From Ilumatobacteraceae bacterium (GTDB taxonomy: Bacteria; Actinomycetota; Acidimicrobiia; Acidimicrobiales; Ilumatobacteraceae), in NCBI GenBank assembly GCA_021298195.1, contig JAJTEQ010000023.1, forward strand, positions 1-43,170: DNA of 43,170 bases, read 5' to 3'. Position 1 is the first letter of the stretch. Each line of letters begins with the position of its first letter. The notes beneath the pieces were generated by a model. It saw only the letters and a list, made by a program, of their open reading frames with translations. It ran no database searches and was not told the origin of the DNA. The position numbers were made by a program, and so were the translations under genes. Below are positions 1 to 43,170 of this stretch, piece after piece.

Positions 1-474
1 TCCCGCTTCGGCGAGATCGTCACCGAGGGCCAGGGCAACCTCGGCCATCGCGGCGGCGTCGGTCCAGATGTGCGGGTCGCCATCGGCGTGCTCGTCGCCC
101 GAATTCTCCGCGGAACTGGCGATAACATCGACGTGATCGGCCGCCTCGAAGATGCGAACTCCGCCGTCACGCGCCGCATCGATCGCCTCGTCCAACGACT
201 CCTCCAGATGCAGACCGTTGATCACCACGATGTCGGCGTTCGACAAGGCCTCGATCTCCTTGGGTGAGGCCTCCCAACCGTGCGGGTCGACACCGTTGGG
301 CATCAACACCGTCACCTCGGCGGCATCCCCCACGATCTCGGTGACCAGTGCGCCCAGGATCGGGGTGCTGACCACCACCGACCGTCGATCCGATGTCTCG
401 CCGTCGGATTCACCGCCACAGGCGGCCAGAGCCAGAACCGATACGACGAAGTAGGAGATGCGAGGCGACGTCAT
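1..474 (-). CDS. Zinc/manganese-type ABC transporter substrate-binding lipoprotein (ZnuA/TroA family), 3' end outside window
   Basis: The first 158 codons are visible; the gene runs off the left edge. The N terminus is a lipoprotein signal ending in LALAAC with Cys19 as the lipidated residue, so the protein is predicted to be membrane-anchored outside the cell. The mature part has the cluster A-1 metal-binding hallmarks: STPILGALVTEIVGD, then DPHGWEASPKEIEAL with a ligand-type His, and a short acidic/His stretch ending in GDPHIWTD. The family captures Zn, Mn or Fe for an ABC permease. Which metal cannot be decided from sequence alone, but a Fur-family box with Zur-like spacing covers the promoter, which favours zinc. 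The ATG at 474 was chosen because the upstream ATG frame hits a stop and a TATCAT -10 sits 6 nt before it. Confidence 0.85.
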   Translation of the reverse strand, partial: MTSPRISYFVVSVLALAACGGESDGETSDRRSVVVSTPILGALVTEIVGDAAEVTVLMPNGVDPHGWEASPKEIEALSNADIVVINGLHLEESLDEAIDAARDGGVRIFEAADHVDVIASSAENSGDEHADGDPHIWTDAAAMAEVALALGDDLAEAG

Positions 475-480
475 GAGTTT

Positions 481-486
481 ATGATA
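481..486 (-). promoter_or_regulatory. Candidate -10 box (TATCAT) of the metal-binding lipoprotein gene
   Basis: On the minus strand TATCAT is followed by exactly 6 nt and then the ATG at 474. This matches the actinobacterial TAnnnT pattern with transcription starting at or next to the start codon, giving a leaderless mRNA. No Shine-Dalgarno sequence is present, which fits. Confidence 0.45.
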
Positions 487-496
487 ATGATTCTCA
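482..496. promoter_or_regulatory. Fur-family operator (Zur/Fur-like 7-1-7 box)
   Basis: TGATAATGATTCTCA is a 7-1-7 inverted repeat with a single mismatched pair relative to the classic Fur/Zur/PerR consensus TGATAATNATTATCA. It overlaps the proposed -10 (481-486) of the minus-strand metal-binding lipoprotein gene and ends 62 bp before the divergent aminotransferase start. Repression by occlusion of the -10 is the simplest reading. Zur is the likeliest regulator given the target, but Fur or a Mn-responsive member is possible. Confidence 0.7.
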
Positions 497-545
497 TTCG
501 TGTTCGCAACTCATCCGTGATCGCTCGCGGTTCGGACCACAGAAC

Positions 546-551
546 TACCGT
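546..551 (+). promoter_or_regulatory. Candidate -10 box (TACCGT) for the aminotransferase
   Basis: TACCGT is followed by 6 nt and then the ATG at 558, the same spacing seen before several other genes in the window. No ribosome binding site precedes the ATG, consistent with a leaderless transcript. Confidence 0.4.
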
Positions 552-557
552 TGCCCC

Positions 558-1790
558 ATGGCCTCCGCCTTCCTCCACCCCTTCGCCAAGCCCTTCGCCA
601 AGCCCACCAAGAGCGACTTCATCACCCTCGTGAGGGGCCAGGGAGCGGTGGTCTACGACGACCGGGGCAACGAGTACATCGACGGCATGGCCAGCCTCTG
701 GTACTGCGCCGTCGGCCACGGCCGTTCCGACATCGCCGCGGCCATCGGCCGTCAGGCCGGCACCCTGGCCGCGTATTCCACGTTCGACCCGTTCACCAAC
801 GCCCCCGCCGAGCAGCTGGCCGAGGTTCTGGTCGACATCGCCCCGATGGCGGACTCGCGGGTCTTTTTCACGTCGTCCGGCTCCGAGGCCGTCGACACCG
901 CCATGAAGTTGTCGCGCCTGGCGCACATCCAGGCCGGTCATCCGGACAAGACCCTCATCATCTCGCGACAGCGCGGCTATCACGGCACCGCGTACGGCGG
1001 CACCAGCGCCCAGGGCATCGCCCCCAACCGCGAGGGCTACGCGCCGTACGTGGGCGACGTGATGCAGGTACCCGCCGACGACGTGGAGGCGTTGGCGTCC
1101 TCGATGTCGCAACACGGTTCGACCATCGCCGCGGTGTTGGTCGAACCGCTCCAGGGTGCCGGCGGCGTGTACCCGCCCACCGAGGGGTATCTCGAGTCGG
1201 TTCGTCGCCTGTGCGATCAGCACGGCGCGCACCTCATCTACGACGAGGTCATCTCCGGATTCGGTCGGCTCGGCCAGTGGTTCGCCGCTCATCGCTACGA
1301 CGTGCGACCCGACATGGTGACCTTCGCCAAGGCCGTCACCTCCGGATACCAACCCTTGGGCGGAGTGTTCGTCGGCCCCGCGGTTCGCGCGGCCCTCGAG
1401 AGCGACCCGAACTTCTTCCTGCGCACGGGCTTCACCTACTCGGGTCATCCCACGGCGTGCGTGGCGGCGCTGACGAATCTCGACATCATGAAGCGCGAGG
1501 GATTGGTGGCGCGGGCGCACCACGTCGGCGAGCGACTGGCGAGTGGCCTCAGAGCACTCGCCCACGATGGCTCGGTTGCGTCCGTGCGCGGAGATGGTGC
1601 GGTCTGGGCCGTCGGCCATCACCCGGGAGTGGACGCCTTCGCGGTGCGCGACGCGATGTTGCGCCACGGCGTGATCACCCGCGCCATCGGCACCGACACC
1701 AACGCGTTCTGTCCGCCGCTCGTGATCCACGACCATCAGGTGGACCGGATCGTCGACGCCCTGGCTTCGGCACTGAAGGAAGTGGCATGA
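558..1790 (+). CDS. Class III PLP-dependent aminotransferase (omega-transaminase type)
   Basis: The 410-residue protein has the fold-type I class III layout: an N-terminal GNEYIDGMASLWYCAVGHG segment, phosphate-binding SSGSEAVDTAMKL, the aromatic-stacking YHG, the DEVISGFGRLG segment with the conserved Asp that contacts the PLP pyridine nitrogen, and FAKAVTSGYQPLGG with the Schiff-base Lys. The family moves amino groups between primary amines or omega-amino acids and keto acids or aldehydes in the cytosol; the substrate cannot be told from sequence. Its stop codon overlaps the next start (ATGA at 1787-1790), so it is probably co-translated with a P450, suggesting amination or deamination of an oxidised product. 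It is slightly shorter than the usual 430-460 residues, with no motif missing. Confidence 0.9.
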   Translation: MASAFLHPFAKPFAKPTKSDFITLVRGQGAVVYDDRGNEYIDGMASLWYCAVGHGRSDIAAAIGRQAGTLAAYSTFDPFTNAPAEQLAEVLVDIAPMADSRVFFTSSGSEAVDTAMKLSRLAHIQAGHPDKTLIISRQRGYHGTAYGGTSAQGIAPNREGYAPYVGDVMQVPADDVEALASSMSQHGSTIAAVLVEPLQGAGGVYPPTEGYLESVRRLCDQHGAHLIYDEVISGFGRLGQWFAAHRYDVRPDMVTFAKAVTSGYQPLGGVFVGPAVRAALESDPNFFLRTGFTYSGHPTACVAALTNLDIMKREGLVARAHHVGERLASGLRALAHDGSVASVRGDGAVWAVGHHPGVDAFAVRDAMLRHGVITRAIGTDTNAFCPPLVIHDHQVDRIVDALASALKEVA

Positions 1791-3016
1791 GCGTCACCGA
1801 TCCCGCTCTCGCCGTCTTCACCCCGTTGGACCCGGCCTTTCGAGCCAACCCCTATCCGTTCTACGCCGCTCTGCGCGAACACGATCCCGTTCATCGCACG
1901 GGCGACGTGGTCATCCTCACCCGCTACGAGGACGTCGCGTACACGTTGCGCAGCAACGACTTCAGTCGTGACATCGAAGCGAACGGTAACGAGCCGACCG
2001 ATCCGTTGTCGCGGGCCAAGCGCGAGCGACGTCGCAGTCGTAATTCGTCCAAGACCATCTTGAACCTGGACCCGCCCGACCACACGCGACTGCGGCGTCT
2101 GGTGAGCAAGGCGTTCACCCCTTCCTCCATCGAGAACCTGCGTCCGCGGGTTCAGCATCTCGTGGACGACGTGCTCGACCGCGCCCACGCTCGTGGTGGA
2201 ATGGAACTGATCGACGAGTTGGCCTTCCCCATCCCGTTCCAGGTCATCTCCGATCTGCTCGACATGCCCGTCGATCGGGCCGACGAGTTGCGCGACTGGA
2301 GCCAGGTCATCACGTTCGCCCTCGAGCCCGCTTCCACGATGGAGGATCTGGCCGAGGTCGACAAGGCGTTCGCCCAACTGATCCCCTACCTGTTCGAGAT
2401 CATCGAGGACCGTCGTCGACACCCCGGCGACGACTTGCTGTCGGCCCTCATCGCGGTCGAGGACGACGGCGACAATCTGGACCCGGCCGAACTGATCTCG
2501 TTCGTGGTCCTGTTGTACATCGCCGGTCACGAGACGACCGTGAACCTCATCGGCAACTCGGTGAACGCGTTGCTGAAGCACCCCGACCAACTGTCGGCTT
2601 GGTACCAGAACCCGGATCTCGGCGTTCGCGCGGTCGACGAACTACTGCGTTTCGACGGCCCGGTGCAGCAAACGGTCCGAGTACCCATGGTTCCCGTCCA
2701 CTACGAGACCGCCGCCGGCCGTGTCACCGTCGAACCCGGCACCGTCGTCACCACCGTGCTCGGTGCGGGCAATCATGATCCGTCGATGTTCGACGTACCC
2801 GGTCGACTGATGCTCGATCGCGCGAACGCCGGGCGCCACCTGGCTTTCGCCGCCGGCATTCACTATTGCCTCGGATCGAACCTGGCCAAACTCGAAGCCG
2901 AAGTGGCGGTGGGTTCACTCGTGCGCCGTTTCCCGACCATGCGCTCGGTCGGTGACATCACCTGGCGCGACCGACTCACGATTCGCGGAGTCGATCGACT
3001 CGGCCTCGAGTTCTGA
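1787..3016 (+). CDS. Cytochrome P450 (bacterial class I type), copy 1
   Basis: This 409-residue soluble monooxygenase shows all P450 hallmarks: a C-helix region with HTRLRRLVSKAFTP, the oxygen-activating I-helix AGHETT, the K-helix ExxR within DELLRF, and the heme-ligand loop FAAGIHYCLGSNLAKLE with Cys361. It is predicted to insert one oxygen atom into a hydrophobic substrate using electrons from a ferredoxin and reductase, neither of which is encoded nearby. The start was set at 1787 because the ATG overlaps the aminotransferase stop and gives a normal N terminus about 18 residues before the NPYPFY segment. The end lies one base from the convergent SDR stop. Confidence 0.93.
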   Translation: MSVTDPALAVFTPLDPAFRANPYPFYAALREHDPVHRTGDVVILTRYEDVAYTLRSNDFSRDIEANGNEPTDPLSRAKRERRRSRNSSKTILNLDPPDHTRLRRLVSKAFTPSSIENLRPRVQHLVDDVLDRAHARGGMELIDELAFPIPFQVISDLLDMPVDRADELRDWSQVITFALEPASTMEDLAEVDKAFAQLIPYLFEIIEDRRRHPGDDLLSALIAVEDDGDNLDPAELISFVVLLYIAGHETTVNLIGNSVNALLKHPDQLSAWYQNPDLGVRAVDELLRFDGPVQQTVRVPMVPVHYETAAGRVTVEPGTVVTTVLGAGNHDPSMFDVPGRLMLDRANAGRHLAFAAGIHYCLGSNLAKLEAEVAVGSLVRRFPTMRSVGDITWRDRLTIRGVDRLGLEF

Positions 3017-3017
3017 C

Positions 3018-3836
3018 TCAGCGTCGAATGCGACCCGGGTACGCCGGAGCCAGATTGCCGTTCTCGTCGCGGACGTCGAATTGCTCCGAGATGTCCTCGA
3101 CCCACTGGATCGTTCCCGAGCGCTCCATCAGATCCGGTGCCACCGCCAGAGCGGCGATGGCGCGACCGACACCGAGCGTCGTTTGCGCCGTCGAGAGGTC
3201 GCTGCCCCGCTTGCCCGCCCACTCCAGGATGAACTCGGTGGCCACGGAACCCGGGTAGATCGAACAGCACGCGATGCCCTTGGGCTTCAGTTCGAGGGCC
3301 ATGTCAGCGCTCAGGCGATCGAGGCCGGCCTTGCCGGCTCCGTAGGAAGAACTGAAGTGGTACGAACTGCCGCCGGGTGACGACACGTTCATGATGGATC
3401 CGCCGGGGCCACCCTCGAACAGCAGCGGCGCCGCGTGCCACGACGCGACGTAATGCGCGCGCAGACCGATGCCCACCTGATCGTCCCAGATGCTGATCGG
3501 GTGTTCCCAGAATCCTCCGCCCCACGCGGGCGGGTCGGGAATCTTGTAGACGTTGTTCACCAACACGTGGATCTTGCCCGCCTCGGTGCGCACGCGATCG
3601 AACAGCTCGGCGATCTGGCGGTCGTCACCGTGATCGACCTTCACGGGAATTCCGACGCCTCCGGCGTCGTTCACCATTTTCGCGGTCGTGTCGATGGTGA
3701 GCGGACCATCACCGGTGTTGCGACCGGTGATGTAGACCGTGGCACCCATTTCGGCCAGGGCGATGGCCGTTCCCCGACCGATGCCGCGGCTGGATCCGGT
3801 GACGACGGCGACCTTGCCACTCAAACGGCCACTCAC
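3018..3836 (-). CDS. Short-chain dehydrogenase/reductase, DHRS1-like
   Basis: This is a 272-residue NAD(P)-dependent oxidoreductase. Visible features are GKVAVVTGSSRGIGRG (TGxxxGIG dinucleotide site), VLVNNVY in place of the common NNAG, a catalytic Ser in NVSSPGGSS, and SSYGAGKAGLDRL (YxxxK). The FWEHPISIWDD block and the SSPGG pattern resemble the DHRS1 branch of the classical SDRs. The GTG start overlaps the upstream P450 stop by 4 nt (GTGA at 3833-3836), so the two are translationally coupled; a TTG 12 nt further in is a possible alternative. It is likely to oxidise the alcohol made by the P450 or reduce a ketone; the direction is not known. Confidence 0.88.
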   Translation of the reverse strand: MSGRLSGKVAVVTGSSRGIGRGTAIALAEMGATVYITGRNTGDGPLTIDTTAKMVNDAGGVGIPVKVDHGDDRQIAELFDRVRTEAGKIHVLVNNVYKIPDPPAWGGGFWEHPISIWDDQVGIGLRAHYVASWHAAPLLFEGGPGGSIMNVSSPGGSSYHFSSSYGAGKAGLDRLSADMALELKPKGIACCSIYPGSVATEFILEWAGKRGSDLSTAQTTLGVGRAIAALAVAPDLMERSGTIQWVEDISEQFDVRDENGNLAPAYPGRIRR

Positions 3837-5104
3837 TTGGACACCTTGGCCGGGGTGAACTCGATCTCGAGGTCGGTGAGGCCGCGCAACATGAAGCTGG
3901 GAAAGTACTGGAACTTGTTGTTCGACGTGAGAGAGATGGTGTCGAGCCGCTTCGACAGCTCCTCGGCCGCCACCTTGCCCTCGAGCCGCGAGAGGTTCGC
4001 TCCGAGACAGAAGTGGATGCCCTTTCCGAAGGCCAGGTTGTCGCGCAGGTGCTCGCGATCGGGGTCGAAGGCATCGGGCTCGTCGTACAGATCCTCGTCC
4101 CGATTGGCCGAGGCGAACACGATGATGATGCGCTGACCCTTCTTCAGGTCGACGCCACCGAGCGTGGTGTCCTTGGTGACGACGCGCCACATTCCCTGGG
4201 TCGGGGTGGACAGCCGCAACGTCTCCTCCATCACGCGTTCCGCGCGACTCGGGTCGGCCTTCAACTTCGCCCACTCGTCGGGGTTCTCGGCCAGCAAGCG
4301 GATCATCTCGGTGAGCGTCTTGGTGGTGGTCTCGTTTCCGGCCACCAGGAGCTGCTGGACGATGCTCAGCATCTCGGGCATGTCGAGCTGGCGATTGTCG
4401 ATGACCTCGGGATCGTCGTCGTCGATGGTGGCGTTCAACAAGTTCGTCAGCAGATCGTCCTGCGGGTTCGTGCGACGAAGTTCCAACTGCTCGGCGAAGT
4501 AGTGCTGGAACTCGTTCACGCCGTACTCGGCCTTGATGCGATCGTCGATCGAGATGTTGGTTCCGATACCCGCGATGGAGTCGTCGGACCAACGCTTGAA
4601 ATCGGCCAAACGGTCGTCGGGAACGTTCAGGGCCTTGGCGATCACGCGCACCGGCAGCGGCACCGCGAACTCCTTCACGAACTCGATACGCCCCTTGTCG
4701 ATCCAGGACTCGATGAGTCCCACGGTGATCTCGCGCACCACCGGCTCCATCTCGGCGATGACCTTGGGGTGGAACGCCCGCGAGACCAAGCGGCGATATC
4801 GCGTGTGCTCGGGCTGGTCGGCCGTGAGCATCGTGGGCACGCGCGGGTAACCCTTCGACATCACCTCGGCGAACCGTTCGCGCTCGGGGCCGCTGAGCGG
4901 CATGCCCGCACCACCGAACATCGACGAGAACGTCTGGGGGTCGCGCAGAACCTGCATCACCAGATCGTGCTTGGTGACCATGTGCACCCCGATGCTGGCC
5001 ACCGCGTGCACGGGAGCCTCCTCGCGCATCTTGGCGTAGTGCGGGAACGGGCACTGTTGCGTGGTGGGATCGAAGGGATTGAAGTTGGAAATGTCGACGC
5101 TCAT
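3833..5104 (-). CDS. Cytochrome P450, copy 2
   Basis: The 423-residue P450 has HTRYRRLVSRAFHP, the I-helix AGNETTT (Asn instead of the more common His/Asp before the Glu), the ExxR in EETLRL, and the heme loop FGKGIHFCLGANLSRLE with Cys366. N-terminal NFNPFDPTTQQCPFPHYAKM is typical of actinobacterial steroid/isoprenoid-type P450s, but the substrate is not determinable. A GGAGA ribosome binding site precedes the ATG at 5104. It follows the LLM oxidoreductase gene after a 50-nt gap that contains a short tandem duplication, and it is coupled to the SDR downstream. Confidence 0.93.
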   Translation of the reverse strand: MSVDISNFNPFDPTTQQCPFPHYAKMREEAPVHAVASIGVHMVTKHDLVMQVLRDPQTFSSMFGGAGMPLSGPERERFAEVMSKGYPRVPTMLTADQPEHTRYRRLVSRAFHPKVIAEMEPVVREITVGLIESWIDKGRIEFVKEFAVPLPVRVIAKALNVPDDRLADFKRWSDDSIAGIGTNISIDDRIKAEYGVNEFQHYFAEQLELRRTNPQDDLLTNLLNATIDDDDPEVIDNRQLDMPEMLSIVQQLLVAGNETTTKTLTEMIRLLAENPDEWAKLKADPSRAERVMEETLRLSTPTQGMWRVVTKDTTLGGVDLKKGQRIIIVFASANRDEDLYDEPDAFDPDREHLRDNLAFGKGIHFCLGANLSRLEGKVAAEELSKRLDTISLTSNNKFQYFPSFMLRGLTDLEIEFTPAKVSK

Positions 5105-5130
5105 CGGTTTCTCCGTGTCATTTGGTGTCG

Positions 5131-5161
5131 GGGTTCGTCACTTGGTTGGGTTCGTCACTTG
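5131..5161. repeat. 14-bp direct repeat with 17-bp period across the LLM gene stop
   Basis: GGGTTCGTCACTTG occurs at 5131-5144 and again at 5148-5161. The second copy contains the end of the LLM oxidoreductase gene, including its stop codon (5155-5157). It looks like a small tandem duplication of the gene end rather than a binding site. Confidence 0.7.
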
Positions 5162-6126
5162 CCGGTGAGTCGTTCGACGACGGGAGCGACCGCGTCGATC
5201 ACCGACGCCCCGAACGACACGTAGCTGATACCGAAGCGCTCGCGTCGCTCGACGATGCGGTCGCAGATCTCGTCGATCGAACCGATCAACGCGTTGGGGT
5301 GCTCGGCCAACACCTCCGGCGTCATGCCGAACATGGGGGCCATCTTCGCGCGGGTTCCCTCACCATCCGGGGTGACGATGGTGAAGTACGCGGCGATCTC
5401 GATCTCGATGTCGGAGAAACGGCTACCCGCGCCCTCTTTCACCCACTGGATCTTCTGGTCGGTCAATTCGGCCGTCGAGGACCCGATGCCGTCGGGACCC
5501 AACTTGCCCGAGGAGTTGTTGAAGTTGAGGCTCACGATGTCGGCTTCGCGACCCGCGATGGTGAGCACGCGCTTGGCGCCGCCACCGATCATCAACGGCG
5601 GACCCGGCTTGCGCACCGGCTTGGGAACCGCCTCGAAGCCGACCGCGTGAACGTGACGACCGTCGATGTTCAGTTCGCCGTCGGCGAAGGAGGCCCGCAA
5701 CAGGCCGATGACTTCCTCCATGCGGTCGATGCGCACACCCGCCTTGTCGAACGGGATGCCCATCGCCTCGTACTCGTTCTGCAACCAGCCGGCGCCGATG
5801 CCCAATTCCAGGCGTCCCTCGGAGAAGAAATCAAGGGTGGCGGCTTCCTTGGCCAGCATCACCGGATTGCGATAGTCGACGCACAACACGCGACAACCGA
5901 CCTTGATGGTCTCGGTGGCCTCGGCGGCCACCGCCATGGCCGGAATGGCCGCCACGGTCTGCACGGGGTGACCGGTGGCGTTCAACGCCGGGCCCGGTCC
6001 GATGACGTGATCGGCCAGATGGAACGAGGAGAACCCCATCGACTCGGCCTTGCGGGCCAGATCGCGCCAATCCTTGGCCGATGCCGGTGCGTAGGCCTGC
6101 AATCCGAAGCGGAACGGCTTGCTCAT
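5155..6126 (-). CDS. LLM-class (luciferase-like) F420-dependent oxidoreductase
   Basis: This 323-residue TIM-barrel protein begins FRFGLQAYAPASAKDWRDLA and carries FHLADHVIGPGP near residue 40, a CRVLCVDYRNPVMLAKEAATLD block, and GRLELGIGAGW, all typical of bacterial luciferase-like monooxygenases of the F420-dependent actinobacterial branch, possibly the MSMEG_2516-like group. Such enzymes transfer hydride between F420 and organic substrates; use of F420 rather than FMN is inferred from the family. The start at 6126 overlaps the stop of the upstream PEP-utilising-domain gene (ATGA), so the two are co-translated. An in-frame extension upstream is only the shadow of that gene. Confidence 0.88.
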   Translation of the reverse strand: MSKPFRFGLQAYAPASAKDWRDLARKAESMGFSSFHLADHVIGPGPALNATGHPVQTVAAIPAMAVAAEATETIKVGCRVLCVDYRNPVMLAKEAATLDFFSEGRLELGIGAGWLQNEYEAMGIPFDKAGVRIDRMEEVIGLLRASFADGELNIDGRHVHAVGFEAVPKPVRKPGPPLMIGGGAKRVLTIAGREADIVSLNFNNSSGKLGPDGIGSSTAELTDQKIQWVKEGAGSRFSDIEIEIAAYFTIVTPDGEGTRAKMAPMFGMTPEVLAEHPNALIGSIDEICDRIVERRERFGISYVSFGASVIDAVAPVVERLTGK

Positions 6127-7865
6127 GCGGGCACCTCCAGCACGGTCACGGCGCCGGTGTCGCCGTTGACCTCGATCAACGAACCACTGACGATGCGCAA
6201 GGTGGCGTCGGTCGCCGACACCACGCACGGAAGCCCCAGTTCACGACTGACGATGATGGCGTGGCTGATGGCCGCACCGACGTTGACCACCACCGCACCA
6301 CACGACATGAACAACGGCGTCCACGCCGGGTCGGTGTTGGGGGCGATCAGCACGTCGCCGGGCTCCAGTTCGCCGGGATCCGACGGATCGAGCACCACGC
6401 GGGCCCGACCGACGTACACACCGGTGCACCCGGGCACGCCCTGCACGACGTCACCCACGACCGCCTTCGTCGCCGAGCCCTGCCCCTTCTTCTTGTACTC
6501 CGAGAGCGGGGGCACCAAGCCGTTCTTGATGAAGAACGGCGGCTCCAACTTCTGCAGTTCCTGCCATTGCGCGTGACGCTGCGCCAAGGTGTCCTTTATC
6601 GACGCACCATCGAACAGGAACTGATCGAGCTCGGACTCCAGCAAGGCGAACACGTGATGCGGGTCCGCCAACGAACCCTCGGCCGCACGGCGACGACCCA
6701 ATTCGCGGAACACCATGCGCACCTCGTGCAGGGCGCGGATGATGTTGGTCTTGGTGCGCTCACGGATGGCCATCTGGTTGGCCGCCACGAGGGCGCCCTC
6801 GAACTGACCGGCCAACTCCTCGCCGAGCGGCTTCACCAGAGCACGCACCTCGTCGGTGAGTCGACGACGTTCGTCGGCCATGCGCTTGTTCCGACTGGTG
6901 GGCGATTCGGCGTCACTCTGCAGACGGATGCGATCGATCGCCGCCAAGGCGATCTCGGGTTTGGTCTCCCAGGTGTCGGCGCTGATCTCCCATTCGTTGG
7001 GTCCGCGCGAACCGAACTCCACCAGGAACTGATCGAATTCGGCGACCCACTTCTTGGCGCCGGCGTCGGACGACGCCCGCAAGCGACCGAGCAATCCGGT
7101 CACACCGGCCGCGAATTCCTTGCTGACCGCCGCGGACGCGTTCGCCGATCGCGAGAGTTCCCACATTCGGTAGCTCGGTTCGGCCGAGTCCACCTCGCCG
7201 ATGCCGGCGATCAACTTCATCGCGGTCTCGGGCTGCCCGATGGCGGCGCACACCGCTCCCAGGACACCCGGAGCGATGGCCGAGTCCGACGACGGTGGGG
7301 TGTGGCTGTCGAACAACTTGCGCAACATCGGTTGCAACATGCGTGCGCGGGCCAGCAGGCCGGCGTCGCTCAAACTGGTCAGGTCGGGCCGACCGGCGCG
7401 CAGAGCGATGGTCAGTTCCTTCTCGGCGTCGACTTCGGGGATGGAAGTGGTGGTCATCACGAAACCGAGGTGGGCGAGAATTCCCTCCACCAGATCCGGA
7501 CGCTCGTCGAGCGGGTGGGCCTCGTACGGAGGAACCTCGGGATGATCGCCGAAGAACGCCAGGTCGAGCTGTTCGACCGTCAGCAACGGACTGCGCACCG
7601 CCTGCATGCGCACGTTGGCCAGGTTGATGTAGAAGTAGCCGGCGAAGAAGCCGCAGACCTCGGGCTCGCCATCGGTGAACTCGTCGAAGGTGTAGTTGCC
7701 GCCCCGCACGTAGCCGTCACGCCACCCGAGCAGGATTCCGTTCTCCCAGCAGAACTGCTGGCTCAACGGGCTCGCCGACGAACTCAGAACCTCGCCGGCG
7801 TTCGCGCGCGTGTAATGAGGCCACCGCTTGCTCGGCGCCCGGTCGGTGATCCAACGATCGGCCAT
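6123..7865 (-). CDS. PEP-utilising enzyme mobile-domain protein lacking the ATP-grasp half
   Basis: The 580-residue protein ends in a PEP-utilising-enzyme mobile (phosphohistidine) domain: IAPNTDPAWTPLF, then GAAISHAIIVSRELGLP with the phosphorylatable His535, then IEVNGDTGAVTVL. The rest, about residues 1-480, is mostly predicted helical and includes aromatic-rich segments such as SKRWPHYTRANAGEV near the start. PPDK, PEP synthase and rifampicin phosphotransferase also carry an N-terminal ATP-grasp domain; no ATP-binding domain is recognisable here. It may need a separate ATP-grasp partner encoded elsewhere, or act in another way. It leads the operon with the LLM oxidoreductase. A GGGGGAGA ribosome binding site precedes the ATG, and a 20-bp palindrome lies 41 bp upstream. 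Confidence 0.8.
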   Translation of the reverse strand: MADRWITDRAPSKRWPHYTRANAGEVLSSSASPLSQQFCWENGILLGWRDGYVRGGNYTFDEFTDGEPEVCGFFAGYFYINLANVRMQAVRSPLLTVEQLDLAFFGDHPEVPPYEAHPLDERPDLVEGILAHLGFVMTTTSIPEVDAEKELTIALRAGRPDLTSLSDAGLLARARMLQPMLRKLFDSHTPPSSDSAIAPGVLGAVCAAIGQPETAMKLIAGIGEVDSAEPSYRMWELSRSANASAAVSKEFAAGVTGLLGRLRASSDAGAKKWVAEFDQFLVEFGSRGPNEWEISADTWETKPEIALAAIDRIRLQSDAESPTSRNKRMADERRRLTDEVRALVKPLGEELAGQFEGALVAANQMAIRERTKTNIIRALHEVRMVFRELGRRRAAEGSLADPHHVFALLESELDQFLFDGASIKDTLAQRHAQWQELQKLEPPFFIKNGLVPPLSEYKKKGQGSATKAVVGDVVQGVPGCTGVYVGRARVVLDPSDPGELEPGDVLIAPNTDPAWTPLFMSCGAVVVNVGAAISHAIIVSRELGLPCVVSATDATLRIVSGSLIEVNGDTGAVTVLEVPA

Positions 7866-7905
7866 GTCTCCCCCTGTCCCCCGAACCTGCCGGTTCGCTC
7901 AGGAG

Positions 7906-7911
7906 AAACTA
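7906..7911 (-). promoter_or_regulatory. Candidate -10 box (TAGTTT) for the 7865-leading operon
   Basis: TAGTTT on the minus strand overlaps one arm of the 7907-7926 operator and would start transcription near 7899, leaving a leader of about 34 nt with a good ribosome binding site. No convincing -35 box is visible. Confidence 0.35.
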
Positions 7912-7926
7912 ACCGACCGATTAGTT
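7907..7926. promoter_or_regulatory. 20-bp palindromic operator, copy A (TetR-type)
   Basis: The sequence AACTAACCGACCGATTAGTT has perfect 6-bp outer arms (AACTAA/TTAGTT) and an inner YCGRYCGR core. It shares the arms and most of the core with the palindrome at 9310-9329. Length, symmetry and position over a putative -10 are typical of TetR-family repressor sites. No regulator gene lies in the window. Confidence 0.65.
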
Positions 7927-7969
7927 CCAGCGCCATGCCGACGGTCGTCGCCGACCCGAACCGAGCCGG

Positions 7970-9259
7970 TCACGCCACGTCGGCCGTGATCCGCAGGCCG
8001 GTCAGCCCCCGCAGGACGAACGAATCCCCGTAGTGGAAGTCGTTGTCCGGCGCCAACCGGATGTTCCTCAGTGTCCCCAACAGATGGGTGATGGCGATGC
8101 GGGCCTCCGATCGCGCCAGACCCGCCCCGGGACAGAAGTGCTCGCCGTTCCCGAAAGCCAGATGTTCCTTCACGTTGGTCCGTTCCGGATCCACCTCGTC
8201 GGGGGCCGCGAACTTGCAACCATCCCGGTTCGCCGAGGCGAACAACAGCCACAGGTGATCACCGGCCGGAATCCGCGTTCCGGCCACCTCCACGTCGACC
8301 TTGGCCTGCCGGAAGAGTCCCCCCACCGGGGCCTCGAGACGCAACATCTCCTCGACGAGACCCTCGATCAATGCCGGCTCCGCGCGGACCCGCTCCTGCA
8401 GGGCCGGATCCTCGGCCAGACGCCGGATGATGTTGGCGATGAGGTTCGTGGTGGTCTCGTTGCCCGCCACCAGGAACTGTTGCAACATCCCGAGTTGCTC
8501 GTCGTCGGTCAGTTCCTCTCCGTCGATCCGCGCGTTGGCGATGTCGGAGAGCAGATCCTCGGTGGGCGACTCCTTTCGCACCGCGATCTGGGCCAGGAAG
8601 TACTCGGTGAACTCCTTCGTGGAGATGAGGAAACCCTTCACCTGCTCCACCGACGGCGAGTGATTGCCCACCGGCATCACGATGTCGTCCGACCAGCGCT
8701 TGAAGGTGGCCAGATCGTCGTCGGCGACCCCGAGGGCCATGGCGATGATGGTCATGGGCAAGCCCACGGCGAACCGCTTCACGACGTCGGTCGCCCCCGA
8801 TGCGGACAGATCGGCGACGACATCGGCGAGCAAGCGTTCGGTGACCTCGACCATGGCCGGCTCCATGGCTCGGATGCGATCGGGCCGAAAGGCCGGGTTC
8901 ACCAACTTGCGCTGACGACGGTGATCCGGCGGGTCGGCGTTCAGCAGAACCGCCACCCGCCCGCGCGTCATGGTGTTCGATCCCAGAACCGCCGCCATCT
9001 CGGGGTCCTTCATGAGTTCCATGATCCCGGCCATCAGGGCCTCGCCGGCCTGCGCCGGACCGGTGGGGCTGAGGCTGGAATAGCGCTCGGTGTCGCGCAG
9101 GATCGCCCGGACATCGTCGTAGCGGGAGATGATCCAGGCCCCCAGATCGGCGTTGTACGGCACTCCGTCGGCCTCACGCAGACCGGCGAAGATGGGATAC
9201 GGGCAGGCGATGGCGCCCTGCTCCCGGTGGATCAGTTGGTCGACGGACTGCCCCGACAT
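7970..9259 (-). CDS. Cytochrome P450, copy 3
   Basis: The 429-residue P450 has HRRQRKLVNPAFRP, the I-helix AGNETTT, the ExxR in EEMLRLE, and the heme loop FGNGEHFCPGAGLARSE with Cys376. The Pro directly after the heme Cys, where Leu or Ile is usual, is uncommon. The ATG at 9259 was chosen because it follows a GGGGGGC ribosome binding site and gives a normal N terminus (CPYPIF about 20 residues in); the much longer open frame upstream is the antisense of the molybdoenzyme. It is divergent from that molybdoenzyme and shares a palindromic operator with it, suggesting joint control. The gene stands alone on its strand up to the operator at 7907-7926. Confidence 0.93.
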   Translation of the reverse strand: MSGQSVDQLIHREQGAIACPYPIFAGLREADGVPYNADLGAWIISRYDDVRAILRDTERYSSLSPTGPAQAGEALMAGIMELMKDPEMAAVLGSNTMTRGRVAVLLNADPPDHRRQRKLVNPAFRPDRIRAMEPAMVEVTERLLADVVADLSASGATDVVKRFAVGLPMTIIAMALGVADDDLATFKRWSDDIVMPVGNHSPSVEQVKGFLISTKEFTEYFLAQIAVRKESPTEDLLSDIANARIDGEELTDDEQLGMLQQFLVAGNETTTNLIANIIRRLAEDPALQERVRAEPALIEGLVEEMLRLEAPVGGLFRQAKVDVEVAGTRIPAGDHLWLLFASANRDGCKFAAPDEVDPERTNVKEHLAFGNGEHFCPGAGLARSEARIAITHLLGTLRNIRLAPDNDFHYGDSFVLRGLTGLRITADVA

Positions 9260-9308
9260 GTGCCCCCCATTCGAGTCGAGCGACGTTTCGCTGGTTTCGG
9301 TACGACTC

Positions 9309-9330
9309 AAACTAATCGCTGGGTTAGTTT
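9309..9330. promoter_or_regulatory. Divergent -10 boxes (TAGTTT on each strand) within the operator
   Basis: The outer arms of the palindrome create TAGTTT on the plus strand (9325-9330, towards the molybdoenzyme) and on the minus strand (9309-9314, towards the P450). Both match TAnnnT. A repressor bound here would block both promoters at once. Confidence 0.4.
9310..9329. promoter_or_regulatory. 20-bp palindromic operator, copy B (TetR-type), shared divergent control
   Basis: AACTAATCGCTGGGTTAGTT has the same AACTAA/TTAGTT arms and spacing as copy A; 18 of 20 positions agree with the reverse complement of copy A. It lies 50 bp from the P450 start (9259) and 41 bp from the molybdoenzyme start (9371). 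Confidence 0.7.
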
Positions 9331-9370
9331 GTGATCGCCTCGTGGTGACGGGGCCAACGAGGGGGCTCGC

Positions 9371-11548
9371 ATGACCATCGCCGACAACGCGCAATCCACC
9401 GACCACGACGTGGAAACGCACCACACGTTCTGTCGCTTCTGCCACGCCAGTTGTCCCATCGAGGTCGACGTGGCCGGCGGACAGGCTGTCGCGATCCGCG
9501 GAGTGCCCGAGGATCCGCTCTTCGCCGGCTACACCTGCATCAAGGGTCGACAGATTCCCGAACAGATGACGCACCCGAGCCGTCTGCGCTCGTCGTTGCG
9601 CCGTCGGGCCGACGGAACCTTCGAGGAGATCTCGTCGCAGGACGCCATGGACGCCATCGGCGCCGAATTGAAGCGCATTCTCGACACGTACGGTCCGCGC
9701 GCCATCGCGTCGTACACCGGGACCGGCGGCTACCAGAACTCGCTCGCGGTGCCCGCGGCGCGCGCGTTCCACCAGGGTCTCGAGTCCCCGTCGTTCTACA
9801 CGTCGGTCACCATCGACCAACCGGCCAAGACCACCGCGCCGTTCCGCGTCGGCATCTGGGAAGCCGGCTATCACAACTTCAGCGACGCCGACGTGTTGTT
9901 GGCCATCGGATACAACCCCATGGTCTCCAGTTTCTCGCCGGTGGGGGGTCTGCAGGGAACGAATCCGTACGTGGTGCTGCGCGACGCGAAGAAGCGCGGC
10001 ATGAAACTCATCGTCATCGATCCGCGCCGCACCGAGTTCGCGACCCAAGCCGACATCCACCTGGCCCCCAAGCCCGGTGAGGACCCCACCTTGATGGCCG
10101 GCATCTTGAAGGTCGTCATCGACGAGGGCTTGTTCGATCACGAGTTCTGCGAGAAGTGGGTGGCCGATCTGCCGCAACTGGCCGCCGCCGTGTCCACCTT
10201 CGACCTCGACTACGTGGCGAAGCGTTGCGACGTGCCCGCCGACGACATCGTGGCCGCCGCCCGCATGTTCGCCACCGCCGCAAAGGGAACCAGCGGAACC
10301 GGAACCGGCCCCAGCATGGCTCCGCACTCCAGCCTCACCGAACACCTCTCCATCGTTCTCAACACGATCTGCGGGCGCGTGAACCGTGAGGGCGACACCT
10401 TGGAAAGCGGGTACTTCTTGTATCCCGAGACACCGCGACGAGCCCAGGTGCACGCCGCGCGTCCGCCGGCCACCGGCGCGAACCAGCGGGTGCGCAACTT
10501 GCGCGGTATCCGCGGGGAGATGCTCACGACCGCCCTGGCCGAGGAGATCCTGAACGAGGGCGAGGGCCGCGTGCGGGCGCTCATCGTCAGTGGCGGCAAT
10601 CCGGTGGTGGCCTGGCCCGACCAGGAACTCACCATCAAGGCGATGGAGGATCTCGAGCTCCTCGTCGTCGTCGATCATCGCATGTCGGCCACCGCCGAGT
10701 TCGCCGACTACGTGATCGCACCGACGTTGTCGCTCGAGCGTGCCGACGTTCCCCACCTCATGGACCGTTGGTTCCGCGCGCCGTACACCAACTACACCGA
10801 AGCCATCACCCCGCGCATCGGCGACGTCATGAACGAGTGGGAGGTCTTCTGGGAGTTGGCGCGACGCCTGCACTCGCCGCTCCCCTTCCCGGGCGGAAAC
10901 GCACCGATGGACCGCCATCCGAGCGACGACGAGATGCTGGACCTGGTGTACGCCGGTTCCCGTATGCCCATGGACGAGGTGCGTCGCAATCGCATGAAGG
11001 TGCACCCCGACAAGGCCATGATCGTGCAGGCCGCGGACCCGGCCTGCACCGCCAAGTTCACCGTGGCCCCCGACGACATCGTCGAGGAGATGCGCCAGAT
11101 CGTCGTCGAAGGAGATTCGGCCGCCGCACTCGGTGTCGATCCGGCGAAGTATCCGTTCCGTCTGGTCAGTCGCCGTCTGAAGCACGTGCTGAACTCGTTC
11201 GGATCGGAACTCTCGGTGCTCGGCTCCAAGGGCAGCACCAACCCCGCCTACATGAACCCCGACGACATGGAGCACTACGACCTGGCCGACGGCGACCTGA
11301 TCGAGATCTTCAGCCCACGCGCGTCGGTGCAGGCGGTCGTGGAGTCGGCACCCGACGTGCGGCGCGGAGTGATCTCCATGGCGCACTCGTGGGGCGGATC
11401 CTCGCTCACCGACGAGAAGGTGCGCGACATCGGCACACCGACCAGCCGACTGGTCTCGGTGGACAAGGGCTACGACACGGTGAACGGTATGGTGGTCCAG
11501 AGCGCGATTCCCGTTCGCATCACCGTGCTCGAACAGATCAACCGCTGA
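9371..11548 (+). CDS. Molybdopterin-dependent oxidoreductase with N-terminal [4Fe-4S] site
   Basis: The 725-residue protein belongs to the DMSO reductase/formate dehydrogenase superfamily. It starts with a 4Fe-4S ligand set Cys21-x2-Cys24-x3-Cys28 and Cys56 (in YTCIKG), followed by the large molybdopterin-binding region (GYNPMVSSFSPVGG, VIDPRRTEFATQAD, VSGGNPVVAWP) and a C-terminal dinucleotide-binding domain ending near HSWGGSS. There is no Tat signal, so it is probably cytoplasmic. The usual Cys/Sec metal-ligand region around residues 137-155 has SVTIDQPAKTTAPF, with no Cys or in-frame UGA, so it is not a Sec-type formate dehydrogenase; the substrate is unknown. It is the first gene of an operon with the selenoprotein (17-nt gap) and the LEH-like gene. 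Confidence 0.9.
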   Translation: MTIADNAQSTDHDVETHHTFCRFCHASCPIEVDVAGGQAVAIRGVPEDPLFAGYTCIKGRQIPEQMTHPSRLRSSLRRRADGTFEEISSQDAMDAIGAELKRILDTYGPRAIASYTGTGGYQNSLAVPAARAFHQGLESPSFYTSVTIDQPAKTTAPFRVGIWEAGYHNFSDADVLLAIGYNPMVSSFSPVGGLQGTNPYVVLRDAKKRGMKLIVIDPRRTEFATQADIHLAPKPGEDPTLMAGILKVVIDEGLFDHEFCEKWVADLPQLAAAVSTFDLDYVAKRCDVPADDIVAAARMFATAAKGTSGTGTGPSMAPHSSLTEHLSIVLNTICGRVNREGDTLESGYFLYPETPRRAQVHAARPPATGANQRVRNLRGIRGEMLTTALAEEILNEGEGRVRALIVSGGNPVVAWPDQELTIKAMEDLELLVVVDHRMSATAEFADYVIAPTLSLERADVPHLMDRWFRAPYTNYTEAITPRIGDVMNEWEVFWELARRLHSPLPFPGGNAPMDRHPSDDEMLDLVYAGSRMPMDEVRRNRMKVHPDKAMIVQAADPACTAKFTVAPDDIVEEMRQIVVEGDSAAALGVDPAKYPFRLVSRRLKHVLNSFGSELSVLGSKGSTNPAYMNPDDMEHYDLADGDLIEIFSPRASVQAVVESAPDVRRGVISMAHSWGGSSLTDEKVRDIGTPTSRLVSVDKGYDTVNGMVVQSAIPVRITVLEQINR

Positions 11549-11565
11549 CGAGAGAGGCGACGACG

Positions 11566-12075
11566 ATGGCACGACTCGACGTTCCCGACGGTGAAGGCCT
11601 CGAGGCCCATCGCATCTGGGCCCTGGCACCCCACATGGGAGCCGGCATGGCCGCCATGAGCGAGGCGGTGTACGTGAAGTCCAGCCTCAGCATCCGCGAG
11701 CGCGAGGTGGCTCGCATGCGGATCGCCCAGCTCAATCAGTGCGTCGTTTGAATGAACACTCGGGCCGCATCGGCGATGCGGCAAGGACTCGACGACGAGG
11801 CGTACAACTCGGTTCAGCACTACCACGACCATCCGGACTTCACCGATCGCGAACGTCTCGCCGCCGAGTACGCCGAGCGCTTCGCCATCGACCACACCGC
11901 CGTCGACGACGACCTCTGGAGTCGCCTGCGCACGCACTTCAGTGACACCGAGCTGCTGGAACTCACCGTGACCATCGGTTTTTGCGTCGGCATGGGACGC
12001 GCGTACCAGGTGCTCGACATCGCCCGGGATTTCGACGTGCTCTGGAGCAAGGAACCGCCGGCAACGGACGGCTGA
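11566..12075 (+). CDS. Carboxymuconolactone decarboxylase/AhpD-like protein, predicted selenoprotein (CxxU, UGA at codon 62)
   Basis: Reading UGA at 11749-11751 as selenocysteine gives one 169-residue AhpD/CMD-family protein. The segment before it, SIREREVARMRIAQLNQC, and the one after, MNTRAASAMRQGL, are the usual surroundings of the family's redox CxxC; here it is Cys59-Val-Val-Sec62. The downstream half (FTDRERLAAEYAERFAID and LLELTVTIGFCVGMGRAYQVLDI) is normal for the family and in the same frame, with no other disruption. A bacterial SECIS-like hairpin lies at 11764-11782. The family includes peroxidase-type thiol reductants (AhpD) and decarboxylases; the thiol/selenol pair points to a peroxidase or reductase. 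The ATG at 11566 follows a GAGAGAGG-type site. The alternative is a nonsense mutation in a CxxC gene. Sec machinery genes are not in the window. Confidence 0.8.
11749..11751 (+). other. Predicted selenocysteine-encoding UGA codon
   Basis: In-frame TGA exactly at the second cysteine position of the CxxC active site, followed by 108 codons of conserved family sequence. Confidence 0.78.
11764..11782 (+). promoter_or_regulatory. SECIS-like hairpin
   Basis: Arms GCCGCATC (11764-11771) and GATGCGGC (11775-11782) pair perfectly over 8 bp with a GGC loop. The loop begins 20 nt after the UGA and opens with G. Known bacterial SECIS elements place an apical loop with a G in its first positions roughly 16-37 nt after the UGA, so position and form both fit. 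Confidence 0.72.
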
Positions 12076-12113
12076 TCCACCGTCGGCTAGAACAGAGGAC
12101 GAAGGAGATCACC

Positions 12114-12485
12114 ATGAGCCCACTGGAAACCGTCAACGCATTCATCGCCGCCCTCGAGCGGCTCGACGTGGACGCGGCCTGTGCGCTGGTCGCCGACGGA
12201 TGCGAGTACGACAACGTGCCCCTGATGAAGGTGTACGGACCCGACGGCGTCAAGGGGGTCCTCGGACCCATGTTCGGTGATTGCACCGAGGTCGAATGGA
12301 TCGTGCACCGCGAGGCCGCCAACGGCACCACCGTGTTCAACGAACGAACCGATCGCTTCAAGATGTCCTGGGGTTGGCTCGAGTTGCCCGTCAACGGCGT
12401 CTGGGAGGTCGTCGACGGCAAGATCACCTTGTGGCGCGACTACTTCGACGCCCAGAGCTACTTCAAACAGTTGCCCGCTTCCTGA
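12114..12485 (+). CDS. Limonene-1,2-epoxide hydrolase-like (LEH) protein
   Basis: This 123-residue single-domain protein has the cone-shaped LEH/NTF2-like fold signature. The active-site set known from Rhodococcus limonene-1,2-epoxide hydrolase is present with matching spacing: Tyr32 and Asn34 in EYDNVP, Arg78 and Asp80 in NERTDRF, and Asp109 in LWRDYFD. The family opens epoxides by a one-step Asp-Arg-Asp water attack, so an active epoxide hydrolase is plausible, with a terpenoid or other bulky epoxide as a possible substrate. A strong GAAGGAGAT site precedes the ATG. It is the last gene of the molybdoenzyme/selenoprotein operon, 38 nt after the latter, and ends 6 nt from the convergent livF. 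Confidence 0.85.
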   Translation: MSPLETVNAFIAALERLDVDAACALVADGCEYDNVPLMKVYGPDGVKGVLGPMFGDCTEVEWIVHREAANGTTVFNERTDRFKMSWGWLELPVNGVWEVVDGKITLWRDYFDAQSYFKQLPAS

Positions 12486-12491
12486 GCGGAC

Positions 12492-13193
12492 TCACTTGCC
12501 GAGGTAACTGGCCTCGATCAGGCTGCGGTCGTTGCGCAACGTGGCGGCGTCGCCCTCCATCGCCAACTCTCCGTGGCTCAGGACGTAGGCGCGATCGGCC
12601 ACCTGCAGGGCCATGTGCACGTGCTGTTCGACCAGCAACACGCCCGCGCCGGTTCCGTCGGCGATCTGGCGAAGGATCGGCAACAGGCGTTCCACGATGA
12701 TCGGAGCGAGACCGAGACTCATCTCGTCCACCATCAACAACTTCGGGCTGACGGTCAGAGCCCGGGCCATGGCCAGCATCTGCTGTTCGCCACCCGACAG
12801 CAAACCGGCACGACGATCCATGATGGGCTCGAGCGCCGGGAAATAGCCGAGGGCCTTCTTCACGTCCGCGGCACCCTTGGCCGCGCCCAGCTTCAGGTTC
12901 TCGGCCACGGTGAGCTGATAGAACAGCGCGCGTCCCTCGGGCACGTGGGCCAAGCCCTCACGGGCGATCATGTGCGGACGACGACCCTGGACCGACTTTC
13001 CGAACACCTTGATGTCACCCGAGATGATGGGCACGAGACCCGACGAGGTGAGCAACGTGGTGGTCTTGCCGGCGCCGTTGGGTCCGAGCAACGCGACCAC
13101 CTCGCCCGGGTTCACGGTCAGATTCAAGCCACGAACCACCGACACACCGTTGTAACCGGTGTTCAGGTTCTCGATCTGCAGCAACGCGTTCAT
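12492..13193 (-). CDS. livF: Branched-chain amino acid-type ABC transporter, ATP-binding protein LivF
   Basis: The 233-residue ATPase has Walker [10 protein letters not shown] (residues 37-45), signature LSGGEQQM, Walker B LLMVDE and the LivF-typical [16 protein letters not shown] segment near the C terminus. It energises import by the HAAT-family transporter together with LivG and the fused LivHM permease. The ATG overlaps the LivG stop by one base (TGATG), so translation is coupled. In this genomic setting the cargo may be a hydrophobic or aromatic acid rather than Leu/Ile/Val, since Liv-type systems in actinobacterial catabolic clusters often carry other substrates; that is inference. Confidence 0.93.
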
Positions 13194-13951
13194 CAGTGTC
13201 CTCCCTCGTTCGCACTGGAGCCCAGATACGCCTCGATCACCTTGGGATCACGTTTGATCTGATCGGGTGTTCCCTCGGCGATCTTCACGCCGAATTCGAT
13301 GACGTAGATGTAATCGCACACGTCGAGCACCAGACCCATGTCGTGGTCGACGAGGAAGATGGTGAGACCGGCGTCGATGATGCGTCGAAGACGCCGACCC
13401 AGCTCCTGGGACTCGGTGGTGTCCAAACCCGCGGCGGGCTCGTCCATGCACACCAGATCGGGCCGGGCGGCCAGTGCGCGCGCCGCCGACACCAACTTGC
13501 GCTGACCCTGGCTGATCTCGTTCGGGTACTTCTTCGCCAGGTCGCCGATTCCCAAGACGTCGAAGGCGAACTCGACACCGCTGCGGTCGCGTTTGCGTCC
13601 GGGACGCACCAGGTCGAGCAGGAAATTCTTGGCGGTCTGCCGTTCGGCGGCCACCTGCACGTTCTCCTCGATGGTGAGATCGTCGAACAACTCGAGCGAC
13701 TGCCAGGTGCGACCGAGGCCCAAACGAGCCCGCGAATGCACCGGCATCTCGTTGATCTCCTGGCCCTTGAACTCGATGCGTCCCGTGGTGGGCACGAAGC
13801 CCGTGATGCCGTCGATGAAGGTGGTCTTGCCGGCCCCGTTGGGACCGATGAGACCGACCAACTTGCCCTGCTCCACCGAGATGTCGACGTTGTTCACGGC
13901 CCGCAAGCCTCCGAACGTGACCGACATTCCGTTCGTCGTCAAAAGACTCAT
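13193..13951 (-). CDS. livG: Branched-chain amino acid-type ABC transporter, ATP-binding protein LivG
   Basis: The 252-residue ATPase has Walker [10 protein letters not shown] (36-44), signature ISQGQRKL, Walker [13 protein letters not shown] and the switch His in [27 protein letters not shown] insertion and the EIAEG-like C-terminal [14 protein letters not shown] are typical of LivG. The signature has Gln where Gly is common (SQGQ), which is normal for LivG. Start and stop overlap both neighbours (ATGA with the permease, TGATG with LivF). Confidence 0.93.
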
Positions 13952-16167
13952 GCCGAACCCTCCCCCTGGGTTGTGTTCACCTTACTTCGCTCGGCGATGG
14001 CCGCTTTTCGCACCGCCTTGTCGATCTTCTGCTGCTTCAGAAGCCGCGGTGCGCCCGCGAGTCCCTCGGGGTTTCGCACCGCCGTGATGATGAGGCCGAT
14101 GCCGCCGATGAGCGTGGCGTACCCCTGGTCGATGTGCAGGATGTTCTCCAGGAAATTGAAGTTCAATCCGTTCGGGACCACGATCCCGGCCAGAACCGCG
14201 CCCGACACGCTGGCGATTCCTCCGAGGTACGCGAAGGCCAGGAAGGTCAATGACGCGAACGCTCCGAAGTACTGCGGTGTCACGGACCCGAATCGATATC
14301 CGGACAAGGCGCCGCCCAGTCCGGCGATGAAAGCAGCGAGGCCGAAGGCCAGGATCTTCGTGCGCGCGACGTCGATACCCGATGCCGCGGCCGCTCGCTC
14401 GTTGGAGCGCACCGCCAGGAACTGGCGACCCGTCGCCGATCGGCGGACGTTCACGACCATCAGACAGAGGAGGACCACGAACACCAGACAGACCACTCCG
14501 AACCACACGTTCGGCGGAACGTCGTCTCGACCCTTGAATCCGAGCACCTTCAGCGCCGTGTTGTTGGGTCCGAAGTCCTTGCCCCCGATCATCGGCGGGT
14601 CGACCCGCAACGCTCCGAGTTCTCCGGCGAAGGTCTTGTTCTTGAAGACGAGTTGTTCGATGGCGACCGCGGCGGCCAAGGTGATCACAGCCAGGTTCAC
14701 CCCGCGAAGGCGTAGGGCCGGAATGGAAATCGCCGCGCCGAACAGAGCCGCCACCACCGAGCCGATGAGTGGGGCCAACGGGAACGGAAGGTCGGAGAAG
14801 TACTTCGACATGAAGAATCCAGCGGTTCCCGCCAACGCCATCTGTGCCAGAGAGATCTGACCGACGAATCCCGTCAACACCACCAGTGACAACGCGATGA
14901 CGACGCCCACCAACGTGTTGATCGTCGACTGTCGCCAGTCGTAACTGAACCCGAACAACATGACCAACGTCGCCACGACCGCGACGAACGTCAAGGCACC
15001 CACGTGCCTGGGGGCCACGGCCGCGGGCATCTTGCCCGATGACACGGCTCCGCGCACAGGGAGCGCCTTGCCACGAGCGAACATGGCGATGACGATGACG
15101 AAGAAGGGCAAGGCCTGGGTGAGACCGGCGGTCGGCAGCACACCACGCGGGAACCACGTCTGGGCACCTTGGTACTGCACCCACCCTTGCAGCATCGCGA
15201 TTCCGATACCGGCGGCTACGGTCACGCCGAACGACGAGAAGCCGGCGAGCAACGCCGCTCCCAGCGCCGGAACGATCAACAACGGAAGGGTGATCGTGTC
15301 CAGGTTGGTGATGGGTGAGGCCAAGATGCCGAGGAGTCCGGCGATGACGGTCGACAACACCCAGTTCGCACCGGCCAGGAAATCGGGCGAGAAACCCAGC
15401 AGCATCGCGCCCTTCTCGTTCTCGGCCGCGGCGCGCGTGGCCAGACCGAAACGTGTGAAGCGGAACAGCGCCCACAGGACGATGGCGATCGCCACGACCA
15501 CGGCGACGAGGAACAGCTGGTTGTTGGGGATGGCCCCCAGTTCGCCGGGAAGGTCGACCTTCCCCTTGGGAAGCGGGAACTGCACGCCGGTGCGGGCCAG
15601 TTCGCCGAAGCGAAGTCGCAGGAACTCCTGGAGCACCACGAACAATCCCACCGAGGTGACCACCTTGGCCAGCACCGGAGCGTTGCGCAACGGGCGGAAG
15701 ATCAGAAAATGGAGGGCCAGACCGAACAACACGGCCAACAACAGCGAGACGATCAATGCCGACGCGGTGGTGAGACGGTCACCGGGAAGATCGATGACGG
15801 TGGGCCAATTCACGAGGTCCAGCTTGTTGCCGTCCTCGCGGAACCAGTTGACCGGAATCTCGATCAGAACCAGCGGGTTGGGCAACGGCGGCACGTAGAA
15901 CTTGCCCTCCATGCGCAACCCGTAGTACCAGTACGCGACGAAGATGGTCACCACGCCGTTGGCGAAGTTGACCACACCGGAGCCGCGATACGTCAACACC
16001 ACGCCGAGGGCGATGGCGGCCATCAAGGCCCCGGTTCCCACGTTCGAGAACATGGGTGCGAGCTGTCGTGCGTCCCATACGTACAGGATCGCGAAGACGA
16101 ACAACACGATCGCCGATCCGGAGACGGCCGGCTTGCGACGAGCGAACTTCAGCAATCCTTCGAGCAC
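13948..16167 (-). CDS. livHM: Fused LivH-LivM permease of a branched-chain amino acid-type ABC transporter
   Basis: At 739 residues this is twice the usual permease length. The N-terminal half (about 1-365) is LivH-like with RGSGVVNFANGV and FLIFRPLRNAPVLAKVV; the C-terminal half (about 390-715) is LivM-like with LVVLTGFVGQISLAQMAL, IPALRLRGVNLAVITLA and FGLAAFIAGLGGALSGY. About 16-18 hydrophobic membrane segments are apparent. A single polypeptide therefore provides both membrane halves that are usually separate genes. The reading frame is continuous with no sign of a recent frameshift. A GTG start at 16167 with a GGGGGA site was used. The C-terminal 40 residues are cytoplasmic, basic and variable. 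Confidence 0.92.
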   Translation of the reverse strand: MLEGLLKFARRKPAVSGSAIVLFVFAILYVWDARQLAPMFSNVGTGALMAAIALGVVLTYRGSGVVNFANGVVTIFVAYWYYGLRMEGKFYVPPLPNPLVLIEIPVNWFREDGNKLDLVNWPTVIDLPGDRLTTASALIVSLLLAVLFGLALHFLIFRPLRNAPVLAKVVTSVGLFVVLQEFLRLRFGELARTGVQFPLPKGKVDLPGELGAIPNNQLFLVAVVVAIAIVLWALFRFTRFGLATRAAAENEKGAMLLGFSPDFLAGANWVLSTVIAGLLGILASPITNLDTITLPLLIVPALGAALLAGFSSFGVTVAAGIGIAMLQGWVQYQGAQTWFPRGVLPTAGLTQALPFFVIVIAMFARGKALPVRGAVSSGKMPAAVAPRHVGALTFVAVVATLVMLFGFSYDWRQSTINTLVGVVIALSLVVLTGFVGQISLAQMALAGTAGFFMSKYFSDLPFPLAPLIGSVVAALFGAAISIPALRLRGVNLAVITLAAAVAIEQLVFKNKTFAGELGALRVDPPMIGGKDFGPNNTALKVLGFKGRDDVPPNVWFGVVCLVFVVLLCLMVVNVRRSATGRQFLAVRSNERAAAASGIDVARTKILAFGLAAFIAGLGGALSGYRFGSVTPQYFGAFASLTFLAFAYLGGIASVSGAVLAGIVVPNGLNFNFLENILHIDQGYATLIGGIGLIITAVRNPEGLAGAPRLLKQQKIDKAVRKAAIAERSKVNTTQGEGSA

Positions 16168-16280
16168 AGACTCGTCCCCCGAATCATCGGGTCGTTGGAC
16201 CCGCTCTCACGGTCGGCCCCGCGAGGCCGATCCGTCACTTCACGAACGAATAATCGTCGGACGACGCCGACGAACGAACC

Positions 16281-16328
16281 ACGTCGGGTCGAGAACGAGA
16301 CACCACGTGTCCGCTCTCGACCCGACGT
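16281..16328 (-). terminator. 14-bp-stem hairpin in the binding-protein/permease gap
   Basis: ACGTCGGGTCGAGA (16281-16294) pairs perfectly with 16315-16328 across a 20-nt loop that itself contains GACAC-cac-GTGTC (16299-16311). There is no T-run, so it is more likely an mRNA-stabilising or partial-termination element, lowering permease expression relative to the binding protein, than a full intrinsic terminator. Confidence 0.5.
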
Positions 16329-16346
16329 TCGACCCGTGAGGGTCGA
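16329..16346 (-). terminator. Small hairpin directly after the binding-protein stop
   Basis: TCGACCC (16329-16335), loop GTGA, GGGTCGA (16340-16346). The outer arm can alternatively pair with the arm at 16315-16328 of the larger hairpin, because GGGTCGAGAG recurs. Confidence 0.4.
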
Positions 16347-16355
16347 GAGTTCGAA

Positions 16356-17753
16356 TCAACCCTGACCGAGTTCGGCCACCGGGTTGATGGCCTTGCCGTT
16401 GTATCCGTCGAGGACGGACACGTACTCGGCACCTTCTTGCTTCTGGATACCCACGGAGAATCCGCAGAGGCTCGGGAAGGTGGCGTTCGCGCCGCACTTC
16501 ATGTCGCCGGCCGCCATCCACTGGGGTCCGGCGAAAGCCTTCACAGCGGCGCGGATGCCCGCACCGTCGGTGGCGCCGCCGTTCATGAACTGGGCGACGG
16601 TCATGAAGGTGGCGAACGTCGGACCGCTGAATCCGGTGTACTCCAGATCCTCGATGCCCTCGGTCTCGGCCCAGGCGAAGACCGCGTCGTTGTAGGCGTC
16701 CTGGTTGGGGTCTCCGGCAATCTCGTACGAGAAGCCGTAGCCGACGAAGTACCAGCCGTCGGGCAACTTGCCGGGCTCACCGACCGACTTCATGTGGTCC
16801 TGCATCGGAGTGCCGAAGCACAAGCCGGTGGTGACCACGGTGGTGTCGATCTCGAGGGTCTTGATGGCGTCGTAGATACCGATGCAGCTCTGCACCGTCA
16901 CGAGCGGCAAGAACACGTCGGCCGTGTCCGCACCAGCGGACTGGATGGCGGTGGCCATCTCGCTGGTGCCGGCGGTGTCGGGCACCGGCACACCGGTGAC
17001 CTCGAGACCGAGGCTCTCGAGCACGGGCTTGGTGAGCGCGGTGAAGGCGATCGTTCCGGCCGGGTTGTCGTTGTACACGACCGCGGCCTTCTTGATCTCC
17101 TTGCCCTCCAACTCACCGAGGTAGTTCGCGGCGAACACCGACATACCCTGCACGACTCCGGGCGAGCCCGGGGTGAACGCGTAGGCGTCGGTGGCCAGGA
17201 ACTCCGGCGTGGTGGTGGGGTTACCCAGGATGACGGGCTTCTTGTCCTTCAGCCCGTCGAGCAGGGGTGCGGTGCCGTTGAACATCGCACCGGTGACGAC
17301 CACCTGCACGTCGTCGTTCGCCAGCATCTCCTGCGCGCACTTCTGGCCGTCCTCTTCCTTCGTGACGAAGCACTCGACCAGTTCGATCGGACGACCGCCG
17401 ATTCCACCGAGGAAGTTGTTGATCAACCACACGGCGGAACGGGCACCATTGGAGGCCTCCGGGAACGCCGGGGTGCCACCTTCCTGGTTCACGTAACCGA
17501 TGTAGATCGGGTCACCGCTGGCCGCACCCGCGGTGCCGCCGGTGTAGGCGAGCGCGGTGTCGAGCGTCGACTGGTCGAGCGGAGACTCCGACGGCGCGTC
17601 GGTGCTGGGTGCTTCCGAGGTCGGGGCTTCCGATGTCGGGGCCTCGGTCGCCGGCGCCGAGGTGCTCTCGCTACTCGAATCCTCGCTACACGCGCCGGCG
17701 AGCAAGCCGAGTACGGCCAGGCCCGCGACGAAACTGATCTTCCTGCTTCTCAC
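16356..17753 (-). CDS. Branched-chain amino acid-type ABC transporter substrate-binding lipoprotein
   Basis: The 465-residue protein has a lipoprotein signal with LLAGAC (Cys22), a low-complexity Ser/Thr/Glu/Pro linker with repeated APTSE units (about 23-60), and then a type I periplasmic-binding domain of the Peripla_BP_6 kind starting at DPIYIGYVNQEGGTPAFPEA. It is expected to sit outside the membrane and deliver ligand to the fused permease. It is the first gene of the transporter cluster, separated from the permease by a 188-nt hairpin-rich gap that may give it higher expression. The GTG start at 17753 follows an AAGGGGGAA site. The ligand cannot be predicted; amino acids, amides, or hydrophobic acids are all possible for this family. 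Confidence 0.92.
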   Translation of the reverse strand: MRSRKISFVAGLAVLGLLAGACSEDSSSESTSAPATEAPTSEAPTSEAPSTDAPSESPLDQSTLDTALAYTGGTAGAASGDPIYIGYVNQEGGTPAFPEASNGARSAVWLINNFLGGIGGRPIELVECFVTKEEDGQKCAQEMLANDDVQVVVTGAMFNGTAPLLDGLKDKKPVILGNPTTTPEFLATDAYAFTPGSPGVVQGMSVFAANYLGELEGKEIKKAAVVYNDNPAGTIAFTALTKPVLESLGLEVTGVPVPDTAGTSEMATAIQSAGADTADVFLPLVTVQSCIGIYDAIKTLEIDTTVVTTGLCFGTPMQDHMKSVGEPGKLPDGWYFVGYGFSYEIAGDPNQDAYNDAVFAWAETEGIEDLEYTGFSGPTFATFMTVAQFMNGGATDGAGIRAAVKAFAGPQWMAAGDMKCGANATFPSLCGFSVGIQKQEGAEYVSVLDGYNGKAINPVAELGQG

Positions 17754-17797
17754 GTTTCCCCCTTGACGATCGACTACCCGTTGCGGATATGTCGCAC

Positions 17798-17813
17798 GTC
17801 ACAGATTGTCACA
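17798..17813. promoter_or_regulatory. Direct repeat GTCACA-N4-GTCACA upstream of the binding-protein gene
   Basis: Two GTCACA units at 17798-17803 and 17808-17813 are one helical turn apart and 45-60 bp before the GTG start of the binding-protein gene, within the expected promoter. Possible regulator site; weak evidence. Confidence 0.25.
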
Positions 17814-17862
17814 AGGTGTCGGCAAGGTCAAACACCGAAAAGCGGAAAACCGCAGGTCGCCG

Positions 17863-18705
17863 TCAGGTCGAACCCGACGGCCCCGACTCGCGATAATCCC
17901 CGAAGGCCGCGTCGCGCTCGCTCAACGCCGCGGTCACGCCCTTGGTGGCGAAGCCCTGCATGTACTCCATGGACGACTTCTGGTGGAACCCCAGAGCCTG
18001 GATCTCGGCCGTGGCCCGGATACCCGTGCGGATCCCCATGGCTTCCATGGCCCGGTGCGCGGCCCGCTTGTTCAGGGCCAACAGATCGGCCGGGATCTTG
18101 GCCACCCGTTCGGCCATGGCCAACACCTCGGAATCCAACCGGGCTTCGGGAAACGCCCGATTGGCGAAGCCACCCGCCACCGCGTCGACTCCGGACATCG
18201 AGTCCCCGGTGAGCAACGCCTCCATGCCCCGACGCAGACCCATCATCCAGGTTTGCCATTGCATGTCGGGGGGCGACATCAGCCGCACCGGTGGATAGCC
18301 GATCTTGGCGTCCTCGGCGACGTACACCAGGTCGCAGGCGGTGGCCAGCTCGGTGCCACCGGCCAAGCAGTAGCCGTGCACCTGTCCGATGATCGGTGTG
18401 CTCATGTCCCACATCTCGAACCAGTTGTTGACGACGTGACGCGACCACCAGCCGTCGGCCCGCGAGATGGACCGCTCCACGTCGGAATTCGGCGAGCCGA
18501 GGTCGTAGCCGGCGCAGAAACACGACCCCGCACCACGGATGATCATCACCGAGACGTCGCGGTCCTTGTCGCCGGCCCGCAACGCGTCGAACAGCGCTCC
18601 GCGCAGGTCGTCGTTGAGGGCGTTGCGCTTCTCGGGTCGGTTCAACGTGAAGCGACGGACTTTCGGAGCGGGGTCGTCGATCAGGAGCACGTCATCTTTC
18701 GCCAT
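17863..18705 (-). CDS. Enoyl-CoA hydratase/isomerase (crotonase) family protein
   Basis: This 280-residue crotonase-fold protein has the acyl-CoA site LNRPEKRNAL, the first oxyanion-hole segment SCFCAGYDLG and the second HGYCLAGGTELATACD with the catalytic-type Glu119. The position of the second catalytic Glu of true hydratases is in KIGYPPVRL, which has Pro-Pro instead, so classical hydration is uncertain; isomerase, hydrolase or C-C lyase activity is possible. It acts on CoA thioesters in the cytosol. The gene lies 5 nt after the acyl-CoA ligase stop, and both probably form an operon with the NTF2-like gene at 20259-20747. Confidence 0.87.
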   Translation of the reverse strand: MAKDDVLLIDDPAPKVRRFTLNRPEKRNALNDDLRGALFDALRAGDKDRDVSVMIIRGAGSCFCAGYDLGSPNSDVERSISRADGWWSRHVVNNWFEMWDMSTPIIGQVHGYCLAGGTELATACDLVYVAEDAKIGYPPVRLMSPPDMQWQTWMMGLRRGMEALLTGDSMSGVDAVAGGFANRAFPEARLDSEVLAMAERVAKIPADLLALNKRAAHRAMEAMGIRTGIRATAEIQALGFHQKSSMEYMQGFATKGVTAALSERDAAFGDYRESGPSGST

Positions 18706-18710
18706 GGTCG

Positions 18711-20249
18711 TCAGGCTTTCTCCCAGTAGGGGGCGCGCAACTTGCGCTTGTTGATCTTGCCCATGGTGTTACGACCGAGATCGTCGACGAACTCGATGGT
18801 GCGTGGGCACTTGTAGTGACTCAGGCGCTCGCGGCAGAACGCCAGCACCTCCGAAGCCTCGGGCGGATTCGACGGATCGCGCAGAATCGCCAAAGCCTTC
18901 AATTCCTCTCCCATCTCGGTGTGCGGCACTCCGATACAGGCGACGTCGAGGAGCGCCGGGTGCTGCACCAGGACCTGCTCGGCCTCGGCCGGATAGATGT
19001 TCACTCCACCCGACACCACCATGTCGCTGAAGCGATCGGTGATGTACACGTAGCCACCCTCGTTCACGTAGCCGATCTCCCCCAACGTGAACACGCCGGG
19101 GGCGATGTTGGCCGCCTTGGTCTTCTCCGGATCGTTCGGATAGATCACCCCTCGGCCCGTCGCGTCCTTGAAGAAAAGCCGGCCCTCGGCGTTCGCGGGA
19201 AGCTCGTTGCCGTCGTCGTCCAACACGAGCACCGAGAACGGTGGAACGGGGCGACCGACCGATCCCGGATTCTCCAACCATTCGGTGCTGGTGATCTGGC
19301 ACGTGGTGCCGACCTCGGTGGCTCCGTACGCGTCGATGAATATCGGCCCCCACCAGTCGATCATCGCCCGCTTCACGTCGACGGGACAGGACGCACCCGT
19401 GTGGGCCGCCAGTTTCATCGACGACACGTCGTACTTCGACTTCACCTCGTCCGGAAGCGCCAACAGCCGGACGAAATGTGTCGGCACCATCACCGACGAC
19501 TCGGTGCGATGCTCGTGGATGGCCTGCAGTGTCTTTTCGGCATCGAACTTGGCCAGGATCACCATCGGGACACCGCGAACCAGCAAACGCATGCCGTTCA
19601 ACGGACCGGTGTGGTACATCGGACCCACCACCAGATGCGTGCCGAACTGGGCGAACCGATTGGCTTTCATGCCCTCCAGGTGTTCGGCCATGGTGGATCC
19701 ACCGGCGAACATCGTCGGCGGCAACTCGGTGCCCTTGGGTCGGCCCGTGGTGCCCGAGGTGTAGAGCAGGTTCGCGCGCGGGACCACGTCGAGGGGCGGA
19801 TGCGACGGGTCGCCCGACGCCAACCAGTCGGCCCAGGTACGCACACCGGGCGCGTTCACACCCCAACCGATCACGTCGATGTGGAGTCCTTCGGCTCGGG
19901 CGATGTCGGCGGCGGCCACCGCGCGCTCGACGGTCTCGGGTCCGACGAACAACAGACGCGCGTCGGAGTCGACCAGGATGTAGGCCGTCTCCTCCGCGGT
20001 CAGGTGGAAGTTCACGGGCACCGTCGACGCACTGCCGAGCAGACAGCCGAGGTGGGCGAGGGCCGTTTCGGCGGCGTTCTCGGCGAACACCGCGACTCGG
20101 CGATGCGGACCCAGGTCGGTGGCCAAGGCGATGTTGGCCACTCGATTCAAGATGTCGTCGACGTCGGCCCAACGCAAGGCCTTGTCGGGATCGCGCACGG
20201 CGATCTCGTCGGGACGTTCACGGGCCAGGTCGGCGGCGAAGACGGGCAT
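18711..20249 (-). CDS. Acyl-CoA synthetase (AMP-forming), copy 1
   Basis: The 512-residue ANL-superfamily ligase carries the P-loop YTSGTTGRPKG, the adenine-binding YGATE, the YITDRFSDMVVSGG hinge with NIYPAE, and the C-terminal KINKRKLR lysine. Where most ligases have TGD, it has LGE (VFTLGEIGYV), a mild deviation. It activates a carboxylic acid to acyl-AMP and then the CoA thioester; the chain type is not known. It lies between the NTF2-like gene (9-nt gap) and the crotonase (5-nt gap), which fits activation followed by processing of the CoA ester. Confidence 0.9.
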   Translation of the reverse strand: MPVFAADLARERPDEIAVRDPDKALRWADVDDILNRVANIALATDLGPHRRVAVFAENAAETALAHLGCLLGSASTVPVNFHLTAEETAYILVDSDARLLFVGPETVERAVAAADIARAEGLHIDVIGWGVNAPGVRTWADWLASGDPSHPPLDVVPRANLLYTSGTTGRPKGTELPPTMFAGGSTMAEHLEGMKANRFAQFGTHLVVGPMYHTGPLNGMRLLVRGVPMVILAKFDAEKTLQAIHEHRTESSVMVPTHFVRLLALPDEVKSKYDVSSMKLAAHTGASCPVDVKRAMIDWWGPIFIDAYGATEVGTTCQITSTEWLENPGSVGRPVPPFSVLVLDDDGNELPANAEGRLFFKDATGRGVIYPNDPEKTKAANIAPGVFTLGEIGYVNEGGYVYITDRFSDMVVSGGVNIYPAEAEQVLVQHPALLDVACIGVPHTEMGEELKALAILRDPSNPPEASEVLAFCRERLSHYKCPRTIEFVDDLGRNTMGKINKRKLRAPYWEKA

Positions 20250-20258
20250 CGGACGACC

Positions 20259-20747
20259 TCAGACGTCCGCGGCCACGCCGCGCTCGACGAGGGCCTCACG
20301 ATGGTTGGTGAAGTCCGCCGACAGATCGGCGGGCCCTCCGTAGTGGACCTGCAGGAATCGTCGCGAGAAGAGCCACTGCCCGTTCACCTTGCGGTACGCG
20401 TCGTCGTAATGAGCGAGAAGGATTCCCGACTGACCGTCGGCCCGACGAAAGCGCTCACTGATGGCCCACCGACCGGTGGCCTCGTCGGCCGAGGCACCTT
20501 GCCAGGCGTCACCGTTGTGAACGGTTTGCACCACCGCGGCGAATCCCGTCATCGCGCCGTACCACAGCTTCAAGATGGCGTCCTTGCCCTCCACCAGGCG
20601 GCCGCGGCCCAGGTCCCACACGGCGTCGTCGGCCCAACACGACCCCCACTGTTCACCCGACCGGTGGATGACGGCGTCGGCGTAGCGATTGATGAGACGT
20701 TGAATCGAGACGTAGTCGTCGACGGAGACGGGTGCGGCGGTAGTCAT
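20259..20747 (-). CDS. SnoaL-like/NTF2-like domain protein
   Basis: The 162-residue protein has the NTF2-like pattern: an N-terminal helix IQRLINRYADAVIHR, the CWADDAVWDLGRGRLVEGKDAI segment, and strands ending QWLFSRRFLQVHYGGP. The SnoaL-like fold is used by cyclases, isomerases and hydratases and also by proteins of unknown role, so no reaction can be assigned. It leads the operon with the acyl-CoA ligase and crotonase. The ATG has no ribosome binding site but is preceded by TAGAAC with a 6-nt spacing (20754-20759), suggesting a leaderless mRNA. Confidence 0.8.
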   Translation of the reverse strand: MTTAAPVSVDDYVSIQRLINRYADAVIHRSGEQWGSCWADDAVWDLGRGRLVEGKDAILKLWYGAMTGFAAVVQTVHNGDAWQGASADEATGRWAISERFRRADGQSGILLAHYDDAYRKVNGQWLFSRRFLQVHYGGPADLSADFTNHREALVERGVAADV

Positions 20748-20753
20748 GGCTCT

Positions 20754-20759
20754 GTTCTA
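20754..20759 (-). promoter_or_regulatory. Candidate -10 box (TAGAAC) for the NTF2/ligase/crotonase operon
   Basis: TAGAAC on the minus strand lies 6 nt before the ATG at 20747. An 11-bp palindrome AACGGACCGTT (20764-20774) lies just upstream of it and could be a regulator site. Confidence 0.35.
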
Positions 20760-20844
20760 GCCCAACGGACCGTTCCCGAGCGATGGGAGCATCGCGGGAG
20801 GGTCCGTGCAACGTCACCGGTCCGGCATCGGTCAGAATGGGTCG

Positions 20845-22095
20845 GTGAACGCCGAGATCGATCTCGAACGACTGACGTTGCTCGATCCCGACGTGTCCGA
20901 CTGTCCCTACGCGGCGTACGACGCGTTGCGTCGGGAGGCTCCGGTGTGGCGCGACAACGCCACCGGCATGTTCGTCGTGACCCGCTACGAGGACGTCCGG
21001 ATGGTGTTGACCGACACGGAGCGATTCACCAGCGCCCGTCACCGGGGCCGCATCGATCCACGCAGCGCACGCCTGAAGAAGATCTACGAGGACAAGGGCT
21101 GGCTGCCGGGCGCCACGCTGGCGGCCCGCGACGACCCCGAGCATCGGGAGATGCGCGGGTTGTTCAACCACGCCTTTCGCCCCTCCAAGATCAAGGAGAT
21201 GGACGACTTCATCGTCGACCTGGCCCACTCGCTGATCGACGAGTTCATCGGAACCGGCGAGTGCGACTGGGTGCGCGCCTTCGCCGTACCGCTGCCCCTG
21301 ATCGTGATCGGGCGCCAGATGGGTGCGCGCGACGAGGACATGTGGCGCATCAAGGCGTGGACCGACGCCTGGGTGCATCGTCTGGGAATGATGCAGACCG
21401 AGGAGGAGGCAGTCTGGTCGACCGAGATGGAGATCGAGGCCCAGCACTACTTCCAACCGATCTTCGAACGTCTGCGTCGCGAACCCGACGACACGCTGCT
21501 GAGCGACCTGGTGAACACCGTGATCCCCGAATGGGGCCGCACCCTCACCGACAACGAACTGCACGCCGAGATGATGGCCGACACCTTCGTCGGTGGTTCG
21601 GAGACCACCACGAACGCGTTGGCCGAGGGCGTTCGTCTGCTCATCGAGAACCCGGGCGAATGGGAAAAGGTCGTCACCGATCCCGATCGTTACGTGCCCC
21701 TGTTGGCCGAGGAAGTCCTGCGACTCGAGGGTCCGGTGCAGGGCCTGTTCCGCACCGCCGCCGTCGACGTCGAATTGCACGGGGTCACCATCCCCGCCGG
21801 GTCGGTCGTGAACGTACGTTACGGAGCCGCGAACCGCGACGAGAATCAATTCGAGTGCCCGGAGAAAATGGACCTCGACCGGGAGAACGTGCGCAGTCAC
21901 GTGGCCTTCGGATTCGGCACCCACCACTGCCTCGGGGCGCCTTTGGCCCGACGCGAGTTGATCATCGGCTTTCGCGCCCTCGTGGACCGCGTGGACAAGA
22001 TGTGGTTCATCGACGGAGCGAACGACTTCCGTCACCACCCGAATTTCTGCCTACGGGCCCTGAAACACCTTCACATCGGTTTCACTGCGCGTTGA
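20845..22095 (+). CDS. Cytochrome P450, copy 4
   Basis: The 416-residue P450 has HREMRGLFNHAFRP, an I-helix with GGSETTT (Gly-Gly-Ser in place of Ala-Gly-His), the ExxR in EEVLRLE, and the heme loop FGFGTHHCLGAPLARRE with Cys362. The GTG at 20845 was preferred over the upstream GTG at 20806 because it gives the usual N-terminal length before DCPYAAYDAL and has CAGAAT 6 nt before it, a leaderless-type arrangement. The gene is divergent from the NTF2/ligase/crotonase operon (97-bp gap), and its last 14 bases overlap the convergent NTF2-like gene. Confidence 0.92.
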   Translation: MNAEIDLERLTLLDPDVSDCPYAAYDALRREAPVWRDNATGMFVVTRYEDVRMVLTDTERFTSARHRGRIDPRSARLKKIYEDKGWLPGATLAARDDPEHREMRGLFNHAFRPSKIKEMDDFIVDLAHSLIDEFIGTGECDWVRAFAVPLPLIVIGRQMGARDEDMWRIKAWTDAWVHRLGMMQTEEEAVWSTEMEIEAQHYFQPIFERLRREPDDTLLSDLVNTVIPEWGRTLTDNELHAEMMADTFVGGSETTTNALAEGVRLLIENPGEWEKVVTDPDRYVPLLAEEVLRLEGPVQGLFRTAAVDVELHGVTIPAGSVVNVRYGAANRDENQFECPEKMDLDRENVRSHVAFGFGTHHCLGAPLARRELIIGFRALVDRVDKMWFIDGANDFRHHPNFCLRALKHLHIGFTAR

Positions 22096-22504
22096 GCGAC
22101 TTCGGCACCGCACCACTGTCGTGGTAGTCGACCTCGTGTTCGACGCGCCCATCCACGATTCGCAGCCAGCTCATCCCGGGACTCGACCATTTCTTGCCCA
22201 CGTGCTGCTTGCCGAAAACCGCGCCCATCTCCTCGGTGATGGTGGCGCTCATCACCCAAGTCACCGCCACGCCGTCGTCGCTGGTCCAGAACTGGTCGGG
22301 CAGCAACACCAGGTCGGGCCATTTGTCGAGTCCCTTCTTGAAGAAGGCACGGATGGCCGGCCATCCGGTGTGCGAACCGCCGACGATGTCGTTCAGGACG
22401 GCGTGCGGGTGCATCATCGTCTCGGGGGCGTCGGCGTCGCCGCTACTCCACGCGGCGAACAGATCCTTGACGAGTTGGATGCGGGGATCGGTGTTCGGAC
22501 TCAT
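22082..22504 (-). CDS. SnoaL-like/NTF2-like (LEH-type) protein
   Basis: The 140-residue protein has IQLVKDLFAAWSSGDADA, MHPHAVLNDIVGG, WPAIRAFFKKGL, and a C-terminal WLRIVDGRVEHEVDYHDSG strand pair typical of the NTF2/SnoaL fold. The epoxide hydrolase Arg-x-Asp pair is not evident, so a hydrolase function is not claimed. The ATG at 22504 was chosen; a GTG at 22519 that overlaps the kinase stop by 4 nt is an equally coupled alternative. It is the last gene of a five-gene operon and its end overlaps the P450 end by 14 bp. Confidence 0.75.
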   Translation of the reverse strand: MSPNTDPRIQLVKDLFAAWSSGDADAPETMMHPHAVLNDIVGGSHTGWPAIRAFFKKGLDKWPDLVLLPDQFWTSDDGVAVTWVMSATITEEMGAVFGKQHVGKKWSSPGMSWLRIVDGRVEHEVDYHDSGAVPKSLNAQ

Positions 22505-22515
22505 GCCGAATACTG

Positions 22516-23451
22516 TCACACCGCGACGCCGAGTTCGACCAGACGGCGCAGGAAGACACGGTGGACCGCGGTTCCGACGATGGCCATGTTCGGCGCCGGA
22601 TTCGTGCCGTTTTCGTAGAGTGCGCGACACGAGAGATTGGCGCACGACCCCTTGAAATAGTTGAACGCTTCCCAATATCGCCAGACGTCGGCCCCGATAC
22701 GAATACCGGTGATGTCGGCCAAGCGCCCGAACCACTCCTCTTTGGGCAATGCGCGCGATCCACGCATCTGGATGCAGAAGACCCAGTCCTCCAGCGGGTC
22801 ACCGAGGTGCCCGAACTCCCAGTCGGTGATGGCCGTCACTCGTTCGCCGTCGTGGACGAAGTTGTCCGGCCCGGCATCACCATGAACGACGCTCAACCGG
22901 TCGCCGTCGGGTGCGTTGGACTCGAGCCACTCGGCACTGCGTTCCAGGAGGGCGATCGTCGTCTTGCTCGACGATCGGTACACGTCGCGCCACCGCCGGA
23001 CCTGCTTCATGGTCGCTTCTCGAGCACTCGACACGTTCGACGCTCCGAGCAGATCGCCCAAGGCGCCGGATGTCGGATCGATGCCGTGCATCGCGTGCAA
23101 CACGCCGATGAAGTCGTTCACCGGCGACGGTGCGTCGGGCACGTGCGACACGAACTCCATCACGAAGAACCGTCGTCCGATGATCGCGCCCGTCTCGTCG
23201 ACGGCCAACACGCGTGCCACCGGAACACCGTGAGCATGCAGGGCGGTCATCAAACGTGACTCCAGGACCCCGTCGGTTCCGAACACTCCACCCTGTTCGA
23301 TGCGCACCACCACGCGCTCTCCGGTGCTCGACGTGGCGATCACCATCTCCCGGGAATGTCCCTCGCTGATGCGGCGAAACGACTCGACGGCCGGCCAACC
23401 CAAGGTGGTGGACAACCAGCCGGAGAGAGCTTCGGACTCGGTCGGGTTCAT
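22516..23451 (-). CDS. APH-family kinase (aminoglycoside phosphotransferase fold), copy 1
   Basis: The 311-residue protein has a kinase-like fold: the N-lobe ends in FFVMEF, the catalytic loop is VVHGDAGPDNFV (His190, Asp192, Asn197) and the metal-binding motif is ITDWEFGHLGDP (Asp210). Members phosphorylate drugs, choline, sugars or hydroxyacyl-CoAs; ACAD10/LvaA-type members act on 4-hydroxyacyl-CoA. Here the setting is catabolic, with no resistance genes. The start at 23451 overlaps the stop of a small upstream gene by 4 nt, reminiscent of the LvaA-LvaB kinase/small partner pair. The open frame continues upstream, but only as a shadow of the epimerase. Confidence 0.88.
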   Translation of the reverse strand: MNPTESEALSGWLSTTLGWPAVESFRRISEGHSREMVIATSSTGERVVVRIEQGGVFGTDGVLESRLMTALHAHGVPVARVLAVDETGAIIGRRFFVMEFVSHVPDAPSPVNDFIGVLHAMHGIDPTSGALGDLLGASNVSSAREATMKQVRRWRDVYRSSSKTTIALLERSAEWLESNAPDGDRLSVVHGDAGPDNFVHDGERVTAITDWEFGHLGDPLEDWVFCIQMRGSRALPKEEWFGRLADITGIRIGADVWRYWEAFNYFKGSCANLSCRALYENGTNPAPNMAIVGTAVHRVFLRRLVELGVAV

Positions 23452-23699
23452 GACGGGTTCAATCGCCCACGGAAAGCCGACAACACCCCGCCGTCCGCGG
23501 CCAACTTCGCGTCGAGGTCCTCGACCTCCGACGTATCCGCGGCGACCGCGTGGTTCGGATCCACTTGCCGTTCGAGTACCGCGATCAACTGCACGACCGT
23601 CGTGCGGACCGCCGGATCCTCGATGATGGGAAGAACCGTCGTGCGCAGAACCGCGGCCGTGTTCCGCATCACCACCGCGTCGTCGAAGTCGGGCGACAT
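23448..23699 (-). CDS. Small protein coupled to the APH-type kinase, possible LvaB/DUF6285-like partner
   Basis: This 83-residue acidic, mostly helical protein has RNTAAVLRTTVLPIIEDPAV followed by a Leu/Val-rich helix (LIAVLERQV). I do not recognise it with certainty. Its ATG overlaps the epimerase stop (TGATG at 23697-23701) and its stop overlaps the kinase start (ATGA at 23448-23451), so it is almost certainly translated. Small DUF6285-type proteins are often encoded next to APH-fold kinases in Actinobacteria, and LvaB is a required small partner of LvaA; the match here is by context and helix pattern only. Confidence 0.65.
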   Translation of the reverse strand: MSPDFDDAVVMRNTAAVLRTTVLPIIEDPAVRTTVVQLIAVLERQVDPNHAVAADTSEVEDLDAKLAADGGVLSAFRGRLNPS

Positions 23700-24715
23700 C
23701 AGTCGCCTCGCAACAGGGCGGCGGCGCGAGCCTCGGCCTCGAAATCCCAACTGGAGCGCCACACCGGATCCGACAACGGACCCTCGAGGCGATCCCAACC
23801 CTGCTTCTTGAACCAGTCGTAGGTGTGTCGGTGACCATCCTCGAAGCCGAGCTCGGGCTCGTATCCCAGCAAGCGACGGGCCTTGTCCATGCTCAACACG
23901 GCGTGATGTCGTGACCCGAAGAGGTGTCCGTACACGCCCGAGGGAAACCCCTCGGGACGGTCATCGGGGACCATCACCACGTCGGCCTCGACCCCGACGA
24001 TGGCCGCCAACGTGGCGACGTAGTGCGAGGTGGTGACCGCTTCGGCGGTGGCGTTGAACACCTCGCCCTTGGCCACGTCGACGCCGATCATGTCGACCAT
24101 CATCCGACACAGGTCGTCGACGTGCCCGTACGAGCCGGTCACCAGACCTCCGTGAGGCAACAGGATCGGGCGCCGCTGGATGAGGCGCAGGAACATGGGG
24201 GTTTCCATGTCGTAGATGTTGTTGCAGGGGCCGTAGATGGCCGCTGGACGGACGACGGTGACCGGGAATCCCGTCGCCCCGTGACGCGTCAGCATCGCGC
24301 TCTCGACCATGGCCTTGAATCCACCGTACGAGCGCGGACCGCTGCGATCGATGTCGAGTTCCTCGTGCCACGGGAAGACCCCGAGTTGCGACTGGTCGTA
24401 GGCCATGATCGACGACACGTAGACGTAGTGACCCACCGAACCGTCGACCAGATCGAGCAGACCGGCGATGTCGCCGCCCCCGGCGACCATCACGAAACCG
24501 GACACGTCGAGGATCGCGTCCCACTCGCGGCCCGCCAGGACCCGCGACATCGCTTCCATGTCGGTGCGATCGGCCACCAGATGTTCGACCCCGGCGGGCA
24601 GAGCGGTCGGCGTGACCCCTCGATTCAGGACCGCCACCTGGTGTCCTTCGGTCACCAATCGTTCGACCAGGCGACGGCCGACGAAAACGGAGCCACCGAG
24701 CACCAGTGCGCGCAT
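23699..24715 (-). CDS. NAD-dependent epimerase/dehydratase family protein (extended SDR)
   Basis: The 338-residue protein starts RALVLGGSVFVGRRLVERL, an atypical extended-SDR dinucleotide site (GGxxFxG), and has YVSSIMAYD with SYGGFKAMVE (YxxxK variant) and VVRPAAIYGP. Such proteins act on nucleotide sugars, hydroxysteroids or flavonoid-like substrates; in this cluster a dehydrogenase or isomerase role on a hydroxylated isoprenoid is as likely as sugar chemistry. Its start overlaps the stop of the DUF7064-like gene (TGATG) and its stop overlaps the small-protein start, so the operon is tightly coupled. Confidence 0.87.
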   Translation of the reverse strand: MRALVLGGSVFVGRRLVERLVTEGHQVAVLNRGVTPTALPAGVEHLVADRTDMEAMSRVLAGREWDAILDVSGFVMVAGGGDIAGLLDLVDGSVGHYVYVSSIMAYDQSQLGVFPWHEELDIDRSGPRSYGGFKAMVESAMLTRHGATGFPVTVVRPAAIYGPCNNIYDMETPMFLRLIQRRPILLPHGGLVTGSYGHVDDLCRMMVDMIGVDVAKGEVFNATAEAVTTSHYVATLAAIVGVEADVVMVPDDRPEGFPSGVYGHLFGSRHHAVLSMDKARRLLGYEPELGFEDGHRHTYDWFKKQGWDRLEGPLSDPVWRSSWDFEAEARAAALLRGD

Positions 24716-25857
24716 CAGAGGCCCTCGTACGGCCCGAGCACCACCGATTCCAGGTGTCCCGTTCCGGAGTCTCGAGCGTCGGCCAGATTCGTGCAACGAC
24801 CCCAGGCCTCGGCGTAGTGCCAACGATTGAGATCGGTGGGCTTGGGAGTGACGATCGACGTGACGCGGTCGATCTCCCAGACCTCGCCCTCGTGATGAAG
24901 GTCTCCGCGATACACACCTCGGCCCAACGCGTCGTCGAAACCGTTGTGATAGCCGCCGCCCTGCAGATACAGCGGATAGGAGATCGGCTCGCTGCGATAG
25001 GACTCCACCACCCCGTCGGGTCGGGTGAGGTGCACGACGGACGACTTCAACCGACGGGAGTTGCGACCGTCGACCTTCACGAACTCCACCTCGTAGTCGA
25101 GCGACGTGTAGGCGAAGGACTCCCGGGGGTCACCGTAGGGATACACGCAACGCGTCTCGAATTTCGTGTAGGGCGCCTTCCCGCCCACGTGGTGGAACTG
25201 CCAGAAGATGCAACGATCCGGCATGCGATACCAACACCACTGACGCAACCCGGGGGGCGCCGTGTGAACGGGCGGCGGAGCGATCACGTTGGTGCGCGGT
25301 CCACCGGTCTGGTTGCCGATCCCCCACGAGTGATCGCGCACGCCGGTCCAGTCGTTCACTTCAATGCGCTCGCCACCCACCTCGATCCAACCGTTCACCC
25401 TCATCACCTGGTCGTAGTTCGAGCGATCGCTGTGCAATCGACCGTTGACGTAGACCTGAACGTGGTCCTCGTTGTAGGGAGCATGAACCCCCTCCCACGA
25501 CAGGTCGTACGCCTGGCCGTGTTCGTTGGCGTCACAGACGGTGCGCAAGGTGCGCAGTCCCTCGACGATCTCGACCGACATCGGTCCGACGGCGATGTCG
25601 TCGATGGCCGGACGAAGACGACGGGACCAACGCATGTTGTGTTGCCGACCGTCGAGGGCCGTGCAGACGAATCCGTCGATGACGTCGTTGTTGATGTGCA
25701 GACGCAATCCCATGAACCACGCCACCCGGCCGGCGTCGTCGCCCATGGTGAAGTAGAAACCGTCGCTCCAGTGCTGCGACCCGTCCACCACGGTGTCGAA
25801 CGTGTTGCCGATCTGATGACGGGGAAACTCGTCGAATCTGGTCAGTTCGCGCCCCAC
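24715..25857 (-). CDS. DUF7064/CrtC-AttH lipocalin-like protein
   Basis: The 380-residue soluble protein is rich in beta strands. It carries INDWTGVRDHSWGIGNQ, the DHSWG signature seen in CrtC/AttH-type double-lipocalin hydratases, together with WYRMPDRCIFWQFHH and GGGYHNGFDDALGRG. CrtC-type proteins hydrate carotenoid double bonds, but many relatives in Actinobacteria are of unknown function. The GTG at 25857 was chosen because TAGGGT lies 7 nt upstream, a leaderless-type arrangement, and the protein then starts just before the conserved RFDEFPRHQIG. It leads the five-gene operon and is divergent from the SDR at 25942. Confidence 0.7.
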   Translation of the reverse strand: MGRELTRFDEFPRHQIGNTFDTVVDGSQHWSDGFYFTMGDDAGRVAWFMGLRLHINNDVIDGFVCTALDGRQHNMRWSRRLRPAIDDIAVGPMSVEIVEGLRTLRTVCDANEHGQAYDLSWEGVHAPYNEDHVQVYVNGRLHSDRSNYDQVMRVNGWIEVGGERIEVNDWTGVRDHSWGIGNQTGGPRTNVIAPPPVHTAPPGLRQWCWYRMPDRCIFWQFHHVGGKAPYTKFETRCVYPYGDPRESFAYTSLDYEVEFVKVDGRNSRRLKSSVVHLTRPDGVVESYRSEPISYPLYLQGGGYHNGFDDALGRGVYRGDLHHEGEVWEIDRVTSIVTPKPTDLNRWHYAEAWGRCTNLADARDSGTGHLESVVLGPYEGL

Positions 25858-25864
25858 GGGGCAA

Positions 25865-25870
25865 ACCCTA
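25865..25870 (-). promoter_or_regulatory. Candidate -10 box (TAGGGT) of the five-gene operon
   Basis: TAGGGT on the minus strand with a 7-nt spacer to the GTG at 25857 predicts a leaderless transcript. Confidence 0.4.
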
Positions 25871-25941
25871 GAAGATCGGGTCGATAAGAATGGTCCTCGG
25901 GGACGCACCGACCATCGTCGGTCGACCCGCGAGGGGGACAC

Positions 25942-26742
25942 ATGATCGCCGATCACAGCAACACGTCGCTCGACCGAATGTGGTCGTTGTCGGGTCGTCG
26001 CGCCGTCGTCACCGGCGGAGCCAAGGGCATCGGGGCGGCCACGGCCAAGCGTCTCGCCGAAGCCGGCGCCGACGTGATCGTGGCCGACATCGACGAGAGC
26101 GGAGCGGCGCGGACCGCCGTGGAGATCGCCGGTGCGACCGGGCGCACCGTCATCAGCACCGCGCTCGACATCAGCGACACCGCGTCGATCATGGCGGTCA
26201 CCGATCTGTGCGTCGAACGTCTCGGTGGTCTCGACATCTGGGTCAACAACGCCGGCATCTACCCCACCACCGGACCGGCGTTGCAGGCGAGTGACGATTT
26301 CATCGATCGACTCCTCGAGGTGAACGTGCGCGGCTCCTACGCGTGCGCGCGCGAGGCGGCCAAGCGCATGGGCGCCGGTGGCGTCATCGTGAACCTCGCC
26401 TCCACCACCGGATTCCGCGCCGCTCCCGGCATCAGTGCGTACGTCGTCTCCAAGCACGCGGTGGTCGGACTCACGAAATCCTTGGCGCTCGAGTTCGGAC
26501 CGATGAACATCCGCGTGGTCGGCGTCGCACCCGGACCGATCGACACCCCCGGCGTGCAGGACCAACTCGCACCGCTCAAGGCCGCCGGCCTCGACGTCGG
26601 AGCCCGCATGAGCCAGACGTTGCTCGGTCGCGCCGGGCAGGCCGACGACATCGCCCGCGTGATCCTGTTCCTCGCCAGTGACATGGCGGCCTGGATCACC
26701 GGTGAGGTCGTGGTGGCCGATGCCGGATCGTTGGCGGGCTGA
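25942..26742 (+). CDS. Short-chain dehydrogenase/reductase
   Basis: The 266-residue classical SDR has AVVTGGAKGIGAATAKRLAE, WVNNAGIYPT, NLASTTGF and SAYVVSKHAVVGLTKSL (Tyr-x3-Lys), with the C-terminal ITGEVVVADAG. An acidic residue after the second strand (VADID) suggests NAD rather than NADP. A GAGGGGG ribosome binding site precedes the ATG. It is followed after 2 nt by the APH-type kinase and then the Rieske oxygenase, an apparent three-gene operon. Confidence 0.9.
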   Translation: MIADHSNTSLDRMWSLSGRRAVVTGGAKGIGAATAKRLAEAGADVIVADIDESGAARTAVEIAGATGRTVISTALDISDTASIMAVTDLCVERLGGLDIWVNNAGIYPTTGPALQASDDFIDRLLEVNVRGSYACAREAAKRMGAGGVIVNLASTTGFRAAPGISAYVVSKHAVVGLTKSLALEFGPMNIRVVGVAPGPIDTPGVQDQLAPLKAAGLDVGARMSQTLLGRAGQADDIARVILFLASDMAAWITGEVVVADAGSLAG

Positions 26743-26744
26743 CC

Positions 26745-27842
26745 GTGTCCACGCGCCCACCGATACCCACCACCGCCGATCACCTCACCGCCGATTGGTT
26801 GAACCGCGCCTTCGACGGGTCCGTCGCCGAGATCGTCGTCGTACGGGCCGAGCGCCTGGGCGAAGGTGTCGGCCTGCTGGGCGAGGTCACCCGATTGCAC
26901 CTGCGCTACCGCGACGGCTCCGAGGGTCCGCGACCGACCACCATGATCGCCAAGTGCCAAGCGGCGGCTCCCGGCAACGTGTTCATGTCCCAAGCCATGG
27001 GTTTCTACGAACGCGAATCGAACTTCTACTCGCAGTTCTCGCGGACCATCAATCTTCGCGTTCCCTACTGCCACTACACCGACGTCGACCCCACCGGCGC
27101 TCCGTACATCGTCCTCATCGAGGAGATCACCGGGGCGCGCATGGTCGACCAGATCGTCGGAGCCGGATACGACGACAGTGCCGCCATCCTCGACCAGGCC
27201 GTCACCTTGCACTCCACGTTCTGGGACAACGAACTGCTGCGATCCCTCCAGTGGCTGCCTCCCATGAACAATCCGCTGTACCGTGCGGCCCGCGAGATGG
27301 CCGAACCCAAGTTGGAGTCGTTCATCGACACCTGGACCGGCATCGTGCCCGATCGCACGCTCCCCTGGATGCGGCAGCTGACGCCCAAATACCCCGACAT
27401 GGTCGATTGGTGGGTGGACCAGGGCAAGGCCACGTTCGTGCACATGGATTTCCGCGCCGACAACTTCCTCTTCGGCGGATCGGCCGGGGCGGGCACGGTC
27501 ACCGTGCTCGACTGGCAACTGAGCGCCCGTCACGTCGGCATGTGGGACGTGGCCAACTTCCTCGGTCAGTCCGTCACCATCGCGAACCGCCGTGATTGGG
27601 AGGCCGATCTGGTGCACCGGTACTACGACGGCCTTCTCGCCGCCGGCGTCACCGACTACACCTGGGATCGCTGCTGGCGCGACTACCGGTACTGCTTGTT
27701 CCATCAGGCGTGGTCGCAGGTGGCCGTCAGCGACATCGACCCGGGCAACGATCGTGGACGGCGGTTGCTGCACGAGATGATCACGCGGGCCTTCGCCGCC
27801 GTCGACGACAACGACTGCGACGATCTTCTCGGGGAGTTCTGA
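26745..27842 (+). CDS. APH/CHK (ecdysteroid kinase-like) family kinase, copy 2
   Basis: The 365-residue protein has the catalytic loop FVHMDFRADNFLFGG and the metal-binding VLDWQLSARHVGMWD, with an N-lobe LGEGVGLLGEVTRLHL glycine-rich strand and MIAKCQ as the Lys strand. The HxDxRxDN form and overall length are closer to CHK/ecdysteroid kinase-like proteins than to aminoglycoside kinases. A hydroxylated lipid or steroid-like substrate is therefore plausible but unproven. GTG start, 2 nt after the SDR stop; the next gene begins 2 nt after its stop. It resembles the copy at 37099-38175. Confidence 0.86.
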   Translation: MSTRPPIPTTADHLTADWLNRAFDGSVAEIVVVRAERLGEGVGLLGEVTRLHLRYRDGSEGPRPTTMIAKCQAAAPGNVFMSQAMGFYERESNFYSQFSRTINLRVPYCHYTDVDPTGAPYIVLIEEITGARMVDQIVGAGYDDSAAILDQAVTLHSTFWDNELLRSLQWLPPMNNPLYRAAREMAEPKLESFIDTWTGIVPDRTLPWMRQLTPKYPDMVDWWVDQGKATFVHMDFRADNFLFGGSAGAGTVTVLDWQLSARHVGMWDVANFLGQSVTIANRRDWEADLVHRYYDGLLAAGVTDYTWDRCWRDYRYCLFHQAWSQVAVSDIDPGNDRGRRLLHEMITRAFAAVDDNDCDDLLGEF

Positions 27843-27844
27843 GC

Positions 27845-28900
27845 GTGAACCCCGAGCTCGTCGACCGACTCACCCGGGAGATGCACTTCGAGTTCGCGCG
27901 CACCGCTCCGCCCGCGGGCTTCCCGGCCTTCCCCGACATCCCCGTCGGACGTTTCACCAGCGACGAGTTCTGGGATCTGGAACAACGACACCTCTGGAGC
28001 AAGTGTTGGGTGTTGGCCGGACGCAGCGAGGACCTGAGCGAACCCGGCGATTTCATCACCTTCGACGATCTCACGCACCCGATCATCATCATCCGTGGTC
28101 GCGACCGCGAGTTACGGGCCTACTACAACACCTGTCAACACCGGGGCGCGCCGGTGGTGCGCGAGAGTTCGGGCAACTCGAAGTTGTTGCGGTGCCAGTA
28201 TCACTCGTGGTCCTACGACATCGACGACGGTCGCCTCGTGTCGGTCCCCGACGAACGCGACTTCGTCGGCCTCGATCGAGCGGACCGCTGCCTTCCCGGA
28301 ATTCGCTGCGAGGTGTGGGACAACTGGATCTTCGTCAATCGCGATCCGGACGCCATGCCATTGCTCGACTGGTTGGGCCCGATCGTCGACGAGATGGCCG
28401 AATTCCAGGGACCCCGACTGCGCACGGTGGCGCGGCAGAGCGAGATCGTTCCGTGCAACTGGAAGGTCACGGCCGAGGCCTTCCTGGAGGTGTACCACTT
28501 CCGGCACATCCACAGTCGCAACGGCGAGAGTCTCCTCGACAACCGAGGCGCCACCATGGGTCTGTTGCCCAACGGGTGTTCGCGCATGGTCACCCCGTTC
28601 TCCAAGGCCTCGTACACCGCCCTCGGCATGACGAACTGGGACGACTACCGGCACGTCGTCATCCCGGGGTTCACCGACATCGAGACCGTCAACGACATGG
28701 TCCGCTGCACCAGCAGCGCCTACGGGGTGTTCCCCAACCTCATCACCCCGGTGGCGGCCTACGGTTTTCCCTTCATCACCTTCTGGCCCCTCGACAAACG
28801 CACCACGCGGATCGACTGGACGCACTACGCGCCGATCGACTTCGATCCCCCCGAGGCTCTTCGCGTTCCGCAGCTGCTGGCGAACTGGATCGAACGCTGA
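27845..28900 (+). CDS. Rieske non-heme iron oxygenase, alpha subunit
   Basis: The 351-residue protein has the Rieske ligands Cys97-x-His99 and Cys117-x2-His120 (NTCQHRGAP and RCQYHSWSYD), then the catalytic domain segment NWKVTAEAFLEVYHFRHIH, giving the two iron-binding His of the YHx4H pattern. It is expected to add one or two oxygen atoms to an aromatic or alicyclic substrate, or to demethylate one, with electrons from a ferredoxin and reductase not encoded here. No beta subunit is adjacent, so it is probably a homotrimeric type. The C terminus is rather short (the usual length is 380-450). The GTG start follows the kinase by 2 nt; it ends 2 nt from a convergent stop. Confidence 0.9.
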   Translation: MNPELVDRLTREMHFEFARTAPPAGFPAFPDIPVGRFTSDEFWDLEQRHLWSKCWVLAGRSEDLSEPGDFITFDDLTHPIIIIRGRDRELRAYYNTCQHRGAPVVRESSGNSKLLRCQYHSWSYDIDDGRLVSVPDERDFVGLDRADRCLPGIRCEVWDNWIFVNRDPDAMPLLDWLGPIVDEMAEFQGPRLRTVARQSEIVPCNWKVTAEAFLEVYHFRHIHSRNGESLLDNRGATMGLLPNGCSRMVTPFSKASYTALGMTNWDDYRHVVIPGFTDIETVNDMVRCTSSAYGVFPNLITPVAAYGFPFITFWPLDKRTTRIDWTHYAPIDFDPPEALRVPQLLANWIER

Positions 28901-28902
28901 GA

Positions 28903-29370
28903 TCAGCCGCGGGCCACTCGCGGGTTGCCGTCGGTCCACATGACGGTCAACTTGCGGAACACGATGCGCCAACCGTCGGGGGTGCGCTTCAATTCGTCCT
29001 CGTAGCGACCGGCGATGATGAAGTTGGGGCCTCCCTCGGCGGCTTTGCGCACGTGCTGTGACTGCAGATAGCAACGACACCAGGCACGGTCACCCTCCAC
29101 GCGAACCATGTGGTTGGCCACCAGATGCTGGGTCTGTTCGAGCGGTTCGAGGGCCCGGCGAATACGGGCCTTGATGGCGTCACGTCCCCGAACGTCCTCC
29201 AGAAGATCACCGTTCGCATCGGGGTCGAACACCCCGTCGAGGGCCTCGAAATCCTTGGTGTCGAGGGCCCAGCAATAACGATGGGTCAGGTCGACGATGG
29301 CCGCACGATCGACCAGGAGACGGGCGGCGGTGACGGAATCGAGGTTCTCGATCGACTGGCTTTCGAACAT
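28903..29370 (-). CDS. SnoaL-like/NTF2-like protein
   Basis: The 155-residue protein has the SnoaL-like pattern AAIVDLTHRYCWALDTKDFEAL, GRDAIKARIRRAL, QHLVANHMVRVEGDRAWCRCYL and a C-terminal WRIVFRKLTVMWTDGN. Function within this fold cannot be predicted. The ATG at 29370 was chosen because TACGGT sits 6 nt upstream (29377-29382) and there is no ribosome binding site. It faces the Rieske oxygenase gene and is divergent from the VOC gene. Confidence 0.8.
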   Translation of the reverse strand: MFESQSIENLDSVTAARLLVDRAAIVDLTHRYCWALDTKDFEALDGVFDPDANGDLLEDVRGRDAIKARIRRALEPLEQTQHLVANHMVRVEGDRAWCRCYLQSQHVRKAAEGGPNFIIAGRYEDELKRTPDGWRIVFRKLTVMWTDGNPRVARG

Positions 29371-29376
29371 GACCGA

Positions 29377-29382
29377 ACCGTA
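29377..29382 (-). promoter_or_regulatory. Candidate -10 box (TACGGT) for the NTF2-like gene
   Basis: TACGGT with a 6-nt spacer to the ATG at 29370, identical in hexamer and spacing to the box before the ABM gene at 31719. Confidence 0.45.
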
Positions 29383-29435
29383 CCCGAGCATCGTGTACCC
29401 GAACGACCGCTGCGTTCGTGTGGAATGCTGTGACC

Positions 29436-29909
29436 ATGCGCGACCTCGGAGAACCGGTGCAGATCGCCTACGCCGCGAGTCCGAACGTTCCCGTTCACGA
29501 GCACGCGAATCGTCACGCCGAGCGTTGGGGATCCGGACCTTTCGTCGTCGCCGAGCACATCGATCTCGCCGTGTCGCTCGTGAACGGGGCACCCACGCCC
29601 TTCGATCACTCCTCGGCCTACGGCTGGTGGGGTGAGCTCATGGTGGAGCTGGTGGTGGAACACACCGCCCCCCTCGTGCCTCCGGGTCGCGTTCACCACG
29701 TGGCGTACATGGTCGATTCGTTGCCCGCGGCCATCGAGCACTGTCGGTCGCACGGAGCCCCCGTGTTGCTCGAGGCCCGCACGAGGTCCGGGACGGACTT
29801 CGTCTTCTGCGATGCCCGCGACGAACTGGGTCACCTCGTCGAGCTGTACGAACGCAGCGAGGGTCTCATGGCGTTCTACGAACGCGTGCGGTCACTCGCC
29901 CGCGGATGA
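29436..29909 (+). CDS. VOC/glyoxalase-like protein
   Basis: The 157-residue protein shows two half-repeats of the vicinal-oxygen-chelate fold: HAERWGSGPFVVAEHIDLA in the first and RVHHVAYMVDSLPAAIEHC and ELGHLVELYER in the second, with His and Glu metal ligands. VOC members include isomerases, lyases and dioxygenases; no specific reaction can be given. The ATG at 29436 was used (a GTG 18 nt upstream is possible). It abuts the carotenoid oxygenase stop with no gap. Confidence 0.8.
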   Translation: MRDLGEPVQIAYAASPNVPVHEHANRHAERWGSGPFVVAEHIDLAVSLVNGAPTPFDHSSAYGWWGELMVELVVEHTAPLVPPGRVHHVAYMVDSLPAAIEHCRSHGAPVLLEARTRSGTDFVFCDARDELGHLVELYERSEGLMAFYERVRSLARG

Positions 29910-31280
29910 TCAGATCATCGAGTCGTCGACCCAGCTTCCGTGGAATCCGTACGGCACCCGCTGGGGCAGGTGCACTCGTGCCACCGCGGGCTTCGACAGA
30001 TCCGAGGCATCGAGGATGACCAAGTCGGTGCGGTTGGTGGATTCGTCGTGCACGAAACCCATCGCCCATCCCTCGTCCTCGCCGGCCGTTGCCGAATCCT
30101 GAACGAACACGAATTCGCCCGGATGCGCGTGCGGACCGAGATCGTGAACGGTCTTGGATCCGTCGTTCATGTCGTAACGCGCCACCACGCCGGGGTCGCC
30201 GCCGGGAACACCCGAGCCCGAACCGGTGACGGCGGATCGCGAGCCGGCCACCCATCCGTATCGGTGCTTCAACCCGACCAGGCGTTCGTCGACGCGCGGA
30301 AACGCGTGGGCCCAATCGTCGATCTGGGTCTCGCTCACCGCACCGGTCCGCATGTTGAAACGCCAGCGGTACATGAAACACGGCTCGAAACTGTCCATCG
30401 ATCCGCGCCACATCGACTCGTGACGTCCGACGTCGCACACCACCTCGTCACCGTCGACGAACGCGTTCAACGGATGGAACACGTAACAGGGATCGATCTC
30501 GAACCAACGAACGTCCTTGTCGGTGCCCATGCGCGGCATGATGCCGATGCGCGCGCCGTAGCCGTCGTCCCAGCCGATCGGGGGCAGCCCCTCGGCCATC
30601 TTGTCGAGGTTGAAGACCACCGGCAGGTCCATGAAGATGGCGTGCTCGCGGGTGATCATGAAGTCGTGCATCATCGTGCCCTTGGGCGTGGTGATGGGTG
30701 CCGAATGGACCAACTGTCCCCGACCGTCGAGGACGTGATACGTCACGAACGGGGCCACCGCGGAGTACCCGAAGAAGTGCAGTTCGTTGGTCTCGGCGCA
30801 CAACTTCGGGTGTGCGGTGAACGCGGTCGTCAATCGGCCACCGAAGTCGTCGCATCCGATCGTTTCCAGCTCCGGCGAGATCTCCCACGGAAGGTGACCC
30901 TCCTCGAGCGCCCAGATGCGACCGGCGTGAGCCAGGACGTGGGTGTTGGCCGCACTGGCGGTGGGGTCGAACATCGTCTCGGGGTCCATGGCGTCCATGC
31001 CGTTCAGGTACTTCGGAGTGCGCACGTACCGGTTGCGGTACCACTTCGCTCGCCCTCCTTCGAGACGCACGCCGTGCACCATGCCGTCGCCGAAGAACCA
31101 GTGTCCGGCCGCGCCGTCCTTCGGGTTGGAGCCGTTGCGCACGTACAGACCCGACAGACCGGACGGGATGGATCCGGTCACCGACAGATTGGTGTCGGTC
31201 ACCTCGTCGAAGACGGGCGCGTAGTTGCCGCGCAGGAACCACGGTGTCTGTTCGGCGTTACGGTCGAGCATGTCGGTCAT
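29910..31280 (-). CDS. Carotenoid cleavage oxygenase family protein (RPE65/CCD)
   Basis: The 456-residue seven-bladed propeller enzyme has the four iron-binding His in their usual settings: His157 (TAHPKL), His205 (MMHDFMIT), His269 (VFHPLNAF) and His447 (YGFHGSW). The N terminus contains LSGLYVRNGSNPKDG and WFFGDGMVHGVRL, typical of the family. It should cleave a conjugated or stilbene/lignostilbene-type C=C double bond with O2, giving aldehydes. Neighbouring SDRs could oxidise or reduce such products. The ATG at 31280 was used; another Met lies three codons in. Confidence 0.92.
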   Translation of the reverse strand: MTDMLDRNAEQTPWFLRGNYAPVFDEVTDTNLSVTGSIPSGLSGLYVRNGSNPKDGAAGHWFFGDGMVHGVRLEGGRAKWYRNRYVRTPKYLNGMDAMDPETMFDPTASAANTHVLAHAGRIWALEEGHLPWEISPELETIGCDDFGGRLTTAFTAHPKLCAETNELHFFGYSAVAPFVTYHVLDGRGQLVHSAPITTPKGTMMHDFMITREHAIFMDLPVVFNLDKMAEGLPPIGWDDGYGARIGIMPRMGTDKDVRWFEIDPCYVFHPLNAFVDGDEVVCDVGRHESMWRGSMDSFEPCFMYRWRFNMRTGAVSETQIDDWAHAFPRVDERLVGLKHRYGWVAGSRSAVTGSGSGVPGGDPGVVARYDMNDGSKTVHDLGPHAHPGEFVFVQDSATAGEDEGWAMGFVHDESTNRTDLVILDASDLSKPAVARVHLPQRVPYGFHGSWVDDSMI

Positions 31281-31314
31281 GTCGGTGTTCCCTTCGTGAG
31301 GTGTGTGTATGGCT

Positions 31315-31719
31315 TCAACGATGTTCGGCCCACCAGGGCGCGACTTGGGCGGCGAAGCGTTTGGCGTACGCGCGCGTCAGTTCGTCGGTGGATCCGGAGA
31401 GGTCCTGGGCTTCGGTGCTCGGCAACGGACTCGCGCCCTGCATCGGGTCGACCCACTCCAGGCGGAGACCGGCCAACACCGAGCCCAGTTGGGGCGACGC
31501 CGCTTCGTGGTGCTCGCTCGTCTGATGCGCGATGAACGCGGCGAAGTCGGTGAAGGCGAGCAACGTGTAGTAGGTGCTCGGTTCGGAGCCCCGCCAGTAC
31601 TCGTAGCGCAACAGACCCTGCTCGCCGGCGTGGCTGGCTCGATAGAGGTCGCGCGAGATCTCCTCGAAGCGCGCTTCGGCGCCCGGCTTCACCGTGATGT
31701 GCGCGAGGATCGTGGCCAC
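31315..31719 (-). CDS. Antibiotic biosynthesis monooxygenase (ABM)-domain protein
   Basis: The 134-residue protein has the dimeric alpha-beta barrel pattern ATILAHITVKPGAEARFEEI, HAGEQGLLRYEYWRG and YYTLLAFTDFAAFIAH, plus a 35-residue C-terminal extension. The family comprises cofactor-free monooxygenases and quinol oxidases; the substrate is unknown. The GTG start at 31719 has TACGGT 6 nt upstream and no ribosome binding site, so is probably leaderless. It is 34 nt before the carotenoid oxygenase gene, and both are probably co-transcribed. Confidence 0.8.
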   Translation of the reverse strand: MATILAHITVKPGAEARFEEISRDLYRASHAGEQGLLRYEYWRGSEPSTYYTLLAFTDFAAFIAHQTSEHHEAASPQLGSVLAGLRLEWVDPMQGASPLPSTEAQDLSGSTDELTRAYAKRFAAQVAPWWAEHR

Positions 31720-31725
31720 GACGGC

Positions 31726-31731
31726 ACCGTA
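31726..31731 (-). promoter_or_regulatory. Candidate -10 box (TACGGT) for ABM and carotenoid oxygenase genes
   Basis: TACGGT followed by 6 nt and the GTG at 31719; leaderless-type promoter. Confidence 0.45.
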
Positions 31732-31798
31732 ACAAACCCCCCGCGTTCTGGGTAGGAAAAGTGCCCGAAACCGGCGCTTTCTCCGACCCGGATCGGGG

Positions 31799-32776
31799 TC
31801 AGCCCACCAGTCGCTCGCTCAGAACCCAGAGTTCCCGGGCTCGCTCGGGGTCCACCGCACGGGCGGCCACCCCGACGGCGGCCAAGGAGTCGTCGTCAAC
31901 CACCGGCGACACGTTGCAGTCTTCGCAGTACTCGCCACCGCGGCCATCGAGCAACGCCGACGTGGCCGCCCACACCGTGGTGGCGGCTCCTTGTTCCGGA
32001 CTCTTCCACGTGAGCGCCTGGGGCCGGTCGCTGATGCGATCCATCAAGGACTGGATCACCTCGGGTGTCATGTACCTACCAAGTTCGGTGTGGATGCCAC
32101 CGGGGTGAACCGCGAAGGCACGAACGCCGAGGTCCCGGTATCGACGATCGATCTCGACCGCGTGCAGGACGTTGCAGGTCTTGGCTGCCCCGTACGACAG
32201 AAACGGGTCGTAGTCGCGTTTCGCGAAGTTCGGGTCGTCGAAGTCGATGTCACCCATGCGATGACCCGCTGACGAGAGCACCACCACCCGCGCCGGTGCC
32301 GACTGCACGAGCCGCGGCAGCAACTCGCGCGCCAACAAGAAGTGCCCGAGATGATCGACACCGAACTGTTGCTCGAAACCGTCGCTGGTGTGACCCAACG
32401 GCGTGGCCATGATTCCGGCGTTCAGGATGAGCCCGTGAAGCGGGCGGGGATCGGCGAGAAAGCGCGCCGACGCCGCGCGCACCGACGCCAGCGAGCCGAG
32501 GTCGACGTCCAACTCCTCGAGGTCAGCTCCGGGATGTGCGTCGCGAATGGACGTCATGGCCTCGCGGTTCTTGTCGGGATTGCGCGCGGCCATCACGACG
32601 GTGGCCCCGTGCGCGGCCAGTGCCCGGGTGGTTTCGAGACCGAGTCCGCCCGAAGCCCCGGTGACCAGGAACCGACGACCCGTGAGATCGAGGCTGGCGA
32701 GTACGTCGTCGGTGGTGGACGCGGCCGAGAAGCCGCTCGCGGTGGGTGTGTGGGGTGCGGTCATCTCGTCACTCAT
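31799..32776 (-). CDS. Short-chain dehydrogenase/reductase, retinol dehydrogenase-like
   Basis: The 325-residue SDR has RFLVTGASGGLGLETTRAL, LILNAGIMATP, VLSSAGHRMGDIDFDD and SYGAAKTCNVLHAVEI (Tyr-x3-Lys), followed by VHPGGIHTELGRYM. The NAGIMATP and SSxxH blocks are typical of the retinol dehydrogenase/WW-domain oxidoreductase branch, which acts on lipophilic alcohols and aldehydes. The ATG at 32776 overlaps the VOC stop by 4 nt. It is the last gene of the DUF35/thiolase/ligase/VOC/SDR operon and lies next to the carotenoid oxygenase block. Confidence 0.88.
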   Translation of the reverse strand: MSDEMTAPHTPTASGFSAASTTDDVLASLDLTGRRFLVTGASGGLGLETTRALAAHGATVVMAARNPDKNREAMTSIRDAHPGADLEELDVDLGSLASVRAASARFLADPRPLHGLILNAGIMATPLGHTSDGFEQQFGVDHLGHFLLARELLPRLVQSAPARVVVLSSAGHRMGDIDFDDPNFAKRDYDPFLSYGAAKTCNVLHAVEIDRRYRDLGVRAFAVHPGGIHTELGRYMTPEVIQSLMDRISDRPQALTWKSPEQGAATTVWAATSALLDGRGGEYCEDCNVSPVVDDDSLAAVGVAARAVDPERARELWVLSERLVG

Positions 32777-33246
32777 CCGAGCGGTCCGCCGGCGAACCAA
32801 CGATCGAACATGGGCTTGATCGCGCTCCACACCAACTCCACGATCAGACCGCTGGGCGGTTGGACGTAGGTGAATGCTCCGTAGTTCTTCTCGGGTGGAG
32901 CCTGGGCCATGACGATCGTCCACCCCCGTTCGACGAGCGCCAACGACTCGCCCGCCACGTCGTCGGACCACACGCCGACATGATGTAGACCCGGGTTCGA
33001 ACGCCCGTCCCAGATGGAACCCGGCGCTCCTTCGAGCAACTCGATGTGCTGGGGTCCCTCGGCCGAATACGTGAACCGCAAAGGAATCTGCTTCTCCCCC
33101 TCGCCGGGCAACCACACGTTCTGCTCGCGGGTTTGCGGTTCGCACCACGTCACCCCGAGAGAATCACCCAACTCGGACATCGCCCGTTCCAGGTTCGGGA
33201 CACGAATTCCTTGGTGGTAACACCGGCTGTAATCGACTTGCTTCAC
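32773..33246 (-). CDS. VOC/glyoxalase-like protein
   Basis: The 157-residue protein has two VOC half-sites: CYHQGIRVPNLERAMSEL and LHHVGVWSDDVAGES, with the intervening QHIELLEGAPGS and a final GLIVELV strand. The first His, the HIE Glu region and the HHVG His look like retained metal ligands. It follows the acyl-CoA ligase by 20 nt with a strong GAGGGGGA site before a GTG start, and overlaps the SDR start. A role in isomerising or epimerising a CoA-bound intermediate (as for methylmalonyl-CoA epimerase) is a guess from context. Confidence 0.82.
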   Translation of the reverse strand: MKQVDYSRCYHQGIRVPNLERAMSELGDSLGVTWCEPQTREQNVWLPGEGEKQIPLRFTYSAEGPQHIELLEGAPGSIWDGRSNPGLHHVGVWSDDVAGESLALVERGWTIVMAQAPPEKNYGAFTYVQPPSGLIVELVWSAIKPMFDRWFAGGPLG

Positions 33247-33266
33247 GTCTCCCCCTCGTTCGGAAC

Positions 33267-34844
33267 TCAGATGCGTCGCTGATGACCTTCCCAATACGGC
33301 GCCCGCAGCGGAGCCTTTTGGATCTTGCCCGTTCCGGTGCGCGGCACGTGGGCCACGTAGTCGACCGAACGCGGCGCCTTGTAACCGGCCAGAAGTTCGC
33401 GACAGTGGGCAATCAATTCCGATGACAAGGATTCGTCGGCCATGACGCCGTCCTTCACCTGTACCAAGGCCTTCACGCTCTCGCCGAACTCCTCGTCGGG
33501 GACACCGATGACCGCCACGTCCTCGACCGCCGGGTGCACCGCCAGGACTCCTTCGATCTCGGCCGGGTAGATGTTGACGCCACCGCTGATGATCATGTCG
33601 ATCTTGCGATCGCTCAACCACAAGTAGCCGTCGGCATCGAGGTAGCCGACGTCGCCGGTCGTGAACACGCCGGGCTCGAGATGAGCCGCGGCCGTCTTGC
33701 CTTCGTCGTTGTGGTACGTGAAATCGGTGCCCATCTTGTTGCGGAAGTACAACGTGCCCTCGGCACCTTGAGCAACGCGGTTGCCTTCGTCGTCGACCAC
33801 GATCACTTCGACTGTCTCCAACGGTTTGCCCACACTTCCACCCTTGGCCAACCACTCCGCCGAGGAGATCGTGGAGATGATCGAGCCTTCGGTGCTGCCG
33901 TAGTACTCGGTGATCTTCGGGCCCATCCATTCGATCAGGCCCCGCTTCACCGCCGGCGGACACGGGGCCGCGCCGTGCCACACCGTCGTGAGCGAACCAC
34001 CGACGAAACGACTCTTCACGTCATCGGGCAGGTCGAGCATGCGCTTCATCTGCGTGGGAACCAGGTGCACGTTGGTGCAGGCATGGCGATCGATCAGCTC
34101 GAGCATTCCGGCCGAGTCGAACTTGTGCTGCATGACCACCGACGATCCACCGATCATCGGCAGGTACGAGAACGCCCATTGCGCCGAGTGGTAGAACGGC
34201 CCGCACAACATGGTGCGACCGGGGATGGGCAGGAAGTTCGAGAAGCCCGCCGCCACCAGCTTCATGATGTCGGGTGTCATCGACAGCCCTCCGGACAACA
34301 TGCCCCGGACCCCCTTGGGGCGACCGGTGGTGCCCGAGGTGTAGAACATCGGACCTCCGAGCATCTGATCCGCGGGTTCGGCCGACGAGCCGGCCGACAC
34401 GACGTCGTCGTATTCGCGGAATCGACCGTCGCCGCGAACCACCGAGTCGGTGGCCGTTCGGATGCCGACCACCAGGCGAACGTTCGCACTGCGATCGTCG
34501 CGCAATGCCACGGCGGTGGCCTCGGCGAAGCGGTCGTCGACGAAGACAGCGGCGGCGTCGGCGTCGGCGAACACGTACGCCAATTCGTCGGCCACCCAGT
34601 GCCAGTTGACCGGAACGTAGGTCCAGCCACCGTGAGCGCAGGCCATGGCCAGTTCGAAGTACTCGCAGTGATTGCCCACGATGACCGCCACCGTGTCACC
34701 GGTCCGTAGACCGGCGTCGCGCAGACCGTTGACGAGTCGATTGACGCGCTCGTCCAGTTGGGCCCAGGTGACCTCGCGGAACTCGTCGATCAGAGCGGCG
34801 ACGTCGCCTCGATCACGAGCGTGGTCGGAGGTGAGAACAGCCAT
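33267..34844 (-). CDS. Acyl-CoA synthetase (AMP-forming), copy 2
   Basis: The 525-residue ANL ligase has the complete motif set: YTSGTTGRPKG, YYGSTEG, TTGDVGYLDADGYLWLSDR, SGGVNIYPAEIEG and the C-terminal catalytic Lys in TGTGKIQKAPLR. It differs in detail from the copy at 18711-20249 but shares the APYWE ending, so the two are probably paralogues. It activates a carboxylate to its CoA thioester. Placement between a thiolase and a VOC protein suggests it feeds a dedicated beta-oxidation-like route. A GAGGT site precedes the ATG, 9 nt from the thiolase stop. Confidence 0.92.
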   Translation of the reverse strand: MAVLTSDHARDRGDVAALIDEFREVTWAQLDERVNRLVNGLRDAGLRTGDTVAVIVGNHCEYFELAMACAHGGWTYVPVNWHWVADELAYVFADADAAAVFVDDRFAEATAVALRDDRSANVRLVVGIRTATDSVVRGDGRFREYDDVVSAGSSAEPADQMLGGPMFYTSGTTGRPKGVRGMLSGGLSMTPDIMKLVAAGFSNFLPIPGRTMLCGPFYHSAQWAFSYLPMIGGSSVVMQHKFDSAGMLELIDRHACTNVHLVPTQMKRMLDLPDDVKSRFVGGSLTTVWHGAAPCPPAVKRGLIEWMGPKITEYYGSTEGSIISTISSAEWLAKGGSVGKPLETVEVIVVDDEGNRVAQGAEGTLYFRNKMGTDFTYHNDEGKTAAAHLEPGVFTTGDVGYLDADGYLWLSDRKIDMIISGGVNIYPAEIEGVLAVHPAVEDVAVIGVPDEEFGESVKALVQVKDGVMADESLSSELIAHCRELLAGYKAPRSVDYVAHVPRTGTGKIQKAPLRAPYWEGHQRRI

Positions 34845-34853
34845 GGTGCGACC

Positions 34854-36002
34854 TCAGCGCGACAAGATGGTGACGCCGGAGATTCCGGGAGCGCCGTACA
34901 CGTGCGTGTAGGCGGTCTTGGGATCGTTCGGCACCTGACGGGCTCCGGCTTGACCCCGCAACTGCAACACGTTCTCGTACACCTGCCGCAATCCGGACGC
35001 GCCGATCGGCTCGCCGTTGGCGAGGCAACCACCGTCGGTGTTCACCGGGAACTTGCCGCCGATCTCGGTCTCTCCGGCCTGGATCATGAACTCCTGCTCG
35101 CCGTGCTCGCAGAACCCGTTCTCGGCCATGTGCATCACCTCGGCACCGGACTCGGTGTCCTGCAACTGCGCGAGATCCATGTCCTTGGGGCCCATGCCGG
35201 CCATCTCGAAGGCGGCCTTGGACGCGTCCACGGTGGGTCCGGCGTTGTGTTCGAGGGCGATGGACGGCGCCAACACCTCGAAGCTTCCGAACCGGCGACT
35301 GCGCACGACCGCGGCCTTCAGGAAGATCGGCTTGTCGGTGTACAGGTGAGCCTTGTCGGCGCGCGCCAGGATGAGAGCCACACCACCCTCGCCGGGTGAG
35401 CAGAACATGTACTGCGTCAGCGGGTACGAGAGCATCGCCGAGTTCAGGACCTCTTCCTCGGAGATCGGCTTGCGTCGCCACGCCATCGGGTTCATGGCTC
35501 CGTTACGGAACGCCTTTTCGGACACCTTGGCCAGCGTGCTCTGCGAGATGCCGTATTCGTGCATGTAACGGTTGATCTTCATGCCGAAGAACTGCGTGGT
35601 GAGGGCCAGTCCGGACGCGCCGTACCAATCACCGAGGCCACTGCCCTTGGTGTTGACCCGGAACGCACCACGCTCGTGCTTGTCGAATCCGACCGCGATA
35701 CCGAGGTCGAAGACGCCCGAGCGAATGGTGTTGTAGGCCGAGAACAACGCCGATCCACCGGTGGCACAACCGTTGGCCACGTTGATGAACTGCAGACCGG
35801 TGAGGCCGAGCAACGACACCATGGTGTCGGCCGCTCCGGCGGCCATCGAGCCTCCGAAGGCGAACTGCATGTCCTCCCAACTGACGCCGGCGTCGGCACA
35901 GGCCCGACGAACGGCGATGACTCCCTGATCCATGCCCGACACGCCTTCGGTGCGACCGAACTCGTGCATTCCGATTCCGACGATGGCAACTTCCGTGGTC
36001 AT
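34854..36002 (-). CDS. Thiolase (SCP2/lipid-transfer type acetyl-CoA acetyltransferase)
   Basis: The 382-residue thiolase-fold protein begins VAIVGIGMHEFGRTEG and has the nucleophile-type Cys79 in NVANGCATGGSAL, the EHNAGPT segment and the C-terminal GGCLANGEPIGASG. Cys79 argues for genuine thiolytic chemistry rather than the retro-aldol reaction of Ltp2-like proteins, which lack the nucleophile. It is paired with a DUF35 OB-fold protein (27-nt gap), an arrangement known for thiolases and aldolases that act on bulky CoA esters such as steroid side chains. An AAGGGAG site precedes the ATG. Confidence 0.88.
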   Translation of the reverse strand: MTTEVAIVGIGMHEFGRTEGVSGMDQGVIAVRRACADAGVSWEDMQFAFGGSMAAGAADTMVSLLGLTGLQFINVANGCATGGSALFSAYNTIRSGVFDLGIAVGFDKHERGAFRVNTKGSGLGDWYGASGLALTTQFFGMKINRYMHEYGISQSTLAKVSEKAFRNGAMNPMAWRRKPISEEEVLNSAMLSYPLTQYMFCSPGEGGVALILARADKAHLYTDKPIFLKAAVVRSRRFGSFEVLAPSIALEHNAGPTVDASKAAFEMAGMGPKDMDLAQLQDTESGAEVMHMAENGFCEHGEQEFMIQAGETEIGGKFPVNTDGGCLANGEPIGASGLRQVYENVLQLRGQAGARQVPNDPKTAYTHVYGAPGISGVTILSR

Positions 36003-36029
36003 ATTTACTCCCTTGGGTCTGGTCGTTTC

Positions 36030-36458
36030 TCAGGCCACCGGCGCGAACGCGAAGGTGACGACTTCGTTCCCGTTGGCATCGGTCGAGAGCGGCACGATGA
36101 CCATCTCCATCTCCATGCCGATCTTCAACTTCTCCGGATCGGCCTCGGTCAGGCGCGACTCGATCTTCAACTGTCCCGGCAATTCCACGTACCCGACTCC
36201 GAAAGCCTTGAAGGTCTTGGGATCGACGTCTCCGGCGTAGGGCGGGGCCTTGGGCGGGAAACCCTGCACGGTCCAGGTCCACAGAGTTCCGCGACGACCC
36301 AAGAGCACTTCTTCGGTCTCGGCCCCCGTGCACTTCGGGCAACCCTGTTGGACGGGGAACATGTGGTTGCCGCACGTGACACAGCGACTGCCGATCAATT
36401 GCGGACTCTCCGAGGGCCACGTGAACACCCCTTCGGTCACCGGAACCTGCGCCATCAT
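36030..36458 (-). CDS. DUF35 OB-fold/zinc-ribbon protein, thiolase partner
   Basis: The 142-residue protein has a rubredoxin-like zinc ribbon (Cys26-x2-Cys29, Cys40-x2-Cys43) followed by an OB-fold with TLWTWTVQGFPPKAPPY and FGVGYVELPG, the DUF35 plan. Such proteins bind acyl-CoA and form complexes with the adjacent thiolase or aldolase. It is the promoter-proximal gene of the operon. Two consecutive ATGs (36458 and 36455) follow a GGAGGGGG site; the second has the better spacing, so the protein may start one residue later. Confidence 0.88.
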   Translation of the reverse strand: MMAQVPVTEGVFTWPSESPQLIGSRCVTCGNHMFPVQQGCPKCTGAETEEVLLGRRGTLWTWTVQGFPPKAPPYAGDVDPKTFKAFGVGYVELPGQLKIESRLTEADPEKLKIGMEMEMVIVPLSTDANGNEVVTFAFAPVA

Positions 36459-36517
36459 TCCCCCTCCGCACCCTGCGGTGCTCTCCACCCTGGACTCCGA
36501 TTCGCATCGGTGCTTCG

Positions 36518-36523
36518 ACCTTA
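36518..36523 (-). promoter_or_regulatory. Candidate -10 box (TAAGGT) for the DUF35/thiolase operon
   Basis: TAAGGT on the minus strand would give a leader of about 52 nt containing a small GCACC-ctgc-GGTGC hairpin (36468-36481) directly before the ribosome binding site. Weak but consistent with an annotated divergent promoter region. Confidence 0.3.
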
Positions 36524-36576
36524 GTGAACCGCGCCCCCGGGAAACTTACCCGGCGATAATTGATCGCCTCGGGCAC

Positions 36577-36582
36577 TACTGT
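36577..36582 (+). promoter_or_regulatory. Candidate -10 box (TACTGT) for the NTF2-like/kinase pair
   Basis: TACTGT with a 7-nt spacer to the GTG at 36590; no ribosome binding site is present. A second candidate, GATAAT at 36555-36560, lies further upstream. Confidence 0.4.
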
Positions 36583-36589
36583 GCCTGCG

Positions 36590-37102
36590 GTGACCACCGT
36601 TTCCGAGGCCCACGGTCCGTTGACCCCCGCCGACGCCGTCGCGGCGTCGATGGCGATCCAACGATGCCTGCTCGACTACTGCCGGGGCATCGACCGTTGC
36701 GACGCCGAGTTGGTGGCCAGTGTCTACCACCCCGACGCGACCGACGACCACGGATCGTTCGTGGGCCTGGGCGTGGACTTCGCCCGGTTGGCCACCGACA
36801 AGTTGCGCGGATACGCCATCGCCACCACCCACTACTGCAACCCGCCGCACATCGTGTTCACCTCGGTGACGTCGGCCGAGGTCGAGACCCAGGTGCTGGC
36901 CTGGCACCGTTGTCGTGACGAGAACGGCGAGTTCCTCGAGAAGTTCGCAGGACGCTACTTCGATCGATTCGAGTGTCGCGACGGCGACTGGCGCATCGCG
37001 CACCGCACCCTCACCCACGATTGGGACGCCATCGAGCGCGTCACCAACGCGTTTCCGCCCGGCCGTTTCACGGCGTCACCTCGCATCCAGGAGAAACCAT
37101 GA
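36590..37102 (+). CDS. SnoaL-like/NTF2-like protein
   Basis: The 170-residue protein has the NTF2-like pattern AIQRCLLDYCRGIDRCDAEL, VYHPDATDDHGSFVG, and a C-terminal YFDRFECRDGDWRIAHRTL. The DYCRGIDR and WRIxHR blocks are typical of the SnoaL_4-type group. The GTG at 36590 is favoured by the TACTGT box 7 nt before it; GTG 36581 is an alternative. Its stop overlaps the start of an APH-type kinase by 4 nt, repeating the NTF2/kinase pairing at 22082-23451. Confidence 0.8.
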   Translation: MTTVSEAHGPLTPADAVAASMAIQRCLLDYCRGIDRCDAELVASVYHPDATDDHGSFVGLGVDFARLATDKLRGYAIATTHYCNPPHIVFTSVTSAEVETQVLAWHRCRDENGEFLEKFAGRYFDRFECRDGDWRIAHRTLTHDWDAIERVTNAFPPGRFTASPRIQEKP

Positions 37103-38175
37103 CCTCGTTCCCCGTTTCCACCGCCGACATCGACGCGACATGGTTGACCGCGGCCCTCCGACATGGTGGCGCGATCGACGCGAGCACGTCGGTCTCGTCG
37201 GTCACCGTCAGCAACATGGGCGCCGGTATCGGGTTCATGGGTGAGGTCGGCCGACTGGAGGTCGCGTACGTCGGTGGCTCCGGGCCGTCCACGGTCATCT
37301 GCAAGATCCCCACGCAGGACGCCACCGTGCGCGGACTGCTCGGTCCGGCCCGCGTCTTCGAACGCGAGGCCCGTTTCTATCTCGACGTGGCACCGATGCT
37401 CGACGTGGTACCCGAGGCCCACGCCGTCGTGGCCGACTTCGACAAGGATGATTACGTGCTGGTTCTCCAGGACCTCGGACATCTGCGCGTCGGCGATCAG
37501 TCCGTCGGCGTGAACGCGAACGAGGCCCTCGCCGCGGTTCGCGCATTGGCTCGGTTCCACGCGCGCTTCTGGAGGTCCGCCGACCTCGATCGCATCGCGT
37601 GGATGCCCGAGATCAACGCCGAGGGCATGAAGATCGGCAGCGAGATCTATCGGGCCTCGTTGCCCGGCTTCTTGCAGGTGTTCGCCCATGCGGTCGACGC
37701 CGACATGGTTCCGGTCATGGAACGCTTCGCCGACAACGTGCACCAGCTGCTCGACCGTTTCGCCGCCATGCCGACCACCATCGTCCACTTCGACTATCGA
37801 CTCGACAACTTGTTCTTCGGCTCCGGAGACGAGGTGTGGATGATCGACTTCCAAGCCTGCAGCAAGGGTGGCGGAGCGTACGACCTCGGCTACTTCATCA
37901 GTCAGTCCGTGCCCGTCGACGTGCGCAAGGCCGAGGAGCAGTCACTGTTGCGCGCCTATCACGACGAACTGGTGGCCCGGGGCGTGAGCGACTATTCGTT
38001 CGATCAGCTACGTGAGGACTACCGCGCCGGAGTTCTGTACGGCTGGATCATCCCGGTGTACGCCGTCGGCACCCTCGACTCGTCGAGCGAACGGGCCATG
38101 GCGTTGTGGACCGAGGTGATCAAGCGAGCCCAGTCGGCGATGCGCGACCACCACGTCGCCGACCTCTTGATCTGA
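37099..38175 (+). CDS. APH/CHK (ecdysteroid kinase-like) family kinase, copy 3
   Basis: The 358-residue protein has the N-lobe NMGAGIGFMGEVGRLEV glycine-rich strand with VICKIP as the Lys strand, the catalytic loop IVHFDYRLDNLFFGS and the metal-binding MIDFQACSKGGGAYDLGYF. It is a clear paralogue of the protein at 26745-27842, sharing the SQS and YxF segments after the DxD/DF site. The substrate is unknown. The ATG overlaps the NTF2-like stop (ATGA) and has an AGGAG site. Confidence 0.87.
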   Translation: MTSFPVSTADIDATWLTAALRHGGAIDASTSVSSVTVSNMGAGIGFMGEVGRLEVAYVGGSGPSTVICKIPTQDATVRGLLGPARVFEREARFYLDVAPMLDVVPEAHAVVADFDKDDYVLVLQDLGHLRVGDQSVGVNANEALAAVRALARFHARFWRSADLDRIAWMPEINAEGMKIGSEIYRASLPGFLQVFAHAVDADMVPVMERFADNVHQLLDRFAAMPTTIVHFDYRLDNLFFGSGDEVWMIDFQACSKGGGAYDLGYFISQSVPVDVRKAEEQSLLRAYHDELVARGVSDYSFDQLREDYRAGVLYGWIIPVYAVGTLDSSSERAMALWTEVIKRAQSAMRDHHVADLLI

Positions 38176-38196
38176 CCACCGACCCGGAACGACGGA

Positions 38197-39114
38197 TCAG
38201 GCCTCCGGAAGCGGGTAGTGCAATCCGGGAATGCCCATCTCCATGACCTGGTACCAGTCCGGACGGGGCAAGACACCGGGATAACCGGCGCCGACCTTGG
38301 GTGCGGTGTCCTTGTTCCACTCATGGTGGATCGGCGGGATCTGGTACGTGCCGTTGCTGGCGTTGGTGCCACCGTCGACCAACAGATCGTGGCCCGTGAT
38401 GTAACTGGCGGCATCGGAGGCGAGGAACATCACCGGTCCGACGATCTCGTTCAGCTCGCCGATGCGACGCATCGGGGTACGGCTGGCGATCCACTTGTCC
38501 ATGCCCATGCCCTCGAGCGCCGGGCGCACCATCTCGGTGATGATGAAGCCGGGTGACACCGAGTTCACGCGCACCCCGCGGTCGGCCCACTCGCAACCGA
38601 GTTGCTGGGTCAGGTTGCGCAAGGCGCCCTTGGCCGCGGTGTAGGCGATGATGTTCAACTCGTTGGCACCGCTGCCCATGATCGAGCAGATGTTGACGAT
38701 GTTGCCGCTCTGACGCTCGAGCATGTGCCGGCCGACCTCGCGCATGTACATGAACGCACCGTTGAGGTCGATCGACAGGATCCAGTTCCAGGTGGCCATG
38801 TCGTACTGCTCGGGCGCGACGCCGCGCATGTCGCTGACGCCGGCGTTGTTGATGAGCGCGTCGATCTTGCCGTGCTCGGCGATGGCGGTCTTGACCACGC
38901 GGATAACGTCCTCTTCGACGGCCACGTCACCGGGAGCGACGGTCACCTTGGAGCCCATCGCCCGGCAGCGCTCGGCGACCGCGTCGAGCATGTCCTTGCT
39001 GCGCGCGGTCAACACCAGGTCGGCACCCTCCTTGGCGAAGCCTTCCGCGAAACCCTCACCCAAACCGTACGAAGCGCCGGTGATGAGAACCGTCTTTCCG
39101 GTGAACTGACCCAT
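38197..39114 (-). CDS. Short-chain dehydrogenase/reductase with an unusual C-terminal tail
   Basis: The 305-residue SDR has TVLITGASYGLGEGFAEGF, LINNAGVSDMRG, ICSIMGSGANELN and AYTAAKGALRNLTQQL (Tyr-x3-Lys). Standard classical SDRs end soon after the DGG motif (here LLVDGGTNASN), but this one continues for about 45 residues with PPIHHEWNKD and a Pro/Tyr-rich end. The ATG at 39114 follows an AGGGGGT site; the palindrome at 39132-39147 lies just upstream. The tail could mediate oligomer contacts or substrate capping. Confidence 0.88.
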   Translation of the reverse strand: MGQFTGKTVLITGASYGLGEGFAEGFAKEGADLVLTARSKDMLDAVAERCRAMGSKVTVAPGDVAVEEDVIRVVKTAIAEHGKIDALINNAGVSDMRGVAPEQYDMATWNWILSIDLNGAFMYMREVGRHMLERQSGNIVNICSIMGSGANELNIIAYTAAKGALRNLTQQLGCEWADRGVRVNSVSPGFIITEMVRPALEGMGMDKWIASRTPMRRIGELNEIVGPVMFLASDAASYITGHDLLVDGGTNASNGTYQIPPIHHEWNKDTAPKVGAGYPGVLPRPDWYQVMEMGIPGLHYPLPEA

Positions 39115-39131
39115 GACTACCCCCTGAACTG

Positions 39132-39147
39132 CCACCGGAACCGGTGG
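39132..39147. promoter_or_regulatory. Palindrome CCACCGG-AA-CCGGTGG upstream of an SDR
   Basis: Perfect 7-bp arms around AA, 18 bp before the SDR start at 39114. A TAGGAT -10 (39160-39165, minus strand) lies just upstream, so the palindrome would straddle the start of the transcript, a normal operator position. It could also form an RNA hairpin. Confidence 0.4.
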
Positions 39148-39162
39148 GACGACGCGCCGATC

Positions 39163-39855
39163 CTAGAGGCTGGTCTCGCCCAGACTCACCTCGGGGAGAT
39201 CCATGTGCACGATGCCCGCCAGCATTCCGTCGAAGTCACCCTCGAAGTGCGCCGCGCGCATCTCGGCCATGGTTCGACGACTACCGAGCAAACGCAGGGT
39301 CTCGAAGGCCGTGGCCGTCAGGGTGAGCGTCGGATCGCCCTCACCCACCACGTGCTCCTCGCCGTCGATGACCGCGCGAAAAGCCCCCAGGCCCTTGGAC
39401 CGCAGATCACCTTTCACCAGTTTCAGACCGAGCACCGCCGAGCGAGCCACACCCGTCGAGGTGCGGTCACCGCGCCGGCCCACCGCCGTGAACAGATCGT
39501 GCTCGTGAACCACCGTGTCGTACGTGAGAGTCCACAACGCCTGCGGAGCCGCGTCGATCATCGCCTCGAATGCCGGCGCGTTGGCGTTCCACTCCTCCAC
39601 CACGCTGGCCAACGACCGCGACCGACGATCAGCCACTTGGGCGTCCACCCATGCCTGGGTGTCTCCGCTCGGACGCTTGCCGGATCCGAGATCGGTGGCG
39701 ATGCCCGTCACGTGCGAGAACAGATCCTTCACGGTCCATTCCGGACAGGCGCCGACGACGCGGGCGGCATCCTCGTCAGTCAATTCGGTGGCCAGAGCCT
39801 GCATGCGCAGTCGGGCGTTGCGGTACTCGGTTCCCATCGAGATGTCGTCGGTCAT
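39163..39855 (-). CDS. Maleylpyruvate isomerase N-terminal/DinB-fold (mycothiol-dependent type) protein
   Basis: The 230-residue protein begins with a four-helix DinB-like bundle: CPEWTVKDLFSHVTGIATDL near residues 37-56 and a HEHD motif near residue 117, matching the metal-binding His pattern of the mycothiol-dependent maleylpyruvate isomerase family. The C-terminal half resembles the usual SCP2-like domain. Members catalyse mycothiol-dependent isomerisation or detoxification; many are uncharacterised. Its start overlaps the sugar-isomerase stop (ATGA), so the two are co-translated. Confidence 0.82.
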   Translation of the reverse strand: MTDDISMGTEYRNARLRMQALATELTDEDAARVVGACPEWTVKDLFSHVTGIATDLGSGKRPSGDTQAWVDAQVADRRSRSLASVVEEWNANAPAFEAMIDAAPQALWTLTYDTVVHEHDLFTAVGRRGDRTSTGVARSAVLGLKLVKGDLRSKGLGAFRAVIDGEEHVVGEGDPTLTLTATAFETLRLLGSRRTMAEMRAAHFEGDFDGMLAGIVHMDLPEVSLGETSL

Positions 39856-40682
39856 GCGAGGAACTTTCGCATACCCGTGCCCAGACGAGCGACATGAGCC
39901 TCGGGATCGGCCCAGCCCGCGCGGCTGGGGGCCTCGACCGACCACGGAATGCCGCAACCCGACGATCGCAAAATCCCCACGAGACCGGCGATGTCGAACT
40001 CACCGTCACCCGGTGCGCGTCGACTGGCCAGGCAGTCGGTGTAGTAGTCGTCGATCTCGGGCACGATCGGACCGTCGTTCATCTGCACACCCGTGATGAA
40101 CTCGCCGGGGATCGACCGCAGCATGTCGACGTCGCGTGCGCCGCGCTCGTGGTGCCAGACGTCGATGCACACACCACCGTTCGGGCGACCGGCATCCTGA
40201 ACGATCCGTAACGCGTCGGCCGCCGAATAGACGTCGTTGAACGGCAGGAACTCCAGGCCCAACACCAAACCGTGATCCGCGGCACGATCGCACAACGAAC
40301 CGAACGCCCGAGCGGCGTCGGCACGATCACCCGCCGGGCCGATGACCTGCAGGTACCGACTTCCGAAGCGGTCGGCCATCCGCCAGGCGGCCTGCTCGAA
40401 GAGCGACGCCTTCTCGCCACCGGTTCCCTCGACGCCCAACCCGCCGATCACCTCGATCTCGGCGAGACACACACAGTGTTCGTCCAACAGGTCCTGCAGA
40501 TACCCCTCGGCCAGACCTTGCTTCTCCAGTTCGATGTACTGCCCGACGTACAGACCGATGCCCACGAATCCGTTCCGTGCGGCCAGACGGATTCGATCCT
40601 CGACCGGATGCATCGGGGCCAAGCTGAAGTGGCTCAGGATCAACTCTTCGGCGCCGAGGGTGCGCGGATTAGGTTGGGGCAC
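39852..40682 (-). CDS. Sugar phosphate isomerase/epimerase-like TIM-barrel protein
   Basis: The 276-residue protein is of the AP-endonuclease-2/xylose isomerase-like fold: GFVGIGLYVGQYIELE, GLVLGLEFLPFNDVYS (metal-binding Glu), GVCIDVWHHERGARD (Asp, His) and IPWSVEAPS (Glu). These are the divalent-metal ligands of the family. Members include IolE/IolI and hydroxypyruvate isomerases; the substrate here is undefined. The GTG start at 40682 is used. It is divergent from the SDR at 40730 with a 47-bp gap holding a palindrome. Confidence 0.82.
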   Translation of the reverse strand: MPQPNPRTLGAEELILSHFSLAPMHPVEDRIRLAARNGFVGIGLYVGQYIELEKQGLAEGYLQDLLDEHCVCLAEIEVIGGLGVEGTGGEKASLFEQAAWRMADRFGSRYLQVIGPAGDRADAARAFGSLCDRAADHGLVLGLEFLPFNDVYSAADALRIVQDAGRPNGGVCIDVWHHERGARDVDMLRSIPGEFITGVQMNDGPIVPEIDDYYTDCLASRRAPGDGEFDIAGLVGILRSSGCGIPWSVEAPSRAGWADPEAHVARLGTGMRKFLA

Positions 40683-40689
40683 ACGTCAA

Positions 40690-40705
40690 GCATCGCACAC
40701 GATGC
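40690..40705. promoter_or_regulatory. Palindrome GCATCG-CACA-CGATGC in a divergent promoter
   Basis: Perfect 6-bp arms separated by 4 nt, centred in the 47-bp gap between the isomerase (minus) and SDR (plus) starts. A shared operator is plausible. Confidence 0.4.
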
Positions 40706-40729
40706 GCGGGGCCCAACGAGGGGGAACAC

Positions 40730-41569
40730 ATGTCAGCCAACGGACGTCTTGCCGGCAAGGTAGCGGTCGTCACCGGAGCCGCCAGCGGCATCGGCGAGGG
40801 TGCCGCTCGTCGATTCGTGGAGGAAGGCGCCAAGGTCGTTCTGGCCGACGTGCAAGACGACCGTGGTCGAGCACTGGCGAGCGAACTCGGCGCCGACACC
40901 CGTTACCTCCACTGCGACGTCACCGACGAGAGCCAGGTCGCCGCGGCCATCGATCTCGCCGTCGCCGAGTTCGGCCGGCTCGACGTGATGTTCAACAACG
41001 CGGGCATCGTCGGCGCCGTCGGTCGCATCGGCGAGACCACTGCCGAGCAATGGAACCGCACCGTGGCCGTCGACCTGAACAGCGTCTTTTTCGGCATGAA
41101 GCACGCTTCCCGGGTCATGATCCCGCAGGGATCGGGTGTCATCATCTCCACGTCGAGCACCGCGGGAATCCTCGGCGGGCTCGGACCGCACTGTTACACG
41201 GCGTGCAAGCACGCCGTCATCGGTCTCACCAAGTCGGTGGCGTCCGAATTGGCCCAACATGGAATCCGCGTCAACGCCATCTCACCGGGGAACACGGTCA
41301 CCGCGATGACGTCGGCGGTCATCACCGGCGACCACAACAACACCGAGTTGGCCACCAAACACATCACCTCGGGGTCGTTACTCGGAATCGCCGGATTCCC
41401 CGCCGACATCGCGAATGCCGCCCTGTATCTCGCCAGCGACGAAGCCCGTTACGTCACGGGGCACACCTTGGTGGTCGACGCCGGTCAGACGACGTTGGGT
41501 GGCAGCGGGCGTTTCCACCAGCAGGACGCCGCGATCATGCGCGAGGCCGGCATCAAAGAGAAGGCCTGA
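40730..41569 (+). CDS. Short-chain dehydrogenase/reductase (cyclopentanol/secoisolariciresinol dehydrogenase-like)
   Basis: The 279-residue SDR has VAVVTGAASGIGEGAARRF, VMFNNAGIVGAVGRIGE, ISTSSTAGILGGLG and CYTACKHAVIGLTKSV (Tyr-x3-Lys). The Asp in VLADVQDD points to NAD. The FNNAGI block and the STAGxxGG pattern are typical of the cyclic-alcohol/hydroxysteroid dehydrogenase branch. A GAGGGGGA site precedes the ATG. It is convergent with the zinc alcohol dehydrogenase (6-nt gap). Confidence 0.9.
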   Translation: MSANGRLAGKVAVVTGAASGIGEGAARRFVEEGAKVVLADVQDDRGRALASELGADTRYLHCDVTDESQVAAAIDLAVAEFGRLDVMFNNAGIVGAVGRIGETTAEQWNRTVAVDLNSVFFGMKHASRVMIPQGSGVIISTSSTAGILGGLGPHCYTACKHAVIGLTKSVASELAQHGIRVNAISPGNTVTAMTSAVITGDHNNTELATKHITSGSLLGIAGFPADIANAALYLASDEARYVTGHTLVVDAGQTTLGGSGRFHQQDAAIMREAGIKEKA

Positions 41570-41575
41570 CCGCCC

Positions 41576-42610
41576 TCATCGTCGCGGGTCGACCAGAACC
41601 TTCGTCTCGGTCGAGGTTCCACCGGCCAGATCGGCCAGGGCCGCGTCCAACCCGTCGAGGGACACCGTCGACGAGTGCAACGGCTCGGTGCGGAATCGAC
41701 CGTCGGCGATCATTCCCATCACCATGTCGAACTCCTCGTGGTTGTACGCCAGCGCCGAGGTCACGTCGATCTCCTTGATCAACCATGATCCCGGGGTGAT
41801 CGGTGCGTCCTCTTCGGCGAGGCCGATGAGGCACATCGAACCGCCGCGTCGAGCCAGATCGACGGCCGACTGAACGGCGAAGGGACGACCGACGCATTCG
41901 TACACGATGTCGGCGCCGAGTCCGTGCGTCAGTTCCTTGACCAACGCGTCGGCGTCGGCGCCCGGCGCCACGCTGTGATGCGCCCCCAATTCGCGCGCCA
42001 GTTGTCGGCGACCCTCGTTCGGTTCGATCACGACCACCACGCCCGCGCCCGCGGCGCGCACCCACTGCAGGGTTCCGAGTCCGATCGGCCCGGCACCCTG
42101 CACGACGGCCACGTCTCCGAGACGAATGCCGCTGCGACGGACGGCGTGGAAGGCCACCGTGGTCGGCTCGACCTGGGCCGCTTGTTCATCGGTCAGCGCG
42201 GAATGGGCCTTCACCACGCGCGACGCCTCGACCGGGATCCGCGACGCGAACCCACCGTGTGGCGGCGCACCCGGTTCACGTCCGAGCGCGGACAAGAACG
42301 ACACCATGCAACGATCGGCTTGGCCGGCGCGGCACGGCGCGCATCGCCCACAGGCCGGCGCGATCGCCACCACCACCCGATCGCCTTCGCTCAGGCCCTT
42401 CACGTCGGCGCCCGTGGCCGAGATCGTTCCGGTCCATTCGTGTCCGCAAATCGCCGGGTTGTAGGGACGGCCGGACTGGTACGCGTGGATGTCGGTGCCG
42501 CAGATGCCGCAATACGCGACGTCGACCACCACACCGGTGGTGCTCGGGGTGGGGTCGGCGAACTCGACCATCTCCAATTTGGACTTGCCGGTGATCAATG
42601 CCGCGAACAT
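41576..42610 (-). CDS. Zinc-dependent alcohol dehydrogenase (MDR family)
   Basis: The 344-residue medium-chain dehydrogenase has the catalytic zinc ligands in CGICGTDIHAYQSG and GHEW, the four structural-zinc cysteines in CGRCAPCRAGQADRC, and the Rossmann site GAGPIGLGTLQWV. It resembles the 2,3-butanediol/threonine dehydrogenase branch and acts on secondary alcohols with NAD(P). The ATG at 42610 follows a GGGGAGGG site. It is divergent from the ABM-like gene; a TAGTGT -10 candidate lies at 42637-42642. Confidence 0.92.
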   Translation of the reverse strand: MFAALITGKSKLEMVEFADPTPSTTGVVVDVAYCGICGTDIHAYQSGRPYNPAICGHEWTGTISATGADVKGLSEGDRVVVAIAPACGRCAPCRAGQADRCMVSFLSALGREPGAPPHGGFASRIPVEASRVVKAHSALTDEQAAQVEPTTVAFHAVRRSGIRLGDVAVVQGAGPIGLGTLQWVRAAGAGVVVVIEPNEGRRQLARELGAHHSVAPGADADALVKELTHGLGADIVYECVGRPFAVQSAVDLARRGGSMCLIGLAEEDAPITPGSWLIKEIDVTSALAYNHEEFDMVMGMIADGRFRTEPLHSSTVSLDGLDAALADLAGGTSTETKVLVDPRR

Positions 42611-42671
42611 GCGCCCTCCCCCGTCGAACCCTCCCGACACTACGACAACGATCCGGACCCGAACGAACGCC

Positions 42672-42677
42672 TACAGT
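42672..42677 (+). promoter_or_regulatory. Candidate -10 box (TACAGT) for the ABM-like gene
   Basis: TACAGT with a 6-nt spacer to the ATG at 42684 and no ribosome binding site; leaderless-type promoter. Confidence 0.42.
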
Positions 42678-42683
42678 CTCTTC

Positions 42684-43031
42684 ATGAGCCTGATCGCCAT
42701 CGAAGCCTCCATCACCCTGAACGACGCCGCGGTGCGTGACGCCGCGGTCGCCGAATCCGCCAAGTACCAGAAGGCCACGCGTGACGAGGAGCCCGGTTGC
42801 CTGGTGTACTGCTTCGCCGCCGACCCCTGCGTGCCCGATCACATCCAGGTGTACGAGTTGTGGGCCGACGAGGAGTCATTGGCCGCGCACTTCGACCATC
42901 CCAACTACCACAACATGCGCGAGATGCTCGGTCGTTACGGATTGAAGTCGGCCGTCAGTCGCAAGTTGCGCATCGACAAGACGGCACCGGTGTACGGACC
43001 CGACTTCAAGGCCTCGGCGCGCTTCGACTGA
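42684..43031 (+). CDS. ABM-domain protein (putative quinol monooxygenase)
   Basis: The 115-residue protein has the dimeric alpha-beta barrel pattern IAIEASITLNDAAVRDA, EEPGCLVYCFAADP, IQVYELWADEESLAAHFDHP and NMREML, typical of YgiN-like and antibiotic biosynthesis monooxygenase domains. No cofactor site is expected. The ATG at 42684 is chosen because TACAGT sits 6 nt upstream; the longer open frame upstream is antisense to the alcohol dehydrogenase. Confidence 0.82.
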   Translation: MSLIAIEASITLNDAAVRDAAVAESAKYQKATRDEEPGCLVYCFAADPCVPDHIQVYELWADEESLAAHFDHPNYHNMREMLGRYGLKSAVSRKLRIDKTAPVYGPDFKASARFD

Positions 43032-43071
43032 CGTCACCCCGCGACGTCACCGTAGGACCACGGCCGCTGGA

Positions 43072-43170
43072 TCACCCCGCGGCCACCGCCGCTTCCTTGG
43101 CCCAGCGGTAATCGGCCTTGCCCGACGGGCTGCGGTAGACGGCGTCGACGAACACCACGCGGCGCGGCGC
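43072..43170 (-). CDS. Acyl-CoA synthetase (AMP-forming), C-terminal end only
   Basis: Only the last 32 residues and the stop are in the window: PRRVVFVDAVYRSPSGKADY followed by RWAKE and a short Ala-rich end. The RSPSGKADYRWAKE ending is the conserved C terminus, including the catalytic Lys, of fatty-acid-CoA ligases common in mycobacteria and relatives. The gene continues past the right edge. It would be the third ligase of the region and ends 40 nt from the convergent ABM gene. Confidence 0.72.
   Translation of the reverse strand, partial: APRRVVFVDAVYRSPSGKADYRWAKEAAVAAG

Follow-up and report, generated by a model that had tools for sequence, protein, structure and literature searches.

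The gene at 11566-12075 very probably codes, as judged from sequence, for a selenoprotein of the AhpD/CMD fold with selenocysteine (Sec) at residue 62 of an AhpD-like redox site. That codon 62, an in-frame TGA, specifies Sec is the firmest part of this assignment and is predicted with near certainty. The gene lies in a window of 43,170 nucleotides from an Ilumatobacteraceae bacterium, the window being the whole stretch of DNA that was analyzed. An active-site Sec is thereby proposed for a protein whose gene is cut in two by ordinary ORF calling. Little selenoprotein literature was found for Acidimicrobiia, Ilumatobacter or Ilumatobacteraceae. Natural Sec and Cys forms within one genus, in the same gene order, offer a clean system for studying what an AhpD-like enzyme gains from Sec, and the conserved molybdoenzyme neighbor is a first lead toward the substrate.

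Reading frame and family of the predicted selenoprotein

The ATG at 11566 and the TGA at 11749-11751 share one frame, which has its own stop, also TGA, at 12073-12075. Beyond the internal TGA the frame continues for 107 codons, or 108 counting the stop, in agreement with the figure in the first-pass annotation. The same annotation held that ordinary ORF calling divides the gene, and the ORF listing does treat 11752-12075 as a separate frame. The read-through protein matches PF02627 (CMD) at 35.9 bits, above the Pfam gathering score of 23. The segment upstream of TGA62 alone reaches 20.3 bits against the same cut-off, and no Pfam family was matched at 0.001 by the segment downstream of it. The TGA had been placed where the second Cys of the family CxxC is expected; the Cys found at codon 62 in relatives bears this out.

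Table 1. Positions of the predicted selenoprotein gene, its recoding elements and its neighbors in the window
Feature	Position	Strand	Details
Cytochrome P450	7973..9259	-	PF00067; divergent neighbor of the molybdoenzyme in own genus and in Cys-bearing genus g25
Molybdopterin oxidoreductase, 725 aa	9371..11548	+	PF00384, PF01568, PF04879
AhpD/CMD-like selenoprotein gene (predicted)	11566..12075	+	169 aa with UGA62 as Sec; motif C59-V-V-U62, E47, R66
In-frame TGA, predicted selenocysteine codon 62	11749..11751	+	TGA in 17/20 orthologues, Cys in 3/20
Bacterial SECIS-type hairpin (predicted)	11764..11782	+	8 bp, GGC loop, conserved pairing
Limonene-1,2-epoxide-hydrolase-like gene	12114..12485	+	PF07858, 124.3 bits; 38 nt downstream of the selenoprotein gene

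Codon 62 in orthologues and more distant relatives

Orthologues, defined as places with at least 65% identity, were sought across the own taxonomic family, represented by 150 genomes. Some match to the CMD selenoprotein at E 0.001 was present in 95 of the 150, and 20 orthologues were obtained. Aligning homologues for Cys or Sec at position 62, as had been suggested, gave TGA in 17, Cys in three and nothing else. TGA62 aside, internal stops are absent from all 20. The TGA (predicted Sec) forms come from the own genome, nine more genomes of the own genus, and G099, G024, G064, G050, G051, G034 and G017; because the 5' part of G017 is N, its codon 62 was numbered by alignment. The Cys forms, with protein identities of 73-80%, come from G022 in the own genus and from G025 and G043 in genus g25. 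The own genus accounts for 12 of the 150 genomes, and one of these (G143, 80% complete) gave no match.

An additional contig scan returned 17 loci, several of them from genomes already in the 150-genome survey. The TGA is present in all 15 loci with at least 80% identity, and the two remaining loci (34% and 26% identity) are without it. In the distant forms of G008 (40%) and of the second G064 copy (46%), TGA stands at the codon-62 position too. Random stops in close relatives and an unconserved hairpin had been named as signs against a selenoprotein; stops were found only at codon 62, and the hairpin is kept.

The Cys62 codon is TGT in the two g25 genomes and TGC in G022, which suggests separate Sec/Cys switches. 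A tree of 30 rows contains at least four Sec/Cys changes. Because only 7 of its 26 inner branches are well supported and several branches are long, no direction of change was drawn.

A phylum-wide survey of 396 genomes gave 32 with a match at 1e-25. The matches listed include no true Sec form of the clade apart from that of the own genome, and the nine places read had no molybdoenzyme homologue nearby. Plasmid records with a match to the CMD protein numbered 191, all below 60% identity. The flag "1 TGA" was considered as a rule for calling Sec and was rejected: the TGA of G542 (L113/L140) is the mere terminator of a Cys form, and loci L162, L163, L165, L166 and L168 lack either a Cys-x-x-TGA site or a match. 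Such flags have to be inspected individually.

Other CMD paralogues in the family genomes have Cys-x-x-TGA at the aligned position in 15 of 20 stretches, from several clades; these 20 are of low identity, were hand-picked from "1 TGA" rows and do not represent CMD paralogues as a whole. The 15 (L149-L161, L164 and L167) show the motifs YHDCxTU, HHDCGTU, TDCGYU, NECHYU, NDCAYU and NACPIU, with Arg four residues after U in every one, and two of them share one single-contig genome of 4.83 Mb (G012). CMD-fold selenoproteins may form a small expansion in this lineage, the paralogue hairpins having been folded only.

A conserved SECIS-type hairpin

The hairpin consists of GCCGCATC (11764-11771), the loop GGC (11772-11774) and GATGCGGC (11775-11782), and its apical loop contains a G, as is expected of a SECIS-type hairpin. 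The perfect 8-bp stem with a GGC loop was thus found as first described. Its reported distance of 20 nt from the UGA is correct for the loop and incorrect for the stem, which lies at 12 nt.

Folding of 11749-11800, starting from the UGA, gave -19.4 kcal/mol with a z of -3.16, and 1 of 200 shuffles was equally stable. The shifted stretch 11740-11790 gave a z of only -0.87, with 42 of 200 shuffles equally stable. Because z depends on the stretch chosen, fold energy alone is weak evidence and was not used as proof; the deciding evidence is conservation. When the codons were recoded synonymously at random 100,000 times, 1,161 recodings had any such 8-bp stem and 132 had it at the exact place. Nine other genes of the window together offer 3,741 codon positions, and such a stem follows 22 of these.

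Codon and hairpin counts were made on 20 Sec sequences, each with TGA at codon 62. Locus L038 (5' part N; stem perfect), locus L039 (distant, 6/8 pairs) and loci L049-L056 and L059-L061 (first 52 bases identical to kept rows) were left out. The length, position and loop of the hairpin are identical in all 20, and the stem is perfect in each. Among the 19 distinct sequences 152 of 152 cells are paired; seven pairs are invariant, and one is changed on both sides (U-A to C-G) in five sequences, which may represent one or two events. Slid controls, in which the partner was moved by 1-3 columns, were 13-63% paired, and none of 500 shuffles matched the paired percentage or the covariation score. As a single pair varies, two other measures do not exceed the shuffles, namely the number of double-changed pairs (1, a value reached by 419 of 500 shuffles) and that of further pair types (reached by all 500).

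With only one or two covariation events possible, synonymous constraint matters as a second line of evidence. Codons 68-70 show no synonymous difference in 570 pairwise comparisons of the 20 Sec sequences. The synonymous rate per comparison is 0.097 in codons 67-72, whereas codons 1-61 have 0.539 and codons 74-164 have 0.493; codons 68-73 are the lowest six-codon stretch of the gene for synonymous differences. In all 20 sequences the Gln/Arg change at codon 72 is coupled with that of the Ala codon 67. The Cys orthologues have 3, 3 and 5 of the 8 stem pairs left, and the distant G008 form has a different stem at the same place with 6 of 8 positions pairing. The proposal that the hairpin is a bacterial SECIS agrees with this conservation, with the compensatory change and with the loss in Cys forms. 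From these comparisons of sequences, the pattern is the one predicted for a SECIS and is unlike that of a dead gene or a leaky stop.

Selenocysteine machinery in the own genome and in relatives

The own assembly is 91% complete and comprises 107 contigs. It contains a tRNA-Sec that scores 67.5 bits, where the cut-off is 47, and that ARAGORN calls tRNA-SeC with anticodon tca. It also contains selD, at 323.6 bits with a cut-off of 125. Only tRNA-Sec matches over the cut-off were counted, because matches at E 0.001 occurred in all 14 well-known genomes used as controls for this family; five of the 14 had matches over the cut-off. Neither selA (best 20.6 bits, cut-off 267.9) nor selB (best 95.5 bits, cut-off 242.25) was found in the 91% complete assembly. 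The selB-like matches, of at most 95.5 bits, were rejected as probable other translation GTPases by their frame length and partial coverage. The search for selA, selB, selC and selD that the first-pass annotation had advised was therefore positive for selC and selD in the own genome, with selA and selB absent from the draft. Missing sel genes had been offered as grounds for refutation in the case of a complete genome; this one is at 91%, and the place where a relative has selAB coincides with an assembly break.

Among 24 genomes of the genus, the own one included, selA is over the cut-off in 17 and selB in 16, and selB adjoins selA in all 16. A tRNA-Sec over the cut-off is present in 21, and 20 of these matches have 91-92 bases and at least 65 bits. 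The G103 match has 71 bases and 47.7 bits and probably belongs to an ordinary tRNA. A clear tRNA-Sec is missing in 4 of the 24 genomes, two of which are the Sec-form carriers G103 and G135 (86% and 88% complete).

In the family, selA is over the cut-off in 111 of 150 genomes. It occurs in all 16 other Sec-form carriers among the 150 and in all three Cys-form carriers, so its presence does not tell the two forms apart. Four of the six genomes reached via named loci have selA, including that of L049 (protein 99% identical); by places and scores, these four repeat genomes of the 24-genome set. The genome of L050 (1.5 Mb assembly, protein 98% identical) is without selA.

Absence of selA and selB from a draft genome can reflect an assembly gap. 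In G103 both genes sit between flanks that map to the right end of the own contig C47 (4,766 bases) and to the own contig C4 (4,445 bases) from base 854. One piece before the G103 selA has a weaker match (68-73%) on the own contig C90. An assembly gap is the simplest reading of the missing selA and selB, and real loss or replacement in the own genome is a less simple one. Among the matches listed by the selB search of the own genome, none has a frame of about 395 residues like the EF-Tu-like matches in six relatives; there are only two 20-residue pieces at contig ends. Other relatives are also without the match of about 395 residues, and its absence is a weak sign of assembly gaps. Bases 1-853 of C4 (L109), which occupy the place expected for the region behind selB, are unmatched in G103; they are either inserted DNA or the product of a misjoin at this break.

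Active site, fold and likely chemistry

All 28 aligned proteins share the residues E47, C59, C/U62 and R66. The Glu and Cys-x-x-Cys of AhpD are present as E47, C59 and U62, with predicted Sec for Cys. The His four residues past the second Cys is not present, and Arg66 stands there in all 28. This relay His is invariant among the structures compared in the available part of PMC3141380. With Arg66 and Val61 in place of the relay His residues, the exact AhpD mechanism need not hold.

An AlphaFold2 model with Cys for Sec had a mean pLDDT of 86.7. Its best Foldseek matches were the peroxidase-related AhpD-like structures 2pfx, 2ijc, 2o4d and 3c1l. The debrominase Bmp8 (6ohj, 6ohi) followed at ranks 31-33 (E 2.3e-3 to 4.4e-3, probability 1.00). 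As modeled, the fold and the redox pair are AhpD-like.

SelB and tRNA-Sec have established roles in UGA decoding. During translation SelB and Sec-tRNA(Sec) would bind the hairpin at 11764-11782 and decode UGA62 as selenocysteine. The redox pair C59-x-x-U62, with E47 as the likely base, would then take the place of the AhpD Glu and Cys-x-x-Cys. Most likely the enzyme reduces a hydroperoxide or a disulfide-type substrate, its selenol/thiol pair turning into a selenenylsulfide and back. Thiol/selenol redox chemistry is considered probable. The protein is likely to be a selenol/thiol redox enzyme or a peroxidase, the peroxidase role being putative.

A molybdoenzyme neighbor in a catabolic-looking cluster

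The molybdoenzyme gene stops 17 nt upstream of the selenoprotein start. Both this gene and the epoxide-hydrolase-like gene on the other side had been noted in the first-pass annotation as a context that it did not recognize; they are there, and the context proved to be a conserved association with the molybdoenzyme. Of 25 stretches read, 20, belonging to three genera, have a molybdoenzyme alignment that ends no more than 80 nt before the CMD gene begins, with both genes on one strand. They comprise all 15 stretches from the own genus or similar records, the two Cys-form stretches of g25, and three of genus g13 (G064, G050 and G034). About 1.3 kb lies between the two genes in G099 (g13) and about 0.9 kb, including a run of 100 N, in G017 (g18). 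The stretches of the Sec forms G051, G024 (8.1 kb contig) and G008 gave no homologue of the molybdoenzyme.

As far as the stretches reach, the gene order in the own genus is P450 (divergent), molybdoenzyme, CMD, epoxide-hydrolase-like gene and ABC importer (convergent); it is the same around the Cys form of G022. The epoxide-hydrolase-like gene adjoins the selenoprotein gene only in the own genus and is absent from the g25 stretches. The cluster region also contains further P450s, a luciferase-like oxidoreductase, an acyl-CoA synthetase, an enoyl-CoA hydratase (named from sequence, without a domain scan) and a branched-chain-type ABC importer. No second molybdoenzyme subunit was recognized among the scanned neighbors.

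Among PDB entries, a sequence search placed the molybdoenzyme nearest to 2e7z, an acetylene hydratase (E 3.1e-39), and to formate dehydrogenases. In the alignment it lacks the Cys/Sec that these enzymes have near the metal; the acetylene hydratase Cys at that place aligns with the Gln in TSVTIDQPAK of the molybdoenzyme. The molybdoenzyme is therefore neither an ordinary acetylene hydratase nor a formate dehydrogenase of the Cys/Sec type.

The gene order suggests that the selenoprotein is probably on one transcript with the upstream molybdoenzyme, serving the same pathway, and that the cluster is catabolic, for the breakdown of some compound. A pathway link between selenoprotein and molybdoenzyme is somewhat favored. 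It is rather unlikely that the two form a redox module whose CxxU member serves to reduce or protect the molybdoenzyme or to perform a reductive step on the substrate of the latter (e.g., a Bmp8-like dehalogenation). Such a module would bring selenium and molybdenum together in one catabolic route of aquatic actinobacteria.

On the minus strand of the window, positions 6123-7865 encode a 580-aa protein with only a C-terminal PEP-utilisers mobile domain (PF00391). This protein is found in the cluster at 68-99% identity in the own genus and g25 and at 43-46% in G024, G050 and G034; it was not found in the G041 and G092 stretches. Also on the minus strand, at 13948-17753, is a 739-aa permease of the branched-chain type. 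It contains two BPD_transp_2 stretches and resembles a fused LivH-LivM. The permease and the binding protein are 95-98% or 91-98% identical to those of G041 and G092 and only 81-82% and 74-75% identical to those of L050 and G103, though the neighboring genes are nearer in the latter. This identity pattern is a sign of importer exchange. Locus L057 (CALPPJ020000168.1), labeled as a Bifidobacterium breve MAG, carries the actinobacterial cluster with four genes at 69-85% protein identity, and it looks as if the label is wrong or the bin contaminated.

Alternative explanations

The absence of selA and selB from the own assembly would agree with a dead gene, in which a Cys codon has become TGA through pseudogene formation or a sequencing or assembly error. 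Nevertheless, the TGA is common to the 17 orthologues from separate genomes of several genera, the protein is conserved on either side of it, and synonymous sites in the hairpin are strongly constrained, so this explanation has a vanishingly small probability. It is also extremely improbable that the UGA is a stop followed by a second gene restarting at the overlapping ATG (TGAATG, 11749-11754). Although that ATG directly follows the TGA in the window and in loci L020 and L021, and 11752-12075 has its own frame in the ORF listing, 17 of the 20 Sec sequences have CTG instead. Such a split would also part the two redox residues and leave a downstream half that has no Pfam family match by itself. 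Reading of the UGA as Trp or another standard amino acid, through an altered code or leaky read-through, is hardly credible. The molybdoenzyme gene and the selenoprotein gene both end in TGA, which thus functions as a stop there; orthologues have Cys and never Trp at codon 62, and a tRNA-Sec with a UCA anticodon is present.

With Sec inserted, the protein might still be something other than a peroxidase. It could be a thiol/selenol reductase acting on the cluster substrate, for example a reductive dehalogenase like the CMD-fold debrominase Bmp8, or a carboxymuconolactone-decarboxylase-like lyase. Bmp8 uses cysteine chemistry. The presence of Bmp8 among the Foldseek matches, with TM-scores on the query of 0.67-0.70, the location in a catabolic-looking cluster and the missing AhpD relay His point in this direction. 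On the other hand, Bmp8 ranked below the peroxidase-related proteins and no dehalogenation partner was identified, and a non-peroxidase role is regarded as doubtful. A Sec-containing enzyme with an AhpD-like redox site is the reading preferred here, as a prediction.

Comparison with known systems

The best PDB sequence match of the protein, and one of its best structural matches, is PA0269 of Pseudomonas aeruginosa (2o4d, 2ijc; E 4.1e-13). Its Glu is aligned and its C-x-x-C aligns with C59-x-x-U62. The available part of PMC3141380 describes a relay of Glu36, Cys48, Tyr50, Cys51 and His55 in PA0269 and a weak peroxidase activity. In the present protein, Sec is predicted to replace the second Cys, and the relay Tyr and His become Val61 and Arg66. 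Mycobacterium tuberculosis AhpD (1knc, 1gu9) has Glu, Cys and Cys at 118, 130 and 133 (PMC3141380, available part) versus 47, 59 and 62 here, with equal spacing. Its relay residues His132 and His137, given in the same part of that paper, likewise correspond to Val61 and Arg66, and it is a weak global structural match (Foldseek E 0.87 to 1.5).

The best NCBIfam match, over residues 10-139, is NF053654 (GroundWater_YciW, YciW-related (seleno)protein), which all 28 aligned proteins match at E 0.001 or better. At 71.9 bits, far short of the curated cut-off of 310, the protein is not a member of that equivalog. The peroxidase-related enzyme family TIGR01926 is matched at 40.8 bits, below its cut-off of 81.8.

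AhpD-like and CMD-domain CxxU selenoproteins were described from the Sargasso Sea in 2005, with 27 and 4 sequences (PMC1088965, available sections). In GOS, AhpD-like 1 (COG2128) numbered 299 and AhpD-like 2 (PF02627) numbered 70, the latter being commoner in nonmarine samples (PMC2398784, available sections). The first-pass statement that AhpD-like selenoproteins are known from marine metagenomes is in line with these sections of the two surveys. Tables of 2022 and 2026 reviews, in the portions at hand, list AhpD-like CxxU selenoproteins (PMC9312934, PMC13188914), the 2026 table giving an AhpD-like protein, TIGR01926, with CxxU (PMC13188914). Actinobacteria were called a selenoprotein-rich phylum in 2006 (PMC1794560, available text).

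A molybdoenzyme neighbor is unmentioned in the available sections of PMC1088965 and PMC2398784. Likewise, a link between an AhpD-like selenoprotein and a molybdoenzyme was not found in those of PMC13188914, PMC2398784, PMC1088965, PMC1242214, PMC9312934 and PMC1794560. Compared by description only, from the same sections, the Sargasso Sea and GOS selenoproteins share with the present protein the CMD/AhpD domain, CxxU, Cys homologues and SECIS-like stem-loops. The gene at 11566-12075, with its predicted Sec, is an addition to a kind of selenoprotein known since 2005.
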